This document shows, one piece after another, positions 1 through 64,000 of a DNA stretch of 64,000 bases. The notes beneath the pieces are model-generated. The model had not been told where the DNA came from. It searched no databases and was given only the letters and a program-made list of their open reading frames with translations. The position numbers were made by a program, and so were the translations under genes. The first letter of the stretch is position 1, and each line of letters opens with the position of its first letter. The DNA is taken from contig JAFUZJ010000019.1 of the NCBI GenBank assembly GCA_017476665.1, positions 62,001 through 126,000 of the forward strand, given 5' to 3'. The stretch comes from Lachnospiraceae bacterium (GTDB lineage: Bacteria; Bacillota; Clostridia; Lachnospirales; Lachnospiraceae).

Positions 1-227
1 TCCTCCCGCTTTTTCAACACATCCTGATATTCTGTCTTGGACAAAGTCGCCCCATACTCTGCCACCAGTTCCTCATAAAAGGGCACATCATAAGCTGAAT
101 TCACATAATATCCCGGATAATACTGCCAGGCAAAAAACAAATATCCGAAAATCACCGCAAACAATGCAAACAACACGATCACCCGAAACTGAAAAATTTT
201 CCGCAGTTCTTTCCTAAAAATCCTCAT
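1..227 (-). CDS. ABC transporter permease, N-terminal fragment (cut by window edge)
   Basis: Only the first 75 codons lie in the window; the gene runs off the left end. The start is ATG at 227, seven bases after an AAGGAG ribosome-binding site (235-240). The protein begins MRIFRKELRKIF and then has one long hydrophobic segment (about residues 13-33), the usual N-terminus of an ABC-2 type permease, followed by a charged extracytoplasmic-looking stretch. It follows the ATPase gene by about 50 bases in the same direction, so it is probably the permease partner of that ATPase. The permease call rests on context and the first membrane helix; the family cannot be proved from this fragment. Confidence 0.6.
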   Translation of the reverse strand, partial: MRIFRKELRKIFQFRVIVLFALFAVIFGYLFFAWQYYPGYYVNSAYDVPFYEELVAEYGATLSKTEYQDVLKKRE

Positions 228-278
228 CCTTCTACTCCTTTTTCTGAATCTTTATCCGACACTTTTTATCTGATCTAT

Positions 279-1130
279 TTACCGGAAAGTAACCAGGAAA
301 AAATCCTCCAGGTTCGGCACACACGTCCTCCCTTCCGTCTCTTTCTCCTCACTGAAAAACCGAACAGTCATCCCATCATACTCCTGTCTTGCCGACAGGA
401 TAAAATGGTCTCCCTCAAATGCCTCGTACGCCTCATTGGACATACTTTGCTCATACACCTTTCCGTTCAGTTCCGCACAGATTGCAGAGACTGTATCATT
501 CCGGTAAATCTGTCTGTCCTTTATGAGAATGACCTGATTGGCAATAGACTCAATATCAGACACAATGTGCGTAGAAAGGATCACAATCCTGTCCTTCGAC
601 ATAGCAGAAATAATATTTCGGAAACGAACCCGCTCTTTTGGATCAAGCCCCCCTGTCGGCTCATCCAGAATCAATATCTTCGGGTCATTCAGGATCGCCT
701 GGGCAATCCCCACGCGTTGCAGCATACCGCCGGAAAACTTTTTCATTTTGGTATTCAATACCTCCGAAAGTCCCACCTGTGCAACCACTTCTTCAATACG
801 CTCCCGCAGCCCTTCCGTGGGAAGTCCCTTCAACGCTGCCAAATACTCTAAATACTGTCTGGGCGAATTGTTTTTATAATAACCGAACTGCTGTGGCAGA
901 TAACCGATAATCTCCCGGTACTGTGCCCCCAATCTGTGAATTTCTACACCGTTCCAAAGGATTTCCCCCGAGGTCGGCATAAGCAGTGTCGTGATCATTT
1001 TGATCAGAGTTGTCTTACCCGCACCGTTCGGCGCCAGCAATCCATACAGACCATTGTCCAAATCCAACGAAATATGCTCCACCGCCGTATTTTTCCCATA
1101 ACATTTTGTAACATCAGAAATTGTAAGCAT
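279..1130 (-). CDS. ABC transporter ATP-binding protein
   Basis: A 283-residue ABC ATPase that should power an exporter of unknown substrate. Visible motifs: Walker A APNGAGKT (33-40, with Ala in place of the usual first Gly), Q-loop near 80-81, signature FSGGM (132-136), Walker B ILILDE (152-157) followed by PTGGLDP, and H-loop His188. The last 80 or so residues form a C-terminal extension typical of ABC-2 export ATPases. Its start overlaps the end of the upstream membrane-protein gene by 17 bases, which implies translational coupling, and a permease gene follows. Co-transcription with an ECF sigma factor suggests an envelope-stress or antimicrobial-peptide response; that is inference. Confidence 0.93.
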   Translation of the reverse strand: MLTISDVTKCYGKNTAVEHISLDLDNGLYGLLAPNGAGKTTLIKMITTLLMPTSGEILWNGVEIHRLGAQYREIIGYLPQQFGYYKNNSPRQYLEYLAALKGLPTEGLRERIEEVVAQVGLSEVLNTKMKKFSGGMLQRVGIAQAILNDPKILILDEPTGGLDPKERVRFRNIISAMSKDRIVILSTHIVSDIESIANQVILIKDRQIYRNDTVSAICAELNGKVYEQSMSNEAYEAFEGDHFILSARQEYDGMTVRFFSEEKETEGRTCVPNLEDFFLVTFR

Positions 1131-1815
1131 TTTTATGTTCCACCTTTCTCATATATTCAAACCATGTCAGAAAACTGAACGCCGCCACTGCCAAATGCAC
1201 CGCAAGCGGCACCACCTCGATCAACAGGTGATACAGGTTTTGTCCAAAAAGCAACAGCCAAATGCATCCCACTATCCAGCCCAAAAACAAAACTCCGGAA
1301 ATTTTTGCCGAACCGGTTTTCTCATAAATTGTCAGACTCGCTAACGCCAGGAAAATATCCGCCGTTGTCCCCGCCGCTGCCAGGCTCCACGCATGTGCCG
1401 CTAACGCCGAGTGCAATATCCCGATCATGATTAAATTCAGAAAAACTGCCATCACATTTGTATAAAGCATTCTCATACTGATCACATACACAAAAGAATA
1501 CTTCATGGACTGCTTCAACTCCACAACCTCGCTCTGTTCCTCCGCCAGAATGGAAAGAAAATAAATCACAAAATAGGTGAACGGATACATCATCAGTACC
1601 CAATATCCCTCATTTCCACGCCCCCTGATCATCAGACAAAAATAAAGCAGCAACAAGTAAAGCAGTATTCCCACTGCCAGAATTAACCTGCAATTATAAA
1701 AGAGAATCTGAAAATCCGGTCTGCTGACTGTTTTCCTCTCCAATGCCACACGCAATATTTTCTCTTTCTGAACCTTAATTTCATCTTCTGTCGGATACTC
1801 AATCTTTATGCCCAT
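1114..1815 (-). CDS. Polytopic membrane protein in an ECF sigma/ABC operon
   Basis: 233 residues. The N-terminal 40 residues are charged and cytoplasmic in character. After that come about six hydrophobic segments (roughly 45-63, 75-92, 118-138, 143-163, 172-190 and 198-220). I recognise no family motif. The gene lies between the sigma factor (51 bases upstream) and the ABC ATPase, which it overlaps. Two roles are plausible: a membrane anti-sigma or sensor protein for the adjacent ECF factor, or a second membrane subunit of the ABC transporter. It lacks an obvious zinc-binding anti-sigma motif (HxxxCxxC), so the anti-sigma idea is weak. Confidence 0.75.
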   Translation of the reverse strand: MGIKIEYPTEDEIKVQKEKILRVALERKTVSRPDFQILFYNCRLILAVGILLYLLLLYFCLMIRGRGNEGYWVLMMYPFTYFVIYFLSILAEEQSEVVELKQSMKYSFVYVISMRMLYTNVMAVFLNLIMIGILHSALAAHAWSLAAAGTTADIFLALASLTIYEKTGSAKISGVLFLGWIVGCIWLLLFGQNLYHLLIEVVPLAVHLAVAAFSFLTWFEYMRKVEHKNAYNF

Positions 1816-1866
1816 CTAAAATATCTCCTCCTTCCTCACTGTTTGGGACTCTTTTTCAAACCCTAA

Positions 1867-2421
1867 CTATCCCGACGTTTCAAACTGTTTTCTAATCTGT
1901 TTTATCATTGCGTAATACCGCGATTTCACCGTATTGTCAGGCAGGTTTAATGTCACTGCTATCTCCGCAAATGTTTTCCCTTCAAAGCTCTTCATCTGAA
2001 AAATCCTCACCCACATCAGATCATACCCAGCCACAATCTCCATGATCTGCTGAAGTGTCTCCTTCTGCGAAAGTCTCTCCACAACATTCTCATCCTGGGT
2101 GATCTCCACCTCACTGTCTTCCAGCGAAACCTCCCGCAGTCCTTCCCGATACCGCCTGCTCCTGTAATAATCTGTGATCTTGTTCGCCGCAACCCGGTAC
2201 AACCATGTGCGAAACGCCGCTCTCCTCCCGTCAAAGCCATGCAGTCCTTGAAAAACCGCCATGAAAATTTCCTGTGTTAATTCCATCGCCAACTCCCGCT
2301 CCCCACACTGTCGGAACACATAGGCATAAACCTTCCGGTAATAACGCTCAAAAAGCTCGTCCGCCGCCTGTCTGTCATGATACCGCGTGATCTTCCGTAT
2401 TAACTTTTCATCTGAAACCAT
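1867..2421 (-). CDS. RNA polymerase sigma factor, ECF (sigma-70 family)
   Basis: 184 residues, the usual ECF size. Region 2 covers about residues 20-95, including the ELTQEIF and FRTWLYRVAANKITDYYR stretches that contact core polymerase and the -10 element. Region 4 is at about 130-180, with a helix-turn-helix around TFAEIAVTLNLPDNTVKSR. It should direct transcription of its own operon: the region just upstream carries an AAAC-17-CGTATA element that matches the general ECF promoter pattern. The genes downstream encode a membrane protein and ABC transporter subunits, so the regulon includes an exporter. The inducing signal cannot be read from the sequence. Confidence 0.93.
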   Translation of the reverse strand: MVSDEKLIRKITRYHDRQAADELFERYYRKVYAYVFRQCGERELAMELTQEIFMAVFQGLHGFDGRRAAFRTWLYRVAANKITDYYRSRRYREGLREVSLEDSEVEITQDENVVERLSQKETLQQIMEIVAGYDLMWVRIFQMKSFEGKTFAEIAVTLNLPDNTVKSRYYAMIKQIRKQFETSG

Positions 2422-2459
2422 GTCCTGTGCTCACCACCTTATGATGCCTTCTATTACTT

Positions 2460-2489
2460 TATACGAGATATAACCCAAAATAGTTTGAA
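2460..2489 (-). promoter_or_regulatory. ECF-type promoter of the sigma factor operon
   Basis: On the minus strand the -35 element TTCAAAC (2489-2483) is followed after 17 bases by CGTATA (2465-2460). ECF sigma factors such as SigW recognise AAAC about 16-17 bases before CGT. The element lies 39 bases upstream of the sigma gene start, so autoregulation is likely. It is a motif match only. Confidence 0.55.
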
Positions 2490-2502
2490 GTAAATTTTAA
2501 AT

Positions 2503-2538
2503 AAAAAAAGCAACAAGGAACTGAATGTCTCTTGTTGC
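2503..2538 (-). terminator. Rho-independent terminator after the cyclo-ligase gene
   Basis: Minus-strand hairpin with perfect 8-bp stem GCAACAAG/CTTGTTGC (2538-2531 and 2517-2510), a 13-base loop and a run of seven T. It starts 11 bases after the stop of the 5-formyl-THF cyclo-ligase gene and ends the operon that begins near 7.4 kb. Confidence 0.9.
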
Positions 2539-2549
2539 CATAAAACTAC

Positions 2550-3146
2550 TTATACATAAATCACATGCGCCGGACGGATATCCGTCTCCTCACAAGGCAC
2601 TTTCTCCACCAACTGACAGGCATGCGCAATCCCGATGGTCCGTGACACCAGCAAAGGTTTATCCGCAAGGAACCTGTCGTAAAATCCTTTTCCGTAACCC
2701 ATGCGCCTTCGCTCCATGTCAAAAGCAACTCCCGGCATCAGCATCAGAATCTTTTCATTAATTGCGTCAGATGCCCCCACCGTCCGTCCGTATACAAACG
2801 GCTCGCTCCCATCCTGGGGCTCCCGGATTCCTTTATATCCCACCTGCAGTTCACGCAGATTCTTCACCCGATAAAAGATCATCTCATCCCCTACAATCTT
2901 CGGCAGGAAAAGCATCTTCCCTGCCTGAAGTACTTCCGCCAGGATCTGATCCGTACGGAGCTCACTGCCATATCCGGCAAAAGCTAACACCATTTCCGCT
3001 TCGCGGTACCAGCTATGCTCCAGCATCTTTTTTGTGATTTCTTTCTTTGCAGCTTCCTGCTGCTGTATTGACAGCGCGTCCCTCTTTGCTAGGATTTCCC
3101 TGCGCAAAGTCTTTTTCACGCTCCGCAGATCATCTTGTTCTGTCAT
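2550..3146 (-). CDS. 5-formyltetrahydrofolate cyclo-ligase
   Basis: 198 residues, full length for the family. It converts 5-formyl-THF to 5,10-methenyl-THF using ATP, recycling a folate storage and inhibitor form. Diagnostic features are the Arg/Lys-rich N-terminal helix with SVKKTLRREILAKRDAL, the PKI segment near the middle, and the C-terminal nucleotide-binding signature RRRMGYGKGFYDR. It is the last gene of an operon with two GGDEF proteins and a cytidylate-kinase-like protein, 38 bases after the nearer GGDEF gene, and is followed at once by a strong terminator. The link to cyclic-di-nucleotide signalling is not obvious and may just be shared transcription. Confidence 0.95.
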   Translation of the reverse strand: MTEQDDLRSVKKTLRREILAKRDALSIQQQEAAKKEITKKMLEHSWYREAEMVLAFAGYGSELRTDQILAEVLQAGKMLFLPKIVGDEMIFYRVKNLRELQVGYKGIREPQDGSEPFVYGRTVGASDAINEKILMLMPGVAFDMERRRMGYGKGFYDRFLADKPLLVSRTIGIAHACQLVEKVPCEETDIRPAHVIYV

Positions 3147-3184
3147 GATTCTCCCACGTCTCTATCAAAGCAGTCCAACCCAGA

Positions 3185-4969
3185 TTACCGGTCATTGATG
3201 ATCAGCTCCAGAATCTTACTGATGTACGAAAGATTTGCGAGATCGCTGTCCGACCACTTTCTGGACATGTCACTCCTTTTATAATACGCAATATAGCCCT
3301 CATGGTGCCTGTAGTCCATTTTGTAGACCAACGCCGTCTTGATCCCGTGTTCCGTCATATACTTGCAGGTCTGGGGGCAAAGCTGCTCGATCAGATCCAG
3401 CTTATCGATCACGGCCATATCATGTTCTCTGTATAGATGGCCGAAATTCTCCTCATGCACAAAGCTGATCATATCCGGTTCTGACGGTCTGGGAGCCCCT
3501 TCCGCGCTCCAGAAGTTCTCCAAAAGAGTCTTCCCTTCCTCGCCATAGATCAACCTGATCTCATCCAAAGCAAACGTCATACCGATGTCCGCCAATAGCA
3601 TATCAAAGGGAATATTGGTCTGCTTCGCCATATAGACCAGGAATTTCAGCACCAGATCCTCTTTGTCCTGCCTGGTTGCGGTACTGTTTTGAATGACCGC
3701 TTCGGTCTCCCCCCGCAGCACATCTCCGTGTACTTCCTTGGTGTAAATAATATATCTGTTCTTACCCTTCTGCTTTGCACGATAGAGCATTTTATCCGCG
3801 ATCTGGAACAGCTCATCATATACTTCACTGTCCGTCGGATAGGTGGATACACCGATGGAACAGGTCACCTTCGGCACTTCCTTGCGATCCATGTAAGCCC
3901 ATTCCACATCGTTGCGGACATTACGCAATACGCCGCGCAGGTCGGACAGATTATTGATTCCCTCCAAAACAACAAATATCTCATCTCCGCCGATTCTGCC
4001 GACAATTCCCTTACCTTTCACGGCCTCCTTGATGATACCTGAAACCTTCGCCAGAACCTCATCTCCAAACATATGTCCCAGCGTGTCATTGACCGCTTTG
4101 AAGTTGTCGATATCGATAATACACAGGTTTACATTATACTTGGGCTTTCTGTGGAGCAGATTTTCCGTATAGTTTAAAATTGCCTTCTTGGTCAGGAGCC
4201 CGGTGGTCACATCCGTCTCAAATTCTTCAATTGCTTTACCGGCTGAACCGGCACCGACCATACCCACTCTGGCACTATAGCCGAAGACGATCTGCTCCTC
4301 CCGGCTGTTTTTGATCGTCCTTCCTCTGACGATATACTCTGCCTTTCCGTTATCTTCGTCTTCTTCCAGAAACCCAAGCCGGACCTCAAAATTTTTCACG
4401 CCGTTTCGTACGTTCCCACAGAATTCCCGATACGCATCTGCATACTCCGGGGACATCCTGCGCTCTGTTGCAATATAATTTTCAAATCCCTCAAAAGAAC
4501 CTCTGAAGGAATACACCCGATTCTTGCTTCCCCCATTAAAGATCTGCATCTGATCCAGCGTTGCATTATAAATGAAAAGTCTCTCACCCCATATTTCAAG
4601 AAGCTCATTGCAGAGATCATTCTCATCGCAGATAGCGGAAAAACGGTCTGCCATCTGATCAATGTCCTGAATCCGTATCTCCACATAAGACTCCTGCCCG
4701 TCCGTCAGCTCAACCACGCTGATCTGTGTCAGCACATGATGATACTCCCCGTTCTGTGCATTCTTAAATCGGATCAGAAAAGGCTCATAGTCCTCTCCCG
4801 CGCGAACCTCGCTTACCGCCTTTTTCAGATAGTCAATATCCTCCGGATGTACATTTCCCGCCACAGAAGCATAATTCTCAGAACCGATATATTGATAAAA
4901 CTGCTCATCGGCCCGTGCAATCTGTAATTTTCTGTCAACAACTGCAGTTCCCGTATAAATGCTTGCCAT
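3185..4969 (-). CDS. GGDEF-domain protein (putative diguanylate cyclase), copy B
   Basis: 594 residues with no membrane segment. Layout: a PAS-like sensory region (about 1-110), a second variable region (about 115-245), a GGDEF domain (about 252-415) with metal-binding DIDNF near 286-290 and active-site motif GGDEI at 327-331, and a C-terminal GAF-like region (about 435-594). The last motif residue is Ile, not Phe, which many active enzymes tolerate. There is no RxxD inhibitory site five residues before the motif (the sequence there is KGIVG). It is collinear, residue for residue up to the motif, with the gene immediately upstream, so the pair arose by tandem duplication. Activity making c-di-GMP is likely but not certain. 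Confidence 0.9.
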   Translation of the reverse strand: MASIYTGTAVVDRKLQIARADEQFYQYIGSENYASVAGNVHPEDIDYLKKAVSEVRAGEDYEPFLIRFKNAQNGEYHHVLTQISVVELTDGQESYVEIRIQDIDQMADRFSAICDENDLCNELLEIWGERLFIYNATLDQMQIFNGGSKNRVYSFRGSFEGFENYIATERRMSPEYADAYREFCGNVRNGVKNFEVRLGFLEEDEDNGKAEYIVRGRTIKNSREEQIVFGYSARVGMVGAGSAGKAIEEFETDVTTGLLTKKAILNYTENLLHRKPKYNVNLCIIDIDNFKAVNDTLGHMFGDEVLAKVSGIIKEAVKGKGIVGRIGGDEIFVVLEGINNLSDLRGVLRNVRNDVEWAYMDRKEVPKVTCSIGVSTYPTDSEVYDELFQIADKMLYRAKQKGKNRYIIYTKEVHGDVLRGETEAVIQNSTATRQDKEDLVLKFLVYMAKQTNIPFDMLLADIGMTFALDEIRLIYGEEGKTLLENFWSAEGAPRPSEPDMISFVHEENFGHLYREHDMAVIDKLDLIEQLCPQTCKYMTEHGIKTALVYKMDYRHHEGYIAYYKRSDMSRKWSDSDLANLSYISKILELIINDR

Positions 4970-5002
4970 ATTTCTTTCCTCATAATCAAAGCTGTTTTTT
5001 CC

Positions 5003-6775
5003 TTATTTCCCGCCAATGACCAGATCGATCATTTTGGCCACCAGATTCAGATACATCTTATCCGCCTCTGTCCACAATCTGGAGGAATGTCCTTCTTTAA
5101 AGAAAGTCACATATCCCGGCACCTTGCTGTTCATCTCATAGATCAACGCTGCATTTACATTATGCGCTTTCAACACCTCGTATGCATTCGGACAGACAAA
5201 TTCCAGATCCACTGTATGATTGATGACCGCCATGTGATTCTCATTAAACAGCGCCCTGAACTTTGTACTATGCGCAAAGGACATATCAATCTCTTTTAAC
5301 GGCGCACCGTCCGCTCTCCAGTGCATCGGCTTGTACACCGGCTCCTCGTAAAACACGTTTGCCTGTGCCAGATCAAACATAGGACCTACACAGTCGATGG
5401 TCATCTGCACTGTAAAAATAGACTTCATCAAAAACTGCTCTGTAAGCTCTATGATAAAATGTTCTTTGTTTGTTCCAACCGTGCCCTCCTTCACCGCAGG
5501 CACATTGGCCGGCGTATTTTCCAACGGATTTCCATGAATCTCCGGCGTGTAAATAATATATCGGTTCTTCCCGCCCTCTTTGGCCCGGTACAGCATCTTG
5601 TCCGCGATCTTAAAGAGATCGTCATAATTATCCGCATCTTTCGGCCATGCCGCCGTACCCATGGAACAGCTTAAATGCAGGTCATCCCGCACACCTTTGT
5701 ACGCCCATTCCACATTGGTCCGGATAGTACGCAGCACGCTCTTCAACGCCGCACGATCTTCCACGTTTTCAATGTAGATCATCATTTCATCGCCGCCGAT
5801 CCGTCCTGCGACGCCACAGTCCTCCACGGCATCCTTAATGATATCCGCGACAGTCACCAACACTTCATCGCCAAACATATGCCCGAAATGATCATTGACA
5901 TACTTGAAATTATCCACATCCAGCACGCAGAGATAGGATAATTTACTGGTCTTATTCAGCATGGCATTCTGTATGTATTCCATGATCGTCTGTTTGGTGA
6001 GCAGCCCGGTCATTTCATCTCTTGCGGAATCCGCCCCCAGCGCGGTTTTCTTGCGTCTGGAATTCTTTGCAATGACATAGACACATCCATAAACTCTGAG
6101 ACTGCCTGCACTGTCAACCACAGCTTTCCCCTTGAACAGATACAGTTCCTTGGAATCTCCGTGGATCAGATTGGGCAGCTGTAATTCATGGGAAAAATGC
6201 CTTGTACCCTGCCTGAGATCATCGCACATCTCTTCAAACACGTCGCGATACTTGTCCTTATCTGCAAAAGCACCTTTTTTGACAAGATAGGTCTCCCACT
6301 CGGCAAGATTTCCCTCAAACAGATCCATTCTCTGCTTCTCCCCTCCGATAAAGAGAGAAAACGCATCCTCCGCCACATCATATTTAAAAAACAGTTCATC
6401 CAAAATATCCAGATACACACCGTATTCCTGAATGGTGTCACCCAGCCGGCAGAAATCTTTCTTCAGATCGTCGATAGACTGAATATTGAACTGCACGACC
6501 TGATCTTCGTCTGAAATATCCAGCCGTCCGATGTCCGCAACCGCCCATTGTGTACTTCCATCCGGGAAAAGCACACGGTACACTTCCATCGTATGTCCCC
6601 CTGACGCAAACACCTCCATAACGGCAGCCTTCACCTTGGGCCAATCTGCCTTATAAACGCTCTGCTCCAGAAATAACGGATTCTCATAGCCAATATAATC
6701 ATAAAACTCTTTATCTGCCTTGATCAGCTGCAATTCCCGACCGATCGTTGCTGTACCCGTCGTAAAAGAAGCCAT
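5003..6775 (-). CDS. GGDEF-domain protein (putative diguanylate cyclase), copy A
   Basis: 590 residues, paralogue of the following gene. The same three-part layout is seen: PAS-like N-terminus opening with MASFTTGTATIGRELQLIKA, variable middle, GGDEF domain with DVDNF at about 286-290 and GGDEM at 327-331, and a C-terminal GAF-like region. The two copies keep identical spacing up to the GGDEF motif, while the C-terminal third has diverged more, which suggests that the signals sensed differ. Met at the fifth motif position is less usual than Phe or Ile, so this copy may be weaker or regulatory. It follows the kinase-like gene by 14 bases and shares its promoter. Confidence 0.9.
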   Translation of the reverse strand: MASFTTGTATIGRELQLIKADKEFYDYIGYENPLFLEQSVYKADWPKVKAAVMEVFASGGHTMEVYRVLFPDGSTQWAVADIGRLDISDEDQVVQFNIQSIDDLKKDFCRLGDTIQEYGVYLDILDELFFKYDVAEDAFSLFIGGEKQRMDLFEGNLAEWETYLVKKGAFADKDKYRDVFEEMCDDLRQGTRHFSHELQLPNLIHGDSKELYLFKGKAVVDSAGSLRVYGCVYVIAKNSRRKKTALGADSARDEMTGLLTKQTIMEYIQNAMLNKTSKLSYLCVLDVDNFKYVNDHFGHMFGDEVLVTVADIIKDAVEDCGVAGRIGGDEMMIYIENVEDRAALKSVLRTIRTNVEWAYKGVRDDLHLSCSMGTAAWPKDADNYDDLFKIADKMLYRAKEGGKNRYIIYTPEIHGNPLENTPANVPAVKEGTVGTNKEHFIIELTEQFLMKSIFTVQMTIDCVGPMFDLAQANVFYEEPVYKPMHWRADGAPLKEIDMSFAHSTKFRALFNENHMAVINHTVDLEFVCPNAYEVLKAHNVNAALIYEMNSKVPGYVTFFKEGHSSRLWTEADKMYLNLVAKMIDLVIGGK

Positions 6776-6789
6776 ACTGTAAATCCCCT

Positions 6790-7416
6790 CTAAGCATTTC
6801 TTTTTTCAAAATCTTCTACATACTGCGCGATCAGCTTTACCGTACCCTCCAGGCCCAGTACACTGCTGTTCACGCATAGATCATAGCTGTCAGCACGCCC
6901 CCATTTTTTGGAGGAATAATAATTGTAATAGCTTTGACGCTGCTTATCCTTCTTCGTCATCAGCTCTTTGGCTTTTACCTCGGGAAGCTGATATTTCTCC
7001 ATGATCCTCTTAACTTTCGCTATCTCATCTGCATAGATAAAAAGATTGATACAATTCTTGTATTCCGCCAGTGCATAATCCGCACAGCGCCCAACGATCA
7101 CACAAGGTCCCTCGTCTGCAATTTTCTTGATGGTATCAAATTGTGCCAGAAAGACCTTATGGCTGATCGGCATATCAACAAAAGAAGATGTATTGTAGCC
7201 GAAAGAATATGTGTCCATTACCAGATTGTATAAAAAAGAATTGGTAGGCCGCTCATCATGGTTCTGGATCATCTCTTCGCAAAAGCCGCTCTCCTTCGCT
7301 GCCCTTGTAAGCAATTCCTTATCATAGTACTTTATGCCAAAGTACTCCGCAACCTTTTCCCCGATCTCACGTCCACCTGATCCGAACTGCCGCCCGATTG
7401 TAATCACCGTATTCAT
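6790..7416 (-). CDS. Cytidylate-kinase-like family protein
   Basis: 208 residues with the chosen ATG, which has GGAGG seven bases upstream (7424-7428); an earlier in-frame ATG 29 codons upstream lies before the promoter and is not used. The protein belongs to the Cytidylate_kin2 type: it opens MNTVITIGRQFGSGGREIG. This resembles a P-loop, but the invariant Walker Lys is replaced (GSGGRE), as is usual in this family, so true CMP kinase activity is doubtful. A DxPxSHK-like segment and a C-terminal helix follow. It is the first gene of the GGDEF operon, which makes a nucleotide-signalling link tempting but unproven. Confidence 0.88.
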   Translation of the reverse strand: MNTVITIGRQFGSGGREIGEKVAEYFGIKYYDKELLTRAAKESGFCEEMIQNHDERPTNSFLYNLVMDTYSFGYNTSSFVDMPISHKVFLAQFDTIKKIADEGPCVIVGRCADYALAEYKNCINLFIYADEIAKVKRIMEKYQLPEVKAKELMTKKDKQRQSYYNYYSSKKWGRADSYDLCVNSSVLGLEGTVKLIAQYVEDFEKRNA

Positions 7417-7449
7417 AGCAACACCTCCGATATCCAAAATCTCACTATT

Positions 7450-7478
7450 ATTATACGTGATTTTGCTATATAAAACAA
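7450..7478 (-). promoter_or_regulatory. Sigma-A promoter of the kinase-like/GGDEF operon
   Basis: On the minus strand TTGTTT (7478-7473), a 17-base spacer and a perfect TATAAT (7455-7450) lie 34 bases before the start codon, in an AT-rich gap after rluD. Predicted transcription start is near 7443. Confidence 0.8.
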
Positions 7479-7557
7479 TATTTTTTTTTGTATTTTTATG
7501 CAATTTGTATTGAATGCAAAAAATTGTAGTGAAAATAATACTAAATTTACATAGTCC

Positions 7558-8478
7558 TTATGCCCGGTCCAAAATCGCAAGTAAATGCTCAAAATACTCC
7601 GGCAACGGTGCATCGGTTTCCACATACCGCCCGTCTGCCGGATGTCTGAATCCCAGGATCTTTGCGTGCAGGCATTGCCCCTCCAGATGATACAGGGCCT
7701 TTTTTCCCACTGCATAGACATCATCTCCCAACAGCGGATGTCCGATGCTCGCCATATGGACGCGGATCTGATGGGTTCTTCCTGTCTCCAGCTCGCATTC
7801 GATATAGGTGTATTTGGCATACCGCTTCAGAACCCGATAATGCGTCACCGCCCGCTTCCCGTTCTTTTCATTTACCGCCATCTTTTTCCGGTCTGTCGGG
7901 TGCCTGCCGATCGGTTTATCGATCACTCCGTCGTCCGTTTCCAACACCCCATAACAGATCGCATGATAACGCCTGGTCACACTGTGTTCCTTTAACTGCG
8001 CCGCAATGCAGTTGTGTGCCCGGTCATTTTTACACGCAATCATCGACCCTGTGGTATTCCTATCGATTCGGTGTACAATTCCCGGCCGCATCACGCCGTT
8101 GATCCCGGAGAGCTCTTTTCCGCAATGATACAGCAAAGCATTGACCAGCGTCCCGGTATAATGGCCCGCCGCCGGATGCACCACCATCCCCTTCGGCTTA
8201 TTCACCACGATCACATCCGCGTCCTCATACAAAATATCCAGCGGAATATTCTCCGGCAAAATATCCGGTTCTACCGCCTCCGGCAACGCAAACCGCACTT
8301 CGTCCTCCGCACAGACCCTGTAACTGCTCTTGACAGTCTTTCCGTTTACGCTGACTCTGCCCTCTTTGATCATTTTCTGAATAAAAGACCGGGATAATGA
8401 ATCAATGAGCATACTGACACATCGGTCAATACGCTCATCTTCCAAGTCCTCGGTTATCTGAAATACAAATTCATCCAT
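7558..8478 (-). CDS. rluD: RluD-type 23S rRNA pseudouridine synthase
   Basis: 306 residues. An N-terminal S4 RNA-binding domain (about 15-75, with RVSVNGKTVKSSYRV) precedes the RluA/RluD catalytic domain. The active-site motif is HRIDRNTTG, with catalytic Asp in HRID; VVNKPKGMVVHP and GRTHQIRVHMASIGHPLLGD are further family signatures. It converts uridines in large-subunit rRNA to pseudouridine; the exact target cannot be told from the sequence. The gene begins one base after the end of lspA, an arrangement common in Firmicutes (lspA-rluD), and is the last gene of an aroB-lspA-rluD group. I see no terminator after it. Confidence 0.93.
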   Translation of the reverse strand: MDEFVFQITEDLEDERIDRCVSMLIDSLSRSFIQKMIKEGRVSVNGKTVKSSYRVCAEDEVRFALPEAVEPDILPENIPLDILYEDADVIVVNKPKGMVVHPAAGHYTGTLVNALLYHCGKELSGINGVMRPGIVHRIDRNTTGSMIACKNDRAHNCIAAQLKEHSVTRRYHAICYGVLETDDGVIDKPIGRHPTDRKKMAVNEKNGKRAVTHYRVLKRYAKYTYIECELETGRTHQIRVHMASIGHPLLGDDVYAVGKKALYHLEGQCLHAKILGFRHPADGRYVETDAPLPEYFEHLLAILDRA

Positions 8479-9024
8479 CTATTTTGTCTCCTGATCCTGA
8501 CGCTTTCCCAGATCCAGAAATTCCAGGTCTTCTTCCTTCATCACAAAAACAAACAGAATAAAAAGCACAATCACAGCTACCACGATATAAACATCCGCTA
8601 CATTAAAAATCGGATAATGGATCAGAACAAAAGAAATAAAATCGACCACGTAATCAAACCGGATCCGGTCAATCATATTGCCGACGCCGCCCGCCATCAC
8701 CATGGTAAGCAGCAAATGCAGCTTTCCATATTTTTTCTCATTCGGCAGGCGCAGCATGAAAAACAGGATCACCGCCATAAATACAGCATCCACCGCCAGA
8801 ATGAGAATTTTTTGCCCCTGCAGCATGCCAAACGCAGACCCTCTGTTCTCCAGATATTGCAGTTCCAGAACGCCTTCTATCAATACAAATGCAGGCTGCC
8901 CCTTCAGCTTCAGAATGGTGAGGTATTTAGTGAATTGATCCAGAAACAGCAACACCGCAAGCAGCCCCCCGTCTATGCAGAGCATTTTCAGATTCCGATT
9001 TTCTTTTCTATCATTTTTCATCAC
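8479..9024 (-). CDS. lspA: Signal peptidase II (lipoprotein signal peptidase)
   Basis: 181 residues with four membrane helices (about 14-30, 70-88, 98-114 and 140-160). It removes signal peptides from prolipoproteins at the membrane; lipoprotein substrates in this window include the carboxypeptidase near 14 kb and the beta-helix protein near 38 kb. Conserved signatures are ENRGSAFG, GGVGNMIDRIRFDYVVDF and FNVADVYI, which carry the two catalytic aspartates. The charged C-terminal tail (EEDLEFLDLGKRQ) is somewhat long. It overlaps aroB by four bases (ATGA) and abuts rluD. Confidence 0.96.
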   Translation of the reverse strand: MMKNDRKENRNLKMLCIDGGLLAVLLFLDQFTKYLTILKLKGQPAFVLIEGVLELQYLENRGSAFGMLQGQKILILAVDAVFMAVILFFMLRLPNEKKYGKLHLLLTMVMAGGVGNMIDRIRFDYVVDFISFVLIHYPIFNVADVYIVVAVIVLFILFVFVMKEEDLEFLDLGKRQDQETK

Positions 9025-10130
9025 GCACGCGCATCCTCATCGCTGAAATATATTTCCTGAATTGCAGCCAGGATCTCATCATCCGTTACAGTAGTATCGA
9101 TCACTGCTTTTCCTATTTTTTTCAATAAAATAAACTTAATTTTCCCCGCGCGCATTTTTTTGTCGGACTTGGTCAGCCTTAAAATCTCCTGGGGATCGAT
9201 ATTCTCCACGGTGATCGGCAGATTGAACGGTACGAACATATCGCGGATCTCATAATATTCCTCCATGGAAAGCATTTCCTTTTTCCAGGAAATGTAAGCC
9301 GCAGCAACCGTTCCCAGCGCCACGCACTCGCCATGATAAAGTGTAAAATTCTTCGCTTTTTCGATGGCGTGCCCAATAGTATGCCCCAGGTTGAGAAGTG
9401 CTCTGTCCCCCTGTTCCGTGGGATCTTTCTCCACCACGCGACGCTTAATGTCGCAGCTGCGCAGTACCATCTCCTCCAATACATTCAGATCCTTATCACT
9501 GATCTCATACAGATTCCCGATCAGCCACTCATAAAAAGCGGAATCTTTGATCAGCGCTGCTTTCATTACCTCCGCAAATCCCGAATAAAACTGCCTGTCA
9601 TCCAGCGTGCTCAGTGTGGACAGATTCATATAAACCAATCTCGGCATTTTGAATGCACCGACCATATTTTTATAGCCGTCAAAATCCACCCCCGTCTTGC
9701 CCCCCACGGAACTGTCCGCCTGGGACAGAAGCGTTGTGGGAATCTGGATAAAATCAATCCCCCGCAGGTATGTGGCAGCCACAAAGCCGGTCAGATCCCC
9801 TACTACGCCTCCGCCCAGCGCAACCAGCATGTCCTTTCTGTCAAACCCTTCCTCAATCAAATAGGTGTATACCTTCCGCACGGTATCCAGATTCTTGCTT
9901 TCTTCCCCCTCCGGAAATACATACTTCACCGCCTTCCGGCAATGTTCCGCCAGCAGCTGTAACAACGCCTCTCCGTACAATGCATCCACCTTGGAATCCG
10001 TGACAATACAAAGCCTCTTTTCTTTTGTTTCAAATGCTGCCAGTTCCTCTGCCAAGCCTTCAAAAGACTGCGTGATCACAATATCATAGCATGGCTTTTT
10101 GTTATATAAAACATTCAATCTCTGTGCCAT
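9021..10130 (-). CDS. aroB: 3-dehydroquinate synthase
   Basis: 369 residues, full length. It converts DAHP to 3-dehydroquinate, the second step of the shikimate pathway, with NAD and a metal. Signatures: the nucleotide-binding ALGGGVVGDLTGFVAATYLRG region at about 105-125, the SQADSSVGGKTGVD motif, and metal ligands in NLGHTIGHAIE and YHGECVALG. The start ATG at 10130 has AGGAGG five to ten bases upstream. A terminator lies directly before this ribosome-binding site, so expression must come from read-through, processing or a promoter inside sepF. The other shikimate genes are not in the window. Confidence 0.96.
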   Translation of the reverse strand: MAQRLNVLYNKKPCYDIVITQSFEGLAEELAAFETKEKRLCIVTDSKVDALYGEALLQLLAEHCRKAVKYVFPEGEESKNLDTVRKVYTYLIEEGFDRKDMLVALGGGVVGDLTGFVAATYLRGIDFIQIPTTLLSQADSSVGGKTGVDFDGYKNMVGAFKMPRLVYMNLSTLSTLDDRQFYSGFAEVMKAALIKDSAFYEWLIGNLYEISDKDLNVLEEMVLRSCDIKRRVVEKDPTEQGDRALLNLGHTIGHAIEKAKNFTLYHGECVALGTVAAAYISWKKEMLSMEEYYEIRDMFVPFNLPITVENIDPQEILRLTKSDKKMRAGKIKFILLKKIGKAVIDTTVTDDEILAAIQEIYFSDEDARA

Positions 10131-10141
10131 ATTTTCCTCCT

Positions 10142-10166
10142 AAAAAGGCTTCCCTGACGGGAAGCC
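10142..10166 (-). terminator. Terminator between sepF and aroB
   Basis: Minus-strand hairpin: GGCTTCCC/GGGAAGCC, perfect 8-bp stem, 4-base loop, then TTTTT. It lies 25 bases past the sepF stop and just before the AGGAGG of aroB. It could end the sepF operon or act as a partial attenuator for aroB-lspA-rluD. Confidence 0.88.
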
Positions 10167-10191
10167 CCAAATCTCTCTTATTTTTCAAATC

Positions 10192-10719
10192 TTATTGCAG
10201 ACCGCCCAAAGGCATTTCGAAGGATCCGTTCAGGATATCCTGCTGGAAATCTCCGGAAATATCAACACTGGACGGTGTGATAATGAAAATGTAATGAGAA
10301 ATCTTCTGAAGATTTCCGCCGATTGCAAAACAGGAACCTGATGTAAAATCAATGATCCTCTGCGCAATATCCACATCCAGACCTTCCAGATTCAATACAA
10401 CCGTACGGTTCGCCAGAAGGGTTTCCGTAATCTCTCTTGCATCTTCTACATTGCTGGGCTTGACAACGCACACCTCCATACCGTTTCCGGCAACTTTACG
10501 CGTCACATTCTGTCTGATCGGAGTCACCTTGTTGGAAACCGTTTTTTTCACCGGACGCTCCTCATAAACCTCGGCCGGCTCCTTTACAGCCTTGGAAGCG
10601 GATACCTTTTTCGGTGCGGGCTCTATCTCATCCTCGTCATCCAGATAATCATCATCGTAGACATCATCTTCTTCATCATTCAGCTTCATATAGTTGAGAA
10701 ACTTGTCCATTACACCCAT
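10192..10719 (-). CDS. sepF: Cell division protein SepF
   Basis: 175 residues from ATG 10719, chosen because AAGGAG lies ten bases upstream and because it avoids overlap with yggS. SepF bundles and anchors FtsZ filaments at the membrane. The N-terminus MGVMDKFLNYMKL is the amphipathic membrane anchor. An acidic linker follows (about 14-34), and the C-terminal DUF552 domain (about 78-160) contains NRTVVLNLEGLDVDIAQRIIDF and the conserved GSCFAIGG turn. It follows yggS, as in the Bacillus ylmE-sepF pair, and ends at a terminator. Confidence 0.93.
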   Translation of the reverse strand: MGVMDKFLNYMKLNDEEDDVYDDDYLDDEDEIEPAPKKVSASKAVKEPAEVYEERPVKKTVSNKVTPIRQNVTRKVAGNGMEVCVVKPSNVEDAREITETLLANRTVVLNLEGLDVDIAQRIIDFTSGSCFAIGGNLQKISHYIFIITPSSVDISGDFQQDILNGSFEMPLGGLQ

Positions 10720-10723
10720 CTTT

Positions 10724-11422
10724 TTAACTCTCCTTTTTATAGTTCCGTTCACCGAATATGCCGGTACCTACACGAACATAGGTAGCGCCTTCTTCCACCG
10801 CGACTTCATAATCACCTGTCATACCCATTGACAGAATATTACCTATACTATTATCGTTGTTTTTCTGCAAGATGTCAACAGACAATTGCTTGAGAATCCG
10901 AAAATATTTTCTGTTCTCCTCTCCGTCTTCCACAAAAGGAGCGATCGTCATCAATCCCTTTACGCAGATACCAGGTAATTTGGCAATCTCCAATACCAGA
11001 TCTTCCGCTTCTTTCAGAGAAGTGCCGAATTTGCTCTCCTCCCCCGCCACATTCACCTCTACCAGAATATTGGCGGTCACATGATGTTTTAACGCTTCTT
11101 TGCTGATCTCTTCTGCCAGCTTCAGCGAATCCACACTATGGATCAGATAGACCTTATCAATAATGTATTTCACCTTATTGCGCTGCAAATGACCGATCAT
11201 ATGCCATCTGATATCAGCCGGCAGAGCGGGAATCTTATCCATCAGCTCCTGAACCTTATTCTCGCCGAAATCCCTTGCTCCGGCCTCATAGGCTTCCTGC
11301 AGCATCTCTATCGGTTTCGTCTTACTTACCGCGATCAATGTTACCTCCTGCGGATCGCGATTCACTTTTTGACAGGCCTTCTCAATCCGTTCCGTCACCT
11401 GCGCCATATTCTCTTTGATCAT
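10724..11422 (-). CDS. YggS-family PLP homeostasis protein
   Basis: 232 residues from ATG 11422, nine bases after AAGGAA; a GTG three codons upstream overlaps the ribosome-binding site and is less likely. It is a fold-type III PLP-binding barrel (PLPBP/YggS/YlmE) that controls free pyridoxal phosphate and amino-acid balance but has no known catalysis. The PLP lysine is in LIAVSKTKP; HMIGHLQRNKV, MTIAPF and the C-terminal LSMGMTGDYEVAVEEGATYVRVG, which binds the PLP phosphate, are clear signatures. The gene sits 25 bases after the HlyD-like gene and directly before sepF. Confidence 0.94.
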   Translation of the reverse strand: MIKENMAQVTERIEKACQKVNRDPQEVTLIAVSKTKPIEMLQEAYEAGARDFGENKVQELMDKIPALPADIRWHMIGHLQRNKVKYIIDKVYLIHSVDSLKLAEEISKEALKHHVTANILVEVNVAGEESKFGTSLKEAEDLVLEIAKLPGICVKGLMTIAPFVEDGEENRKYFRILKQLSVDILQKNNDNSIGNILSMGMTGDYEVAVEEGATYVRVGTGIFGERNYKKES

Positions 11423-11447
11423 CCCGCACACTTCCTTTTATCTGCAT

Positions 11448-12869
11448 TTATTCATTAATGAACTGATCCTCATGCACGGATTCCGCATTCAGGGCTATAT
11501 AGTCGTATACGTTCAGTCCGTATCTGGTATTAGAGCTCACAATGGAATATTCATCATTCTGCGACAGGATATTGATCTGCCGGAAATCAGCATATCCGTT
11601 ATTTACGTTATACACCCCGGTCAATGTCGCCCGCTTGCTGACCACATAATTATCCTGTCCATCCTTCTTGAACAAAATATCCGCCGCGTTCAGGAACGTA
11701 GCATCCACATAATATTCTCTGTTCTTCTCATCATAATTGTAGATGGATATCTGGAAATTCTTTGTCGTCACTTCTCCGGAATCCGTCACATACTGTTTCA
11801 GTACCCAGCCCTTTCCCGATTCGTCCGCCAATGTGATAAACTCATCCGGAATCAGATAAAATTCCTTGTCAACGATGGACGAATTGGGGATCTTCAACCC
11901 ATTCTCGTCATCCAACAGCAGCTCAATCTCAAGAAAACGATCCCCTACAAAGGTGATCATGGAATTGGTAAAGGACAATTGCAGATAATGTTTCCCGTCG
12001 CCGTTGTGCAGCGCCTTAACCGCGCCCCAGGATTCGTATTGATTTTTCAGGAAACGGACATTGATATACCCTTCCGCCTCCAGCTCTGCCGCGCGCTCCG
12101 GGCTCTCCACCGGAATGATAACAGACCATTTTTCATTCGTGGAAAGCTTATAAGCCGCTTCATCCCGCTCTAACAATGTATTGCTGAGCAGATATTTCTT
12201 TTTCTCTTCATAGTCCTTTTTATTCAGAATATCCTCTGTCACCTGATCCGGTTTCAGAGATTCATATCCGTCAATCCAGTAACTGACTACGCCTGTCTTC
12301 GGCGCATAGCAACGATTCACCACATTTGCCACGCCGGAGGAGGTATTGATCCGGTCAATGCTCTCCAGCATATTTACATTTGCAAGCTTCTTCACCGTAT
12401 TCTTCAGAGAATTCTTCTCGTCATAAACCGAAATATAATTCATCCGGCTGAATCCATGGGAAAAATTTGCCAGTTCACTGCGGAATTCCAGCAATTCCTT
12501 CTCGCTGAGAACGTTTTCTCCTATATTCAGATTCTCCAATTCATCATTCAGACGTCCGGTCTCATCTACAATATAGACCAGATCATTGGCCGCAACGCGT
12601 TCTCCTTCATTCGCATAATAATTGACATACCCGGCAGATGTGGTGTTGACCACTTCCTCATCCCGGATCACAATGCCGCGATAGATATGATTCGTTGCCA
12701 ACGATCCTTTCTGTACCTCGTAACGTACCATATGCCCTGTCTGCAGATAGATCACCACGCAGATCACGACATATACAAGAATGACCGCAAAAATGAGCAT
12801 ACCAATATTTAAATTTAACGGTTTTCTGTATTTCTTTATTTTATTTTTCTGCGTTTGTCTTGCCGCCAA
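11448..12869 (-). CDS. HlyD-like membrane-anchored protein of the sepF cluster
   Basis: 473 residues starting with TTG (AGAGGAAG upstream). A basic N-terminus is followed by one membrane helix (about 22-44); the rest should lie outside the cell. Residues 60-110 look like the first half of a biotinyl-lipoyl/HlyD adaptor domain (YVNYYANEGERVAANDLVYIVDETG), followed by a helical part and a beta-rich C-terminus. There is no partner ABC transporter or channel next to it; instead it precedes yggS and sepF. It may therefore be an envelope protein tied to division rather than an efflux adaptor. The fold call is moderate and the role is inference. Confidence 0.75.
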   Translation of the reverse strand: MAARQTQKNKIKKYRKPLNLNIGMLIFAVILVYVVICVVIYLQTGHMVRYEVQKGSLATNHIYRGIVIRDEEVVNTTSAGYVNYYANEGERVAANDLVYIVDETGRLNDELENLNIGENVLSEKELLEFRSELANFSHGFSRMNYISVYDEKNSLKNTVKKLANVNMLESIDRINTSSGVANVVNRCYAPKTGVVSYWIDGYESLKPDQVTEDILNKKDYEEKKKYLLSNTLLERDEAAYKLSTNEKWSVIIPVESPERAAELEAEGYINVRFLKNQYESWGAVKALHNGDGKHYLQLSFTNSMITFVGDRFLEIELLLDDENGLKIPNSSIVDKEFYLIPDEFITLADESGKGWVLKQYVTDSGEVTTKNFQISIYNYDEKNREYYVDATFLNAADILFKKDGQDNYVVSKRATLTGVYNVNNGYADFRQINILSQNDEYSIVSSNTRYGLNVYDYIALNAESVHEDQFINE

Positions 12870-12893
12870 TTCTTTCTTCCTCTTAACCTATCG

Positions 12894-12920
12894 AAAAGCC
12901 CCGGAACAGTCCGAGGCTTT
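12894..12920 (-). terminator. Probable terminator after the small P-loop gene
   Basis: Minus-strand hairpin AGCCTCGGA-CTGT-TCCGGGGCT (one G-U pair) followed by TTTTCG. The T run is short, so termination may be partial. The stem is better paired in minus-strand RNA than in plus-strand RNA. Confidence 0.55.
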
Positions 12921-12972
12921 CAAATCTATTGCAAACCCTATCTGCAATTACAATTCTACGTAAAACATCACA

Positions 12973-13392
12973 TTAAAGTGATACAATAACCATACTCTTC
13001 AAACTCTCGGGAAGTACCGACTCATTGCAGGAAACACTGAGAATGAAATCCACACCAAATTTCTCGCTCAGCTTTGCAAGCTTGTTAACAGCCTGCTCCA
13101 TCTCTGCCACATCCAGAACTGCGATCTTCAAAAAGCTGTCAAAATACATCTGCTGAAGATCATGATCCTGAGAAAGGATTCCACATACAAATCCGATAAA
13201 CTCGCTGCTATTCTCGATCACATACTGAGAAACATCAATCAGACGAACCTTATTATTCAATTCAAACATATGCTTGGTACTTTTATCCAAATATACGATA
13301 CTGCCTTCGATATCCTTTACCTGTCCGTTGACTTTATCCAATAACTGTTTGGTCTTGCCTTTACCTTTCTCTCCTACAATTAACTGAACCAT
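12973..13392 (-). CDS. Small P-loop protein of unknown function
   Basis: 139 residues. A perfect Walker A, GEKGKGKT, lies at residues 7-14, immediately after a beta-strand (VQLIV), as in P-loop NTPases. A possible Walker B-like strand is FLKIAVLDVAEMEQ near 88-100, and a later strand FILSVSC resembles a sensor strand. The protein is shorter than most P-loop ATPases and lacks recognisable family motifs. It has its own promoter and an AGGAGG site and is followed by a likely terminator, so it is probably monocistronic. The ATP or GTP binding is well supported; the function is unknown. Confidence 0.82.
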   Translation of the reverse strand: MVQLIVGEKGKGKTKQLLDKVNGQVKDIEGSIVYLDKSTKHMFELNNKVRLIDVSQYVIENSSEFIGFVCGILSQDHDLQQMYFDSFLKIAVLDVAEMEQAVNKLAKLSEKFGVDFILSVSCNESVLPESLKSMVIVSL

Positions 13393-13430
13393 TGGGGTAC
13401 CCTCCTGTCGTATGATTGTAAATACCTTAT

Positions 13431-13459
13431 ATAGTACATTATAGAGTATTCCATGTCAA
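13431..13459 (-). promoter_or_regulatory. Sigma-A promoter of the small P-loop gene
   Basis: Minus strand: perfect TTGACA (13459-13454), 17-base spacer, TACTAT (13436-13431). The predicted transcript starts about 30 bases before the start codon, leaving room for the AGGAGG site. Confidence 0.7.
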
Positions 13460-13486
13460 AAAACAACCACTATTTATTTTTATTTC

Positions 13487-14464
13487 TCAATTGATCTGGT
13501 TCAATAACTCTACCATTTTCTGATATAGATAATCGTTGGATTCCGCCCTCATAATAACCGAAATATACGGGGATCCGTTTGTATCTTTCGATAGCAGGAT
13601 CAGACAGTGTCCCGCCGCATTGGTGGTTCCCGTCTTTCCGCCAATCACACTGATGTTGGCCGGTGCCTGAATTTCATTTTTTATAAAGCGATTTGTCGTA
13701 TTATAGGTTACCTCTTTGGTTTTTCCGCTGGCCAACGTATAAGTGGTCTGATAACTGGACATCTGAATGATCTCATTGAACTTCTCATACTTCGCAGCCT
13801 CATTCAAAATCAGATACAGATCATACGCTGTCGTGTAATGATCTTCATTTGTAAGGCCGTGGGCATTGGCAAAATGCGTGTTGGTCGCACCAATCCGCAT
13901 TGCCTCCTCATTCATCATCTCCACATAGTGATCTACACTGCCGCCGATATTCTCCGCGATCAGGTTCGCCACATCATTTGCCGAATATAATAACAGGATA
14001 TGCAGTGCCTGATCCAGTGTCATGCTGTCACCGGGCTTTAAATTCATCAATTGCGCCCCGGATTCCGTGATCTTTACTGCATCCGTCGCCGTAAGCGTCT
14101 GATCCAAAGAACCGTTTTTCAATGCAACCAAAGCTGTCATCACCTTGGTCAGACTGGCCGGATGTAATCTCTCATGGGCATTCTTGGAATAGAGAACCTC
14201 CTTACCGTTCAAATCAAATAAAGCAGCTGCCTCCGCTCCCGCCAGATCTATGGCCTCCTCGTCCATAACATCCCCGGAAACCACACAGATATCCGTCGCA
14301 AACGGTTTGGCCATATCCGCCTTCTGCCCTACCGCCACCTGAAAACCGCTGATGCCGGTGACCGATTGATAATCCATATCATATTTTAATCTTCCGCATC
14401 CCGCAAGGGAGAAAACCGCGAGCCATCCTGCAAACAGCAGGCAAAAACTCCTCTTCATCCGCAT
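13487..14464 (-). CDS. D-alanyl-D-alanine carboxypeptidase lipoprotein (serine-type, PBP5/DacF-like)
   Basis: 325 residues. The signal peptide ends in a lipobox LAGC with Cys23, so it is probably a lipoprotein on the outer face of the membrane. The three penicillin-binding motifs are present: SLTK (104-107), SAN (161-163) and KTG (277-279). It should trim the terminal D-Ala from peptidoglycan stem peptides. It lacks the long C-terminal beta domain and amphipathic anchor of classic PBP5, consistent with anchoring by lipid instead. It follows mgsA by 33 bases at the end of the shape/division run; no hairpin terminator is visible after it. Confidence 0.92.
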   Translation of the reverse strand: MRMKRSFCLLFAGWLAVFSLAGCGRLKYDMDYQSVTGISGFQVAVGQKADMAKPFATDICVVSGDVMDEEAIDLAGAEAAALFDLNGKEVLYSKNAHERLHPASLTKVMTALVALKNGSLDQTLTATDAVKITESGAQLMNLKPGDSMTLDQALHILLLYSANDVANLIAENIGGSVDHYVEMMNEEAMRIGATNTHFANAHGLTNEDHYTTAYDLYLILNEAAKYEKFNEIIQMSSYQTTYTLASGKTKEVTYNTTNRFIKNEIQAPANISVIGGKTGTTNAAGHCLILLSKDTNGSPYISVIMRAESNDYLYQKMVELLNQIN

Positions 14465-14497
14465 TTTTATCCTCTTTTCTGCTTTGGTACAGAAAGA

Positions 14498-14893
14498 CTA
14501 TTTGTACATTTCACGCCACTCCAGATCACCTCTGTCCAATGACTTGATTAGAAGTTCCGCACTGGCCAGATTGGTGGCCAAAGGTATGTTATACATATCG
14601 CACAATTTCATCACATTATTGATCTCCGGCTCATGCTTCTGTCTTGTCAAAGGATCCCGCAAAAAGATCACCAGGTCGATATCATTGTGCTCGATCTGTG
14701 CACACATCTGCTGTTCCCCGCCCAAATGGCCTGCCAGATATTTGTGAACCGTCAGATTTGTAACCTCTTCCACCAGACGACCTGTGGTTCCGGTTGCATA
14801 CAATTCATTTTTACTTAAAATCCCCCGATAAGCAATACAGAAATTCTGCATAAGTTTTTTCTTCGCGTCATGTGCAATCAATGCAATATTCAT
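14498..14893 (-). CDS. mgsA: Methylglyoxal synthase
   Basis: 131 residues from ATG 14893, with GAGAGGG upstream; longer in-frame readings overlap rodA and have no site. It converts dihydroxyacetone phosphate to methylglyoxal and phosphate, a bypass used when sugar phosphates build up. The start MNIALIAHDAKK, the GTTGRL phosphate loop, the GGEQQ segment and the active-site Asp in IFLRDPL are typical. In Lachnospiraceae and related Clostridia the gene often sits after rodA, as here, but no functional link to cell shape is known. Confidence 0.95.
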   Translation of the reverse strand: MNIALIAHDAKKKLMQNFCIAYRGILSKNELYATGTTGRLVEEVTNLTVHKYLAGHLGGEQQMCAQIEHNDIDLVIFLRDPLTRQKHEPEINNVMKLCDMYNIPLATNLASAELLIKSLDRGDLEWREMYK

Positions 14894-14912
14894 TTGTTTA
14901 CCCTCTCTATTT

Positions 14913-16037
14913 TTATGACTGTTGTGTGGCTGCACTGCGTCCCGATTGCAGCCGCACATTTAGAACAAAACCAATACCGATAAAACAGCTCATCAGCGAG
15001 GTCAGCCCATAGCTCACAAAGGGCAGCGGCAAACCGGTATTCGGTATGAGAAACGTTGTAACTCCTATATTGATAAAGCTTTGGAATGCGATCAGCCCCC
15101 CCATTCCGGCTGCTATGACCCGCCCCGCCATATCCTTGGCACGCCTCGCCACAGCAATACATTCCATCGCAGTCCCCATCATCAATGTGATGACAACAAC
15201 GCATCCTTTAAACCCAAATTCCTCACCGATCACGGAAAAAATAAAGTCCGTCTGCGCTTCCGAGATAAAATCCCCGTTTTTCACAGAAGTGATCGCATTG
15301 TTTTTATATCCCTTCCCATCCAACTGTCCAGACCCGATGGCCGTGACGGAATTCAGCTGCTGATAAGCCTCTTCTGTGGCATATTCCTGCGGATTGATAA
15401 ATGCCAGGATTCGTTTCTGCTGGTGTTCCTTTAAAATGGTCTGATCCGGCTGCACAGCCAGGGAAACCAGTATGATCAATGCCGGCAATCCCACGATCAA
15501 CGCTACACCGATATACTTCCAGCTGATTCCTCCGGCAAACATGATCACGCAGAAAATGATCAGCACCATGATACTGGTGGAAAGATCCGGCTGTTCATGG
15601 ATCAGTTCCCACGGAACTCCGATCAAAACGACACAGAGCACGATCATCTTGAAAGTGTTAATTTCTTCCTTATATTTCATAATAAACTGTGCAAAGAATA
15701 AAATCAACAAAATTTTTGCAGTTTCAGACGGCTGAAAGGTCACCGATCCTATTTGGATCCACCGCTGCGCGCCTTTATGATCCTCCCCCAGGAACATGAC
15801 CATGAGCAAAAGTGCCAGATTTCCTCCGTAGATCAGCCAATACATCTTCAGTATCCCGTTATAGTTGATAAAGGAAAGTATGATCATCAGGATAAATCCC
15901 GCAATCGCACCAAACATCTGCTTTTGCTGCAGGCTTTCCTCCGCGCTGCCAATGGCGACTACGCCAATGACAGCCAGCAGAGTGACCATAATGATCAATT
16001 TAAAATCATAATCTCTTAATCTATAATTTCTGAACAT
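14913..16037 (-). CDS. rodA: Rod-shape peptidoglycan polymerase RodA (SEDS family)
   Basis: 374 residues with about ten membrane helices. SEDS glycosyltransferases polymerise lipid II together with a class B PBP; here the partner is almost certainly the PBP2 encoded five genes upstream. Diagnostic segments are GAQRWIQIGSVTFQPSE, EQPDLSTS, the loop with AQTDFIFSVIGEEFGF containing the catalytic Asp region, and NTGLPLPFVSYG near the C-terminus. RodA rather than FtsW or SpoVE is chosen from the mre/min/PBP2 context. It follows minE by 21 bases. Confidence 0.93.
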   Translation of the reverse strand: MFRNYRLRDYDFKLIIMVTLLAVIGVVAIGSAEESLQQKQMFGAIAGFILMIILSFINYNGILKMYWLIYGGNLALLLMVMFLGEDHKGAQRWIQIGSVTFQPSETAKILLILFFAQFIMKYKEEINTFKMIVLCVVLIGVPWELIHEQPDLSTSIMVLIIFCVIMFAGGISWKYIGVALIVGLPALIILVSLAVQPDQTILKEHQQKRILAFINPQEYATEEAYQQLNSVTAIGSGQLDGKGYKNNAITSVKNGDFISEAQTDFIFSVIGEEFGFKGCVVVITLMMGTAMECIAVARRAKDMAGRVIAAGMGGLIAFQSFINIGVTTFLIPNTGLPLPFVSYGLTSLMSCFIGIGFVLNVRLQSGRSAATQQS

Positions 16038-16058
16038 AACTTTCTAACCCGACGTTTC

Positions 16059-16325
16059 TCATTTGCTGTGCAGATCGAGGATCGGGATATTCGCGTAAAG
16101 TACAGGCGTTTTATTGCGGCCGCTGCTCTTACTCCCCTTTGCCTGGATCTGAATATCCATATTCTTCGTATCTATCTTCATGTATTTTGAAATAACCTTT
16201 ATAATATCTGCCTTGATCAGCTCCATCACTTCCGGTGAACAGCTCACTCTGTCAGAGATCAACAAAATCTTCAGTCTGTCCTTGGCAACCTCACAGGAGC
16301 TTTTTCTATGGAAAAAATTTCGCAT
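16059..16325 (-). CDS. minE: Cell division topological specificity factor MinE
   Basis: 88 residues, the normal size. MinE stimulates the MinD ATPase and drives MinCD off the membrane, so that the division site is placed at mid-cell. The N-terminus (MRNFFHRK) matches the membrane-targeting helix, residues about 14-30 (AKDRLKILLISDR) are the anti-MinCD helix, and the dimerisation domain follows (ELIKADIIKVISKYMKID). The presence of MinE implies an oscillating Min system rather than the DivIVA-anchored type. It lies 14 bases after minD. Confidence 0.94.
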   Translation of the reverse strand: MRNFFHRKSSCEVAKDRLKILLISDRVSCSPEVMELIKADIIKVISKYMKIDTKNMDIQIQAKGSKSSGRNKTPVLYANIPILDLHSK

Positions 16326-16339
16326 ACAAAATCCCTCCT

Positions 16340-17155
16340 TTACGCCTTATGAAAAATGCCGGTTACCCTAGTCCAGAAGGAAATGCCTCTCTCCAGATTG
16401 ATAAAAGGCACTTCTTTGCCAAGAACCCGCTGCACGATATTGCTGTACGCGATACCGGCCGGGAAGGTACTGCCCACCAAGGGTTCTCCCTGATTTGTGG
16501 AAATCACTACATTTTCGTCATCCGGCACGATTCCGATCAACGGAATCGCCAGAATATCCACCACGTCCGTAGCAGACATCATATCTCCGCGTTTCACCAT
16601 ATCCGTGCGAAGTCTGTTTATCACCAGATCAATCTGCTTAAATCCGTTTGCCTCCAACAGGCCGACGATCCGGTCCGCATCGCGGATTGCAGAAACCTCC
16701 GGCGTTGTCACAACCAAAGCCCTGTCCGCACCTGCAATTGCATTCTGAAATCCCTGCTCAATTCCCGCGGGGCAATCCAGGATCACATAATCGAACTGTT
16801 CCCGAAGATGCTCGATCACCTTGATCATCTGTCCCGGCGACACCGCGCTTTTATCCCTGGTCTGTGCGGAAGGCATCAGATACAGTCCCGGATGTCTCTT
16901 ATCCTTGATCAGAGCCTGTTTGATCCTGCAATTTCCCTCCACTACGTCTACCAGATTATAGACGATCCGATTTTCCAGCCCCATAACAACATCCAGATTA
17001 CGCAGACCGATATCTGTATCGATCAGACAAACCTTTTTACCCAGAAGCGCCAGACCCGTACCTACATTTGCTGAAGTGGTGGTCTTGCCCACTCCGCCTT
17101 TTCCTGATGTGACGACAATTACCTCACAGCCCTGCTGTTTAGACTCGTTTTCCAT
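16340..17155 (-). CDS. minD: Septum site-determining ATPase MinD
   Basis: 271 residues from ATG 17155, with GGAGG nine bases upstream; a longer reading extends toward minC without a good site. Deviant Walker A KGGVGKT is at residues 19-25; the DTDIGLRNLDVVMGLENRIVY and LDCPAGIEQGF segments are the switch regions of MinD. The C-terminal FWTRVTGIFHKA is the likely membrane-targeting helix. MinD recruits MinC to the membrane and is controlled by MinE, both encoded next to it. Confidence 0.97.
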   Translation of the reverse strand: MENESKQQGCEVIVVTSGKGGVGKTTTSANVGTGLALLGKKVCLIDTDIGLRNLDVVMGLENRIVYNLVDVVEGNCRIKQALIKDKRHPGLYLMPSAQTRDKSAVSPGQMIKVIEHLREQFDYVILDCPAGIEQGFQNAIAGADRALVVTTPEVSAIRDADRIVGLLEANGFKQIDLVINRLRTDMVKRGDMMSATDVVDILAIPLIGIVPDDENVVISTNQGEPLVGSTFPAGIAYSNIVQRVLGKEVPFINLERGISFWTRVTGIFHKA

Positions 17156-17229
17156 ACTTAAAACCTCCATTCTTTTTTGCTGTTTTATGGAATACGTCGT
17201 CCCCTGAGAATTCAACTGATGTCTGTCGT

Positions 17230-17901
17230 TCAGAATGTTCCCAGTAAATCTTTGGTAAGCGCGTCAAAGACGATTCTTTTGTTTTTTACAAATGCGATCT
17301 TCGGCTGTACCTTGGAGCGAATGCCCCACTTCTTTGTCCTGTTGTTATTTTTATATTTGAAATCGCCGATTTTTAATCTTTCCGGCTCCATTTCAAGCGC
17401 AACGATATAGGCACCTTCCTGCCCGTTCCCCCCGGCATAAGCTTCCCCATAAAGTCCACCGAGGACAATAATGCTCTTTGCCGAGATCACAGAACAACCC
17501 TGGTGCACATCTCCGAGCACTACAATACTCTCTTCTGTTTCAATGACCTGTCCGTTTCGCAGGGATCCCTTATAAAACTGACCGTCATCCCCCACTGGCA
17601 TGTGTTGATCCACCTTATGTAGTGCCTTGATAAAATGCTTGTCCGTCTCCTCATCATGTCCCACGATACAAACAATATTTACTTTGCTGTTGCGGTGTAT
17701 CGTCTCCAGAATATGAATTTCCTCCGTCTCCGTCAACTCTCTGCCTTCCAACGACAGCGCCATGCTGGAACGCCCGAAAAAATTCTTTGCCTCGGAAAAC
17801 TTAAAAGCGATCTCATCTATGATCTGTTCAAACGGGCAATCTGCATTTAACTGAATTCTGATTCCGTTTGAAAAGCTTTTGATCACTACCAAATCTTTCA
17901 T
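17230..17901 (-). CDS. minC: Septum site-determining protein MinC
   Basis: 223 residues. The N-terminal domain (about 1-95), which inhibits FtsZ, contains the conserved KSFSNGIRIQL opening. The C-terminal right-handed beta-helix (about 105-205) carries RNGQVIETEESIVVLGDVHQG and the G-rich LGGLYGEAYAGG run that binds MinD. Order minC-minD-minE is standard. It begins 14 bases after the PBP2 gene ends. Confidence 0.95.
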   Translation of the reverse strand: MKDLVVIKSFSNGIRIQLNADCPFEQIIDEIAFKFSEAKNFFGRSSMALSLEGRELTETEEIHILETIHRNSKVNIVCIVGHDEETDKHFIKALHKVDQHMPVGDDGQFYKGSLRNGQVIETEESIVVLGDVHQGCSVISAKSIIVLGGLYGEAYAGGNGQEGAYIVALEMEPERLKIGDFKYKNNNRTKKWGIRSKVQPKIAFVKNKRIVFDALTKDLLGTF

Positions 17902-17915
17902 CCTGTCAAATCTCC

Positions 17916-20813
17916 TTACAATTCATTCGACACGCCGTCGTCCGGTGTATCCGCAGTTCCGTTGATCAGTTCGTCCTCTTCTGCCAATCCGTAATAGTAC
18001 TTGATCACATCTCTGGTCAGCTGTGCGGCATAGTCGGAGGAATATCCAAACGGAATTCTGGTTGCAATTGCAATCTCCGGTGTCTCATACGGTACATAGC
18101 AGATAAAAAGCGCATGGCTCGGTCTGGATTTGGACTGTTCCGCTGTACCTGTCTTGCCCGCTACATGGACTGCCACATCTGCAAAATACTTTTTATTTTC
18201 TACTACCTGCCGCATGCCGGTACGCATCGCATTCCAATAGTTTTGCGGAATGTCGATCACATTGCGGATCTCCGGTTCAAACTCTTTTGTAACATTCCCC
18301 TGCGAGTCCGTCACCTTATCCAATAGTGTCAGGTTATAACAGGTTCCCCCATTCGCTATGGTAGCTGCATATCTGGCCAACCCCACCGTAGTATAGCTGT
18401 TGGTTCCCTGCCCGATTGCGGATCTCACAGGGTCTTTGCCGGAAACCTCAGGACTATACTCCGTGATCTCTACACCTGATTTTTCTGACAGACCAAACAT
18501 ATCCGCATATTTGTATAATGCATTCAAGCCTTCCTGTTCATTATAGGTTCCAGAGGTTGTGGCCAGCTTGTAACCCACATCATAGAAAAAGTAGTTACAG
18601 GAATCCCGAATTGCAGTAGTCACATTTTCCGATCCATGTCCGATCACCTTCCAACATCTGGGCGACGGCGTAACAGCCGTATAAGTTCCAAGACAGTTGA
18701 TCGCATCATTTAAACTGATCACGCCTTCCATCAATCCCGCCGATGCAGAAACAATCTTAAATGTGGATCCCGGCGCAGCCTTATACTGTGTCGCATAATT
18801 CAACTGCGGCTGCGACTTATCTGCATTCAGTTTTGCATAATAGGCTGCATCAACAGAATTTGCCATCTTATTATTATCATACCCGGGATAGGAAACCATT
18901 GCCAATACTTCTCCTGTATGAACATCCGTGATCACCACCGAGGCATTACAGGGATCCAGCGCAAGCTGCGCCGGTGTAATATCCAGGTTTTTGATCCGGT
19001 TCATCATAAAAGTATAGGAATTCATCTTACCGCTATACAGCGCTTCCTCATCCGCAGGAGGGACATCTATGGCTTTCTGCTCACACAAGAGCATACAGAT
19101 CTCCTTCCCCGTGATCTTATCATTCAGAAGCATGTATTTATATATTCGTTTCTGAAATTCAGTATTGCGGTCAATCATATCGATCGTGTAATCCAACAAC
19201 TTCTGATATATCTCTGAAGAATCGGAATATTTCTCATCCAGATTCAGTTTTCCCACATCGACCCAGTTTTGTGCAATACAATATTGCAGATACTCGCTTA
19301 AACTGATCACTTCCTCCTGCGTCCACGCAATATATGTAGCATCCTCCGAATCCACCAGTTCCGACATGATCACACCGCTGCTCACCAGCCGGGAAACAAT
19401 ATTACTCTGATAGATCTGGTATTCCTTTGACAATTTATTATAGGGCGTCCTGCTTTCCGTGAGTTCCTTCATCAGTTTGTCATATACCTGGGACTTATAC
19501 TCCAGATACTTCTCATAAACCTCTTTTTCGGTCTCACCGGCATCCGGTTCGGAAAAATGTTTGATATCCAGCACATTGTTGTTGATCGTCGCAAAATAGA
19601 CATCATAAATCGGTATCTTGATATCGGAACTGGATGCATTTGCCTTGGGCGTATACTCCTTTAGGTTTACAATTTTCTCCGCGATCAAACCTGCCAGCTT
19701 CTGCTCTACAATATTGTAAGTCGCGATCTGCAGATCCCGGTCAATGGTCGTATATACATCCTGCCCTGCCTGGGCTTCCGTCCGCTCCATGATCTGCATT
19801 ACCTTACCGGTAACATTGGTAACCACCTTTTCGTACCCTTTTTTGCCCTGCAATGTGGTTTCCATATAGGCCTCCAGACCGCTTTTACCAACCACATCAC
19901 TGACCGTATACGTGTCCGGGCTGCCGCCTTCCGCCGCTACCTGCTCATTCAGACTGCTCAACTCATCAGAAGAAATCTTTCCCGTATATCCCATCACATG
20001 TGCAAAATACTTACTGTCATTGTACCTGCGCACAGTATCTTCCACAATGGTGACACCCGGAAGATCATCCGCGTTTTCCATAATGACAGCAACCGTCTTC
20101 TCACTCACATTCGTCGCAACTGTCGTACCGATATATTTCCGATAAGAGGTATTCTTCATGGCAAACCGGATCGTTACCATCTGAAGCCACTCTTCATTGG
20201 TATAGCCTTTTCCGGGAATGAACTGGGATGTCTTGTCCCCTTCCACCGCATAGTCACCGATTCCGAAAGTAAAACCGTTTTTCCCTTTGTTTCTGCTCAG
20301 GGACTGCATCACCTCAAGCGGTGTGGAAGCCGCCTCCTCAGCGGTCAGATCCCCTGTCTGCGCATGATCATACACGTCTGCCAGAAATCTGTTGAGAGAT
20401 GTCCCCTCCGCTGCAAACGCAAATTCACCGTCTTCATCCACCACAATCTTGAAATCAGTGATCACTTTATCCCCATTCTTCTCGATCATCTTGATCAGGC
20501 GGTAGATAGTCTCGTTCATACGGGCATTTTTATTGGTGTTATCATAAACGTCTTCGATCTTCACCGAATAGGCCAGTTCATTGTATGCCAATACATTACC
20601 GTTGCGATCAAAAATATTTCCCCTGACGCTGGAGATATCCCTGGTCTTCTCCGTAGAAAGGACAAAATCATTCAGATACGTTTCCCCTTTGACGATCTGA
20701 AGATCAAAACAACGATAGATCAGGATTGCCGCCAGACCGGCAAAAAGCAGCGTCAGCAAAGTCAACCGACTTGTTATGAAATTTATGATATTCTCTCGAA
20801 GTTCCTCAAACAA
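17916..20813 (-). CDS. mrdA: Penicillin-binding protein 2 (class B transpeptidase) with large insertion
   Basis: 965 residues, some 250-300 more than ordinary PBP2. One N-terminal membrane helix (about 17-33) is followed by the dimerisation/pedestal domain with RGNIFDRNG. The transpeptidase domain has STFK (683-686, nucleophile Ser683), SCN (738-740) and KTG (887-889). It cross-links peptidoglycan during elongation, partnered with RodA. Between the TTIDRDLQ strand and the ASVVITDVHTGEVLAMVSYPGYD strand lies an extra segment of about 240 residues (roughly 384-623) rich in Lys, Glu and Tyr and largely helical. The C-terminal tail is acidic. The start overlaps mreD by eight bases. Confidence 0.95.
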   Translation of the reverse strand: MFEELRENIINFITSRLTLLTLLFAGLAAILIYRCFDLQIVKGETYLNDFVLSTEKTRDISSVRGNIFDRNGNVLAYNELAYSVKIEDVYDNTNKNARMNETIYRLIKMIEKNGDKVITDFKIVVDEDGEFAFAAEGTSLNRFLADVYDHAQTGDLTAEEAASTPLEVMQSLSRNKGKNGFTFGIGDYAVEGDKTSQFIPGKGYTNEEWLQMVTIRFAMKNTSYRKYIGTTVATNVSEKTVAVIMENADDLPGVTIVEDTVRRYNDSKYFAHVMGYTGKISSDELSSLNEQVAAEGGSPDTYTVSDVVGKSGLEAYMETTLQGKKGYEKVVTNVTGKVMQIMERTEAQAGQDVYTTIDRDLQIATYNIVEQKLAGLIAEKIVNLKEYTPKANASSSDIKIPIYDVYFATINNNVLDIKHFSEPDAGETEKEVYEKYLEYKSQVYDKLMKELTESRTPYNKLSKEYQIYQSNIVSRLVSSGVIMSELVDSEDATYIAWTQEEVISLSEYLQYCIAQNWVDVGKLNLDEKYSDSSEIYQKLLDYTIDMIDRNTEFQKRIYKYMLLNDKITGKEICMLLCEQKAIDVPPADEEALYSGKMNSYTFMMNRIKNLDITPAQLALDPCNASVVITDVHTGEVLAMVSYPGYDNNKMANSVDAAYYAKLNADKSQPQLNYATQYKAAPGSTFKIVSASAGLMEGVISLNDAINCLGTYTAVTPSPRCWKVIGHGSENVTTAIRDSCNYFFYDVGYKLATTSGTYNEQEGLNALYKYADMFGLSEKSGVEITEYSPEVSGKDPVRSAIGQGTNSYTTVGLARYAATIANGGTCYNLTLLDKVTDSQGNVTKEFEPEIRNVIDIPQNYWNAMRTGMRQVVENKKYFADVAVHVAGKTGTAEQSKSRPSHALFICYVPYETPEIAIATRIPFGYSSDYAAQLTRDVIKYYYGLAEEDELINGTADTPDDGVSNEL

Positions 20814-21324
20814 ATCCCTGACTGCTCCCTTTTTCTCTTTTTTCTAATAATTCATTTATCTTTAGGATAACAGGATACAAGACCACGGTTATGACAATCG
20901 TGTACAATGCTTCCGGCAGGATCACTCCCCGGAAATAATAAAGGAAATCAAACCTTCCTCTCAACAGAAACAACAGAATATAACAAAGCACTCCATAAGA
21001 CAGATCGCTTACGATGATCAAGGCGATCGGCAGCTTAATATCCTCTGGATAAAAAACCCGCGAAAACTTTCCGTTCACATATCCGATATAGGTAAAGATC
21101 AATGCATAAAAGCCGATCACATCCCCAAAGAAGACATCCCAGAGCAATCCGCTGAAGAAACCGATCAGCATACCTTCTTCTTCTCCCCTCATAAATCCGA
21201 AGGACGAAGTCAGAATGATTGTAAGTTTCGGTACGATCCCTGCGATCGCAAAATGAGAGAATACCGTCGATTCCAGCAAAAAACATATTAAGATCAAAAA
21301 AGCCACTGTAATTTTTCGGAGCAT
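20806..21324 (-). CDS. mreD: Rod shape-determining protein MreD
   Basis: 172 residues with five to six membrane helices. MreD is an integral-membrane part of the elongasome, linking MreC to PBP2 and RodA. The MreD family pattern is seen in the helix with GIVPKLTIILTSSFGFMRGEEEGMLIGFFSGLLWD, where Pro, Gly and Asp are conserved. It sits between mreC and the PBP2 gene, its standard place. Confidence 0.92.
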   Translation of the reverse strand: MLRKITVAFLILICFLLESTVFSHFAIAGIVPKLTIILTSSFGFMRGEEEGMLIGFFSGLLWDVFFGDVIGFYALIFTYIGYVNGKFSRVFYPEDIKLPIALIIVSDLSYGVLCYILLFLLRGRFDFLYYFRGVILPEALYTIVITVVLYPVILKINELLEKREKGSSQGFV

Positions 21325-21336
21325 ACGGCCTCCCCT

Positions 21337-22221
21337 TTATTCATTCTCCATAGGCGATGCGATCGTCTGCTTTTTATCTGTGATGACCAGGACTTCACTT
21401 AAATGTTCAAAGTCAACAGCCGGCGTGATATAACCGGATTTTGTCAGATTATTATTGTCCTGATTGATGGTATGTATGTATCCGATCAGAATATTGGGCA
21501 GATATTTGTCGCTGATATCGGAGGTGACGATCTTATCCCCTTCCACCACCACATCCTTGCTGTCTACCAGCTTGCTGAAGCTGATCACGCCGTCCGCCAT
21601 CATCTTCAGGTCCCCGGACACGATCAGATTGTCTCCGGACACTAACGTCATGGCGCTGACATTACTATTGTCTGAAATGATCGCGGTCACTCTCGCCCAA
21701 TTCGGTCCGACTGCCGTCACACGTCCTACAAGCCCGCCGCCGGCGATCACATTCATATCCTCCTCAATCCCGTCCTCAGTCCCTTTGTCAATGTCAAACG
21801 AGGTATACCAGTTTCCGGGATCTCTGGCAATGATGCGCGCGCCTGTTTTTTTGTATTCGCCATACTGCTCGTCCAATTCCATCAGCGCCCGCAATTCATT
21901 GAGCTCATATTTATCCTGCTGAAGCAGTGTATTCTCCTCCGTCAGGGAAGCGACCTGTTCCTTCAGACGCGCATTTTCCTCCAAAAGCACCCGGATCTGC
22001 GCCAGTTCCTCGGAGCGGTTGGATAACCATTCTCCCGCCCGGGAAATCCCCTCCTGAAAAGGAACAACTACATAGCCCAGAGAAGTGTTCAGCGGCTTTT
22101 CAAAAATACTGGTTCCAAAGGTCAGGAGCATTAAAAATATACAGATTAATGTCAATATTAAAAGGAGATACTTACCCGGCAGAGCAAATCTCTCCTCTTT
22201 TCTTCTTACAACCGGACTCAT
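21337..22221 (-). CDS. mreC: Rod shape-determining protein MreC
   Basis: 294 residues: a cytoplasmic start with Arg/Lys, one membrane helix (about 18-37), a coiled coil (about 70-105, with EENARLKEQVASLTEENTLLQQ) and the double beta-barrel C-terminal domain. Conserved segments are ARIIARDPGNWYTSFDIDKG and VVGVV-like GGGLVGRVTAVGPNWARV. MreC couples PBP2 activation to MreB filaments. Its start overlaps mreB by four bases (ATGA). Confidence 0.95.
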   Translation of the reverse strand: MSPVVRRKEERFALPGKYLLLILTLICIFLMLLTFGTSIFEKPLNTSLGYVVVPFQEGISRAGEWLSNRSEELAQIRVLLEENARLKEQVASLTEENTLLQQDKYELNELRALMELDEQYGEYKKTGARIIARDPGNWYTSFDIDKGTEDGIEEDMNVIAGGGLVGRVTAVGPNWARVTAIISDNSNVSAMTLVSGDNLIVSGDLKMMADGVISFSKLVDSKDVVVEGDKIVTSDISDKYLPNILIGYIHTINQDNNNLTKSGYITPAVDFEHLSEVLVITDKKQTIASPMENE

Positions 22222-23231
22222 TTACCCATCCCTTCAATTGCGTAGGCAACAGATTTATAATTGTCGTCTTTAATGATCTTGGAAAGTCCCAAAGCCACGC
22301 TCGCCAGCGGATCCTGCGCAATATTTACTTTCAGACCGGTGCCGTTTGCCAGCTTCTCGGCCAAATGCGAAACCTGGGACGCTCCACCCGTCAGATAAAT
22401 GCCGTGACGATAAATATCGGCCGCCAACTCAGGCGGCGTCCGCTCCAGGATCACCTTCACATTATCCACGATGGTATGGAAATGTTCCTCCAGGCATTCG
22501 TTGACCAGTTTGGTCGGAATTTCGCGTTCCACCGGAAGTCCTGTCACGATATCCCTTCCGAATACCTGTGCGCCTTTTTTCTCTTTCTCCAGATCCCTCA
22601 GCGCGATCTTCACCGTCTCCGCAGTCTTGCCGCCGATGATCAGCGAAAATTCTTTTCTGACCGCAGCCCGGATGGCTTCATCGAATTTCTGTCCGCCGAC
22701 TTTGATCAGTCTGCTCAGTACAATGCCGCCCAACGACAGAATAGAGATCTCCGTCGTCTCATAGCCTACGTTCACCACGATCACCCCCTGGGAATTTTTC
22801 ACGTCAATGTCAAGCCCCAACCCGTCCGCCACGGCCTTTTCCACAACCATGATCCGCTTGGCCTTCACATTGGCATCCTTCACCAGATCATAAAAAGCAC
22901 GCTTTTCCACTTCCGTGACATCCGTAGGGACCGCAATATAAAAATCAGCAGGCTTATAACTGCCTTTCTGCATATCTCCGATAAAATAATGGATCAGCGT
23001 CTCCATATTTTTGATGTCCGCGATCACGCCGTTGGAAAGCGGATAAGAAATATGAATATTGCCGGGCGCCTTCTCATACATTTCAAACGCGGAATCACCA
23101 TATGCAAACAGTGTATTCTTATTTTCGATCGCAATCATGTTTTTTTCAACTATGATATTGTCATCGCTCCGACTGTAGATCTTAATGTTATTTGTACCGA
23201 GATCGATACCAAAAATGTTATTTGCCAGCAT
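22218..23231 (-). CDS. mreB: Rod shape-determining protein MreB (bacterial actin)
   Basis: 337 residues, full length. ATP-binding actin-fold motifs: phosphate 1 loop FGIDLGTNNIKIY (about 7-19), phosphate 2 region VVNVGYETTEIS, and adenosine loop GIYLTGGASQVSHL near the C-terminus. MreB filaments guide lateral wall synthesis. Asn rather than Ala in the first loop (GTNN) marks an MreB/Mbl-type divergence common in Clostridia. It starts the mre part of the operon, 30 bases after radC. Confidence 0.95.
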   Translation of the reverse strand: MLANNIFGIDLGTNNIKIYSRSDDNIIVEKNMIAIENKNTLFAYGDSAFEMYEKAPGNIHISYPLSNGVIADIKNMETLIHYFIGDMQKGSYKPADFYIAVPTDVTEVEKRAFYDLVKDANVKAKRIMVVEKAVADGLGLDIDVKNSQGVIVVNVGYETTEISILSLGGIVLSRLIKVGGQKFDEAIRAAVRKEFSLIIGGKTAETVKIALRDLEKEKKGAQVFGRDIVTGLPVEREIPTKLVNECLEEHFHTIVDNVKVILERTPPELAADIYRHGIYLTGGASQVSHLAEKLANGTGLKVNIAQDPLASVALGLSKIIKDDNYKSVAYAIEGMGK

Positions 23232-23261
23232 AAGCTGCCCCTTTCTGTATATCAGTACTTT

Positions 23262-23930
23262 TTATTCCAGATAACCCAACTCTCTGAAGCTTGCATAGCG
23301 GTTATCTCCGATAATAATATGGTCCAACAACAGAATATCCATCATGGTTCCCAACTCGCTCACCTGCTTTGTCAGTTCCCTGTCCATCTGACTCGGCGTG
23401 GGATCTCCGCTGGGGTGATTGTGCACCAGCACAAAATTGACCGCCTTGACACGCATTGCCTCCAGAAAGATCTCTCTGGGCGAGATCAACGACATCCGGA
23501 CGCTTCCGTCGGAAAGCTTCTTCTCTCCCAACATGCGGCCTTTTCCGTCCAGACTCACCATGATGACACATTCCGTCTCCCGGTGTCTCATAAACTCCAT
23601 AAAATATTGTGCCACTAAACGAGGGGAATTAAACACCAATCCCTCTTTGGCGCTGGCTCTGCTGATCCGCATGGACAATTCCGTCAGACATTTCAGCTTC
23701 ACCGCTTTGACCAGTCCGATCCCTTTGATCTGCTGCAGTTCCTCCAGTGTGACATCATAAAGCCCCAACAACCCCTCTCTGGGATACCTGGAAAGTGCCA
23801 GGACCTCTCCGGCCAATTCAAGGGCACTTTTTTCTTTGGTGCCGGTCCGCAATATGATCGCGATCAGTTCCTGTTCGCTCAATTGCCCGGGACCCAGTTT
23901 TAAAAACTTTTCGTATGGCAGGTCAGCCAT
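23262..23930 (-). CDS. radC: RadC-family JAB/MPN domain protein
   Basis: 222 residues from ATG 23930, nine bases after AAGGAG; the ATG two codons earlier sits only three bases from the site. An N-terminal helix-hairpin-helix region (LQQIKGIGLVKAVKLKCL) precedes the RadC JAMM domain with metal motif HNHPSGDPTPSQMD. The family is called a DNA repair protein, but a direct repair role is doubtful; radC lies next to mreB in very many Firmicutes, as here. The biochemical activity is not established. Confidence 0.94.
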   Translation of the reverse strand: MADLPYEKFLKLGPGQLSEQELIAIILRTGTKEKSALELAGEVLALSRYPREGLLGLYDVTLEELQQIKGIGLVKAVKLKCLTELSMRISRASAKEGLVFNSPRLVAQYFMEFMRHRETECVIMVSLDGKGRMLGEKKLSDGSVRMSLISPREIFLEAMRVKAVNFVLVHNHPSGDPTPSQMDRELTKQVSELGTMMDILLLDHIIIGDNRYASFRELGYLE

Positions 23931-24002
23931 CTGCATTCACTCCTTTCACACCCTTCTCCAAAGTGCCGAAAGTGAAAGCAGTCTGCAACGGACTTTTACC
24001 CT

Positions 24003-24242
24003 TTACCGCACAAAGCGATACACGATAAAAGCCAGTATCACTCCCAGAATGCCTGCGATGGTAATGTGGAATTTCAACCCGAAGGTCAGCACCAAAAATC
24101 CCATATCAAGCTCTACAGGATTGGTCAGTCCGAAGACTTGTCCATAATTCAGAAAAGTTCCGGAAAAGACTTGCGCAAGCACGGTTCCCAACACAAAACC
24201 AATCAACACCAGACAAACCAGAAGCCAGTTTACTCTCTTCAT
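24003..24242 (-). CDS. DUF4321 small membrane protein
   Basis: 79 residues with two hydrophobic helices (about 5-25 and 56-77) joined by a loop with FLNYGQVFGLTNPVELDMGFLVLTFG, the conserved core of the DUF4321 family found in Clostridia near radC and mreB. An AAGGAG site lies six bases before the ATG. With its own promoter upstream it could be the first gene of the radC-mre-min operon. Function unknown; the neighbourhood points to envelope growth. Confidence 0.85.
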   Translation of the reverse strand: MKRVNWLLVCLVLIGFVLGTVLAQVFSGTFLNYGQVFGLTNPVELDMGFLVLTFGLKFHITIAGILGVILAFIVYRFVR

Positions 24243-24287
24243 AAAAACTCCTTATTTCCTGCAAACATGTGTTTTACATTATTTTAC

Positions 24288-24316
24288 ATTGTAACACAAT
24301 TCCCCGAAGCTGTACA
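24288..24316 (-). promoter_or_regulatory. Promoter of the DUF4321-radC-mre-min run
   Basis: Minus strand: TGTACA (24316-24311), 17-base spacer, TACAAT (24293-24288), with the TG of an extended -10 element directly before it (TGTTACAAT). It lies in the 115-base gap after the PLP enzyme gene, which has no other visible feature. Confidence 0.6.
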
Positions 24317-24357
24317 CAAAATTTCCCAATTTTATTCATGCAATCCGGCGATTCTTT

Positions 24358-25635
24358 TCAACCGATTTCAACAATTTTCCCGTCAATCAGCGACTGCAAA
24401 GACTTTAAAATTCCGAATTTTGCATGGGGCCAGGTCAGACCGCCTTGGAAATATACCGCGTAGGGAGGTTTAATCGGTCCGTCCGCCGAGAGTTCAATGG
24501 AAGATCCCGATACAAAGGCCCCGGCTGCCATGATCACCTTGGCGTCATATCCCGGCATATCCCAAGGCTCCGGGGTCACATGGGAATCCACCGGCGCTGC
24601 CGCCTGTATCCCCCTGCAGAATGCTTCCACTCCCTCCGCCGTTCCGAATGTCACTGCCTGAATAATGTCATGACGGCTCTCCGTCCCGTTGGGAACCACC
24701 GCAAAACCAAGTTTTTCATAAATATTTGCCGCAAAAATCGCGCCCTTCAAGGCGCTCGCTGTCACCGTAGGCGCCAGAAACAATCCCTGATAAAAATCGG
24801 GCAAAATCCCCAGAGAGGCTCCCACCTCTTTTCCCAATCCCGGACTGGTCAGACGATATGCCGCATTCTCCACACATTCCTTTTTGCCGGCAATATAGCC
24901 GCCGATCGGCGCCAACCCGCCGCCGGGATTTTTGATGAGAGACCCCACCACCATATCCGCCCCCACATCCGAAGGCTCTATGGTCTCCACAAACTCACCG
25001 TAACAATTGTCCACCATGCAGATTACATCCGGCTTGATCTGTTTCACGAAAGCGATCAGTTCCCCGATCCTGCCCACAGAGAGAGTCGGTCTGGTCTGAT
25101 AACCCTTTGATCGTTGGATCGTCACCAGCTTTGTTCTGTCATTGATTGCTTTACGGATCTCCTCATAATCGAAAGCGCCGTCCGGCAAAAGATCCACCTG
25201 CCTGTAAGTAATGCCGTACTCCGCAAGAGATCCCCTGGACGGCCGGATCCCGATCACTTCCTCCAGCGTATCATACGGCTTTCCCACTGGGGACAACAGC
25301 TCATCCCCCGGGCGGAGATTGCTCATCAGTGCCAACGCCAACGCATGGGTCCCGCAGGTGATCTGCGGACGTACCAGTGCATCCTCCGTATGAAACACAT
25401 CCGCATATACCGCCTCCAGCGTGTCCCTGCCCAGATCGTTGTATCCGTAACCGGTTGTTCCCAGCAGACACGCCTCACTGACCTGATTCTTCTGCATGGC
25501 CTGAAGTACTTTTAACTGATTGTACTCCGCCACCTCATCAATGGTTTCAAAGCGCGACTTTAATCCCTTCAATATCTCTGCCCCAAAATCATATGTCTGA
25601 CGGCTGATTCCCAGTTTTTCATATAGTGATAACAT
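24358..25635 (-). CDS. Methionine gamma-lyase family / aluminium-resistance-type PLP enzyme
   Basis: 425 residues, fold-type I PLP enzyme of the YnbB family. The PLP lysine is in GSLIKNPGGGLAP (about residue 230). TTGYGYNDLGRD near the N-terminus, the RPQITCGTHALALAL cofactor segment and VDNCYGEF are family hallmarks. Members are annotated methionine gamma-lyase or aluminium resistance protein, but the true substrate, probably a sulfur amino acid, is unsettled. Position 20 bases after miaA fits a common Firmicutes order (mutL-miaA-ynbB). Confidence 0.9.
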   Translation of the reverse strand: MLSLYEKLGISRQTYDFGAEILKGLKSRFETIDEVAEYNQLKVLQAMQKNQVSEACLLGTTGYGYNDLGRDTLEAVYADVFHTEDALVRPQITCGTHALALALMSNLRPGDELLSPVGKPYDTLEEVIGIRPSRGSLAEYGITYRQVDLLPDGAFDYEEIRKAINDRTKLVTIQRSKGYQTRPTLSVGRIGELIAFVKQIKPDVICMVDNCYGEFVETIEPSDVGADMVVGSLIKNPGGGLAPIGGYIAGKKECVENAAYRLTSPGLGKEVGASLGILPDFYQGLFLAPTVTASALKGAIFAANIYEKLGFAVVPNGTESRHDIIQAVTFGTAEGVEAFCRGIQAAAPVDSHVTPEPWDMPGYDAKVIMAAGAFVSGSSIELSADGPIKPPYAVYFQGGLTWPHAKFGILKSLQSLIDGKIVEIG

Positions 25636-25655
25636 ATTTTCCTCCGCTTACCATT

Positions 25656-26669
25656 TTATTCAATAATTCCCTTTTCCCTGGCCACTTGCAACATCACTTC
25701 CAACATACAGGCATCCTGTTGCTCTCTGGATTTTCCACTGTACTGCGAGCGGTCCAGCCAAACCACATCCCGCTCCCTTCGAAACCAGGTCAACTGCCTC
25801 TTGGCAAAATGTCTGGTTTCCTGTTTGATCCGATTCACTGCCTCTTCCAGGGTACCTATCCCGTCCAGATAGTCAAGGATTTCTTTGTAGCCCAATCCCT
25901 GCATGGCCGTCTGACCGCGTCTGCATCCCATGTCTTTTAACGCCTGCACTTCTGCCACAAGCCCCTGGGACATCATCTCATCCACCCGCTTCTCAATGCG
26001 CTCATACAGCGCCGTCCGCGCATCCGTCAGGACAAAATAACAGGCATTGTACGCATCCGGGCGCTGTCTCTCCCGCTCATTGTGCAGGGAGATTGGTTCC
26101 CCGGTCAGATGAAAATATTCCAATGCCCGGATCACACGTTTCTGATTTCCCGGAGGAATCGCCTCCGCAGAGGCTGCATCTACCTGCTGCAGCTTCTCAT
26201 GCAGCGCCACATCCCCGTTTTTTTCGGCAAACTGCTCCAATTCCCTGCGATATGCCACGTCATCTTCATTTTCCGTAAATGCAATATCCCGCAGCACCGC
26301 CTGGATATAAAATCCGGTGCCCCCTACCAGAATCGGCAGATTTCCCCGACCATAGATCCCCGCAATTGCTTCTTTGCAGCGCCTCTGAAAGGTCACTACA
26401 TTGAAATCCTCCCACGGCTCCAGAATATCCAACAGATGATGTGTCACCCCCTGCATCTCCTGTTTTGTGATCTTGGCCGAACCGATATTCATGTGCTTAT
26501 ATACCTGCATGGAATCTGCCGAGATGATCTCTCCACCCACCGCTTTTGCCAAAGATATGGACAGTGCCGTCTTTCCCACTGCCGTAGGGCCTGTCAGAAT
26601 AAGAAGCGGCGGCCCGGATGCGGACTGCCCCGTCTCCCGAAGGACCTCCCTTTTTTCTTCTCCTGCCAT
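25656..26669 (-). CDS. miaA: tRNA dimethylallyltransferase
   Basis: 337 residues. It adds dimethylallyl to A37 of tRNAs that read UNN codons. P-loop GPTAVGKTALS lies near residue 26, followed by DSMQVYKHMNIGSAKIT, GGTGFYIQAVL and the tRNA-contacting GYKEILDYLDG region. The product is the substrate of MiaB, encoded at 41-42 kb, so both steps of ms2i6A37 synthesis are in the window. The start lies two bases after the mutL stop with GAGGA inside the mutL 3' end. The N-terminus (MAGEEKREVLRETGQ) is a little longer than usual. Confidence 0.96.
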   Translation of the reverse strand: MAGEEKREVLRETGQSASGPPLLILTGPTAVGKTALSISLAKAVGGEIISADSMQVYKHMNIGSAKITKQEMQGVTHHLLDILEPWEDFNVVTFQRRCKEAIAGIYGRGNLPILVGGTGFYIQAVLRDIAFTENEDDVAYRRELEQFAEKNGDVALHEKLQQVDAASAEAIPPGNQKRVIRALEYFHLTGEPISLHNERERQRPDAYNACYFVLTDARTALYERIEKRVDEMMSQGLVAEVQALKDMGCRRGQTAMQGLGYKEILDYLDGIGTLEEAVNRIKQETRHFAKRQLTWFRRERDVVWLDRSQYSGKSREQQDACMLEVMLQVAREKGIIE

Positions 26670-26671
26670 AT

Positions 26672-28732
26672 TTACACAATCCTCTTAAACTTTTTATCTA
26701 ATTCATACTGACTCATGGTGATGATCGTCGGTCTGCCATGAGGACAATTGTAAGGGTTGTCCAAAGTCAGCAGTTCGTCAATCAGCTCCTGCGCTTCCGC
26801 ATAGCTCAGCCTGTTATTTCCCTTCACAGCCGCCTTGCAGGACATGGATGCGATCTTCTCCTCGATCACCTGAAAGCTCCCTCTGCTCACACCCTGATCC
26901 AATTCATCCAACACTGCCAGAAAGAGCTCTCTTTCGCTGCAGCCGTAAAGATCCTGCGGTACACTTCTGAGAGCATACTCCCGCCCGCCGAAAGCTTCGA
27001 TCTCAAATCCCAGATTTCTAAAATGTTCCTGATATTCCAGATAGACCAGCTCCTCCTGTGCAGTCAGGCTCACAATAATCGGCGGCATCAGCATCTGGGA
27101 TGTCACCTGTTTTTCATGAAAGCGCTTCATCAGTCGCTCATATTTTACTTTCTCGTGGGCTGCATGCTGGTCAATAATAAACATTTTCTTCTCAAACTGT
27201 ACGATCCAATAAGTGTCAAATACCTGACCCACAATATGATAGCGGTCTCGGTTGCGCTGATCCAGAATCCGTTCTTCAAATAAATTCATCTGTTCCGGCT
27301 GAATCGCTTCTGGCTGGACTGTTGCCGGCTGGACTGTTTCTGCCCCGACTGCTTCTGCCTGCTTGGGGCCCGGCGCACCGACATTCTGCGCGCTCTGCAG
27401 CTTCTGTGGTGTCACGTTGTCGTCCTGCGGTGCCGGCGTCTCCACAAAGAATGTGTCTTCCAATTGCGCCGTTTTTTCATCAATCTGTTCCGCTCCCGAC
27501 TGCACCTTTTCGCGCTGTAATGCTTCCTGCGTCGGTTGGGGTGCCTTGACCTTGCTCCACACCGGATCCTTTGCAAAATTCTTTTTATCGACCTGATAAT
27601 GGCTCTCCTCCGCCACGCGATATGCACTGCTCCGATTGACCTCAAAAGGCTCCGGCACATGCTCTCTCTGCCGTTTTAAGAGTTCTTCCCGCTCTGCCTT
27701 CTTCACCGCCCGCTCGTCATCCAGCCTGGTATCCGGTATCATCTCCTGCTGCTTCAGCGTATCGTGCACACTGTCAGAAAGCATCTTGCTGAATGTGATC
27801 CCGTCGCTGAACCGCACGTCCATCTTATTCGGATGCACGTTCACATCCACCTGTCTGGTATCCATGGTAATATGCAGGATGCACAGCGGGAACTTATGCT
27901 GCATTAAATATTCCCGATATCCCTCCTCCAACGCTCTGGCCACCAGATTGCTGCGGATAAACCGTCCGTTGATAAAATAGATTTCAAAATTCCGATTAGA
28001 ACGTACCAATACAGGCTTCCCCAGGTATCCTTCCACCTTATTGCCGTTTTGCTCCACCTGGATCGGCACCAGTGAAGTCGCCACCTCTTTTCCATAAATC
28101 CGATAGATGACATCTTTCAGATCTCCGCTTCCCGTAGTATGAAATTTCAGCTGATTTCCCACCTGAAATTTAAATGAAATATCCGGTCTGGAAAGCGCCA
28201 GATGCTCCATCAAATCTGCAATGTAGCCGCCCTCTGTGGCAGGCATTTTTAAAAATTTTCTGCGCACCGGCGTATTAAAGAACAGATTTCTCACCAAAAA
28301 TGTGGTTCCGTCCGGCGCACCTACCTCCGAAAATTCTTTCTCCACAGCTCCCTCCAGCACCATACGGCTGCCTGTCAGGGAATCCCTGGTCTTGGTGATC
28401 ACCTCCACCTTGGCTACCGCTGCAATGCTGGACAACGCCTCACCGCGGAACCCCAGGCTGGAGATCCGGATCAGATCCTCCGCATTCTGGATTTTGCTGG
28501 TCGCATGCCGTAAAAAAGCCATACGCAGCTGCTCCTTTTCCATACCAAGTCCATTGTCCGTGACACGGATAAATTCAATTCCGCCCTCTTTGATTTCCAC
28601 CGTGATGGCAGTTGCTCCCGCGTCCACCGCATTCTCTACCAGTTCCTTCACCACACTGGATGGCCGTTCCACCACCTCGCCTGCAGCGATCTTATCAATG
28701 GTCGCCGAGTCCAAAACATGTATCTGCGGCAT
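26672..28732 (-). CDS. mutL: DNA mismatch repair protein MutL
   Basis: 686 residues from the ATG at 28732, because GGAGGAG lies directly upstream and the GTG five codons earlier would precede that site. The N-terminal GHKL ATPase (about 1-330) shows LVENAVDAGA, DNGLGM, RHATSKI and GFRGEAL. A low-complexity linker (about 335-490) contains repeated Val-Gln-Pro/Ile-Gln-Pro units. The C-terminal endonuclease domain has DQHAAHEK near 521, SCKAAVKG and CPHGRP, so it is a nicking MutL as expected where mutH is absent. It lies one base-scale gap from miaA but is separated from mutS by three unrelated genes. Confidence 0.97.
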   Translation of the reverse strand: MPQIHVLDSATIDKIAAGEVVERPSSVVKELVENAVDAGATAITVEIKEGGIEFIRVTDNGLGMEKEQLRMAFLRHATSKIQNAEDLIRISSLGFRGEALSSIAAVAKVEVITKTRDSLTGSRMVLEGAVEKEFSEVGAPDGTTFLVRNLFFNTPVRRKFLKMPATEGGYIADLMEHLALSRPDISFKFQVGNQLKFHTTGSGDLKDVIYRIYGKEVATSLVPIQVEQNGNKVEGYLGKPVLVRSNRNFEIYFINGRFIRSNLVARALEEGYREYLMQHKFPLCILHITMDTRQVDVNVHPNKMDVRFSDGITFSKMLSDSVHDTLKQQEMIPDTRLDDERAVKKAEREELLKRQREHVPEPFEVNRSSAYRVAEESHYQVDKKNFAKDPVWSKVKAPQPTQEALQREKVQSGAEQIDEKTAQLEDTFFVETPAPQDDNVTPQKLQSAQNVGAPGPKQAEAVGAETVQPATVQPEAIQPEQMNLFEERILDQRNRDRYHIVGQVFDTYWIVQFEKKMFIIDQHAAHEKVKYERLMKRFHEKQVTSQMLMPPIIVSLTAQEELVYLEYQEHFRNLGFEIEAFGGREYALRSVPQDLYGCSERELFLAVLDELDQGVSRGSFQVIEEKIASMSCKAAVKGNNRLSYAEAQELIDELLTLDNPYNCPHGRPTIITMSQYELDKKFKRIV

Positions 28733-28748
28733 TTGTCTCTCCTCCACT

Positions 28749-29750
28749 CTATCCTTCTGTCACACGGTCCGGCTCAGACGGTTGATCCGCTGTGACACAC
28801 GCCAGACCGCGTATAAATTTTCGCACCTGTTTCCACGCCTGTTCCGCCTCCGGATATCTGGTCAGTCCCATCTGGAACACATGAAACATGCCGGGAAAAA
28901 TCTGTTCCTTCACATGCACTCCGCAGATCTTCGCCTTTCTGGCCACTTCTAATGTGTCGCTCAACAACATTTCCCGCTCTCCCACCTGCATCAACATGGG
29001 CGGGAATCCGGTGTAATCACCGAAAAGCGGCGATATGTACGGCTCTCTCGCATCATGTTCACCCGGATAAGCATTGTGATAGACCAGGGTATCCGTAGAA
29101 CCGCCGAACATGGGATCTGTATTAAAATTCTTCGTATAAGAATCTCCGCTCAGCGTCAGATCCGTCCATGCCGACATGGTGATCACCGCCGCCGGCAAGG
29201 GCATCTTTTCATCCCGCAGATAAAGAGTCAGCGCCAATGCCAGACCGCCGCCTGCGGAATCCCCTGCAACAATGATCTCATCCCCTGCATATCCCTGTGC
29301 CAGCAGATACCGGTAAGCTTCAACCGCATCTTCAAACGCTGCCGGATAAGGATGTTCCGGCGCCACCCTGTAATCCAGGCTGGCTACAGCCCCGCCGGAA
29401 ATCTTCTGATAAAGTGCCGCCATATTCCGGTATGTATTATGCAGTTTCCCGTAATAACCGCCGCCATGAAGCTGTAATACCACTAATTTTTTGCATTCTC
29501 CGCTCTCCGGCGCCAGCCATTCCATCATGCAGTTTGAAAGTTCTATCACCTCATGCTTCAATCCTTCCGGTACATTCCAGTGATGCTCCATTGCGGTAAA
29601 TCTTCTCCGCAATTCTCCGGTCTGCGCCATGGGACCGATCCCCGGCATATGATTCAACATTTCTACCGCTTTCAGCGCCCGCATTCCGCCGGGGCTCACA
29701 GTGACTTCTTTTTCCCTGTTATTCTCTTTCCGCTCATCTTTTTCAAGCAT
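28749..29750 (-). CDS. Alpha/beta hydrolase, hormone-sensitive-lipase type esterase
   Basis: 333 residues. Oxyanion-hole motif HGGG is at 95-98, nucleophile elbow GDSAGG with Ser165 at 163-168, and the catalytic His is near 290 in GMFHVFQ; the acid is probably an Asp near 265. These define the HSL/bacterial family IV esterases, which cut short-chain esters or act on N-acylated or acetylated substrates. No signal peptide is seen, so it is cytoplasmic. It is the third gene of a cassette with a condensation-type acyltransferase and DUF6320 protein and may remove or proofread the ester made by that enzyme; this is inference. Confidence 0.9.
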   Translation of the reverse strand: MLEKDERKENNREKEVTVSPGGMRALKAVEMLNHMPGIGPMAQTGELRRRFTAMEHHWNVPEGLKHEVIELSNCMMEWLAPESGECKKLVVLQLHGGGYYGKLHNTYRNMAALYQKISGGAVASLDYRVAPEHPYPAAFEDAVEAYRYLLAQGYAGDEIIVAGDSAGGGLALALTLYLRDEKMPLPAAVITMSAWTDLTLSGDSYTKNFNTDPMFGGSTDTLVYHNAYPGEHDAREPYISPLFGDYTGFPPMLMQVGEREMLLSDTLEVARKAKICGVHVKEQIFPGMFHVFQMGLTRYPEAEQAWKQVRKFIRGLACVTADQPSEPDRVTEG

Positions 29751-29776
29751 TTTCTATATCTCCGTTTTACGATCCA

Positions 29777-30472
29777 TCACACATGAAACCGCCGCTTCAA
29801 CTCCCGCTTAAACTGACGGTCGCCAAACAGGATCGTCGCTGCCAGATACACCCCTGACACCAGGATACAAAGCACCGGCAGGATCAGATTGTGAATATGA
29901 TGGGTCAGATACAACAATATGATCACCACACTGCTGGCCGCCATCATCAGTAAAAGCGCCAGATAGCTATACCAGTTCTGTCTGTTCAGCATCATAAAGA
30001 AAAACACCATGCCGTCTCCCAACAGGATCAGCCCCGGGATTGCCCATTCCACGGCCCACCCGCGGTTTCCCGTCATATGATCGATCAAAAACAGCAGCGC
30101 CATCGTGGAAAATATCTGCAATCCCACTTTAAAGGCCGCCCCTGCATCATGCCTGATCCAATAGACAACAAACAAATAGGTGTACAACAATGCGATGCCC
30201 ACGATCACAGACCAGTATAACATAGGGGTAAATATTACATTAATGACTATAGCAGCTGCCTCACACAAAAGAAAACAAAACAGCATCAGGCTCATAAAAA
30301 AGCGGATCTGCCGCTCCCTGTTGCGGACATTCGGATACTGCGCCGCCAGACCATACTGAGACGCAATCTCCTTTGCACGCTGTGCATCCGCCTCCTCCAT
30401 CATTTTATGACAGAGCGGACAGCTGTTCCTCTCATCCAAAACCATCACCTTACAATTACTGCAATAATTCAT
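29777..30472 (-). CDS. DUF6320 zinc-ribbon membrane protein
   Basis: 231 residues. A zinc ribbon at the N-terminus is formed by Cys4, Cys7, Cys18 and Cys21 (CSNC ... CPLC). After a charged stretch come six hydrophobic helices (about 57-78, 85-104, 113-131, 140-158, 163-182 and 190-210), and the C-terminus is basic (RQFKRELKRRFHV). I recognise this as the DUF6320 type, function unknown. It starts three bases after the acyltransferase gene, so the two are tightly coupled. A scaffold or lipid-substrate role for the adjacent acyltransferase is possible. Confidence 0.82.
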   Translation of the reverse strand: MNYCSNCKVMVLDERNSCPLCHKMMEEADAQRAKEIASQYGLAAQYPNVRNRERQIRFFMSLMLFCFLLCEAAAIVINVIFTPMLYWSVIVGIALLYTYLFVVYWIRHDAGAAFKVGLQIFSTMALLFLIDHMTGNRGWAVEWAIPGLILLGDGMVFFFMMLNRQNWYSYLALLLMMAASSVVIILLYLTHHIHNLILPVLCILVSGVYLAATILFGDRQFKRELKRRFHV

Positions 30473-30475
30473 AAT

Positions 30476-31792
30476 CTATGCATCCTCATATACTTCGTTT
30501 GTCTGCAGCACTACTTCCACGCCGTCCTCCGTCAATGTCTGGAAAAAGCATTTCTGCACAGAGGTATCACTCAAGATCGAACTGAAGCAGACCGTGAGTA
30601 TTCCATTATAGGAGCACACGCTCCCCTTCATATTCTGTCCCGCAGACATGGATAGCAGACAGGCAAAATTCTCTACAAACGGTTTATACGGCTCCCGCAG
30701 TTCGATATTGCCAATATTTGTGATTGTGGTGGTACTATTGTGCCTGGATGCTTCATACACCTGCTTGATCGCAATATTTTTGATGGCCAGCGGGATCAGA
30801 CGAAGAATAAAGTTCTGTTCGTTCGACACATTGTATGTGATGATGTCGTCCAGATTTTCCTTTGTGATCTGCTCCTTCAGGCTCTGCGTGGTAATCTCCA
30901 GCACTTCGGCAAAACTGTATTTTTCTATCCGCTCCTGCGGCTGAAACTCCGCCGTCACCATGGCAAAAAAATTCTTCATGGTATGGGAATCATAGAACGG
31001 CCGAAGGTTCACGGGCACGCAGCATGCAATGGGCACATCACTGCCTCTGCTGTGCAGATATCCCTTGTAGATCGCATAAGTGTAGGCTCCCACCAGATAT
31101 TGATTGATGGTCACGCCGTATTTTTTGCAGGCCGCCTTCAGCAGATCAATCCGCATGGAGCCCTGGATCACGCCCACCGCGCCGCCCATCAGCTTCTCCC
31201 CGTGCAGCGTAACCGCATGAGAAGACTTATATTTCTTGCGTTCCTTTACCGGCTTTTTATAATTCTTCAGGTAACTGTCCTCTTTGTCAAAATAGACATC
31301 CGGCGAAATTCTGTCCTTCTCGCCGGCAAGCGCCTCCGGGTACTTGAGGCGAAGATATTGGTACACCAGTTCTTTCAGAAAAACAATTCCGCCGAAACCG
31401 TCCGTCAGCACATGAAATACTTCCAGATTGATGCGACGTCCGTAATAAGTGACCCGAAACATATAATTATGATTCTGGCTCTTGTTGATATAGGCACCCG
31501 GGTAGGCATATTCCTGCCGCACCTGGGGCGTTGTCTTTTTGTTTTCCTCAAAATAATACCAGAAAAGCCCTGCCCGCAGACACATCCGGAACACCGAAAA
31601 ATGCGGCAGCACACGGTTTAGTGCCTCCTGCAGCAGCACGCGGTCTACCTCCTCCGTCATCACCGCGAAGATCCGATATACATTTGTCATGTTTTCACTG
31701 GCGATCACCGGAAATAAAAGCGCCGTATTATCCAGTTTGTCCCATGCCGTATTGATATCCTTACTCAAAAAACTCACTCCATTTATGATCAT
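30476..31792 (-). CDS. Condensation-domain (PapA5/alcohol acetyltransferase-like) acyltransferase
   Basis: 438 residues from ATG 31792. That ATG shares one base with the mutS stop (TGATG), giving strong translational coupling; a TTG eight codons later with GGAG upstream is an alternative. The catalytic HxxxDG motif is HVLTDG at 127-132. The two-lobed condensation/CoA-dependent acyltransferase fold is supported by the later CVPVNLRPF segment (DFGWG-region equivalent) and NIGNIELRE. The family moves acyl groups to alcohols or amines. No NRPS or PKS genes are nearby, so a stand-alone lipid or small-molecule acylation is likelier. The product is unknown. Confidence 0.83.
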   Translation of the reverse strand: MIINGVSFLSKDINTAWDKLDNTALLFPVIASENMTNVYRIFAVMTEEVDRVLLQEALNRVLPHFSVFRMCLRAGLFWYYFEENKKTTPQVRQEYAYPGAYINKSQNHNYMFRVTYYGRRINLEVFHVLTDGFGGIVFLKELVYQYLRLKYPEALAGEKDRISPDVYFDKEDSYLKNYKKPVKERKKYKSSHAVTLHGEKLMGGAVGVIQGSMRIDLLKAACKKYGVTINQYLVGAYTYAIYKGYLHSRGSDVPIACCVPVNLRPFYDSHTMKNFFAMVTAEFQPQERIEKYSFAEVLEITTQSLKEQITKENLDDIITYNVSNEQNFILRLIPLAIKNIAIKQVYEASRHNSTTTITNIGNIELREPYKPFVENFACLLSMSAGQNMKGSVCSYNGILTVCFSSILSDTSVQKCFFQTLTEDGVEVVLQTNEVYEDA

Positions 31793-34458
31793 CACTCCGC
31801 CGTCCAACGGTTTCGCAGCTTATTCTGCAGCCTGTACAGTGTATTCATGGCATCCAACGGCGTCAATGTGGTGATCTCCACCTCCATCAGTTCTCTGATC
31901 ACATCCTCGTCCGTCACCGTCTCGAACAGGGACATCTGCGCCATGTCCAACTCATCCATCTTCGGCAGCTTCTGTCCGCTTCGCTTATTCTCTCCCTTGG
32001 TGTCTACCGCAATACTCTGTACTTTCTCGGTGATATCATTGTCCGAGAGTTGATCCGCAATCTCCTTTGCCCGGTCGATCACCATATCCGGCACGCCCGC
32101 CAACTTTGCCACCTGAATTCCGTAACTCCGGTCCGCACCGCCCTTTACAATCTTTCGCAGGAATACAATATCATCCCCACATTCCTTCACGGCAATACAA
32201 TAATTGTTCACATTGCTCATCTTGCCTTCCAGCTCCGTCAGCTCATGATAATGGGTGGCAAACAAAGTTTTTGCCCCCAAAAGCTTTCTGTTGCTGATAT
32301 GTTCGATCACTGCCCATGCGATGGAAAGTCCGTCAAAGGTGGAGGTGCCGCGGCCGATCTCGTCCAGGATCAGCAGACTGTTCGCCGTGGCGTTCCGCAG
32401 AATATTGGCCACCTCATTCATCTCCACCATAAAGGTGGATTGTCCGCTGGCCAGGTCATCCGATGCGCCCACACGGGTAAAAATCCGATCCACGATCCCG
32501 ATATTCGCGGACTTTGCCGGCACAAAACACCCGATCTGCGCCAGGAGCACGATCAGCGCCGACTGCCGCATATACGTGGATTTTCCAGCCATGTTCGGTC
32601 CCGTGATGACGCTGATACAATGGCTGCCGTTGTCCAGATAAGTGTCATTGGCAATAAACAGATCATTGGTGATCATCTGCTCCACCACAGGATGCCGCCC
32701 CTCTTTAATGTCAATTACGCCTTTTTCATTTAACTTCGGGCGCACATAATGATTCCGCTCCGCCACCACAGAAAGAGACGCGAACACATCCAGCCTCGCT
32801 ACCGCTTTCGCCGTTTTCTGGATTCGCTCCAGCTCCGCAGCCACCGCGTCACGGATCTTGCAGAACAGGTCATATTCCAACGTCTGCAGCTTCTCCTCCG
32901 CGTTCAGGATCGTATCCTCCAGTTCCTTCAGCCGGGGCGTGGTATAACGCTCCGCGTTTGCCAGCGTCTGCTTTCGCACATAATCCTCCGGCACCAGATT
33001 TTTATAAGAATTCGTCACTTCAAAATAATACCCGAACACTTTATTATACTTAATGCGCAGGTTCTTGATCCCCGTGCGCTCTCTGTCTTTCTCCTCCAGC
33101 TCCGCCAGCCAGGACTTCCCATCCCGCTTGGCACTGCGCAGCATATCAATATCCTCATCAAATCCATCCTTGATGATCCCGCCTTCACGGATCGTGATCG
33201 GCGGTTCCTCCTCGATGGACTGCAGGATCAACTGATAGATATCCTCCAGGCCATCCATCGCCTCCCGGATCGAAGTCAGCGCTTCCCTGTGGAAATTTTC
33301 CAGCACCGTCTTAATATGCGGCAGCATCTCCAGCGAATTGCGAAACGCAATCAGGTCCCTGGGATTGGCAGTCTTATAGGTCACTTTCGCCAAAAGCCGC
33401 TCCAGATCATAGATTGGATTCAGATACTCCCTGATCTCGTCCCGGGAAAAACTGTCCCCGTTCAGCTCCTCAATGGCATCCAGTCTGCTCTCCATATCCG
33501 CCTTCTCGATCAGAGGCTGTTCAATATAACTTCTAAGCAGACGCCCGCCCATGGCGGTCCTGGTCTTGTCCAACACCCACAGCAGAGAACCTCTTTTTTG
33601 TTTCTCCCGCAAAGTCTCCGTCAGCTCCAGGTTTCTTCTGGTAGAGCTGTCCAACAGCATATATTTACTGGTCAGATAGGGGTACAAATGCGTGAAATGC
33701 TCCAACTCACTCTTCTGCGTCTCCTGCAGATACTGCAACATCGCCCCGGCAGCGATCATCCCGTTGGGAAAATCCTCAATCCCCAGCCCGATCAGGGTAT
33801 TCACTTTAAAATGTTTTAACAGAGTCTTTTTGCAGCCGTCATCGTCAAACACATGCGCTTCCAAGGCATTCACCGAAATATGTAATCTGCCCCGCAGATC
33901 CTCCACATCCGCGCCGCTCATCAGGAACGCATCGTTGCAGATGATCTCGGATGGCTCATATTTCATCAGCTCGTCCATGAGCTTCTTGATGTCCTCCACT
34001 TCCGTCACATAGAAATCCCCCGTGGTCACATCCGCAGCCGCAACGCCGATCCCTGTAGGCATATAGGTAATGCACAAAATAAAATTATTCTTGGAAGCGT
34101 CCAGCGACTGCACGTTCAGGTTTGTCCCCGGCGTCACGATCCGCACGATATCCCGCTTCACCAGTCCCTTCGCCAGCTTCGGATCTTCCAGCTGCTCACA
34201 GATTGCCACCTTGTACCCTTTGCTGACCAACTTGGTCAAATACCCCTCCACCGCATGATACGGCACGCCGCACATAGGTGCGCGCTCATCCTGACCGCAG
34301 GCTCTGCCGGTCAACGTCAGCTCCAGTTCCTTGGAAGCCGTCACCGCATCCTCAAAAAACATCTCATAAAAATCGCCAAGTCTGTAAAACAAAATACAGT
34401 CCGGGACCTGCTTCTTGGTCTCCATATACTGTTGCATCATGGGGGTTAATTCGGGCAC
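31792..34458 (-). CDS. mutS: DNA mismatch repair protein MutS
   Basis: 888 residues if translation starts at GTG 34458, nine bases after AGGAG and matching the usual ELTPMMQQY opening; an ATG seven codons upstream has no site. MutS recognises mismatches: the Phe-x-Glu wedge is in RLGDFYEMFFEDA near the N-terminus. The ATPase has Walker A GPNMAGKST near residue 620, DDLASGQSTFMVEM and Walker B LLILDEIGRGTSTFDG. The C-terminus carries the helix-turn-helix dimerisation region. It heads an operon that continues through the acyltransferase cassette to mutL and miaA. Confidence 0.97.
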   Translation of the reverse strand: MPELTPMMQQYMETKKQVPDCILFYRLGDFYEMFFEDAVTASKELELTLTGRACGQDERAPMCGVPYHAVEGYLTKLVSKGYKVAICEQLEDPKLAKGLVKRDIVRIVTPGTNLNVQSLDASKNNFILCITYMPTGIGVAAADVTTGDFYVTEVEDIKKLMDELMKYEPSEIICNDAFLMSGADVEDLRGRLHISVNALEAHVFDDDGCKKTLLKHFKVNTLIGLGIEDFPNGMIAAGAMLQYLQETQKSELEHFTHLYPYLTSKYMLLDSSTRRNLELTETLREKQKRGSLLWVLDKTRTAMGGRLLRSYIEQPLIEKADMESRLDAIEELNGDSFSRDEIREYLNPIYDLERLLAKVTYKTANPRDLIAFRNSLEMLPHIKTVLENFHREALTSIREAMDGLEDIYQLILQSIEEEPPITIREGGIIKDGFDEDIDMLRSAKRDGKSWLAELEEKDRERTGIKNLRIKYNKVFGYYFEVTNSYKNLVPEDYVRKQTLANAERYTTPRLKELEDTILNAEEKLQTLEYDLFCKIRDAVAAELERIQKTAKAVARLDVFASLSVVAERNHYVRPKLNEKGVIDIKEGRHPVVEQMITNDLFIANDTYLDNGSHCISVITGPNMAGKSTYMRQSALIVLLAQIGCFVPAKSANIGIVDRIFTRVGASDDLASGQSTFMVEMNEVANILRNATANSLLILDEIGRGTSTFDGLSIAWAVIEHISNRKLLGAKTLFATHYHELTELEGKMSNVNNYCIAVKECGDDIVFLRKIVKGGADRSYGIQVAKLAGVPDMVIDRAKEIADQLSDNDITEKVQSIAVDTKGENKRSGQKLPKMDELDMAQMSLFETVTDEDVIRELMEVEITTLTPLDAMNTLYRLQNKLRNRWTAE

Positions 34459-34526
34459 TGTCTTGCACTCCTGTTCCATGTTATTATAAAAAGGCTGTCT
34501 GCACAAATCCTGCGCATTCAGCCTCC

Positions 34527-34555
34527 ACTATACCACAAAATATTGTATTTGTAAA
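34527..34555 (-). promoter_or_regulatory. Sigma-A promoter of mutS
   Basis: Minus strand: TTTACA (34555-34550), 17-base spacer, TATAGT (34532-34527). It lies in the gap after the Rpn-type gene, and its transcript would start near 34520, about 60 bases before the preferred mutS start. Confidence 0.7.
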
Positions 34556-34602
34556 TATTTCCACCCGGGTCGCTCCGACCGCTTTTTGATCAAAAATTTC
34601 CA

Positions 34603-35568
34603 TTACTGTTTCTGATATTTCATGTATTGATCAGCCGCTTCCTCCGACAAATGAAACCTTACTATTATGCCTGCTCGGATAGTGTCATCCGGATAATTGT
34701 CTTCTCTTCTGATATCAATATATTCCTGGATGCGCCCTTCCTGATTTCCAATCTGCACACCTTCCTGCCTTCCGTCCTCTATCATATCCTTAATCGCCTG
34801 ACACATATTGCTTTTCCCACCTTTCTCTTCGTAATACTTTTCTCTGATTGCCTGTAGCTCCCGTGAGTGTCCCATGATACTGATTATATCATATGCGTCT
34901 GTACTTAAATTTTCAAACGCCTGCTCGTTATCCCGCAAATATTCCCAGAGTTTTTCTTTGTCCTCTGCCCTTTGCAGAAAACCAAACACTTCCCTCAGAT
35001 CTGTGTGAAAATTCTCATACCCCTTATACCGCCGCACTTCAATCAAATGCAATGGATAATCCGTCAAAAGAGCACAGATTTCCTGCGGATAACCGTCCAG
35101 ATCAATCATGTCCCGTAAGTTTTTCGGTCCGTTCCATACCTCTTTCCCGAAATATAAAACAATGGGAAGCATAGGCTTCAATTTTTCTTCTTTAGCAAAA
35201 CCGGACAGATATTCCGCACCCTTGAGATCCTTATTCTTTGCATGCGCACCGGCTGCCTTTCTCCACTGCCTGTGGTATCCCATTGCCTCCAGATTCATCA
35301 TGCGGACAGGCATAGCATAGTGAATGTCCGTCTGATTCTCCAACACCACAATCAGCGCATGCATGCCTTTCCCGACCTCTGTCACTACATCTGCCGTGAC
35401 GGTCTGCACACTGTCTCCGTATTCCTGTCTGGTTGTCACATTCCGAAGTTCATGCACCTCTTCCGCTTTCACCCGCTCTTCACCGTGGTATACGAATCCA
35501 TTGAGCAGATCAGCTACCCGCGCAGGCTCTCCCATATACGTATTTGTACCAACATCCATCTTCCCCAT
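34603..35568 (-). CDS. Rpn-family PD-(D/E)XK nuclease (recombination-promoting nuclease/putative transposase)
   Basis: 321 residues with GGAGG before the ATG. The core resembles the PDDEXK_2/Rpn group: TADVVTEVGKG gives the first Asp strand and VLENQTDIHYAMPVRMMN gives the E-x-Q-T strand. The C-terminal third is charged and helical, with a repeated G-x-x-x-G pattern (RQEGVQIGNQEGR). Rpn proteins cut DNA and raise RecA-independent recombination in E. coli; in gut Clostridia they form large, variable families. A perfect inverted repeat sits 30 bases upstream. It is a single gene between mutS and a plus-strand gene. Confidence 0.85.
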   Translation of the reverse strand: MGKMDVGTNTYMGEPARVADLLNGFVYHGEERVKAEEVHELRNVTTRQEYGDSVQTVTADVVTEVGKGMHALIVVLENQTDIHYAMPVRMMNLEAMGYHRQWRKAAGAHAKNKDLKGAEYLSGFAKEEKLKPMLPIVLYFGKEVWNGPKNLRDMIDLDGYPQEICALLTDYPLHLIEVRRYKGYENFHTDLREVFGFLQRAEDKEKLWEYLRDNEQAFENLSTDAYDIISIMGHSRELQAIREKYYEEKGGKSNMCQAIKDMIEDGRQEGVQIGNQEGRIQEYIDIRREDNYPDDTIRAGIIVRFHLSEEAADQYMKYQKQ

Positions 35569-35597
35569 CTACATCCTCCAATTCTGTTTAGCCTTTT

Positions 35598-35620
35598 CGA
35601 CACATCAATGAAATGTGTCG
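35598..35620. repeat. Perfect inverted repeat upstream of the Rpn gene
   Basis: CGACACAT and ATGTGTCG (8 bp each) separated by seven bases. In the minus-strand direction the second arm ends 29 bases before the Rpn start codon. It has no T run in that direction, so it looks more like an operator than a terminator. Confidence 0.65.
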
Positions 35621-35812
35621 GATGCATATTTTTTTCCAAAAAACGTTCATCGCATCTGTATTTTATCTTTGAAACATACGTAGGGAAAAACCGGCGAACT
35701 GCCAATAGAATGTGAATTATTCACTTCTGATGAATTTCTCCTCCGATTGATAGCATCATAATACCTTTGTAGGATATTGTCAATAGTGAAAACGGAAGCT
35801 CTGATACTTTTC

Positions 35813-35841
35813 TTGCCATATGCGTTTGAATACCTTATAAT
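35813..35841 (+). promoter_or_regulatory. Sigma-A promoter of the serine hydrolase gene
   Basis: TTGCCA (35813-35818), 17-base spacer, perfect TATAAT (35836-35841). GGAGGAG (35862-35868) and ATG 35877 follow at normal distances. Confidence 0.85.
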
Positions 35842-35876
35842 TATTACAAATAATCCAATACGGAGGAGACCCGGTT

Positions 35877-37205
35877 ATGACAAATTTTTCTATCCAAAAC
35901 TTTCCTTTCCCTATGCACAGTATCTGCATCTGGCAAAAAGGTCAGATCCTGCAGGAGGAATACTTTGCGCCTTACACAAAAGAGCGCAAGCATCGTATGT
36001 TCTCCATTACCAAGGCCTACACATCGCTTGCCATCGGAGCATTGATGTCGGAGGGAAAACTGTCCCTGGACGATCCGATTGTGAAACATTTTCCGGAATT
36101 TGTACCGGAAAACGCCTCAGAATGGCTGACAAAAATGACGATCCGTGACATGCTCTCCATGCGCACCTGTCACAAATCCACGACCTACAAGATCAATGAA
36201 AAAGAAAACTGGGTGCGCTCCTTCTTTATTACCCCGCCCGATCATGCTCCGGGCAAGATTTTCAAGTATGATACTTCCTCCGCGCATACCATGGCGGCAC
36301 TGGTTAAAAAGCTCACAGACAAAGGTGTTCTGGATTATCTGCGCGAAGTTTATCTGGACCGGATTGGTTTTTCGCAGGACGCTTTTGTGTTAACAGATCC
36401 TTTCGGCTCCGAGATCGGCGGCTCCGGCATGGTGGCTTATCCAAACGATCTGCTTGTCACCGCAAAGCTTCTGCTCTCCCTGTATAAGGGAACCTGGGAG
36501 ACGGATTATCCGGATCTGGCCGGCTGTGCGGACAGTATTTACGACCGTTCTTTCTGGACGCGCTATGCCGCTTATATTCGCGAAGCAATGACCTATCACA
36601 CCTCCAACAGACACGACGCCAAAACCCTTGACGAAGGCCAGGGATACGGCTACCAGTTCTGGATGCTGCAGGACGGCGGCATCATGATGTACGGCATGGG
36701 TGGACAATACATGGCAATCTATCCCGACATTGACCTGATCTTCATTACCACCGCGGATACCCAGTCCACGCAGGGCGGTACCCAGTATATTCTGGATGAA
36801 TTCCACCGGATTGCTGTGGAATTGGGTGCTTCCAAGGCTCCCGTCTGCGACGGCTCAGCCGACCGGTGCACTTACTCAGATGCACCTGTACCGCTCCGCG
36901 CCAACGGTGCCGGGTTCAAGTCCTTCTAGCTGACTCAAAAGGAGTTGATCCTTGTCGGCGCAGAACACACCTTCCGCATTCCTTATGCACTGGATGCTTA
37001 TGTGGAATGCAAGGATCCCAAATACCAGCAGACGCTGTTTACCAAAGGATTTCCCCAGGCAGACGGCAGCATGTATCTGCATACCCAGATTCTGGATGAC
37101 TATGTGGGCGCCATTCATTTTGTCATAAAAGACAATATGATCTACATGCGCAAGGTAGAAGAAAGCCTGTATAAAGAATTCAACGGCTTCTTCACCGGCC
37201 AATAA
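35877..37205 (+). pseudogene. Serine hydrolase (class C beta-lactamase-like), interrupted by an in-frame TAG
   Basis: The first 350 codons encode a beta-lactamase-fold hydrolase: SITK (43-46) holds the nucleophile, YDTSSAH is the second motif and YGMGGQY stands for the KTG strand. A TAG at 36927-36929 then stops translation. The same frame stays open for 91 further codons to 37205 (LTQKELILVGAEHTFRIPYA and on), resembling the small C-terminal domain of longer homologues, and a terminator follows only after that. No usable start or site lies just past the TAG. Either the gene is decayed, perhaps with a small deletion in the low-quality stretch before the stop, or the catalytic domain still works alone. 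No signal peptide is seen. Substrate unknown. Confidence 0.75.
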
Positions 37206-37216
37206 AAAGAATCTTA

Positions 37217-37251
37217 AAAGGGGAATGTACCCATCAGGTACGCTCCCCTTT
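37217..37251. terminator. Bidirectional terminator between convergent genes
   Basis: Hairpin AAAGGGGA-at-GTACC-(5 bases)-GGTAC-gc-TCCCCTTT. On the minus strand it ends in TTTT followed by a second T-rich stretch; on the plus strand the tail is TTTGTCTTTG. It serves the hydrolase (plus) and the beta-helix lipoprotein (minus), which converge here. Confidence 0.85.
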
Positions 37252-37286
37252 GTCTTTGTGCTATTCTATTTCCCTAACTGGGCCTC

Positions 37287-38690
37287 TTATCTCACATTAT
37301 CATTGACTGAACACTTTTCCAGCGTGACGGAATAATCCGAAAACTTTGTGTAGCTGTTATTGGAAAAATCGCAATTTCGGAATGTCACGTCTCCATATTC
37401 ATCACCAAGCCGTACAAAGATGCCCTCGGAATTCTGAGAAGACACATTGTCATGGATCTTGCAATCCTCAAACACCACGCCGTACACGCTCCACAGATCA
37501 AACATAGCCATATCCTCGGAATCCCGCATCTCACAGTTCTTAAAAAGCGCATCGTTTATGTTTGACAAAGAAACCAGACCGTAGGTACACTCATAGATCT
37601 CCGTATCAGTAACGTTCATAAAGGAGCAGCTGTTTGCCCGCACACCATAAGTACCGCTGCCGTACAGTTTGCAATTCTCGATCGTAATACCGCCGACGCC
37701 GCTGTAATCCAGCACACTTCCCGAACAATAGCCGGGCTCCACATCATGTCCCACTGTCAGTCCGCGCAGCGTCACATTATTGCTGTATTCAAAAGCGAGC
37801 ACCGGTATGTACGGGTCTGCAACACAGATGAGTACCTCCGCCCCGTCTTTCGCCTCGAGGCACAGATTGGACGCCGTGATATGATACTCGCCATATTCCA
37901 TGTTCACATAAGGATTGTCCAATTCCTCAAACGAAATATCAGTAAAATCATAGGTTCCCGCTTCCAAAATTATCTTCGTGTTATTAGCGATGTTCTTCAG
38001 CAGATCCTGTGCATTGGATACCGTGACCGTCTTAAAATAGCGCAGTTTCTCCGGATTCTCCAATCTCGGGGAATCCTTTCTCAGATAGACGGACCGGGTC
38101 TCATTCCTGTAATAATAGTAGTCCTCACTCATCTCCTCCGGATCTGTCTCATACGCTTCATATCTGACCAGTGTATCCGCATCCGTCAGCGTGATGATCT
38201 TCTCCTCATCGTCGTCAAACGGCATGGAGAGTGCATAACTCCAGTCCGAATTTTCACACCCTTCATAGGCAGGTTCCGCTCGGTAGATCAATTCATTTCC
38301 GTAAAACCTGTCCACTCCCATTTCGTAGGTATTTTTATAATCCGCAACCAGCTTCTCTCCATCCTTGCGGATCCTAAGTTCCGATTCCGGCGCATAATAG
38401 TCATCACACATGGTGACATATTCATAGGGCTCTTCCTCTTCATACACACTGCGGTGAATCTCATACACCATCACCCATTCGCCCACAATGCCGTCTGTAT
38501 TTGCAGGTGCGCCGTCATTTTCCGACGTACCGACAGTCTTCTCCGCCGTCTCGCCGCTCTCCTGCACCGCACTTTCCTCAGCGCCCTGAGACACATTCCC
38601 CACAGACTCTCCCGCAACACCGCAGGCCGCAAACTGCAGTACCATGATTCCCGCTATCGCATACGATAATATTCTCTTGAAATGCGTCAA
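37287..38690 (-). CDS. Right-handed beta-helix repeat lipoprotein
   Basis: 467 residues, TTG start with AAGGGG nine bases upstream. The signal peptide ends in lipobox FAAC (Cys23), so it should be tethered outside the membrane. Residues about 24-65 are a Ser/Glu-rich linker, and 66-220 form a very acidic, Tyr-rich domain. Residues about 225-460 form a beta-helix: repeated short strands with Asn/Cys/Asp ladders such as ITIENCKLYGSGTYGV and FKNCEMRDSEDMAMF. Such helices usually bind or cut polysaccharides; no catalytic residues can be named. It follows the FakA-like gene by 23 bases. Confidence 0.85.
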   Translation of the reverse strand: MTHFKRILSYAIAGIMVLQFAACGVAGESVGNVSQGAEESAVQESGETAEKTVGTSENDGAPANTDGIVGEWVMVYEIHRSVYEEEEPYEYVTMCDDYYAPESELRIRKDGEKLVADYKNTYEMGVDRFYGNELIYRAEPAYEGCENSDWSYALSMPFDDDEEKIITLTDADTLVRYEAYETDPEEMSEDYYYYRNETRSVYLRKDSPRLENPEKLRYFKTVTVSNAQDLLKNIANNTKIILEAGTYDFTDISFEELDNPYVNMEYGEYHITASNLCLEAKDGAEVLICVADPYIPVLAFEYSNNVTLRGLTVGHDVEPGYCSGSVLDYSGVGGITIENCKLYGSGTYGVRANSCSFMNVTDTEIYECTYGLVSLSNINDALFKNCEMRDSEDMAMFDLWSVYGVVFEDCKIHDNVSSQNSEGIFVRLGDEYGDVTFRNCDFSNNSYTKFSDYSVTLEKCSVNDNVR

Positions 38691-38713
38691 AGTATTTATC
38701 CCCTTCCATTTTT

Positions 38714-39007
38714 TCAGCCCTGCATTCCTGCAGACTGTCTGATCATATCCTCCACCACAATGTCATAGATCTCGCCCACGGAATTGCAATACTCCAGAAC
38801 CTTCCATGGCTCATTGGTATGAAAATGGATCTTTACCAGTTCCTCATCCCCTGCTGCGATCAGAGAATTGCCCTCAATATGTCCTCTGATATAGTCCGCA
38901 ATCTCGTCCTCATCCAGATCCTCGTCCCTACGATCTATGAGAAGCTGTGTATCATAGCGATACGCAAACTGATCGTCCTCTGCATCAATGCTTTGAATCG
39001 GTTCCAT
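38714..39007 (-). CDS. Stand-alone FakA/DAK-like domain protein
   Basis: 97 residues with AAGGAGG before the ATG. The segment AAGDEELVKIHFHTNEPWKVLEYCNSVGEIYDIVVEDM closely resembles the middle domain of fatty acid kinase FakA, which has VGDDDLIKVHVHTNEPGKVL in well-studied forms, and YDTQLLIDRRDEDLDEDEI resembles the strand before it. The nucleotide-binding Dak2 domain and the C-terminal part of FakA are absent. It is far too short to be a kinase and may be a regulatory or adaptor piece; it has its own promoter, so it need not be a remnant. Confidence 0.8.
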   Translation of the reverse strand: MEPIQSIDAEDDQFAYRYDTQLLIDRRDEDLDEDEIADYIRGHIEGNSLIAAGDEELVKIHFHTNEPWKVLEYCNSVGEIYDIVVEDMIRQSAGMQG

Positions 39008-39039
39008 TTATGAATCCTCCTTATCAGCTTATAATTATA

Positions 39040-39068
39040 AATATATCATGTAACTTCCGGCTTGTAAA
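39040..39068 (-). promoter_or_regulatory. Promoter of the FakA-like/beta-helix pair
   Basis: Minus strand: TTTACA (39068-39063), 17-base spacer, TATATT (39045-39040). It lies in the 66-base gap after sulP, whose own terminator is not visible. Confidence 0.6.
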
Positions 39069-39073
39069 GTTTA

Positions 39074-40729
39074 TTACGCTGCCAGCTCTGTCGCCCGCTT
39101 CAGCGCTTCATCGATGTGGGAGCAGAAATTCTCCGCACCCACCTTCTCTACAAATCCGGCTTTCTTCATCACCTTCATGGGCTGCTCGTTCACATGGGAT
39201 AATACCAGCTGGATATTCAATTTCTTACAGGATTCCAGAAGCTGCTCCAGATTGTGCATCGCTGTCGCATCAATGGCACTCACACTTCTCATGCGCAGCA
39301 CCAGACAGTTTACCTTCTCATCCAGAGAAATCTTCAATATCTTATCCGCCGCACCGAAAAACAGCGGTCCGCTGATCTCATACACCAGCGTATGCTCCGG
39401 AACCTTCCGCAGAGAGATACTGTCTGCATCGTTTTCGTCATCCTCTATGTACTTCCAGCCTTCCACTTCCGTCACATCACTCATACGCTTCATGAACAGG
39501 ATTGCCGCCAGCACAATGCCCACCTCGATGGCAATCACCAGATCAAAGATCACCGTCAGCCCAAAAGTCAGCACCAATACAAGAATATCACTCTTCGGCG
39601 CTGTCTTGCACAGATTCAGAAATTTCCGCCACTCCGACATATTATAAGCTACCATGAACAGAATGGCCGCAATAGCAGGCATGGGGATCAGCGCCGCATA
39701 AGGCATCAATATCACCAAAATTAACAATAAGGTCACTGCATGCACCATACCGGCAATCGGGGTGCGCCCGCCGTTTTTGATATTGGCTGCGGTTCTTGCG
39801 ATAGCTCCCGTGGCGGGAATACCGCCAAACAGCGCCGAGGCAATGTTGCCTGCCCCCTGCGCAATCAGCTCCATATTGGAACGGTGCCTGGAGTTGATCA
39901 TACTGTCCGCCACCACGCAGGACAGCAAAGACTCGATTGCCGCCAGGATTGCGATCGTAAAGGCATCCGGCAGCACTGTCCGCACCAGTTTCACGCTGAT
40001 CGCAGGCATGGAAAATGCAGGCAGCTTATTGGAAATCTCATACAGATCCCCAATGGTATTCACCTGCATATGGAATCCCTTCACCATGGCAATGCTCACA
40101 ATCACCGCGATCAAAGAAGACGGAATCTTCTTGAAAAATCCCGGCAAATAAGACCATCCGATCAGGATCACCATGCATACCACGCCTACAATGACTGCCT
40201 GATAATTGATGGTAGGCCAAAAGATGATCACAGCCTTCAGCTTATCAATCGTTTCAATCAACGGTTCCTCACTTATGATCTTAAGCCCCAGGAAATCCTT
40301 GATCTGTCCTACAAAAATCGTAACTGCAATCCCCGTGGTAAAGCCGGTCGTGATCGTATAGGGGATAAATTTGATCAGATTTCCCATGTGGAAAAGCCCC
40401 ATCAGCACTAACAGAATTCCTGCCATGACCGTCGCCAACGCCAGACCTTCCATGCCGTTCTCCGCTACAATTCCGGCAACTATAGTCGCAAACGCCGCCG
40501 TGGGTCCCGCGATCTGTACGCGGCTTCCGCCCAAAAACGAGATTACAAATCCGGCCACAATTGCCGTATAGATACCCTTCTCCGGCGTCACACCGGACGC
40601 TAACGCCAACGCAATCGACAACGGCAGGGCAATGATCGCCACAATGATCCCCGCTACAATATCCTTGACCAATTGCTCCTTCGTGTACCCTTTCATGACT
40701 GAAAATAGCTTCGGTTTCAATTTATCCAT
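39074..40729 (-). CDS. SulP-family anion transporter with STAS domain
   Basis: 551 residues: about 12-14 membrane helices (to about residue 410) with the SulP signatures ALPLSIALALASGVTPEKGIYTAI and GGIPATGAIARTAANIKNGGRTP, then a cytoplasmic STAS domain (about 435-545) with VSAIDATAMHNLEQL. Family members carry sulfate, bicarbonate, fumarate or other anions. No carbonic anhydrase or sulfur-assimilation genes are next to it, so the substrate is open. An unusual long inverted repeat overlies its promoter. Confidence 0.93.
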   Translation of the reverse strand: MDKLKPKLFSVMKGYTKEQLVKDIVAGIIVAIIALPLSIALALASGVTPEKGIYTAIVAGFVISFLGGSRVQIAGPTAAFATIVAGIVAENGMEGLALATVMAGILLVLMGLFHMGNLIKFIPYTITTGFTTGIAVTIFVGQIKDFLGLKIISEEPLIETIDKLKAVIIFWPTINYQAVIVGVVCMVILIGWSYLPGFFKKIPSSLIAVIVSIAMVKGFHMQVNTIGDLYEISNKLPAFSMPAISVKLVRTVLPDAFTIAILAAIESLLSCVVADSMINSRHRSNMELIAQGAGNIASALFGGIPATGAIARTAANIKNGGRTPIAGMVHAVTLLLILVILMPYAALIPMPAIAAILFMVAYNMSEWRKFLNLCKTAPKSDILVLVLTFGLTVIFDLVIAIEVGIVLAAILFMKRMSDVTEVEGWKYIEDDENDADSISLRKVPEHTLVYEISGPLFFGAADKILKISLDEKVNCLVLRMRSVSAIDATAMHNLEQLLESCKKLNIQLVLSHVNEQPMKVMKKAGFVEKVGAENFCSHIDEALKRATELAA

Positions 40730-40773
40730 GGTACTTTGTCTCCTCTGAACTCATCCATATTTCAAATATAAAA

Positions 40774-40824
40774 ATCAATCGTATGATTTATGTCTAAATC
40801 ACAACCACAAATCACACGATTGAT
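40774..40824. repeat. Long imperfect inverted repeat in the sulP promoter region
   Basis: Arms ATCAATCGT-a-TGATTT (40774-40789) and AAATCA-c-ACGATTGAT (40809-40824): nine pairs, one mismatch, six pairs, 19-base loop. AAATCACA also occurs twice directly (40796-40803, 40809-40816). The outer arm touches the predicted -10 box of sulP, which suits an operator or a 5' leader hairpin. Confidence 0.7.
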
Positions 40825-40853
40825 ATATTATTCCTTTTTATACAGGAATGCAA
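40825..40853 (-). promoter_or_regulatory. Predicted promoter of sulP
   Basis: Minus strand: TTGCAT (40853-40848), 17-base spacer, TAATAT (40830-40825), start predicted near 40818, inside the outer arm of the inverted repeat. The -10 match is only moderate. Confidence 0.5.
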
Positions 40854-40881
40854 GTTTATTTTCAAAAACAATCATTCGAAG

Positions 40882-42396
40882 TCAAACCCTGTGCCCCATA
40901 TAATAAAAACCATGACATTCATCCAACGATACATCCACAATCTGCCCGATCAGGGATGCATCCCCCGGAAAATGCACCAGCGTATTATTGGAAAGCCGTC
41001 CTGTCACCAGCGTGGGATCATTTTCATTCACTTCCTCCACCAGCGCATCCATAACCTGCCCCTGATAGCGTGCCACCCTCTCTCTGGCAGTCTCCTGCAC
41101 GGTCTTTAACACCTTATCAAAATTGCGTTTCACTTCCTCCTCCGGCACCTGCTCCATAGCTGCCGCAGGCGTTCCCGTCCGCTGGGAATAGATAAAGGTA
41201 AAGGCATTGTCATACTGTACTTTCCGAATCACATCAATGGTCTCCTCCACATCCTCCGCGGTTTCCCCCGGGAATCCCACCATGATGTCAGTGGTCAATG
41301 CCATATCCGGTATCTCTCTCCGGATCTTCTCTGCCAGCGCCAGATATTGCTCCTTTGTATATCTGCGGTTCATATCCTTTAAGATTCTCGTAGATCCTGC
41401 CTGCATGGGAAGATGCAGATGACGGCAGATCTTCTTGGATTCCTTCATTACCCGGATCAAGTCATCCGACAGATCCTTAGGGTGAGAGGTCATAAATCGT
41501 ATCCGCTTCAAACCTTCAATCTTCTCCACCTCACGCAGAAGTTCCGCAAAACTCATGGGATGCTCCAGATTTTTTCCGTAGGAATTCACATTCTGCCCTA
41601 ACAGCATGATCTCCACCACGCCGTCCTCCACCAGCTTTTCAATCTCACGGATAATATCCTTGGGTTCTCTGCTGCGCTCTCTACCCCGCACATAGGGCAC
41701 AATACAGTATGTACAGAAATTATTGCAGCCAAACATGATGTTGATCCCGGACTTAAAGGCGTACTTCCGCTCCACCGGCAGATCCTCCACGATCTGATCC
41801 GTATCCTTCCAGATGTCGATCAGCATTCCTTCCTGCTCAAAGGTGGCATTCAAAAGCTCCGCAAACTTAAAAATATTGTGCGTTCCAAACAGCAGATCCA
41901 CAAATCCATAGCTTTTCTGAATCTTCTCAATTACCGTAGGCTCCTGCATCATGCAGCCACAGAGTGCGATCTTCATCCCGGGATTGCGGCGCTTATAGCC
42001 CTTCAGTTCACCCAGTCTGCCATAGACCCGCTGGTTTGCATTGTCCCGCACTGTACAGGTATTATAGATCACAAAATCCGCATTTTCGTCCTCCGTAATC
42101 TCATATCCCACATACCGCAAAATGCCGATCAGTTTCTCGGAGTCCCGGGCATTCATCTGGCACCCAAACGTGACCACGCAAGCTCTGGGGGCATGTCCGC
42201 GCTTGTCCTGAAACTGCGCCACATGAGCCTTACACTTGTCCATAAAATACTGCTGGCGCGCAGACTCCTCTGTGGGAATCCCATTCTGCCAATTTGTCTG
42301 ATTGGTATCTGTTGCCATCTTTGTTAACCTTTCATCTGTTTTTCCGCTATTTTCATTTTCGGATGATATCATCATTGCTTCACTACCGCTTTTCAT
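40882..42396 (-). CDS. miaB: tRNA-2-methylthio-N6-dimethylallyladenosine synthase
   Basis: 504 residues, a radical-SAM methylthiotransferase that adds CH3S to i6A37 made by MiaA. The N-terminal UPF0004 domain holds the first cluster cysteines ([24 protein letters not shown]). The radical-SAM CxxxCxxC is CNNFCTYC, followed by [12 protein letters not shown]. The C-terminal TRAM domain includes [14 protein letters not shown]. The start overlaps the pepT stop by four bases (ATGA). A later ATG (42318), with AAGG nine bases before, would remove a 26-residue polar extension and is a fair alternative. Confidence 0.96.
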
Positions 42397-43631
42397 TTCA
42401 CTGGCTTACCGTATTTCTCCGCCAACTTCACCAAAATTTCCGCCACAGCCTCCATGGACTGCACACAGGCATATTCATACCGTCCGTGATAATTGGCGCC
42501 TCCGGTACACAGATTCGGACACGGCAGCCCCATAAAGGACAGCCTTGCGCCGTCTGTACCGCCCCGGATCGGCGTCACAATCGGTGTGATTCCCAACTCC
42601 TCCATCACATCTCTGGCGTTGTCGATCAGATGCATATGGGGCTCTAATACCTCCCGCATATTATAATACGAATCCTTCAGATCAACAACGATCGTACCGT
42701 CCCCATACTTTTGGTTTAGGAAAGTCGCACACTGCAAAAACAGTTCCTTTTTTCGTTCAAACAAAAGTTTATCATGATCGCGGATAATGTAATCTGCCAC
42801 CACTTCCTCCACATTGCCGCTTATGGCGTCCAGATGGAAAAAGCCCTCATACCCCTCCGTATACATGGGATTCTGTTCCACCGGAAGCAAGCTCTGAAAC
42901 TCCTGTGCGATCAGGATTGCATTCCGCATCTTATTCTTGGCGTCCCCGGGGTGCACACTGCGTCCATGGACATGAAGTTTTGCCCCGGCTGCATTGAAGT
43001 TTTCATACTCTAACTCCCCTAAGGCGCCTCCGTCTACCGTATACGCATAGTCCGCGCCAAACAGCTTTACGTCGAAATGATCCGCCCCGCAGCCGATTTC
43101 TTCGTCCGGCGTAAACCCGATCCGGATTTTTCCGTGAGAAATCTCCGGATGCCGCATCAGATACTCCGCCATGGTCATGATCTCCGCAATCCCTGCCTTA
43201 TCATCGGCCCCCAAAAGCGTGGTTCCGTCCGTGACAATCAGATCTTTCCCCGCAAGTCCCGCCAGTTCCGGAAAGTCCGCCACACGCATGACAATGCCCT
43301 GCGCCTCATTCAGTACAATATCCCCTCCGTCATACGCCTCCACCATGCGGGGCTTTACATCCGTATCCGTCACCGCAGGAGATGTGTCCATATGGGAGAT
43401 AAAACCGAGTACCGGCGCAGACTCGCATCCCGCCGTCGCAGGCACAGAAGCATATACATAACAGTGCTCCCTGTCATAAACGATCTCCTCCGCTCCCAGC
43501 TCCTCCAATTCCTGTACGAGCAGCTTCGCCAGATCATGCTGCTTCATGGTGCTGGGTGTACTTTGGGATTCTTCATTGGACTGCGTATCTATTTTCACAT
43601 AACGCAGAAACTTTTGAACTACTTCTGACAT
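42393..43631 (-). CDS. pepT: Peptidase T (tripeptide aminopeptidase)
   Basis: 412 residues from ATG 43631, which has GGAG six bases upstream; an ATG four codons earlier has no clear site. It is an M20 di-zinc peptidase that releases the N-terminal residue of tripeptides. Metal and catalytic motifs are [32 protein letters not shown] and [13 protein letters not shown]. Cytoplasmic. It has a promoter of its own and is coupled to miaB, an odd but simple two-gene unit. Confidence 0.96.
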
Positions 43632-43687
43632 AGGCTGCTCCATTCTGGTTTCATTTTATTTTTATTTCATTTTAACCATATGGATTT

Positions 43688-43716
43688 ATTATATGCTTTG
43701 CCTCTTTGTTTTGCAA
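43688..43716 (-). promoter_or_regulatory. Sigma-A promoter of pepT-miaB
   Basis: Minus strand: TTGCAA (43716-43711), 17-base spacer, perfect TATAAT (43693-43688), about 57 bases before the pepT start. Confidence 0.8.
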
Positions 43717-43729
43717 CCGCTTATTTGCC

Positions 43730-45127
43730 TTAACGATTATGCTCATAGCGTGTACTATCATACCGCAGGATTTCCTCGCACATTCCGTTTCTGCCCAGTC
43801 CCAGCGCCAATACACTAAGCAGATTCGGCACCGCCATGAGTCCGTTGCAGATGTCCGAAAAATCCCAGACCAGCTCCAACGAACACACCGCCCCCAGGAA
43901 CACGACCAACACATAGACAAAACGATACCAGACACTGTATCTGCCACCTGTCAGATATTCAAATGCCTTCTCCCCCTGGTAGGCCCATGCCACAATTGTG
44001 GCAAAAGCAAACAAGACAATGCTGACACAGACAAATTTTGCCCCCCACGCCCCGAAAGTTCCCTCAAATACGGCAACCGCAAGCTCTGTTCCGTTCAACA
44101 GTTCACCGTCTGCCGTCACGCTTCCCAACAACCCGGACGCCGCAAAGGCAAGCCCCGTAAACAGACAGATGATCATGGTATCAAAAAATACCCCTGTCAT
44201 ACTGATATACCCCTGCCGAATGTAATCCTCCGTGTCCGTGGCAGCCGCCGTGATCCCCGCAGCGCCCACGCCCGCTTCGTTGGAAAATACCCCTCTGGAA
44301 ATCCCGAATCGCATGGATTTTGCCATAGACAGAGAAGCCATGACCGTCAGCTGACCGAACAGCCCGCCCTTCACTGCCTCCGGTGCAAAAGCCATGGTAA
44401 CGATCGCCCCGACTCCCTGCAGCAGTCCCACCGGATGCAGCAGGATCACTGCCAATGTCCCCAGAAGATAAAAAATTCCCATGAACGGCACCAAAATCTG
44501 TGTGATCTTTGTGATTCCGCGAATGCCACCCAGCACCGCAAATATGGTGAGTAAGGTTATCACCAGCCCGGTGCGGGCTGTCGGTATCTGAAATGTCACC
44601 AGACACGCCTGGGCAATGGAATTGGATTGCGTCATATTTCCCATGCCGAAGGACGCCATCACAGCAAGGAATGCATAGCTGCCCGCAAGTATTATGCCGA
44701 CTTTCCCCGGAAAAGCATGCTTCAGCGTATACATGGGACCGCCTACCCATTCCCCTTTGTCATTTTTACAGCGGTATTTTACCGACAGGGCACTCTCCAC
44801 CAGTTTGGTGGCCAGTCCCAGCACACTGGCTGCCACCATCCAGAACAAAGCCCCCGGTCCGCCCAATACCATGGCCGTCGCCACTCCCACGATATTACCG
44901 ATCCCGATGGTGGCCGCCAGCTCGGTCATCAGGGAAGCAAATGGCGAGACGCCGTTCCGCGCCTTCTTTTCTTTTTTCTCTGCACCTACAATACATTTCA
45001 GTGCAAATCCCAGGCGCCGCAAAGGCAGAAAATCCATCCGCACCATCAACAGCACCCCTGTCCCTAACAGCAAAAACAAGAGCCACTGTCCCCACACAAA
45101 CTGATCGATTCTGTTCAAAAGTTCCAT
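43730..45127 (-). CDS. Sodium:alanine symporter family protein (AGCS)
   Basis: 465 residues from ATG 45127; a longer frame to 45199 runs back through a terminator-like hairpin and is unlikely. It has about ten or eleven membrane helices. AGCS signatures include ATIGIGNIVGVATAMVLGGPGALFWM, KYRCKNDKGEWVGGPMYTL and RGVFSNEAGVGAAGITAAA. It imports alanine or glycine with sodium or protons. It lies alone between pepT and a decayed patch; no clear terminator separates it from the pepT promoter. Confidence 0.95.
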   Translation of the reverse strand: MELLNRIDQFVWGQWLLFLLLGTGVLLMVRMDFLPLRRLGFALKCIVGAEKKEKKARNGVSPFASLMTELAATIGIGNIVGVATAMVLGGPGALFWMVAASVLGLATKLVESALSVKYRCKNDKGEWVGGPMYTLKHAFPGKVGIILAGSYAFLAVMASFGMGNMTQSNSIAQACLVTFQIPTARTGLVITLLTIFAVLGGIRGITKITQILVPFMGIFYLLGTLAVILLHPVGLLQGVGAIVTMAFAPEAVKGGLFGQLTVMASLSMAKSMRFGISRGVFSNEAGVGAAGITAAATDTEDYIRQGYISMTGVFFDTMIICLFTGLAFAASGLLGSVTADGELLNGTELAVAVFEGTFGAWGAKFVCVSIVLFAFATIVAWAYQGEKAFEYLTGGRYSVWYRFVYVLVVFLGAVCSLELVWDFSDICNGLMAVPNLLSVLALGLGRNGMCEEILRYDSTRYEHNR

Positions 45128-45166
45128 TTTTCGTCCGCCAAATCCGGTCTTTAGTACAATATATAA

Positions 45167-45192
45167 GAGAGGACATTCTTTCATGCCCTCTC
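45167..45192 (-). terminator. Terminator-like hairpin upstream of the alanine symporter gene
   Basis: Minus strand GAGAGGGCAT-(6)-ATGTCCTCTC, ten pairs with one G-U, then TTATATATT. It lies 31 bases past the stop of the frameshifted remnant. On the plus strand it is followed by TTTT. Confidence 0.5.
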
Positions 45193-45222
45193 TTTTCATT
45201 CTTTATAAATGAATTTCCGATT

Positions 45223-45758
45223 CTATTCTGCCACCGTCACTTTTAATTCGTCAACCAGCGTCTGCAAACCTTCCCCGTCATAGGGATTACAACCGTCCAC
45301 CGCCTTTAATAATCCGGCGTGCGGACTCCTTACGTTGTAGGTATAGTATCCAGCCTCCACATCCTCTCTGCTTCCCCGAACATTTTTCGTCTCCCCCGAA
45401 ACCGCATCCTTTAGGATAGCGAATTTATAGGCAAACCGGCTCGGCTTTTCTTCACTTCATTCAACCGAACAACTTCAAACCGCCGGGAAACCGGAAAAAG
45501 ATTTACCGCAACAAGGAAGATCACTGTTGCAATCCCACCGATCTTCATTGTTTTCCTGCAACTATTTTTCCACTTTTCCGCCAATCCGGTTCTTTTCTTT
45601 CTTCTCTGTCGGGAAATAGCATCCATAGGGAAAAAAAAACAGACCGTCAGGAGCCCATACAGCGAGTCCACGAAATTGACATAGAAGAAAAACCACCATG
45701 GGGACAGCGTCCGCTGATAGATATGTATCAATCCGGTCTCGATCAAGCCCATCAACAT
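45223..45758 (-). pseudogene. Frameshifted membrane-protein remnant
   Basis: Reading from 45758 gives a hydrophobic protein with two membrane segments (WWFFFYVNFVDSLYGLLTVC and IGGIATVIFLVAVNLFP) that stops at 45411. A different frame from about 45450 continues with a coherent sequence (KFAILKDAVSGETKNV, then YYTYNVRSPHAGLLKAVDG) to a stop at 45223. A change of one base near the TTTT at 45446-45449 would join the two. There is no ribosome-binding site before the first ATG, which lies nine bases after the HEPN stop in the same frame, so the 5' end may be lost too. Family not recognised. Confidence 0.6.
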
Positions 45759-45767
45759 TAACCACAG

Positions 45768-46166
45768 CTATGATTTACCTGCCAAATCACTTTTTATCTG
45801 ATCACAAAACAATGCTGCATTTTCTATTTGCTTTCTGGTCTCTTCTTTGAAAACAACATAAAAATCATCATAGTCACTGCCACTTCTAATCGTAAATGCT
45901 TTTGTTATAATATCCGATAACTCCACATCAAAAATTCCCGTTTTGATATACTCTTTTCGGAAATATGAAATATTGCCAGAATGCTTTACAAACTCAACTC
46001 CCTCCAAGGCAATCACGCTCCGTATCGCATGATATATGGCATAATATGCTCTGTTTGCAGCCCCCTTATAATCCTCATTTTCATATAACAGCCTCTATGA
46101 CTTCAAGCATTGTTCCGACTGCTCCAATCGATACTTTGATAAATCCTGTCTGCTGATATCACTCAT
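45768..46166 (-). pseudogene. HEPN-domain toxin (HepT-like), inactivated by an in-frame TAG
   Basis: Read from ATG 46166, the frame gives MSDISRQDLSKYRLEQSEQC and, after LKS, a TAG at codon 24 (46097-46095). The rest is an intact HEPN domain: NRAYYAIYHAIRS supplies the R-x6-H RNase motif, then ALEGVEFVKHSGNISYFRKEYIKTGIFD and SDYDDFYV. The start overlaps the MNT gene by eight bases, the normal order of HepT/MntA toxin-antitoxin pairs. No start with a site lies between the TAG and the catalytic motif, so active toxin should not be made unless the TAG is read through. Confidence 0.82.
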
Positions 46167-46497
46167 ACAAAACAACCCCCTCATTTTGTACATTCTGATA
46201 GAACTTTAATATATCCATTCTGTCATAAAAGGAATCCTTGTCATTTAATAAAAGTGATACCTCAATATCATGATCCAAGCTTACTCTGCTGGCAATTATG
46301 CTCACAGCGTCACGATATTTACGCACTTCTTCCTCTGAACAGTTCAATAATATCATAATGTCGATATCTGATTCCGAGGTAAAATCACCTCTTGCGTAGG
46401 AACCGTATAGAATTATTTTATATATCTTATCCTGCAACAGTTCTATTACTTTTTGAACTACACTTTGCGTTACTAACTGAATATTTTTATCAATCAT
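46159..46497 (-). CDS. MNT-domain nucleotidyltransferase antitoxin (MntA-like)
   Basis: 112 residues from ATG 46497 with AAGGGG upstream. The minimal nucleotidyltransferase motif GSx10DxD is complete: GSYARGDFTSESDID, and a further acidic residue follows in DHDIEVSLLL. In characterised pairs MntA transfers AMP to the HEPN toxin and silences it. Here the toxin gene carries a stop codon, so the antitoxin is left without a partner. The gene is AT-richer than the housekeeping genes around it, and a TATAAT (46556-46551) lies 54 bases upstream, consistent with acquired DNA. Confidence 0.88.
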   Translation of the reverse strand: MIDKNIQLVTQSVVQKVIELLQDKIYKIILYGSYARGDFTSESDIDIMILLNCSEEEVRKYRDAVSIIASRVSLDHDIEVSLLLNDKDSFYDRMDILKFYQNVQNEGVVLYE

Positions 46498-46635
46498 ATT
46501 TTCGCCCCTTATTTTTATATTGTTTTCAAAAACTAATACCACCTGTTTCTATTATACAACATTTTAATAAATCATTGATATAGTCTGTTCTGGTATTTTA
46601 TAACTCCGAATTTACTTGCTACAACCTCATAATCT

Positions 46636-47121
46636 CTATAGCAATATCATATCTGCTACCTTATCTATAGACAAATCACTTGTATCAATAGAATTCTCCA
46701 ATGATGAAAAGTAGGATAATGATTTCACGCTTATCTCAAGCCATTTATCAGTTCTCCATTCGCAATTTCTATCATTTTCCCAACGCCTAAGCAAATTCGC
46801 CTTATCGCATATCAGCGTAACGCTTCTAATATCCATTTGCAGCTTAGTTATACCTTCTATAATGCTTTCATACACCCAATGATTATCCATCAGCCATACC
46901 AATACAATCATTTGACACACTGAACATTTTCTATAGTTGTCAATCATATGAAGAATATTATCTATTGCCATAGTTTTTGTTTCACGATTTCCTACAAATG
47001 GATGGATATCTAAACACCAATCTCCGTCAATAAATGCAGTTCCCATATTGTTTTCTGATATATATTTTCCTACCGTAGTTTTCCCGACTCCCATAGGTCC
47101 ATTTATAATGATAACTTTCAT
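46636..47121 (-). CDS. Small P-loop kinase-like protein
   Basis: 161 residues from ATG 47121 (AAGGAG nine bases upstream). It opens MKVIIINGPMGVGKTTVG, a clear Walker A, followed by FIDGDWC, the acidic substrate strand of shikimate- or gluconate-kinase-like proteins, and a lid region LICDKANLLRRWENDR. It belongs to the AAA_33-type kinases whose substrates (nucleosides, sugars or antibiotics) cannot be told from sequence. It is AT-rich and lies between the MNT gene and a multi-hairpin element, so it is probably accessory DNA. Confidence 0.8.
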   Translation of the reverse strand: MKVIIINGPMGVGKTTVGKYISENNMGTAFIDGDWCLDIHPFVGNRETKTMAIDNILHMIDNYRKCSVCQMIVLVWLMDNHWVYESIIEGITKLQMDIRSVTLICDKANLLRRWENDRNCEWRTDKWLEISVKSLSYFSSLENSIDTSDLSIDKVADMILL

Positions 47122-47168
47122 ATCAAACACTCCTTTCAAGCCTATGCCTTGCTCAAGTAAAATCAAAG

Positions 47169-47285
47169 ACCCCGCAGCAAGCTACGGGGTATAAACGAAA
47201 CAAGTTTCGTTGACCCTCACGGCATATGCCGAAATCGGCAGCAAAATTGACATGCAAGCATGTCACCTTGGCTCATTGCTCGCGG
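47169..47285 (-). repeat. Multi-hairpin intergenic element
   Basis: Within 117 bases lie at least four short-loop inverted repeats: ACCCCG/CGGGGT (47169-47190, better paired in minus-strand RNA), AACGAAAC/GTTTCGTT (47194-47211), TGCCGA/TCGGCA (47227-47240, overlapping palindrome GGCATATGCC 47221-47230) and GACATGC/GCATGTC (47249-47264). Three have an AA loop on the plus strand (TT on the minus). The last stem in minus direction is followed by CTTTGATTTT, terminator-like. It contains no reading frame. I recall similar strings between genes in other gut Clostridia, but cannot verify this here. Confidence 0.7.
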
Positions 47286-47404
47286 GAATAAATCTACAAA
47301 TCCTTATTTATCTGCTCCAATCATACCACATTAAGCCCGTTCCCTCAATCTAAATAGTATCTCTACTTTATAGCTTATCTTTAGTAAATATTTTTTAATC
47401 AAAC

Positions 47405-47441
47405 AAAAAGAGGGCCGCATCTCAACGACACATCCCTCTTT
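47405..47441 (-). terminator. Terminator of the cotJ operon
   Basis: Minus strand AAAGAGGG-(19)-CCCTCTTT followed by TTGTTTG, 11 bases past the cotJC stop. The rest of the gap, 47286-47404, is AT-rich with nothing recognisable. Confidence 0.8.
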
Positions 47442-47451
47442 CTGAAAAACT

Positions 47452-48072
47452 CTATTTCTTCTGCCCTTTCCCATTCGTATCAAACCCGGGATTGAAAGCG
47501 TAGAAGTTCTTGGCATCCAAATGATCCTGTGTGATTCGCAGCGCCTCGCCGAATCGCTGGAAGTGCACAATCTCCCTTGCCCGCAGGAACTTGATGGGCG
47601 CGCTCACATCCGGATTATCCTGCACCAGACGCAGGATATTGTCATAGGTGGTGCGGGCCTTCTGCTCCGCCGCCATATCTTCCGTCAGATCCGTGATGAT
47701 ATCACCCTTTGACTGGAACTGATTGGCATTAAAGGGCACGCCGCCTGCCGCCTGCGGCCAGATGCCCAGCGTGTGATCTACATAATATTTGTCAAATCCG
47801 CTCTTTTCGATCTCATCCATGGACAGGTTGCGGGTGAGCTGATAGATGATGGCTGCCACCATCTCCAGATGCGCCAGCTCCTCCGTGCCGATATCCGTCA
47901 AAAGTCCCGCCACCTCTTTGTAAGGTGTCGCGTAGCGCTGGGACAGATAACGCATGCTGGCTCCCATCTCGCCGTCCGGTCCGCCGTACTGGGAGATAAT
48001 CGCCTGCGCTAGCTTTGCATCGGGCTTTTTGATATTTACGGGAAACTGCAGTCTCTTCTCATAATTCCACAT
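47452..48072 (-). CDS. cotJC: Spore coat protein CotJC (manganese catalase family)
   Basis: 206 residues. Di-manganese catalase ligands are visible: TEELAHLEMV, DMAAEQKARTTYDN and REIVHFQRFGEAL provide Glu and His pairs on a four-helix bundle. CotJC is laid down in the spore coat and may destroy peroxide. The opening MWNYEKRLQFPVNIKKPDAK is typical. The start overlaps the cotJB stop by one base. It completes a cotJA-cotJB-cotJC operon with a sigma-E-like promoter. Confidence 0.95.
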   Translation of the reverse strand: MWNYEKRLQFPVNIKKPDAKLAQAIISQYGGPDGEMGASMRYLSQRYATPYKEVAGLLTDIGTEELAHLEMVAAIIYQLTRNLSMDEIEKSGFDKYYVDHTLGIWPQAAGGVPFNANQFQSKGDIITDLTEDMAAEQKARTTYDNILRLVQDNPDVSAPIKFLRAREIVHFQRFGEALRITQDHLDAKNFYAFNPGFDTNGKGQKK

Positions 48073-48326
48073 CAGTCACACACTCCTTCCCAGGGCAGAG
48101 GTGCCTCGCCCCAACTCCAGTCTTTGCCGCATTCCACCATACTGAGCGTCAGCGGGAAATGGGTTCTGGAAAATTCCTTTTCCATCTGTGTCTTGATGCG
48201 GTTGTAGTGATTAAAATACTCCATGGCACTGCGGTCATGGGGATGGGTGTCCAGATACAGCGCCAGTTCCACCACTGTGAAACCAACGATCCCGATATCC
48301 TTCAACATCTGCTGTTCATGATTCAT
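48072..48326 (-). CDS. cotJB: Spore coat protein CotJB
   Basis: 84 residues from ATG 48326, nine bases after AAGGAG; another ATG three codons earlier directly follows that site and is unlikely. Family hallmarks are FTVVELALYLDTHPHD near the N-terminus, YFNHYN and the C-terminal DWSWGEAPLPWEG. CotJB is needed with CotJA and CotJC for coat assembly. The start overlaps the cotJA stop (ATGA). Confidence 0.94.
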   Translation of the reverse strand: MNHEQQMLKDIGIVGFTVVELALYLDTHPHDRSAMEYFNHYNRIKTQMEKEFSRTHFPLTLSMVECGKDWSWGEAPLPWEGVCD

Positions 48327-48493
48327 GACGTGCATCTCCTTCCCGTGAAAGGCTTGTTCAATTCAGGGAAGATGGTGCCGGCATAGAATGCCTTTTCCAG
48401 ATCATCATAAATGCCGTTAAAATGCTGCCAGGGCACATACGCCATGGCAACCGGAAATTTGTCGGGATACTCGTCAAATTTATAATCCTGCAT
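48323..48493 (-). CDS. cotJA: Spore coat-associated protein CotJA
   Basis: 56 residues, short and easily missed. It starts at ATG 48493 after an AGAGGA site and ends in the TGA that overlaps cotJB. The CotJA core is plain: AMAYVPWQHFNGIYDDLEKA, then FYAGTIFPELNKPF and a Cys near the end. It is acidic and aromatic-rich. First gene of the cotJABC operon. Confidence 0.9.
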   Translation of the reverse strand: MQDYKFDEYPDKFPVAMAYVPWQHFNGIYDDLEKAFYAGTIFPELNKPFTGRRCTS

Positions 48494-48534
48494 ATGATCT
48501 TCCTCTCATACTTATGATTGTTTTGGTTACTAAC

Positions 48535-48542
48535 ATAGTATG
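48535..48542 (-). promoter_or_regulatory. Sigma-E-like -10 element of cotJABC
   Basis: CATACTAT on the minus strand matches the sporulation sigma-E -10 pattern CATACAnT at all but one or two positions, 41 bases before cotJA. No strong -35 element is seen at the usual distance. cotJ genes are sigma-E-controlled in Bacillus, which supports the reading. Confidence 0.5.
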
Positions 48543-48590
48543 AAAATCCGAAAAATCTGTGCCGAAATAATTACCCGTCCGGAAACTGCT

Positions 48591-50018
48591 CTAGGATGCA
48601 GGAAAATGACGTTTCCGAAACAGCCTGCTTTTTAGTTTCTTCCAATCGAAAGGAATCAACGGATACAGATAGCTTCTGCCCGCCACGGTCTGGTTACAGA
48701 GCAGCGTAAGCACGGCAAACCCGATGGCGCCCGTATACCCATATACCCCGAACACCGCCGTGGCGATCAATGCGATCACCCGCATGAATTTCAGCGCGTA
48801 TCCCAGTTCATAATTGGCCTGGGTATAGTTGGCAATGGCCACAAACGCCATATACAACATCACCTCGCTGGAAAACCAGCCACTTTTTACGGAGAATTCC
48901 CCCAGCACCAACGCTGCCATGACACTAAGTGGTGTGCTGAGCATGCTGGGCGTATTCACCGCCGCCAGCTTCAGTCCGTCGATGGCCAGTTCCAGGATCA
49001 GAAACTGCCAGATCAACGGGATATTGGGCGCCTCTTTCAGTTCAATAAACTCAAATCCACCCGGCACCAGTTCCATCCGCTGCATGAGCAATAAATAGGT
49101 CGGTGTCACGATATAGGTCATAATCGCGATTACAAATCGGGCCAGCCGCAGATAAGTTCCGGTGATCGGCGGAAAATAGTAGTCGTCCGCCTCGTCCAAA
49201 ATATCAAAGAGCGTGATCGGCAGGATCATAGCGGATGGTGAATTATCTACAAGAATCACGATATTTCCCTCCAAAATCTGCGCGGCCGCAGTATCCGGTC
49301 TCTCTGTATATTTAAATTTAGGAAATGGGTTGAACCACTTCCGCTTATAAATACATTCCGCCAGACTCTCCTGGTTCATGGTAAGGGATTCTGTCTGAAT
49401 CCCTGCGACCTTCTGTCGAATATCCTGCAACAACTTCTCATCTACTCTGTCAGTCATATAGCAGAGCACCACATCCGTCTGAGAACACTCTCCCACCTTC
49501 TGGATCTCCATTCGCAGCTTTTCACTCCGGATCCGTCTGCGGATCAGGGCTGTGTTAAACGCCACCGTCTCCACGAAGCCATCCTTGGAACCGCGCAGTG
49601 CTTTATCCTTCTCCGGCTCCTCCACGCTGCGGGCAGGATAATTTCTGGCATCTATAATGACCGCTTTCTCATATCCCTCCACCAAAAGCACAAACATCCC
49701 GGACAAAAGCGCCGTCAACACCTTTTGAACATCAGTCTCCGGATTCGCCTCCACATGCGGAATACAATGTTCAATAAAACCATCCGCATCCTGAGGCACC
49801 TTCTCCGGCGGCAGACTAATAAAAAACTGAAGCAGTTTCTGTAACAGTTCATCCTTGCCGAATCCGTTGATCAAATACATACAGGCTTGCCTGTCACCGA
49901 TTGCCATGGTTCGATGTATGATGTCAAAGTTCTGCGCCAATCCCAGTACCTGATCCATATGATCCATATTCGCCTGCAAATCTGCATACAAATTTTGTTG
50001 TTTTCCGATTTCCCTCAT
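48591..50018 (-). CDS. Spore germination protein, GerA/SpoVAF family
   Basis: 475 residues. The large N-terminal soluble domain contains RGSKDGFVETVAFNTALIRRRI and SQTDVVLCYM, and the membrane part (about 270-460) has five or so helices with ITLFDILDEADDYYFPPI, AVNTPSMLSTPLSVMAALVLGEF and the C-terminal YPLIPFDWKKLKSRLF. These fit GerA-A subunits; the RGSxDGFVET form is closest to SpoVAF, which boosts release of dipicolinic acid. No gerB/gerC-type partners or spoVA genes are adjacent. Its Shine-Dalgarno lies inside the 3' arm of the dut terminator. Confidence 0.9.
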   Translation of the reverse strand: MREIGKQQNLYADLQANMDHMDQVLGLAQNFDIIHRTMAIGDRQACMYLINGFGKDELLQKLLQFFISLPPEKVPQDADGFIEHCIPHVEANPETDVQKVLTALLSGMFVLLVEGYEKAVIIDARNYPARSVEEPEKDKALRGSKDGFVETVAFNTALIRRRIRSEKLRMEIQKVGECSQTDVVLCYMTDRVDEKLLQDIRQKVAGIQTESLTMNQESLAECIYKRKWFNPFPKFKYTERPDTAAAQILEGNIVILVDNSPSAMILPITLFDILDEADDYYFPPITGTYLRLARFVIAIMTYIVTPTYLLLMQRMELVPGGFEFIELKEAPNIPLIWQFLILELAIDGLKLAAVNTPSMLSTPLSVMAALVLGEFSVKSGWFSSEVMLYMAFVAIANYTQANYELGYALKFMRVIALIATAVFGVYGYTGAIGFAVLTLLCNQTVAGRSYLYPLIPFDWKKLKSRLFRKRHFPAS

Positions 50019-50074
50019 AAAACAAAAACCTCCCGGCCAACACTTTTCCTTATCCTTTAGTGTCGCCCGGGAAG
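50019..50074 (-). terminator. dut terminator overlapping the germination gene's ribosome-binding site
   Basis: Minus strand CTTCCCGG ... ACACT-(14)-AGTGT ... CCGGGAGG followed by TTTTTGTTTT: two stacked stems and a T run, 36 bases past the dut stop. The right arm GGGAGG is also the Shine-Dalgarno of the next gene, ten bases before its ATG. Confidence 0.8.
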
Positions 50075-50109
50075 AAATTTTTATCCATCTTATTCTCTCT
50101 TATTAAAAT

Positions 50110-50622
50110 CTACTTCGTCGTGCTTCCGAATCCACCGTTCCGCACACCGTCTGCCTCATCATCCACCGTAATCCCATACTCCAGAAAAATTCCCTGTACC
50201 AGTCCCGTTCCTGCCGCGACCTCTACAGTCTTTCCCTCATTAGAATCGTTAGTCAGTTTCAGGAAAATATGACCCTCATTGTCAGAATGAAAATAATCGC
50301 TGTCAATGATGCCCACCGTGTTGTTCATCTGCAGGCGGAACTTGAAGCCCAGCCCGCTTCTGGGATAAATCTTCAACACCCAGTTTTCATCCATCTTCGC
50401 CCGGATTCCCGTGGGGATTTTGATGGTCGCTCCCGGCGGCAGAGAAAACGCAAACGGCGCAAAGAAGTCATACCCCGCACTCCCGCTGGTAGCCCGCTTC
50501 GGAAGGCTCAAAGACTCATACATATCTTTGATATCCTCCTCCGTATACTGCGGGAAATCCTCCTTCATCGCATTTACAAAATTGTCCTGGCTCACCTTAA
50601 AAAACTGCGCAATCCTCTGCAT
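50110..50622 (-). CDS. dut: dUTP diphosphatase
   Basis: 170 residues. It hydrolyses dUTP to dUMP, keeping uracil out of DNA and feeding dTMP synthesis. Trimeric dUTPase motifs: AGYDFFAP (49-56), PRSGLGF (87-93), GIIDSDY (104-110) and the C-terminal RNGGFGST (161-168). The first 40 residues (MQRIAQFFKVSQDNFVNAM) are an extra N-terminal extension not needed for the fold. It follows nrdG by 27 bases and closes the nrd operon, so dNTP supply and dUTP clean-up share control. Confidence 0.96.
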   Translation of the reverse strand: MQRIAQFFKVSQDNFVNAMKEDFPQYTEEDIKDMYESLSLPKRATSGSAGYDFFAPFAFSLPPGATIKIPTGIRAKMDENWVLKIYPRSGLGFKFRLQMNNTVGIIDSDYFHSDNEGHIFLKLTNDSNEGKTVEVAAGTGLVQGIFLEYGITVDDEADGVRNGGFGSTTK

Positions 50623-50649
50623 AGTCTGTCCTCACTTATCTTTTTTCTG

Positions 50650-51237
50650 CTACAGCAGACACGACGTCACCGGCATATCCTGCATGGTCTGTCTGGCTTC
50701 CCGCTCATCCTTCTCATTGGAATAATCCGGGCAATGCAGCACCGGCGCTGCATCCTCTCCCTGCTCTTTCATCTTCTGCAAGGTTGCCTGCACATCGATC
50801 ACACGCTGATTCCGGCTTCCTTTCCAGAGGAGCTTCACATCCCGCTTATCCATCTCAAATTCTCCGTCCACCAATACATCCACATAAGGCCAGATGGAAT
50901 AATGTATAATATTTTCCCAGGTGTCTCCCGTATAGAGCCATATGGTCTTATTCGGGTATTTCTCTTTGATCTCAATGATAAGATTCTTCACGTCCAACCG
51001 GTTTGCCGGATGCAGCGGATCTCCGCCGGAAAACGTGATTCCCGAAATATAGCTTTTATCCAATTGTTCAAAAATTTCCTGCTTTGCCTTGTCGTCAAAT
51101 AACAGCCCGCCGTCCGGATCCCAGGTGATCGGATTCTGGCATCCTTTACAGCAATGATTGCAGCCGGCTACCCACAGCACCACGCGCAGGCCGTCGCCAT
51201 TCAGCATATCATCTTTCGTGATATTGTGATATCTCAT
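50650..51237 (-). CDS. nrdG: Anaerobic ribonucleotide reductase activating enzyme
   Basis: 195 residues, radical SAM. The cluster motif is C26-x3-C30-x2-C33 in GCNHCCKGCQNP; FSGGDPLHPAN is the SAM-binding GGE-like strand. It makes the glycyl radical on NrdD. The C-terminal 30 residues (after RVIDVQATL), including two Cys, extend beyond the usual end. It lies 36 bases downstream of nrdD. Confidence 0.96.
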   Translation of the reverse strand: MRYHNITKDDMLNGDGLRVVLWVAGCNHCCKGCQNPITWDPDGGLLFDDKAKQEIFEQLDKSYISGITFSGGDPLHPANRLDVKNLIIEIKEKYPNKTIWLYTGDTWENIIHYSIWPYVDVLVDGEFEMDKRDVKLLWKGSRNQRVIDVQATLQKMKEQGEDAAPVLHCPDYSNEKDEREARQTMQDMPVTSCLL

Positions 51238-51273
51238 GTCTGTTTACTCCCCCGCTCTCGTTCACGCACACTC

Positions 51274-53463
51274 TTACATACTCTTCCGCTCAGCGATCTC
51301 CGCCATCTTGGCGTCATTGAGCCTGGTGTCTCCATGCACACGAGAGTAGGACAGATAACCGTTCATTCTGTCAATCTTGGTCAGATTGCGGCTGCCGCAC
51401 TTCGGGCAGACATCCATCTCCAATTCCTGATGTCCGCAATCATCACAATAAGCAAGGGACAGATTCACGCCCTCGTAAAATCCCATATCCATTGCTCTGT
51501 GGATCAGTGTTTTCACCGCCTCGATATTGTAATCGATGGGATATTTCACATACTGTATCTTACCGCCATTGCTCAGATCCCAGAACCTGTCCTCCAGATC
51601 CTGCTTCTGGATCGGGGTGATATCCTCCGTCACATGGCAATGGAAGCTGTTGGATACATATTCTCTGTCGGAAACGCCCTCCACAATACCGTACTTCTTT
51701 CTAAACTGCTTGACCTGCAGACCGCAGAGGTTCTCCGCGGGCGTGCCGTAAATAGCATACAGATTGCCGTCCGCCTCCTTAAACTCACTGATGCGCTTAT
51801 TGATGTGCTCCATCACTTCCAATGCAAACTCTCCGTCTTCCACAAGAGATTTCCCATTGTACAGCTCCTGTAACTCATTCAGCGCCGTAATACCGAAGCT
51901 TGCGGTGGCAGACTTTAATAGCGGCTTGATCTTGTCAGTCAATTTTAAGTGACCGCCCAGGAAACCGCCCTCGCAATAAGCCAACGGATTCGTGGATGCG
52001 CGCATCTCACCCAGATAAGCATAGGTTCTGATGTGCAGCTGACGGATCAGATTCAGATAATAATCCAGAACCTCATAGAAATCCCTGCTCTCCTTACGGG
52101 ACTTTGCCAGGATCATGGGCAGATGCAGGGATACCGCACCGATATTAAACCGGCCCACAAAGATTGGCTTATCCTGATCATCCGCAGGATGCATGCCGCC
52201 TCTCTCATACCAGGGGGACAAAAAAGCTCTGCACCCCATCGGAGACACGATCCTGCCGTACTGTTTATACATGCTTGCCACATAACCCTTACCGGTCAGG
52301 CTCAGCCAATCCGGATACATGGTCTTGGCGGAACATTCCACTCCCGCATTGAACACATCCTCCAGCTCCCCGCCGGGTCCATGCAGCTTCTCATCATACA
52401 AAAATACAATTTTCGGGAAAAGAACCGGTTTCTTGTGATCCTTTTTCCCCTGTCCTTCTTTCCGGACGCGTAGCATGGTGATGGTTGCCAGCTTTGCAAA
52501 TCTTCCGGTTCCGGTTCCCGCCGTCACGGTGATGAAAGGATAATCTCCTCTGCTGGATGCAACCGTATTGAACTTATACTCCCACCCCTGGAAGCCCTGT
52601 TCATATTCTTTCACCACATCATTGTAGCTTTCTTCTTCCGCCTTCTCGTCATCCACACCCAGTCTCTTATATTTCTCCAGATTTCTCTTATAGGACTTTT
52701 CTGCATAGGGCTCCAGGATCAGATCCACACTGGGCACTGTAAAACCGCCGTACTGCTGGCTGGCCGCGCTGAGCACAATATCGCCGATGACATCAAACGC
52801 TACATCCAGAGATTTGGGCTCATTATACCAGATGTTGCCCATCTCAAACCCGCCTGTGAGCACACTCTGCACGTCAAAAAGACAGCAGTTCATGGTATCT
52901 CTTCTGGCAGACATGTCATGAACATAAATATAGCCGTCCCTGCAGGCCTGAATTTCCTCTGTGGTCAAAAAGAACTTCTGATACAGTTCTTTGTTCAACT
53001 GGTTAAAGATCAGACTCCGCTTGGTGGAAACCAAAGCAGAATCCGTGTTTGCATTTTCCTTGTCCCCGATATACATAATGGACTGGCTCTTTTTGTATAC
53101 ATCATCCAGCATACGGACAAAATCCTGCTTATAATTGCGGTAATCTCTGTAGCTTTTTGCCACGATGGGCTTCACCTGCTCCAGGGCGCTCTCCACAATA
53201 TTATGCATGATCGGAATGGGGATCTCATCTGCCTCCAGTTCATTCACCTTATCTACCACATATTGGCAGATCTTGCGTTCCTCGTCTTTGGTAAATTTGG
53301 TCAAAGCCCTGTAGGCGCTCTTGCCCACAGCATTGATCACCTTCTGGACATTAAAGGCTTCCTTGCTGCCGTCCTTTTTGATCACATACACGGTTTTCGC
53401 CGGCTTGTACTCCGCCCCAAAATCAATGTCCTGGCTGGTGGTCTGGTCAAAATTACTGCTCAT
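51274..53463 (-). CDS. nrdD: Anaerobic ribonucleoside-triphosphate reductase
   Basis: 729 residues from ATG 53463 (AAGGGG upstream); an in-frame ATG 22 codons earlier lies inside the regulatory region. Class III reductase: N-terminal ATP-cone (about 25-115, VYVIKKDGSKEAFNVQKV), ten-stranded barrel with substrate Cys regions, C-terminal zinc site CDDCG ... CPKCG from residue 673, and the glycyl radical Gly702 in RMNGYL. It makes dNTPs only without oxygen, strong evidence for an anaerobe. Two NrdR-like boxes precede it. Confidence 0.97.
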   Translation of the reverse strand: MSSNFDQTTSQDIDFGAEYKPAKTVYVIKKDGSKEAFNVQKVINAVGKSAYRALTKFTKDEERKICQYVVDKVNELEADEIPIPIMHNIVESALEQVKPIVAKSYRDYRNYKQDFVRMLDDVYKKSQSIMYIGDKENANTDSALVSTKRSLIFNQLNKELYQKFFLTTEEIQACRDGYIYVHDMSARRDTMNCCLFDVQSVLTGGFEMGNIWYNEPKSLDVAFDVIGDIVLSAASQQYGGFTVPSVDLILEPYAEKSYKRNLEKYKRLGVDDEKAEEESYNDVVKEYEQGFQGWEYKFNTVASSRGDYPFITVTAGTGTGRFAKLATITMLRVRKEGQGKKDHKKPVLFPKIVFLYDEKLHGPGGELEDVFNAGVECSAKTMYPDWLSLTGKGYVASMYKQYGRIVSPMGCRAFLSPWYERGGMHPADDQDKPIFVGRFNIGAVSLHLPMILAKSRKESRDFYEVLDYYLNLIRQLHIRTYAYLGEMRASTNPLAYCEGGFLGGHLKLTDKIKPLLKSATASFGITALNELQELYNGKSLVEDGEFALEVMEHINKRISEFKEADGNLYAIYGTPAENLCGLQVKQFRKKYGIVEGVSDREYVSNSFHCHVTEDITPIQKQDLEDRFWDLSNGGKIQYVKYPIDYNIEAVKTLIHRAMDMGFYEGVNLSLAYCDDCGHQELEMDVCPKCGSRNLTKIDRMNGYLSYSRVHGDTRLNDAKMAEIAERKSM

Positions 53464-53500
53464 ATCTGTCCCCTTCTTTCCCTTGTTCGCGGCTGATAAA

Positions 53501-53516
53501 ATACAATATATGGTGT
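53501..53516 (-). promoter_or_regulatory. NrdR-box-like site, proximal
   Basis: Minus strand ACACCATATATTGTAT, close to the NrdR consensus acaCwATATaTwGtgt. It pairs with a second site whose centre lies 30 bases away, about three helical turns, as in known NrdR operators. Confidence 0.7.
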
Positions 53517-53530
53517 TATTTAATTTCAAA

Positions 53531-53546
53531 ATTCAACATATTGTGC
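53531..53546 (-). promoter_or_regulatory. NrdR-box-like site, distal
   Basis: Minus strand GCACAATATGTTGAAT: the core CAATATGTTG fits the NrdR pattern CwAtATaTwG. It lies just downstream of the predicted transcription start, where a bound repressor would block elongation or initiation. Confidence 0.65.
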
Positions 53547-53557
53547 CACTATGTACA

Positions 53558-53586
53558 AGTATAGGAAACTATCTTCTCCTTGTCAA
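53558..53586 (-). promoter_or_regulatory. Sigma-A promoter of nrdD-nrdG-dut
   Basis: Minus strand: perfect TTGACA (53586-53581), 17-base spacer, TATACT (53563-53558); start predicted near 53551, giving a leader of about 88 bases that contains both NrdR-like boxes. Confidence 0.85.
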
Positions 53587-53611
53587 CGCATCCATCTGCA
53601 AAAAATCTAAC

Positions 53612-53644
53612 AAAAAAGATGTCTAAATTTTAGACATCTTTTTT
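53612..53644 (-). terminator. Terminator of the nucleoside-salvage operon
   Basis: Near-perfect palindrome: AAAAAAGATGTCTAAA followed by its complement ending in TTTTTT. It includes the last codons and TAA of the WYL gene, so the coding end doubles as the terminator. A-rich and T-rich flanks could let it act in both directions. Confidence 0.88.
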
Positions 53645-54628
53645 GTATTTTATACTTGACACAATCTCCGTCAGCCATTCCATATACTGTTTCTTTACAC
53701 TGTCCGGTGAAATAATTTTCGCCTCCGCACCGAGTCCGGCCAGCCATCCAAAGAACTGCCCGCTGACCGCCACTTTGGCACGGACCCGAAATGTGCCGTC
53801 TCCCATAGAACGCAGATCCACTTCTTTTCCAAAGCGATCCAACACCACGCCCACCAGCCTGTCCGGCATCCCCAAGGTGACGGTTTCCGTCTCTCCGCCA
53901 AACATCCCGAAGGTGCGGTTCGTATACGCTGCCAGATCCGTTTGCTCAAACAGCTCCATCCCTTCCCGCTTATCCTCCAGAATCGTTACGGAACCCATCT
54001 TATCCACGCGATAATGCTTCAGCAGGCCGCTCACGCCGTCATAAGCCGCCAGATAATAATTTTCATCCCGATAGATCAGCGCCCATGGGCTGACCTTTCT
54101 CTGTTCTCCTTTGGGGATGAGCTGCTTCTTCAGGTTCCATTCCAGATAAGTAAAACTGATCTGCCGGTTTTCCTGGATTGCTCTGTGAATGCTGTCCACA
54201 CTGTAATAGATACTCTCATTTTCCGTCTTGATCCGCCCTGCCACATAAACCTGGCGCTGCAATTTCCCGGCATCGTATTTTCCGGCCTTTTTCTCCAGCT
54301 TCTTGATCAGTTCACGAGACTTTTTAACCGTGATAAAACGGGAGGACTGCACCACATCCACCAAAAGCTTTAATTCCGCGACCTCAAATTCCCGACTGGC
54401 AAAATAATAGCCGCCACCCCTGCGGTTGGACACCTGAACGATATCATATCCAAAATCATTCAGCTGCGCAATATCACTGTATATCGTCTTCCGTTCACAG
54501 GAAATCCCCTGCGCCTCCAGATGTTTTATCAGGTCGGCCGTAGTCATGGGATGATCCTCATCGGTGAATTCTTCCAGTATCTTCAGAATATATAAAATTT
54601 TAACCTTTTGTCCCTCTGATTTTGCCAT
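53630..54628 (-). CDS. WYL-domain transcriptional regulator
   Basis: 332 residues. The N-terminal winged helix (about 8-70) has the HTH segment TTADLIKHLEAQGISCERKTIYSDI. The WYL domain (about 140-215) contains VSPWALIYRDENYYLAAYD, and a WCX C-terminal part follows (about 240-325). WYL proteins sense nucleic-acid or nucleotide ligands in several bacteria. As the last gene of a salvage operon it may regulate that operon. DNA targets are not apparent. Confidence 0.92.
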   Translation of the reverse strand: MAKSEGQKVKILYILKILEEFTDEDHPMTTADLIKHLEAQGISCERKTIYSDIAQLNDFGYDIVQVSNRRGGGYYFASREFEVAELKLLVDVVQSSRFITVKKSRELIKKLEKKAGKYDAGKLQRQVYVAGRIKTENESIYYSVDSIHRAIQENRQISFTYLEWNLKKQLIPKGEQRKVSPWALIYRDENYYLAAYDGVSGLLKHYRVDKMGSVTILEDKREGMELFEQTDLAAYTNRTFGMFGGETETVTLGMPDRLVGVVLDRFGKEVDLRSMGDGTFRVRAKVAVSGQFFGWLAGLGAEAKIISPDSVKKQYMEWLTEIVSSIKYKKDV

Positions 54629-54658
54629 ATGCTTCGTCCGCTCCGCTTTTTGCCCGAA

Positions 54659-55387
54659 TCAATCTAAAATCTCTTTCAACTGTTCCAGACGGCTGATCTC
54701 GTACGTGGGGCGATATCGGTCATGTATCTCCCGCAGCGAAGGATCCTTTTCCAGCGCATCCTCCGGTCTGTACCAGCAGGTGGAGATTCCGCTCAAAACG
54801 CCGCCTTTGATATCGCTGGTCAAAGAGTCTCCCACGATCAACAGTCTGCCCGGATCTGTCAGCCCGGACTGTGCAAGTTTCGCCAGGCAATAATCAAAAA
54901 ATCCCTTTTGCGGCTTTGGCACCCCGATCTGCTCGGAGATAAAAATATCCTCCATCAGTTCCGCAAATCCGGAGAGTTCCAACTTATTCCTCTGGACCGA
55001 TGTGATCCCGTTGGTGATCACATATTGTCTGATCTGCCCTTGCTCCTTAATCTCCCTGCAGATTTCCAGCGTATTCTCCTGATATGCAAATACATTTGCC
55101 AGCGTATTCTGATAAGATGCCCGAAAAGCATTCACATCCACGCCGGTGATACCGTAAAACGCAAAGAAACTGGTGAAGCGCCCCACAAGCAGCTGCTCCT
55201 TTGTCACCTCTCCCAGTTCCAGTCGTTTCCAATATCCATCATTGATCTCACTGTATTTCGCGATCCGCTCCTCTGTCGGTTCCACAGAAATCTCTGTCAT
55301 ACATTTGCTGATCGCCTGTCTCTGTGCATACAGAAAATCAAGTAATGTTCCGTCTACATCCCACAGGATCGCATCAAAGCGGCTCAT
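54659..55387 (-). CDS. YjjG-family pyrimidine nucleotidase (HAD superfamily)
   Basis: 242 residues. HAD motifs: DVDGTLLDF (nucleophile Asp near residue 10), ITNGITSVQ (motif II), KPQKGFFDYCL (motif III Lys) and IVGDSLTSDIKGG (motif IV). The arrangement matches YjjG house-cleaning nucleotidases, which remove phosphate from noncanonical pyrimidine nucleotides. That fits the operon with cytidine deaminase, PNP and a base permease. The start overlaps the small membrane gene by four bases. Confidence 0.9.
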   Translation of the reverse strand: MSRFDAILWDVDGTLLDFLYAQRQAISKCMTEISVEPTEERIAKYSEINDGYWKRLELGEVTKEQLLVGRFTSFFAFYGITGVDVNAFRASYQNTLANVFAYQENTLEICREIKEQGQIRQYVITNGITSVQRNKLELSGFAELMEDIFISEQIGVPKPQKGFFDYCLAKLAQSGLTDPGRLLIVGDSLTSDIKGGVLSGISTCWYRPEDALEKDPSLREIHDRYRPTYEISRLEQLKEILD

Positions 55388-55545
55388 TTCTGCACCTGCT
55401 CTGCCAGCTCCTGTGCTTCAGCTTTTTCCGCTTTTGCATCGGTCCCTTTTCTAAGGGTGATCCCAAGGAAAATTGCTGTTCCGCCTACAACAACAAAAAC
55501 GATCAGTAACAATAAATAGGACAAAAATCCATTCACAAATGCCAT
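55384..55545 (-). CDS. Small single-pass membrane protein
   Basis: 53 residues from ATG 55545, six bases after AGGGAG. One hydrophobic helix (about 6-30: YLLLLIVFVVVGGTAIFLGI) is followed by a charged tail KAEKAEAQELAEQVQK likely to form a short coiled coil. A longer in-frame start overlaps the MutS-like gene and has no site. It sits between the membrane MutS-family gene and the nucleotidase and is coupled to the latter. No family recognised with certainty. Confidence 0.72.
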   Translation of the reverse strand: MAFVNGFLSYLLLLIVFVVVGGTAIFLGITLRKGTDAKAEKAEAQELAEQVQK

Positions 55546-55601
55546 TCTTTTCTCCCTTTCCTGCGCTCTGTTTCGTCCCTTAAGCCGCATTTTGCATATT
55601 T

Positions 55602-57287
55602 TTATGCCTGCCATGTGCCGTTTTTCATAAAATATTCTGCATCGGCAAAAGCTGTTTCTGTGATCTCAGAGGAATATCCGATCAATTCCAACAAACGGAT
55701 CGCATTCCTCGTCGTCGCTTTGCCCTTTAACAGACGGTATTCAAAAGAGAGATCACCGTCCTTAATTTCTTCCTCAAAATGATAGTTATCGTACTCCTGC
55801 CTCAATAATTCCGTCAGTTCGATATCATGTGTTGCCGCAAAACAGATCACCTGCGATCCAGACAGACTCTTTAAGATCTGTGTGGATGCGGCAATCCTCT
55901 CTACCGTGTTGGTTCCCCGAAGCACCTCATCCACAAAACACAGAACCTGCTGTTCTTCTTTGACCGCATCCAAAATACGCTTCAAGGACTTGATTTCCAC
56001 GATATAGTAACTCTCTCCGCCCGCCAGATCATCCCGCAGACTCATGGAAGAATAGAGTCTGAAAAACGGCGCCCTGTAGCTTGCAGCCGCACAGGTATGG
56101 ATTGTCTGGGCCAGAATGGTATTGATCGCTACCATTTTTAAAAATGTGGACTTGCCGGAAGCATTGGAGCCAGTCAGCAAAACACCTTTCGTAGCATCGA
56201 TGCTGTTTTTCACCGGATGCTCCAACAGCACGTGATAACCGTCTTTGATAGAAACGCCTGCCTGTGCCGCATTCCCGTATTCCGGCAGACAAAAGCCTTC
56301 CTGCAGAGAAGCCCTGAACCAGCAGACAGAAACCGCTGCTTCCAAAAATCCGGCTAAAGAGATCAGCCTGTCCGCATCTGCCACATGCAGCCGCAGCTGC
56401 TTGACCATCCTGTTAAAGATGATCAGGTCCAGATGGAACATCATGCGCAGATAATCCAGGATCACTTCCAGCGGATTCCCGGAGGTCCGGCTGTCGCTGG
56501 CCGTAAACACCCAGAACGATCCTCTCCGGATCCCTTTCATCTTCTGGATGCACTCCCACATCCCGGTAAATTCTTTTTCGCAGGCCGGGATCTGCATGAC
56601 ACTGATCTTCTCTCCGGTCATGATCAGCCGCATGATATAGGCAAAGCTGATGATATAGGGCTCCATTTCGCGCTTATCCTTAAAATAGGTGACGATCTGA
56701 TAGATTCCGAGCACTGAAATCCCTGCGATCGCCAGAGACAGCCGAAACGGAATCAGTGCAATCAGAGGAAAATACAGTGCGTTCATCAGATGATGCTTTT
56801 TATTACTGCGTTCCCCCAGCGCATCCAGATTCTCAATATAATCATACAGTGAATGCTTCCCTGTATATCCCAGTTCGCTCAGATACATCTGGAGATCCAC
56901 ACGGTCATCCGGATGCTCCCTGAACCATTGCATCACCTGCTCCATATGCTCCAGCTGTTCTCTGTTTTCCGACGGACTGCGGAGCAGATAATACAGATAT
57001 TCCTCTCCGGTGGCTGAATGCGTATAATTCAGCCGCCGGAACACCTCATCCATATTCAAGTCATTCCACGTGATATCATCCAACTGCCCCTCCTCAGGGT
57101 GTCTGGTATAATACCCCTGAAGATGCAGCACATTTTCCACTGTATACTTCCGCTTCGGCATCGTCCCAAAATCATCATACAGGGACTGCCGAAACTCTTT
57201 TCTCCGCTTGGACTGCTGCACCATTTCACGGACGATCACCGCAAACAGGAGCACAAATATCACTGCTGTCACCAAAAGATATGCCAT
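55602..57287 (-). CDS. Membrane-anchored MutS-family ATPase
   Basis: 561 residues. One membrane helix at the N-terminus (about 2-19) and a hydrophobic pair near 170-206 flank a soluble domain; helices like the MutS lever domain follow. The C-terminal MutS ATPase has Walker A GSNASGKST (373-381), SLRDDLAGGESYYIVEI (ABC-like signature), Walker B FVDEVLRGTN near 450, and the His switch ATHD. Mismatch-recognition and connector domains I-II of true MutS are absent, and the real MutS is encoded at 32-34 kb. Role unknown; membrane anchoring argues against post-replication mismatch repair. Confidence 0.85.
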   Translation of the reverse strand: MAYLLVTAVIFVLLFAVIVREMVQQSKRRKEFRQSLYDDFGTMPKRKYTVENVLHLQGYYTRHPEEGQLDDITWNDLNMDEVFRRLNYTHSATGEEYLYYLLRSPSENREQLEHMEQVMQWFREHPDDRVDLQMYLSELGYTGKHSLYDYIENLDALGERSNKKHHLMNALYFPLIALIPFRLSLAIAGISVLGIYQIVTYFKDKREMEPYIISFAYIMRLIMTGEKISVMQIPACEKEFTGMWECIQKMKGIRRGSFWVFTASDSRTSGNPLEVILDYLRMMFHLDLIIFNRMVKQLRLHVADADRLISLAGFLEAAVSVCWFRASLQEGFCLPEYGNAAQAGVSIKDGYHVLLEHPVKNSIDATKGVLLTGSNASGKSTFLKMVAINTILAQTIHTCAAASYRAPFFRLYSSMSLRDDLAGGESYYIVEIKSLKRILDAVKEEQQVLCFVDEVLRGTNTVERIAASTQILKSLSGSQVICFAATHDIELTELLRQEYDNYHFEEEIKDGDLSFEYRLLKGKATTRNAIRLLELIGYSSEITETAFADAEYFMKNGTWQA

Positions 57288-57313
57288 GTTTCCTCTCCGT
57301 TATCCCAGGCCGA

Positions 57314-58741
57314 TTATGCTACCAGGAAGAATTTGATCAGGAAGATCACAGACAGCGCATAGGTCAGTACGGAGACCTCTTTCGCCTTACCGGTAAACAA
57401 CTTCATTACGGTATATGCGATCAGTCCCAAACCGATGGCATGTCCGATGGATCCGGAGATCGGCATTGCAATCAGCATTAACGCAACCGGAACCGCCTGA
57501 TACATATCGTCAAAATGAATATTCTTCAGACCGGCGATCATCAGCACACCTACATAGATCAGCGCAGAGGACGTTGCCGCCGCAGGGATCACTGCCGCAA
57601 TGGGTGCCAGGAACATGCAGGCAAGGAACAGAATACCCGTTGTCAATGCCGTCAGACCGGTACGTCCGCCTGCCTCTACCCCGGATGCAGATTCAATAAA
57701 AGTAGTTACCGTGGAGGTACCTGTTGCAGAACCTGCAACGGTTCCGATCGCATCTGCGAGCAGCGCCTGCTTCATCTGCGGCATCTTGCCATTTTTATCC
57801 AGCATACCTGCTCTGCTGGCGGTACCCACCAGAGTGCCGATCGTATCAAACATATCAATGATACAGAAGGTCACGATCAGTGTGATCATGGTAAACCAAC
57901 CCACCTGGGCGAAGCCTGAAAAATTAAATTTAAATAATGTTGTCTCCACCATATCTGCAAAAGGAGGTACAAAAGAAGCTCCCTGCAGACTTGCAAACGG
58001 ATTATTGCCAAGGAAAGCCGCTTCGCCGATCCAGTAAACAATGCTGGCTGCCAGCATGCCGATGATCACAGAAGCCTTCACGCCTTTATGCGCCAATACA
58101 ATAATCACAAACAGACCGATAAACATCGTCACAACCGTCAGAACCATCTCCGCATAGCCGCTGCCCATCTGGGTCTGTGCAAGACTCGGCGTCAATGCGC
58201 CGAAGAAATCTCTCATCACGTAAAACGGTCCGCCGTTTTCAGAGTAGATGCCTTTGTTGGAACCGAGACCAATGTTCATCAGCATCAAACCGATTGCAGG
58301 GGCAATACCCAATCTGACCCCAAGCGGAATGGCATCCACGATCTTTTCCCGGATATTCAGAAGGGACAGAACAATAAATACCAGACCTTCGATCAGGATG
58401 ATACACAGCGCCGCCTGATACGATGCAAGATACGTCATCCCCGTGATCGCAACAATATTGGTTGTGACAACCGCAAAGAAACTGTTCAAGCCCATACCGG
58501 GAGCCATGGCAAACGGTTTATTCGCCGCAAACGCCATCACAAACATACCGATTGCAGAGGCGATACAGGTTGCCATAAACACACCGTTCCACAGGGAAGC
58601 TCCCTCTGCGCCGAATCCGGTCAGCAGATTCGGATTTAAGGCAATGATATATGCCATTGTCATGAAAGTGGTGAGTCCGGCAATGATCTCGGTTTTTACA
58701 TCCGTGCCGTTCTCTTTGAGTTTAAAGGTCTTCTCTAACAT
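57314..58741 (-). CDS. NCS2-family purine (adenine/guanine/hypoxanthine) permease
   Basis: 475 residues from ATG 58741 (GGAGGG upstream), 12-14 membrane helices. AzgA-type signatures: TEIIAGLTTFMTMAYII at the N-terminus, APGMGLNSFFAVV, DMFDTIGTLVGTA and GSATGTSTVTTFIESASG. It imports purine bases by proton symport. The position behind pnp and cdd matches a salvage role. No purine riboswitch is seen in the 58-base leader. Confidence 0.94.
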   Translation of the reverse strand: MLEKTFKLKENGTDVKTEIIAGLTTFMTMAYIIALNPNLLTGFGAEGASLWNGVFMATCIASAIGMFVMAFAANKPFAMAPGMGLNSFFAVVTTNIVAITGMTYLASYQAALCIILIEGLVFIVLSLLNIREKIVDAIPLGVRLGIAPAIGLMLMNIGLGSNKGIYSENGGPFYVMRDFFGALTPSLAQTQMGSGYAEMVLTVVTMFIGLFVIIVLAHKGVKASVIIGMLAASIVYWIGEAAFLGNNPFASLQGASFVPPFADMVETTLFKFNFSGFAQVGWFTMITLIVTFCIIDMFDTIGTLVGTASRAGMLDKNGKMPQMKQALLADAIGTVAGSATGTSTVTTFIESASGVEAGGRTGLTALTTGILFLACMFLAPIAAVIPAAATSSALIYVGVLMIAGLKNIHFDDMYQAVPVALMLIAMPISGSIGHAIGLGLIAYTVMKLFTGKAKEVSVLTYALSVIFLIKFFLVA

Positions 58742-58779
58742 TTCTTTCCCTCCTGCGTAAATACTCATAATCTATGGTG

Positions 58780-58801
58780 TCGAAAGCCGGCCCGCCTTCG
58801 A
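58780..58801 (-). other. Intercistronic hairpin between cdd and the NCS2 permease
   Basis: Minus strand TCGAAGGC-(6)-GCTTTCGA, eight pairs with one G-U and no T run. It could be a processing or stability element inside the operon transcript. Confidence 0.4.
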
Positions 58802-58826
58802 TAACCTACCCGCTATATTTTCTGCC

Positions 58827-59246
58827 TCATTGAATCTGTTCCCCGCCGAATCCATACGGCAACAGTTCTCCCAATGAAAATGCTTTGTAATCACTTCCGC
58901 TGATCGCTGCAAAGATCTGAAACTCTTTTGTACAGAATTCCTGCATCACCTGCCTGCAGATCCCACAGGGATACGCATAGTCCGTGGGGGCGCACCCGAT
59001 CCTGCCCCCTGCGACCGCCAATGCCACAAAATCCCGCACGCCCTCACTGACAGCTTTATAAATTGCAGTGCGCTCCGCACAATTCGTGGCACTGTAGGAA
59101 GCGTTCTCAACATTACACCCCTGAAAGATCCTGCCGTCCGCCGTAAGTAACGCCGCTCCCACCGCATAACCAGAATAAGGTGCATACGCGTTTTCTCTTG
59201 CTGCGAGCGCAAGACCAATCAATCGCTCTCTTTCTTCTCCCGTCAC
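58827..59246 (-). CDS. cdd: Cytidine deaminase
   Basis: 139 residues. It turns cytidine and deoxycytidine into uridine and deoxyuridine. The zinc site is Cys56, Cys94 and Cys97 (TNCAERTA and PCGICRQ) with catalytic Glu58; CNVENASYS is the substrate-binding stretch. It lies 27 bases after pnp in a salvage operon. Full length for the small tetrameric class. Confidence 0.96.
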   Translation of the reverse strand: MTGEERERLIGLALAARENAYAPYSGYAVGAALLTADGRIFQGCNVENASYSATNCAERTAIYKAVSEGVRDFVALAVAGGRIGCAPTDYAYPCGICRQVMQEFCTKEFQIFAAISGSDYKAFSLGELLPYGFGGEQIQ

Positions 59247-59273
59247 TGCTTTCCCCTCCGCGCATCCCGTTCT

Positions 59274-60113
59274 TCAGACAGATGCGCCAAATTTTTTCAC
59301 ACTCTCTGTCACAAGCTTTTGGAATCGGGGAGCCGCTTCGTCCGCCGCTTCCTGTACCTCTTTGTGGTTGAGCGGTGTCGCAGACATTCCCGCCGCCAGA
59401 TTGCTGATACAGGAAATGCCGCATACCTTCAGTCCGCAATGATTGGCCGCGATCGCCTCCACCACCGTGCTCATCCCCACAGCGTCACATCCAAAACTCC
59501 GCAGCATCCGGATCTCAGCCGGGCTCTCATAGGACGGACCGGTCAACTGCGCATAAACACCTTCCTGGAGATAAATTCCATTTTCCTTTGCTGTCGTCCG
59601 GATGATCTCCTGAAGCTCCGGACGATAGACTGCACTCATATCCGGGAAGCGCACACCCAGAGTATCCAGATTGGCACCGATCAACGGATTCGGCGCAAAC
59701 ACAGAAATATGATCCCTGATCAGCATCAGATCTCCCGCGTGAAAAGACGGATTCACCCCGCCTGCCGCATTGGTCAAAAACAGGATCTCCGTCCCCAGAA
59801 ATTTCATCAGTCGTATCGGCAATACCACATCCGATATGGCATAACCCTCATAGTAATGCACTCTGCCTTTCATGCATACGATTGGAACCTGATCCACATA
59901 TCCGAATATGAACTTTCCCGCATGTCCGGGCACTGTGGATACCGGAAAGCCTTTGATCTCCGTATAAGCGATCTCCGCACATATGTCAATCTGCTGCGCA
60001 TAATCCCCCAATCCGGATCCCAGCACAATTCCGACTTTCGGCACAAAATCTGTTTTCTCCCGAATCGCATTCAGGCAACTCAGTAGCTTGTCATACACCG
60101 GATTATCCGTCAT
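59274..60113 (-). CDS. Purine-nucleoside phosphorylase (trimeric type)
   Basis: 279 residues from ATG 60113, with GGGAGGG six bases upstream; a longer frame crosses the promoter. It splits inosine, guanosine and deoxy forms with phosphate. Signatures of the trimeric class are VLGSGLG (about 30-36, phosphate loop), VPGHAGKFIFG, KGRVHYYEGY, LTNAAGGVNPSF and GMSTVVEAIAANHCG. It heads the salvage operon that reaches the WYL gene. Confidence 0.95.
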   Translation of the reverse strand: MTDNPVYDKLLSCLNAIREKTDFVPKVGIVLGSGLGDYAQQIDICAEIAYTEIKGFPVSTVPGHAGKFIFGYVDQVPIVCMKGRVHYYEGYAISDVVLPIRLMKFLGTEILFLTNAAGGVNPSFHAGDLMLIRDHISVFAPNPLIGANLDTLGVRFPDMSAVYRPELQEIIRTTAKENGIYLQEGVYAQLTGPSYESPAEIRMLRSFGCDAVGMSTVVEAIAANHCGLKVCGISCISNLAAGMSATPLNHKEVQEAADEAAPRFQKLVTESVKKFGASV

Positions 60114-60150
60114 AAATACCCTCCCGCAATTGTCAAAAAATTCTAGATTT

Positions 60151-60179
60151 ATTATACCTAATTTGGGAACAAAAAGCAA
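60151..60179 (-). promoter_or_regulatory. Sigma-A promoter of the nucleoside-salvage operon
   Basis: Minus strand: TTGCTT (60179-60174), 17-base spacer, perfect TATAAT (60156-60151). It is back-to-back with the plus-strand promoter five bases away. Confidence 0.8.
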
Positions 60180-60184
60180 TTCAT

Positions 60185-60213
60185 TTGTTTTATGCCACAA
60201 CATATGGTATACT
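60185..60213 (+). promoter_or_regulatory. Sigma-A promoter of the GT-C membrane protein gene
   Basis: TTGTTT (60185-60190), 17-base spacer, TATACT (60208-60213). The two divergent -35 elements are only five bases apart, so one bound polymerase or regulator would affect both. Confidence 0.7.
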
Positions 60214-60272
60214 GCAATTATAGACCACCCATTTGGAGTGATCCACTCAGGAAATACCGGGGAGTTATATTC

Positions 60273-61742
60273 ATGAAACAGGGAAAAAGAAATCGTATCG
60301 AATATTTTTTGATCTTTTTATATTTTGCGCTGTACTGTATCATCTGCCTGTCCATGATCGTGGAACAGCCCTTTAACAATCCGCCGGATGAACTCAACCG
60401 CTACCGCATTCCGCTCTATATCATGGAGCACGGTTCGCTGCCTAACGGCTACGAAGAGTCTATCCGCATTCCCGGGTATGGTTTTTCCTACGCATTTCAA
60501 CCGATCCTGCCCTACATGTTCATGGGATTCGCCATGCGTCTGGTCAGGCATTTCACTGCAAATGCCTCTGTTCTGTTGTACACTGCAAGGCTGGTCAATT
60601 TTTCCTTCGGTCTTGTAATGGCTGTTTTTATGTTGCTTCTGTCCGAAAAATGGCTTCGAAACCGATACCTGCAGTATCTGTTTTGCTTTTTTGTGATGTT
60701 TCTTCCGCAGAGCATTTTTCTCCACACCTATGTGAATACAGATTCCTGCAGCATGATGTCGATTGCCATGATCCTTTACGGATTAACCTGTGCACTGGAG
60801 GATCATTTCTCCTACCGCTCCTGCATGATCCTATCTATAGGAATTATTTTCTGTGCTTTGTCCTATTATAATGCATACGGATTTGTCTTAAGCAGCATAC
60901 TGCTCTTTTTTGCACATTACTTTTCGGTAAAGCACCACAAAATACAGATACAATTTCTTCCGTTGCTGCAGAAAGGCAGTTTTATCTGTATTCTGGTACT
61001 TCTGGGCATCGCCTGGTGGTTTCTCCGCAGTTATCGCCTTTATGACGGGGATTTTCTCGGTCTTCATGCCAGAGATCTGTGTGCAGAACTTTATGCCTAC
61101 GACTACTTAAAGCCCGGTTCCCGGGAAACCTATCAGACCCTGGGGTATACGATTGGAACCATGCTCACAAAGTCTGATTTTACGGTCTTGTCCGTCAACA
61201 GTCTGATCTGTATGTATGGTCCTATGTCCATCTACACAGCGCTCTGGGTTTATCGGCTTTACAAACTGTATTTTAGTCTCAGTCTTTTTTGCGTCCTGCC
61301 GCTTTCCGTCCTGACTGCCCATTGGAAACTTTCCCCTCATTTACTTACGGGCGGAATCCATTTCCGGCATCGCAAAAATCTGACTGTTTTTTTTCACATG
61401 AATATGATTTTATGTATGCTGATCCCATTGCTCTTAAGTATCATTTATTCCTATTATTCCGATCTGCAGCCTCAGGGCCGCTATCTGATGCCCATGCTGA
61501 TCCCTCTTTGCTATTATTCCGTAAGAGGGTTGGAAAAAGGACTGCAATTTGTCTGTCTCATCTTGGAAAAAGTGACAAAACAACCTGTGAGCAAAGATTG
61601 CTATGATCATATACTCACAGGCTGCTGCTTGGTCTTTCTTTTCCTGATCGTCATCATGTTGTGTATCACAGTATATGGATATGCTTTTCCTGCATGGCAG
61701 GACAGTGATCAGTGGGACATCCCCATCCATCTCAGCACTTAA
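60273..61742 (+). CDS. Polytopic GT-C-fold (DUF2142-like) membrane protein, putative glycosyltransferase
   Basis: 489 residues from ATG 60273 with GGGGAG upstream. About ten or eleven membrane helices. The first outside loop contains NNPPDELNRYR, matching the PPDE-x-x-x-x-R pattern of DUF2142 proteins, and LQPQGRYLMP near 400 matches their second conserved site. These resemble polyprenol-sugar-dependent GT-C glycosyltransferases whose acidic loop holds the catalyst. It stands alone on the plus strand and its stop overlaps the spoIVA stop tail-to-tail by three bases. Substrate unknown; surface-glycan or wall decoration is likely. Confidence 0.78.
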   Translation: MKQGKRNRIEYFLIFLYFALYCIICLSMIVEQPFNNPPDELNRYRIPLYIMEHGSLPNGYEESIRIPGYGFSYAFQPILPYMFMGFAMRLVRHFTANASVLLYTARLVNFSFGLVMAVFMLLLSEKWLRNRYLQYLFCFFVMFLPQSIFLHTYVNTDSCSMMSIAMILYGLTCALEDHFSYRSCMILSIGIIFCALSYYNAYGFVLSSILLFFAHYFSVKHHKIQIQFLPLLQKGSFICILVLLGIAWWFLRSYRLYDGDFLGLHARDLCAELYAYDYLKPGSRETYQTLGYTIGTMLTKSDFTVLSVNSLICMYGPMSIYTALWVYRLYKLYFSLSLFCVLPLSVLTAHWKLSPHLLTGGIHFRHRKNLTVFFHMNMILCMLIPLLLSIIYSYYSDLQPQGRYLMPMLIPLCYYSVRGLEKGLQFVCLILEKVTKQPVSKDCYDHILTGCCLVFLFLIVIMLCITVYGYAFPAWQDSDQWDIPIHLST

Positions 61743-63226
61743 ATGATAATGCAGACCATACCGCCGTTGGAATCGTTGACAATCTTCTGCATGGTATCCT
61801 GAAGCTTGATCTGACTCTCATCACCGATTGCGGAAACCTTGGTATTAATTCCGTCGTTTACCAGCTGTTCCACGGTCTTTCCGAAGATATTGGTCTCCCA
61901 GATACCGTCTCCCGTGTCTGCCTGGTTGATATATGTCACCAGATCCTGTGCCTGCTGTTCATTGCCTACGATGGGGGCGATCTCTGTTTCAATATTGGCC
62001 CGGATCATATGTATGGACGGGCTGATTGCCTTGATCTTAACCCCATATTTGTTGCCATGACGGATCAGTTCCGGTTTCTCCAACTGAATCTCCTCCCGCT
62101 CCGGCGTCACCACACCATAACCCTTTCCGCGCACTGCATTCACGGCATCCAAAACCTTGGCATATTCTCTCCGCATTTCCGAGAATTCCTGAAGCTTGCC
62201 GATCAGCTGATATTCATCCCGTATCTCTTCCCCGGTCATATCGGAAAGCATATCATAGTAATAATCTTCCTCCACATCCATCTGTACTTTCACAGTACCG
62301 TTATCCAGCGAAACTTCATCCATTTTACAACGTTTTACATAGTCGCTGTCCATGGTGACAGGCTTCTCCATGATATCCCGGATCGTATCGTAATCTTTCA
62401 TCATTGCCCTTACGCAATCTGTTATTTCCCGCTTCATCTGATTGTCCGCAGGCAGCATCTCTACCCATTTCGGCATATATAATTCAATCGCCGCAATCGG
62501 AAATTCATACAAAACATGTTCCAGGATCCGATTGATGTCCTCCTTTTTGAGCTGCTCGCAATTCACCGGCAGCACCGTTACATTGTACTTTTCCTCCAGT
62601 TCTGCCGCCAGCCGCTTGGTATCCTCAGAATAAGGTTTCTGACTGTTCAAAATGACCACAAAAGGCTTGCCGATATCCTGCAGCGCCCGCACGGTGCGCT
62701 CCTCCGCCTCCAGATAAGCAGTTCTGGGCAGTTCCGTGAAGCTGCCGTCCGTGGTGATCACCATACCGATGGTGGAATGGTCGTTCATCACCTTATCCGT
62801 CCCGATCTCTGCCGCCTGGGTAAAGGGAATTTCCTCCTCAAACCAAGGTGTTTTCACCATACGTTCCTTATCTTCCTCCAGGTGACCGCTGGCGCCGTCC
62901 ACCATGTATCCCACACAATCGATCAGACGTACTTTCAGCTCCACATCGTCATTCAGTCGGATCAACGCCGCTTCGTTGGGAATAAATTTCGGCTCTGTTG
63001 TCGTGATTGTTTTCCCTCCTGCGCTCTGAGGCAGTTCATCCACCGCCCGTGCCAGCGCATTTTCATCCTCCATGTTCGGCAGCACCAGTTCGTCCATAAA
63101 CCGCTTGATAAAAGTGGATTTTCCGGTGCGCACCGGGCCCAGCACACCGATATAGATCTCGCCACCGGTCCTTTTCTGTATATCGGAATACAGATCGTAT
63201 GTATGATTTGCTGTATGATGATCCAT
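61739..63226 (-). CDS. spoIVA: Stage IV sporulation protein A (spore coat ATPase)
   Basis: 495 residues, full length. SpoIVA polymerises on the forespore surface using ATP and forms the base of the coat. Walker A GPVRTGKST starts at residue 30; GKTITTTEPKFIPNEA and LIDCVGYMVDGASGH are the TRAFAC switch regions. The C-terminal FGKTVEQLVNDGI and the last residues GGMVCIII, needed for localisation, are present. AGGAGG lies seven bases before ATG and forms part of a hairpin with the upstream CCTCCT. Confidence 0.97.
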   Translation of the reverse strand: MDHHTANHTYDLYSDIQKRTGGEIYIGVLGPVRTGKSTFIKRFMDELVLPNMEDENALARAVDELPQSAGGKTITTTEPKFIPNEAALIRLNDDVELKVRLIDCVGYMVDGASGHLEEDKERMVKTPWFEEEIPFTQAAEIGTDKVMNDHSTIGMVITTDGSFTELPRTAYLEAEERTVRALQDIGKPFVVILNSQKPYSEDTKRLAAELEEKYNVTVLPVNCEQLKKEDINRILEHVLYEFPIAAIELYMPKWVEMLPADNQMKREITDCVRAMMKDYDTIRDIMEKPVTMDSDYVKRCKMDEVSLDNGTVKVQMDVEEDYYYDMLSDMTGEEIRDEYQLIGKLQEFSEMRREYAKVLDAVNAVRGKGYGVVTPEREEIQLEKPELIRHGNKYGVKIKAISPSIHMIRANIETEIAPIVGNEQQAQDLVTYINQADTGDGIWETNIFGKTVEQLVNDGINTKVSAIGDESQIKLQDTMQKIVNDSNGGMVCIII

Positions 63227-63230
63227 AGAA

Positions 63231-63272
63231 AAACCTCCTGTTAATACTGTTACATGTATATGCAGGAGGTTT
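63231..63272 (-). terminator. tyrS terminator overlapping the spoIVA ribosome-binding site
   Basis: Minus strand AAACCTCCTG-(22)-CAGGAGGTTT followed by TTCT: perfect ten-pair stem, 14 bases past the tyrS stop. The right arm is the spoIVA Shine-Dalgarno. CATATACAT in the loop resembles a sigma-E -10 box; a transcript starting there would lack the left arm and leave the site open. Confidence 0.7.
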
Positions 63273-63286
63273 CCAAAAATGCTATT

Positions 63287-64000
63287 TTATTTCATCACAA
63301 TGCGCTTGAAATTCTTTTTGCCGCGCTTCACTACCATACCTTCTCCGGCAAACTGTTCCGGCTCATAAACAGTCTTCACATCCGCCACTTTCTCACCGTC
63401 TACCGTGACGCCGCCCTGCTCCACCGCACGACGCGCTTCGGAACGGGATGCACACAGACCGGAGGACGCCAGTACACCCAGAATATCAATCTTGCCGTTC
63501 AGGAAATCCGCTTCCTGCAATTCATAGGTAGGCATCTCCGCAGCCGCACCACCGGCAAACAATGCTCTGGCGCTCTCCTGCGCCTTGTTCGCCTCCTCTG
63601 TACCGTGTACCATCTGCGTCAGTTCAAATGCCAGAATTTCCTTCGCCTGATTCAGCTGACTGCCTTCCCACTTATCCATCTCGTCGATCTGCTCCAAAGG
63701 AAGGAAGGTCAGCATGCGCAGGCATTTGAGCACATCCGCATCACCGATATTTCTCCAATACTGGTAGAACTCAAAGGGAGATGTCTTGTTCGGATCAAGC
63801 CACACTGCACCTTTTTGGGTCTTGCCCATCTTCTTACCCTCGGAATTTAACAATAAGGTGATGGTCATGGCGTAAGCATCCTTACCCAGCTTTCTGCGGA
63901 TCAGTTCCGTGCCACCCAGCATGTTGCTCCACTGATCGTCGCCACCAAACTGCATATTGCAGCCGTATTTCTCATACAGGCACAGGAAATCGTAGCTCTG
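63287..64000 (-). CDS. tyrS: Tyrosyl-tRNA synthetase, C-terminal part (cut by window edge)
   Basis: The frame is open to the right edge, giving the last 237 residues. QFGGDDQWSNMLGG is the tyrosine/ATP site segment, and GKKMGKTQKGAVWLD holds the KMSKS-loop equivalent (KMGKT). The C-terminal S4-like RNA-binding domain includes SRSEARRAVEQGGVTVDGEKV. It charges tRNA-Tyr. The 5' end, any T-box leader and the HIGH motif are outside the window. Confidence 0.96.
   Translation of the reverse strand, partial: QSYDFLCLYEKYGCNMQFGGDDQWSNMLGGTELIRRKLGKDAYAMTITLLLNSEGKKMGKTQKGAVWLDPNKTSPFEFYQYWRNIGDADVLKCLRMLTFLPLEQIDEMDKWEGSQLNQAKEILAFELTQMVHGTEEANKAQESARALFAGGAAAEMPTYELQEADFLNGKIDILGVLASSGLCASRSEARRAVEQGGVTVDGEKVADVKTVYEPEQFAGEGMVVKRGKKNFKRIVMK

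Follow-up and report, generated by a model that had tools for sequence, protein, structure and literature searches.

The acyltransferase (AT), DUF6320 and esterase genes that separate mutS from mutL in the window, a 64,000-nucleotide stretch of Lachnospiraceae bacterium DNA, form a unit which, judged by its recurrence across genomes of many gut bacteria, is conserved, self-contained and not dependent on mutS/mutL. On balance we favour, with somewhat better than even confidence, that the unit encodes a membrane-anchored condensation-fold O-acyltransferase complex together with an opposing esterase.

In the window, mutS, AT, DUF6320, esterase and mutL make up one tight minus-strand run (Table 1). 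The trio described in the earlier note is present between mutS and mutL with its motifs HVLTDG, HGGG and GDSAGG, and the gaps given there are confirmed, at 3 bases from AT to DUF6320 and 26 from DUF6320 to esterase. No terminator-like site is found on the minus strand from the mutS end to mutL. A promoter-like match (9/12) lies just before AT at 31866-31838, in a region where chance matches are common and 17 such matches are found versus 9.1 expected by chance. The sequence TGATG, in which the AT start was said to share a base with the mutS stop, is literally there, but AT probably starts elsewhere. In the sister genome G353 (AT 87% and MutS 94% identical to the window), AT can start at a TTG with GGAG 8 bases upstream, and its called AT frame has no overlap with mutS. 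The window carries the same TTG and GGAG, with the TTG, the probable start, at 31768, 23 bases past the mutS stop.

Table 1. Features of the mutS-mutL region in the window.
Feature	Position	Strand	Description
mutS	31792..34506	-	Pfam MutS I-V; upstream neighbour, context, outside the unit
AT, condensation-fold O-acyltransferase (best reading)	30476..31768	-	430 aa from probable TTG start
AT frame from in-frame ATG	30476..31792	-	start codon at 31792 overlaps the mutS stop by one base
HVLTDG, AT active-site motif	31397..31414	-	residues 127-132, numbered from the ATG
DUF6320 membrane protein	29777..30472	-	231 aa; PF19845 E 1.6e-50
Zinc ribbon CxxC...CPLC of DUF6320	30410..30463	-	C4, C7, C18, C21
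Esterase, HSL-type alpha/beta hydrolase	28749..29750	-	PF07859, HGGG, GDSAGG; no hydrophobic segment seen
mutL	26672..28747	-	Pfam MutL_C and others; downstream neighbour, context, outside the unit

In every one of 44 loci selected through DUF6320, and in 79 of 80 selected through AT, DUF6320 lies beside AT or is fused to it. An HSL-type esterase is found at most 400 bp away in 106 of 129 loci, and 4 further loci are cut by contig ends. The 106 esterases within 400 bp of the unit compare with 4 at a distance of at least 1.5 kb in 1.23 Mb. In L029, L071 and L134 the esterase stands 5-7 kb from AT, and in L023 it is 2.4 kb away. Of the 80 AT-chosen loci, 9 had room for an esterase near the unit but showed none; none is seen in L028, L030, L151, L153 and L157 either, and none of the HSL type in L025. 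Among 299 genomes of the phylum, all 14 with DUF6320 have a match to the AT profile beside it; AT-profile matches without DUF6320 occur in 7 genomes, some of them weak or partial. Within Lachnospiraceae, the family of the window, 109 of 200 genomes carry PF19845 (DUF6320), with almost every genome standing for a different genus. The three genes thus behave as the unit proposed earlier, co-occurring away from mutS/mutL, and the rare co-occurrence outside this locus that the earlier note had named as speaking against its proposal did not appear.

None of 79 AT loci encodes MutS or MutL within the DNA fetched, and mutL stands directly 3' of mutS, without the unit, in 9 of the 10 genus relatives opened. 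The trio between mutS and mutL is seen only in the genome of the window and in G353. The coupling to mutS, presented earlier as a feature of the cassette, therefore does not hold up, and we rule it out as a functional signal. From these gene orders, the arrangement in the window looks like an insertion into the mutS-mutL operon, and the DNA-repair neighbours are, by the same comparison, incidental to the trio. That the trio serves DNA repair or rides along as mutS passengers is scarcely credible: the tight spacing inside the run and the same order in G353 would fit, but against them stand the lack of MutS/MutL in the 79 AT loci scanned and the plain junctions of 9 of the 10 genus relatives.

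No fourth conserved gene that would name the substrate recurs widely enough among the scanned loci. Flanking gene families reach a maximum of 12 of 79 loci in one survey and 9 loci in a second, and same-strand genes within 60 bp of the unit recur in at most 6 loci. The recurrent flanking genes look like general housekeeping or signalling. As local context, a gene pair that we take from its translations to be dgt-dnaG-like recurs in 8-9 loci of the second survey.

AT is best read as a condensation-fold O-acyltransferase, a predicted activity. A pattern search of the 134 AT open frames above 390 aa finds HxxxDG in all 134, so the degenerate active site that the earlier note had raised as a counter-indication is not seen. 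H127, D131, G132 and G134 are invariant in the AT alignments A1 (14 rows) and A4 (27 rows). Against curated families the window AT stays below the cut-offs, with 23.5 bits for PapA_C (PF16911; cut-off 30) and 25.6 bits for WS/DGAT (TIGR02946; cut-off 309.95), and no match to AATase (PF07247) is listed for it at E 0.05. Weak matches to PapA_C, AATase, WS_DGAT_C, Condensation and Transferase are scattered among the 27 members of A4, 8 of which match AATase at E 0.01 or better, and the AT profile matches the WS/DGAT structure 6chj at E 0.016. Homologues of the classical alcohol acetyltransferases and of WS/DGAT were sought in Bacillota as a bridge: PF07247 and PF06974 are each found in 0 of 149 genomes but also in none of 14 controls, so that these zeros do not establish absence. 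In place of this bridge we used hhalign against a condensation-domain profile of 13 Bacillota domains, taken from 20 loci and kept if they had an open frame and the motif. The A4 profile aligns with it at 96% and E 4.5e-9 with HxxxDG in register, while the esterase profile, used as control, gives 0.1%.

The DUF6320 protein of the window matches PF19845 with 172 bits (cut-off 29.9) over the full family length, positions 1-186. The match covers residues 46-231 and begins after the N-terminal zinc ribbon. In agreement with the earlier description as a zinc-ribbon six-helix protein, the ribbon cysteines are present and hydropathy gives six hydrophobic segments, followed by a basic C-terminus; 5 rather than 6 segments are obtained for 2 of the 6 relatives printed. 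Lys/Arg counts (positive-inside) place ribbon and C-terminus in the cytosol, and we infer this topology for the protein. C4, C7, C18 and C21 are invariant in alignment A5 (65 rows). Among DUF6320 proteins of 201-299 aa that stand separately, all 117 carry the ribbon motif, whereas none of 10 fusions does; an unfused DUF6320 of 194 aa in L028 also lacks it. The contrast between separate and fused proteins leads us to read the ribbon as the predicted dock for AT. AT-DUF6320 fusions make up all 10 long frames opened; they fall into two clades, and a single origin is rejected (p-AU 2.7e-53). One fusion followed by splits is possible in principle and judged less likely, as the same four ribbon cysteines would have to be regained. 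The literature searched contains no paper that names DUF6320, and within that scope the word undescribed, used earlier for the pathway, holds.

The identification of the third gene as an HSL-type esterase is borne out by 168 bits against PF07859 (cut-off 25). The best solved relative of the window esterase is Est8 (6y9k). HGGG is found in 106 of 106 and GDSAG in 105 of 106 esterase frames examined, and the Ser, Asp and His columns are invariant in 11 rows. For the six linked relatives scanned, the best matches are divided between two HSL subfamilies and stay below the subfamily cut-offs. A common clade for the linked esterases is rejected (p-AU 1.5e-7). L025 has a gene of the pectinacetylesterase family that overlaps the end of DUF6320 at its stop codon.

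The mechanism we favour builds on what the sequences contain: a unit of three genes, AT and esterase motifs that are intact, and fusions that lack the ribbon. AT would be a cytosolic enzyme whose HxxxDG His transfers an acyl group to a hydroxyl; this group would probably be short and come from acyl-CoA. DUF6320 would be its membrane subunit, with the cytosolic zinc ribbon docking AT and the helices placing it at the membrane and holding or passing on acceptor or product, perhaps via a D-x3-G-x2-GW loop that faces outward and is partly conserved. The esterase would likewise be cytosolic and take the acyl group off, which would allow editing or recycling of the ester; AT and esterase would then run an opposing acylation/deacylation cycle. 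Two acceptor ideas were dropped: among the literature entries listed, nothing ties lipoteichoic-acid glycolipid acylation or Butyrivibrio butyroyl lipids to the trio genes.

The same gene set could be read in the reverse order, with the esterase deacylating a lipid or glycan first and AT then putting a different chain on the hydroxyl exposed, in the manner of phospholipid deacylation-reacylation. This remodelling is possible though unlikely. It agrees with AT and esterase both showing no membrane segment and standing together in most loci, and with a diacylglycerol-kinase-family gene 22 bp after the unit in an Anaerotruncus colihominis plasmid, but a relative of that kinase is present in only 1 other scanned locus (L086), the esterase families found here are typically short-chain esterases, and L025 has its pectinacetylesterase-family gene in that place. 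Storage-lipid or wax-ester synthesis of the WS/DGAT kind with its own lipase is highly improbable: the AT alignments with TIGR02946 and 6chj are weak, the former far below its cut-off, and the recurrent neighbours, by eye, show no lipid-storage pathway.

Two further readings turn on foreign or hydrophobic alcohols. We find it rather doubtful that the unit is a system to tag, export or take back, a parallel to the yeast Atf2/Say1-type pair by independent means. In such a system hydrophobic alcohols would be acylated by AT on the inner face of the membrane and passed outward through the outer loop of DUF6320, and the esterase in the cytosol would proofread, stripping the acyl group from molecules meant to stay. 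Detoxification, with AT acylating plant phenolics, steroids or antibiotics and the esterase reversing acylation of self compounds, is decidedly unlikely. Chloramphenicol acetyltransferase and yeast Atf2 have condensation-type folds. Atf2 and Say1 of yeast are believed to form a pair of this sort (PMC4076087), and the window esterase matches Say1_Mug180 at 9e-15, but this match is much weaker than that to Abhydrolase_3 (3.2e-49), and Say1_Mug180 matches are common among HSL esterases. PF19845 is also more widespread in the family than expected for a niche detoxifier.

For the membrane-anchored acyltransferase with opposing esterase, the gain is that DUF6320 acquires a firm partner, that its zinc ribbon is given a role open to testing, and that AT and esterase are two enzymes with assayable reactions. 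Lachnospiraceae is a dominant gut family; with DUF6320 in more than half of its sampled genomes, the ester handled may be common, unrecorded chemistry of these bacteria. If the tag-and-export reading were true, such a system would be kept by roughly half of the family's sampled genera.

Compared with known families, the DUF6320 protein of the window belongs to PF19845, a Pfam family of unknown function, and what is new here, on the evidence of gene neighbourhoods, is the link of this family with AT and the esterase. With the condensation and CoA-dependent acyltransferases (PF00668, PapA5, WS/DGAT, alcohol acetyltransferase), AT shares the HxxxDG register and a length of about 430 aa, but the window protein reaches no curated cut-off, and AT has DUF6320 beside or fused to it, which to our knowledge is the case in none of these other families. 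The esterase shares HGGG and GDSAG with the HSL-type esterases (PF07859; NCBIfam GESAG_HSLs, LipP1), while its 222.3 bits against GESAG_HSLs (NF058651) miss the curated cut-off of 430. We know of no DUF6320 in yeast. There, as described in PMC4076087, the acyltransferase Atf2 is opposed by the deacetylase Say1 in a sterol acetylation cycle; the likeness lies in pairing an acyltransferase with an opposing deacylating enzyme. According to the same source Say1 has a transmembrane domain, whereas the bacterial esterase shows no membrane segment.

The acyltransferase (AT) and the membrane protein DUF6320 form a real unit that is independent of mutS. Among AT-chosen loci, the best 80 of 562 confirmed candidates in GTDB genomes, DUF6320 adjoins AT in 79. 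The sole exception, L071, has ~6.7 kb of mostly opposite-strand genes between the two, through either an insertion or an assembly join; by eye, these genes look thiamine-synthesis-like and part AT from DUF6320 and esterase (L071:9262-14751). In 44 of 44 further loci, AT is adjacent or fused to DUF6320 (14 in L017-030, 10 fusion loci L121-130, 20 weak-hit loci L141-160); the latter two sets are 30 stretches picked out of the DUF6320 table for 200 family genomes, the only rows of it opened. That sample holds DUF6320 in 109 of 200 genomes at E 0.001, 107 above cut-off. In a sample of 299 phylum genomes, DUF6320 is found in 14 and an AT-profile match in 21; the 21 include all 14, each with AT next to DUF6320. 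Many comparison loci are metagenome-assembled, and the samples come mostly from one family. One genome, G255, carries two units (L018, L030), the second without a nearby esterase and with an undecaprenyl-diphosphate-synthase-family gene 50 bp downstream. At L138:5685-7632, a distant AT without DUF6320 is followed 1 bp downstream by the gene of a YccF-domain membrane protein, perhaps a different membrane partner.

The fetched DNA of 79 of these best 80 loci (L097 has no AT frame; some loci are short) contains neither MutS nor MutL when searched with the window's own proteins. The co-occurrence on which the earlier note had staked its proposal thus extends away from mutS and mutL, and its coupling to mutS is rejected as a feature of the unit, since mutL also directly follows mutS in 9 of 10 relatives opened at mutS, with 9-106 bp between called frames. 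The tenth, G342, has two other genes there, for a solute-binding-type protein and a GNAT acetyltransferase (L193, G342:C43:100000-107000), so genes have entered this junction in a further member of the genus too. An AT match occurs in 48 of 61 genus genomes, of which five loci were opened (L131-135). The window's kind of AT is shared within the genus only by the sister genome G353 (87%), and other full-length ATs are 29-32% identical; the window's genome has one DUF6320 match only. This similarity to G353 alone and the junction free of the unit in relatives suggest that the window lineage holds a different copy, inserted in the mutS-mutL run. A plasmid-borne unit is found in Anaerotruncus colihominis VE303-02 (52-kb plasmid, L191, NZ_CP094683.1 22143-35399), in the order esterase-AT-DUF6320, with a diacylglycerol-kinase-family (DAGK/YegS-type) lipid kinase gene 22 bp on.

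In the window, three genes do lie between mutS and mutL, all on the minus strand, and the gaps inside the cassette measure 3 and 26 bases, as first described.

Genes of the unit in the window
Feature	Position	Strand	Basis
AT	30476-31792	minus	window sequence, between mutS and mutL
DUF6320	29777-30472	minus	window sequence; Pfam DUF6320 1.6e-50
Esterase	28749-29750	minus	window sequence; Pfam Abhydrolase_3 3.2e-49

The AT start that was read as sharing TGATG with the mutS stop is probably wrong, because the G353 frame has a possible TTG start, with GGAG eight bases before it, and the same TTG is present in the window at 31768. Between the end of mutS and mutL, the minus strand showed no terminator-like site. 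One of 17 promoter-like matches, against 9.1 expected by chance, is at 31866-31838. Directly upstream of mutS is a YhgA-like PF04754 gene (34603-35568, minus; 23.1 bits, cut-off 21), and a weak second AT-like stretch lies elsewhere in the genome within a 538-aa frame (G000:C1:20043-20381).

Against Pfam, the window AT matches PapA_C alone, at 23.5 bits and under the cut-off of 30; TIGR02946 gives 25.6 bits against a cut-off of 309.95. By hhalign, AT is assigned to the condensation superfamily at 96% (E 4.5e-9), with the motif in register, against 0.1% for an esterase profile used as control. Matches at E 0.01 or better among 27 members scatter over PapA_C (15), AATase (8), WS_DGAT_C (2), Condensation (2), Transferase (1) and CCB1 (1). 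From this placement and scatter, AT is best seen as its own family inside the superfamily. Its active-site motif is not degenerate, with HxxxDG conserved in 134 of 134 AT frames. No hydrophobic segment was seen in AT.

Fusion of the two proteins has occurred repeatedly. By our own count, 25 DUF6320 rows above cut-off in the family table belong to open frames 603-669 aa long, and all ten long frames opened encode AT followed by DUF6320, each with an esterase beside it. In the AT tree, fusions fall into two clades apart from each other (one of 5 rows, 100/100; one of 2 rows, 100/99), and the AU test rejects a single clade of all seven (p-AU 2.7e-53 on 52 rows, with the long rows L139 and L140 dropped beforehand). 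CxxC is absent from residues 401-470, the expected ribbon position, in 10 of 10 fusions, and all 117 stand-alone DUF6320 proteins 201-299 aa long have the ribbon (CxxC...CPLC). Outside this range, DUF6320 is broken into two frames in L026 and is 194 aa, unfused and ribbonless in L028. The AT beside the latter (L028:3891-6171) is extended at its N-terminus by a charged stretch of well over 100 aa, which may be another docking mode. Most simply, the ribbon would hold AT to the membrane protein and be lost once a covalent link does so.

The window DUF6320 is indeed a six-segment membrane protein by its hydrophobic segments; at the same threshold, six segments are found in four of six printed relatives and five in two. 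Mean Lys/Arg counts of 1.3 per inside loop, 0.5-0.6 per outside loop and 5.1 at the C-terminus would place ribbon and C-terminus in the cytosol. Besides the ribbon, P47 (100%), P146 (98%), W87 (95%) and R228 (92%) are most conserved over 65 rows. The helix 3-4 loop, with D131 (65%), G135 (77%), G138 (63%) and W139 (88%) in the same rows, would face outside on this topology.

An HSL-type esterase lies less than 400 bp from the unit in 106 of 129 loci: 9/14 in L017-030, 66/80 in L031-110 (the AT-chosen set, in which 4 further loci end within 1 kb), 10/10 fusions, 4/5 genus loci and 17/20 in L141-160. It is absent near all five AT loci without DUF6320 (L136-140), three of which are near contig ends. 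Only 4 esterases at least 1.5 kb away occur in the same loci, in 1.23 Mb; the background rate of any PF07859 match above cut-off is 20 of 61 phylum genomes. Linked esterases are either on the unit's strand, downstream or upstream of it, or divergent and upstream. The best-matching subfamily is GESAG_HSLs for the window esterase and four of six other linked ones, and LipP1 for two (L017, L121), none of the seven reaching a curated subfamily cut-off. A hydrophobic segment near the N-terminus is found in 1 of 102 esterases, and none was seen in the window's.

An esterase has been chosen repeatedly. Linked esterases are scattered in a tree of 54, with unlinked ones between, and the AU test rejects a single clade of them (p-AU 1.5e-7; 50 rows, 42 linked and 8 unlinked, four long unlinked rows dropped first, and L029 and L134, with the esterase 5-6 kb away, counted as linked). 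The ATs of L141, L142, L144 and L147, whose upstream esterase is GESAG-type, are sister to ATs with an upstream LipP1-type esterase (joint support 100/99); at this position, one esterase type seems to have been exchanged for the other. L025, whose AT falls among LipP1-linked ATs, has no HSL esterase nearby; the gene whose frame overlaps the stop of DUF6320 has a match to pectinacetylesterase (PF03283, 2.6e-7). The setting is carbohydrate-degrading, a single run (L025:4309-11564) of an upstream GH120-type protein, AT, DUF6320, the pectinacetylesterase-family protein and then an alpha-L-fucosidase. From this substitute we read selection for esterase activity beside AT-DUF6320.

We slightly favor an O-acyltransferase complex docked at the membrane and opposed by an esterase. 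AT would be docked on DUF6320 by the zinc ribbon, and AT, as an O-acyltransferase, and the esterase would catalyse opposing reactions. The open-access literature searched contains no mention of DUF6320 and no paper on the AT-DUF6320-esterase combination, nor one on COG4908, a name for proteins of the AT kind. The nearest working parallel to AT and esterase that we found is Atf2/Say1 of yeast, by analogy and not by membership: in a current model (PMC4076087), Atf2 acetylates sterols, which are secreted unless Say1 deacetylates them.
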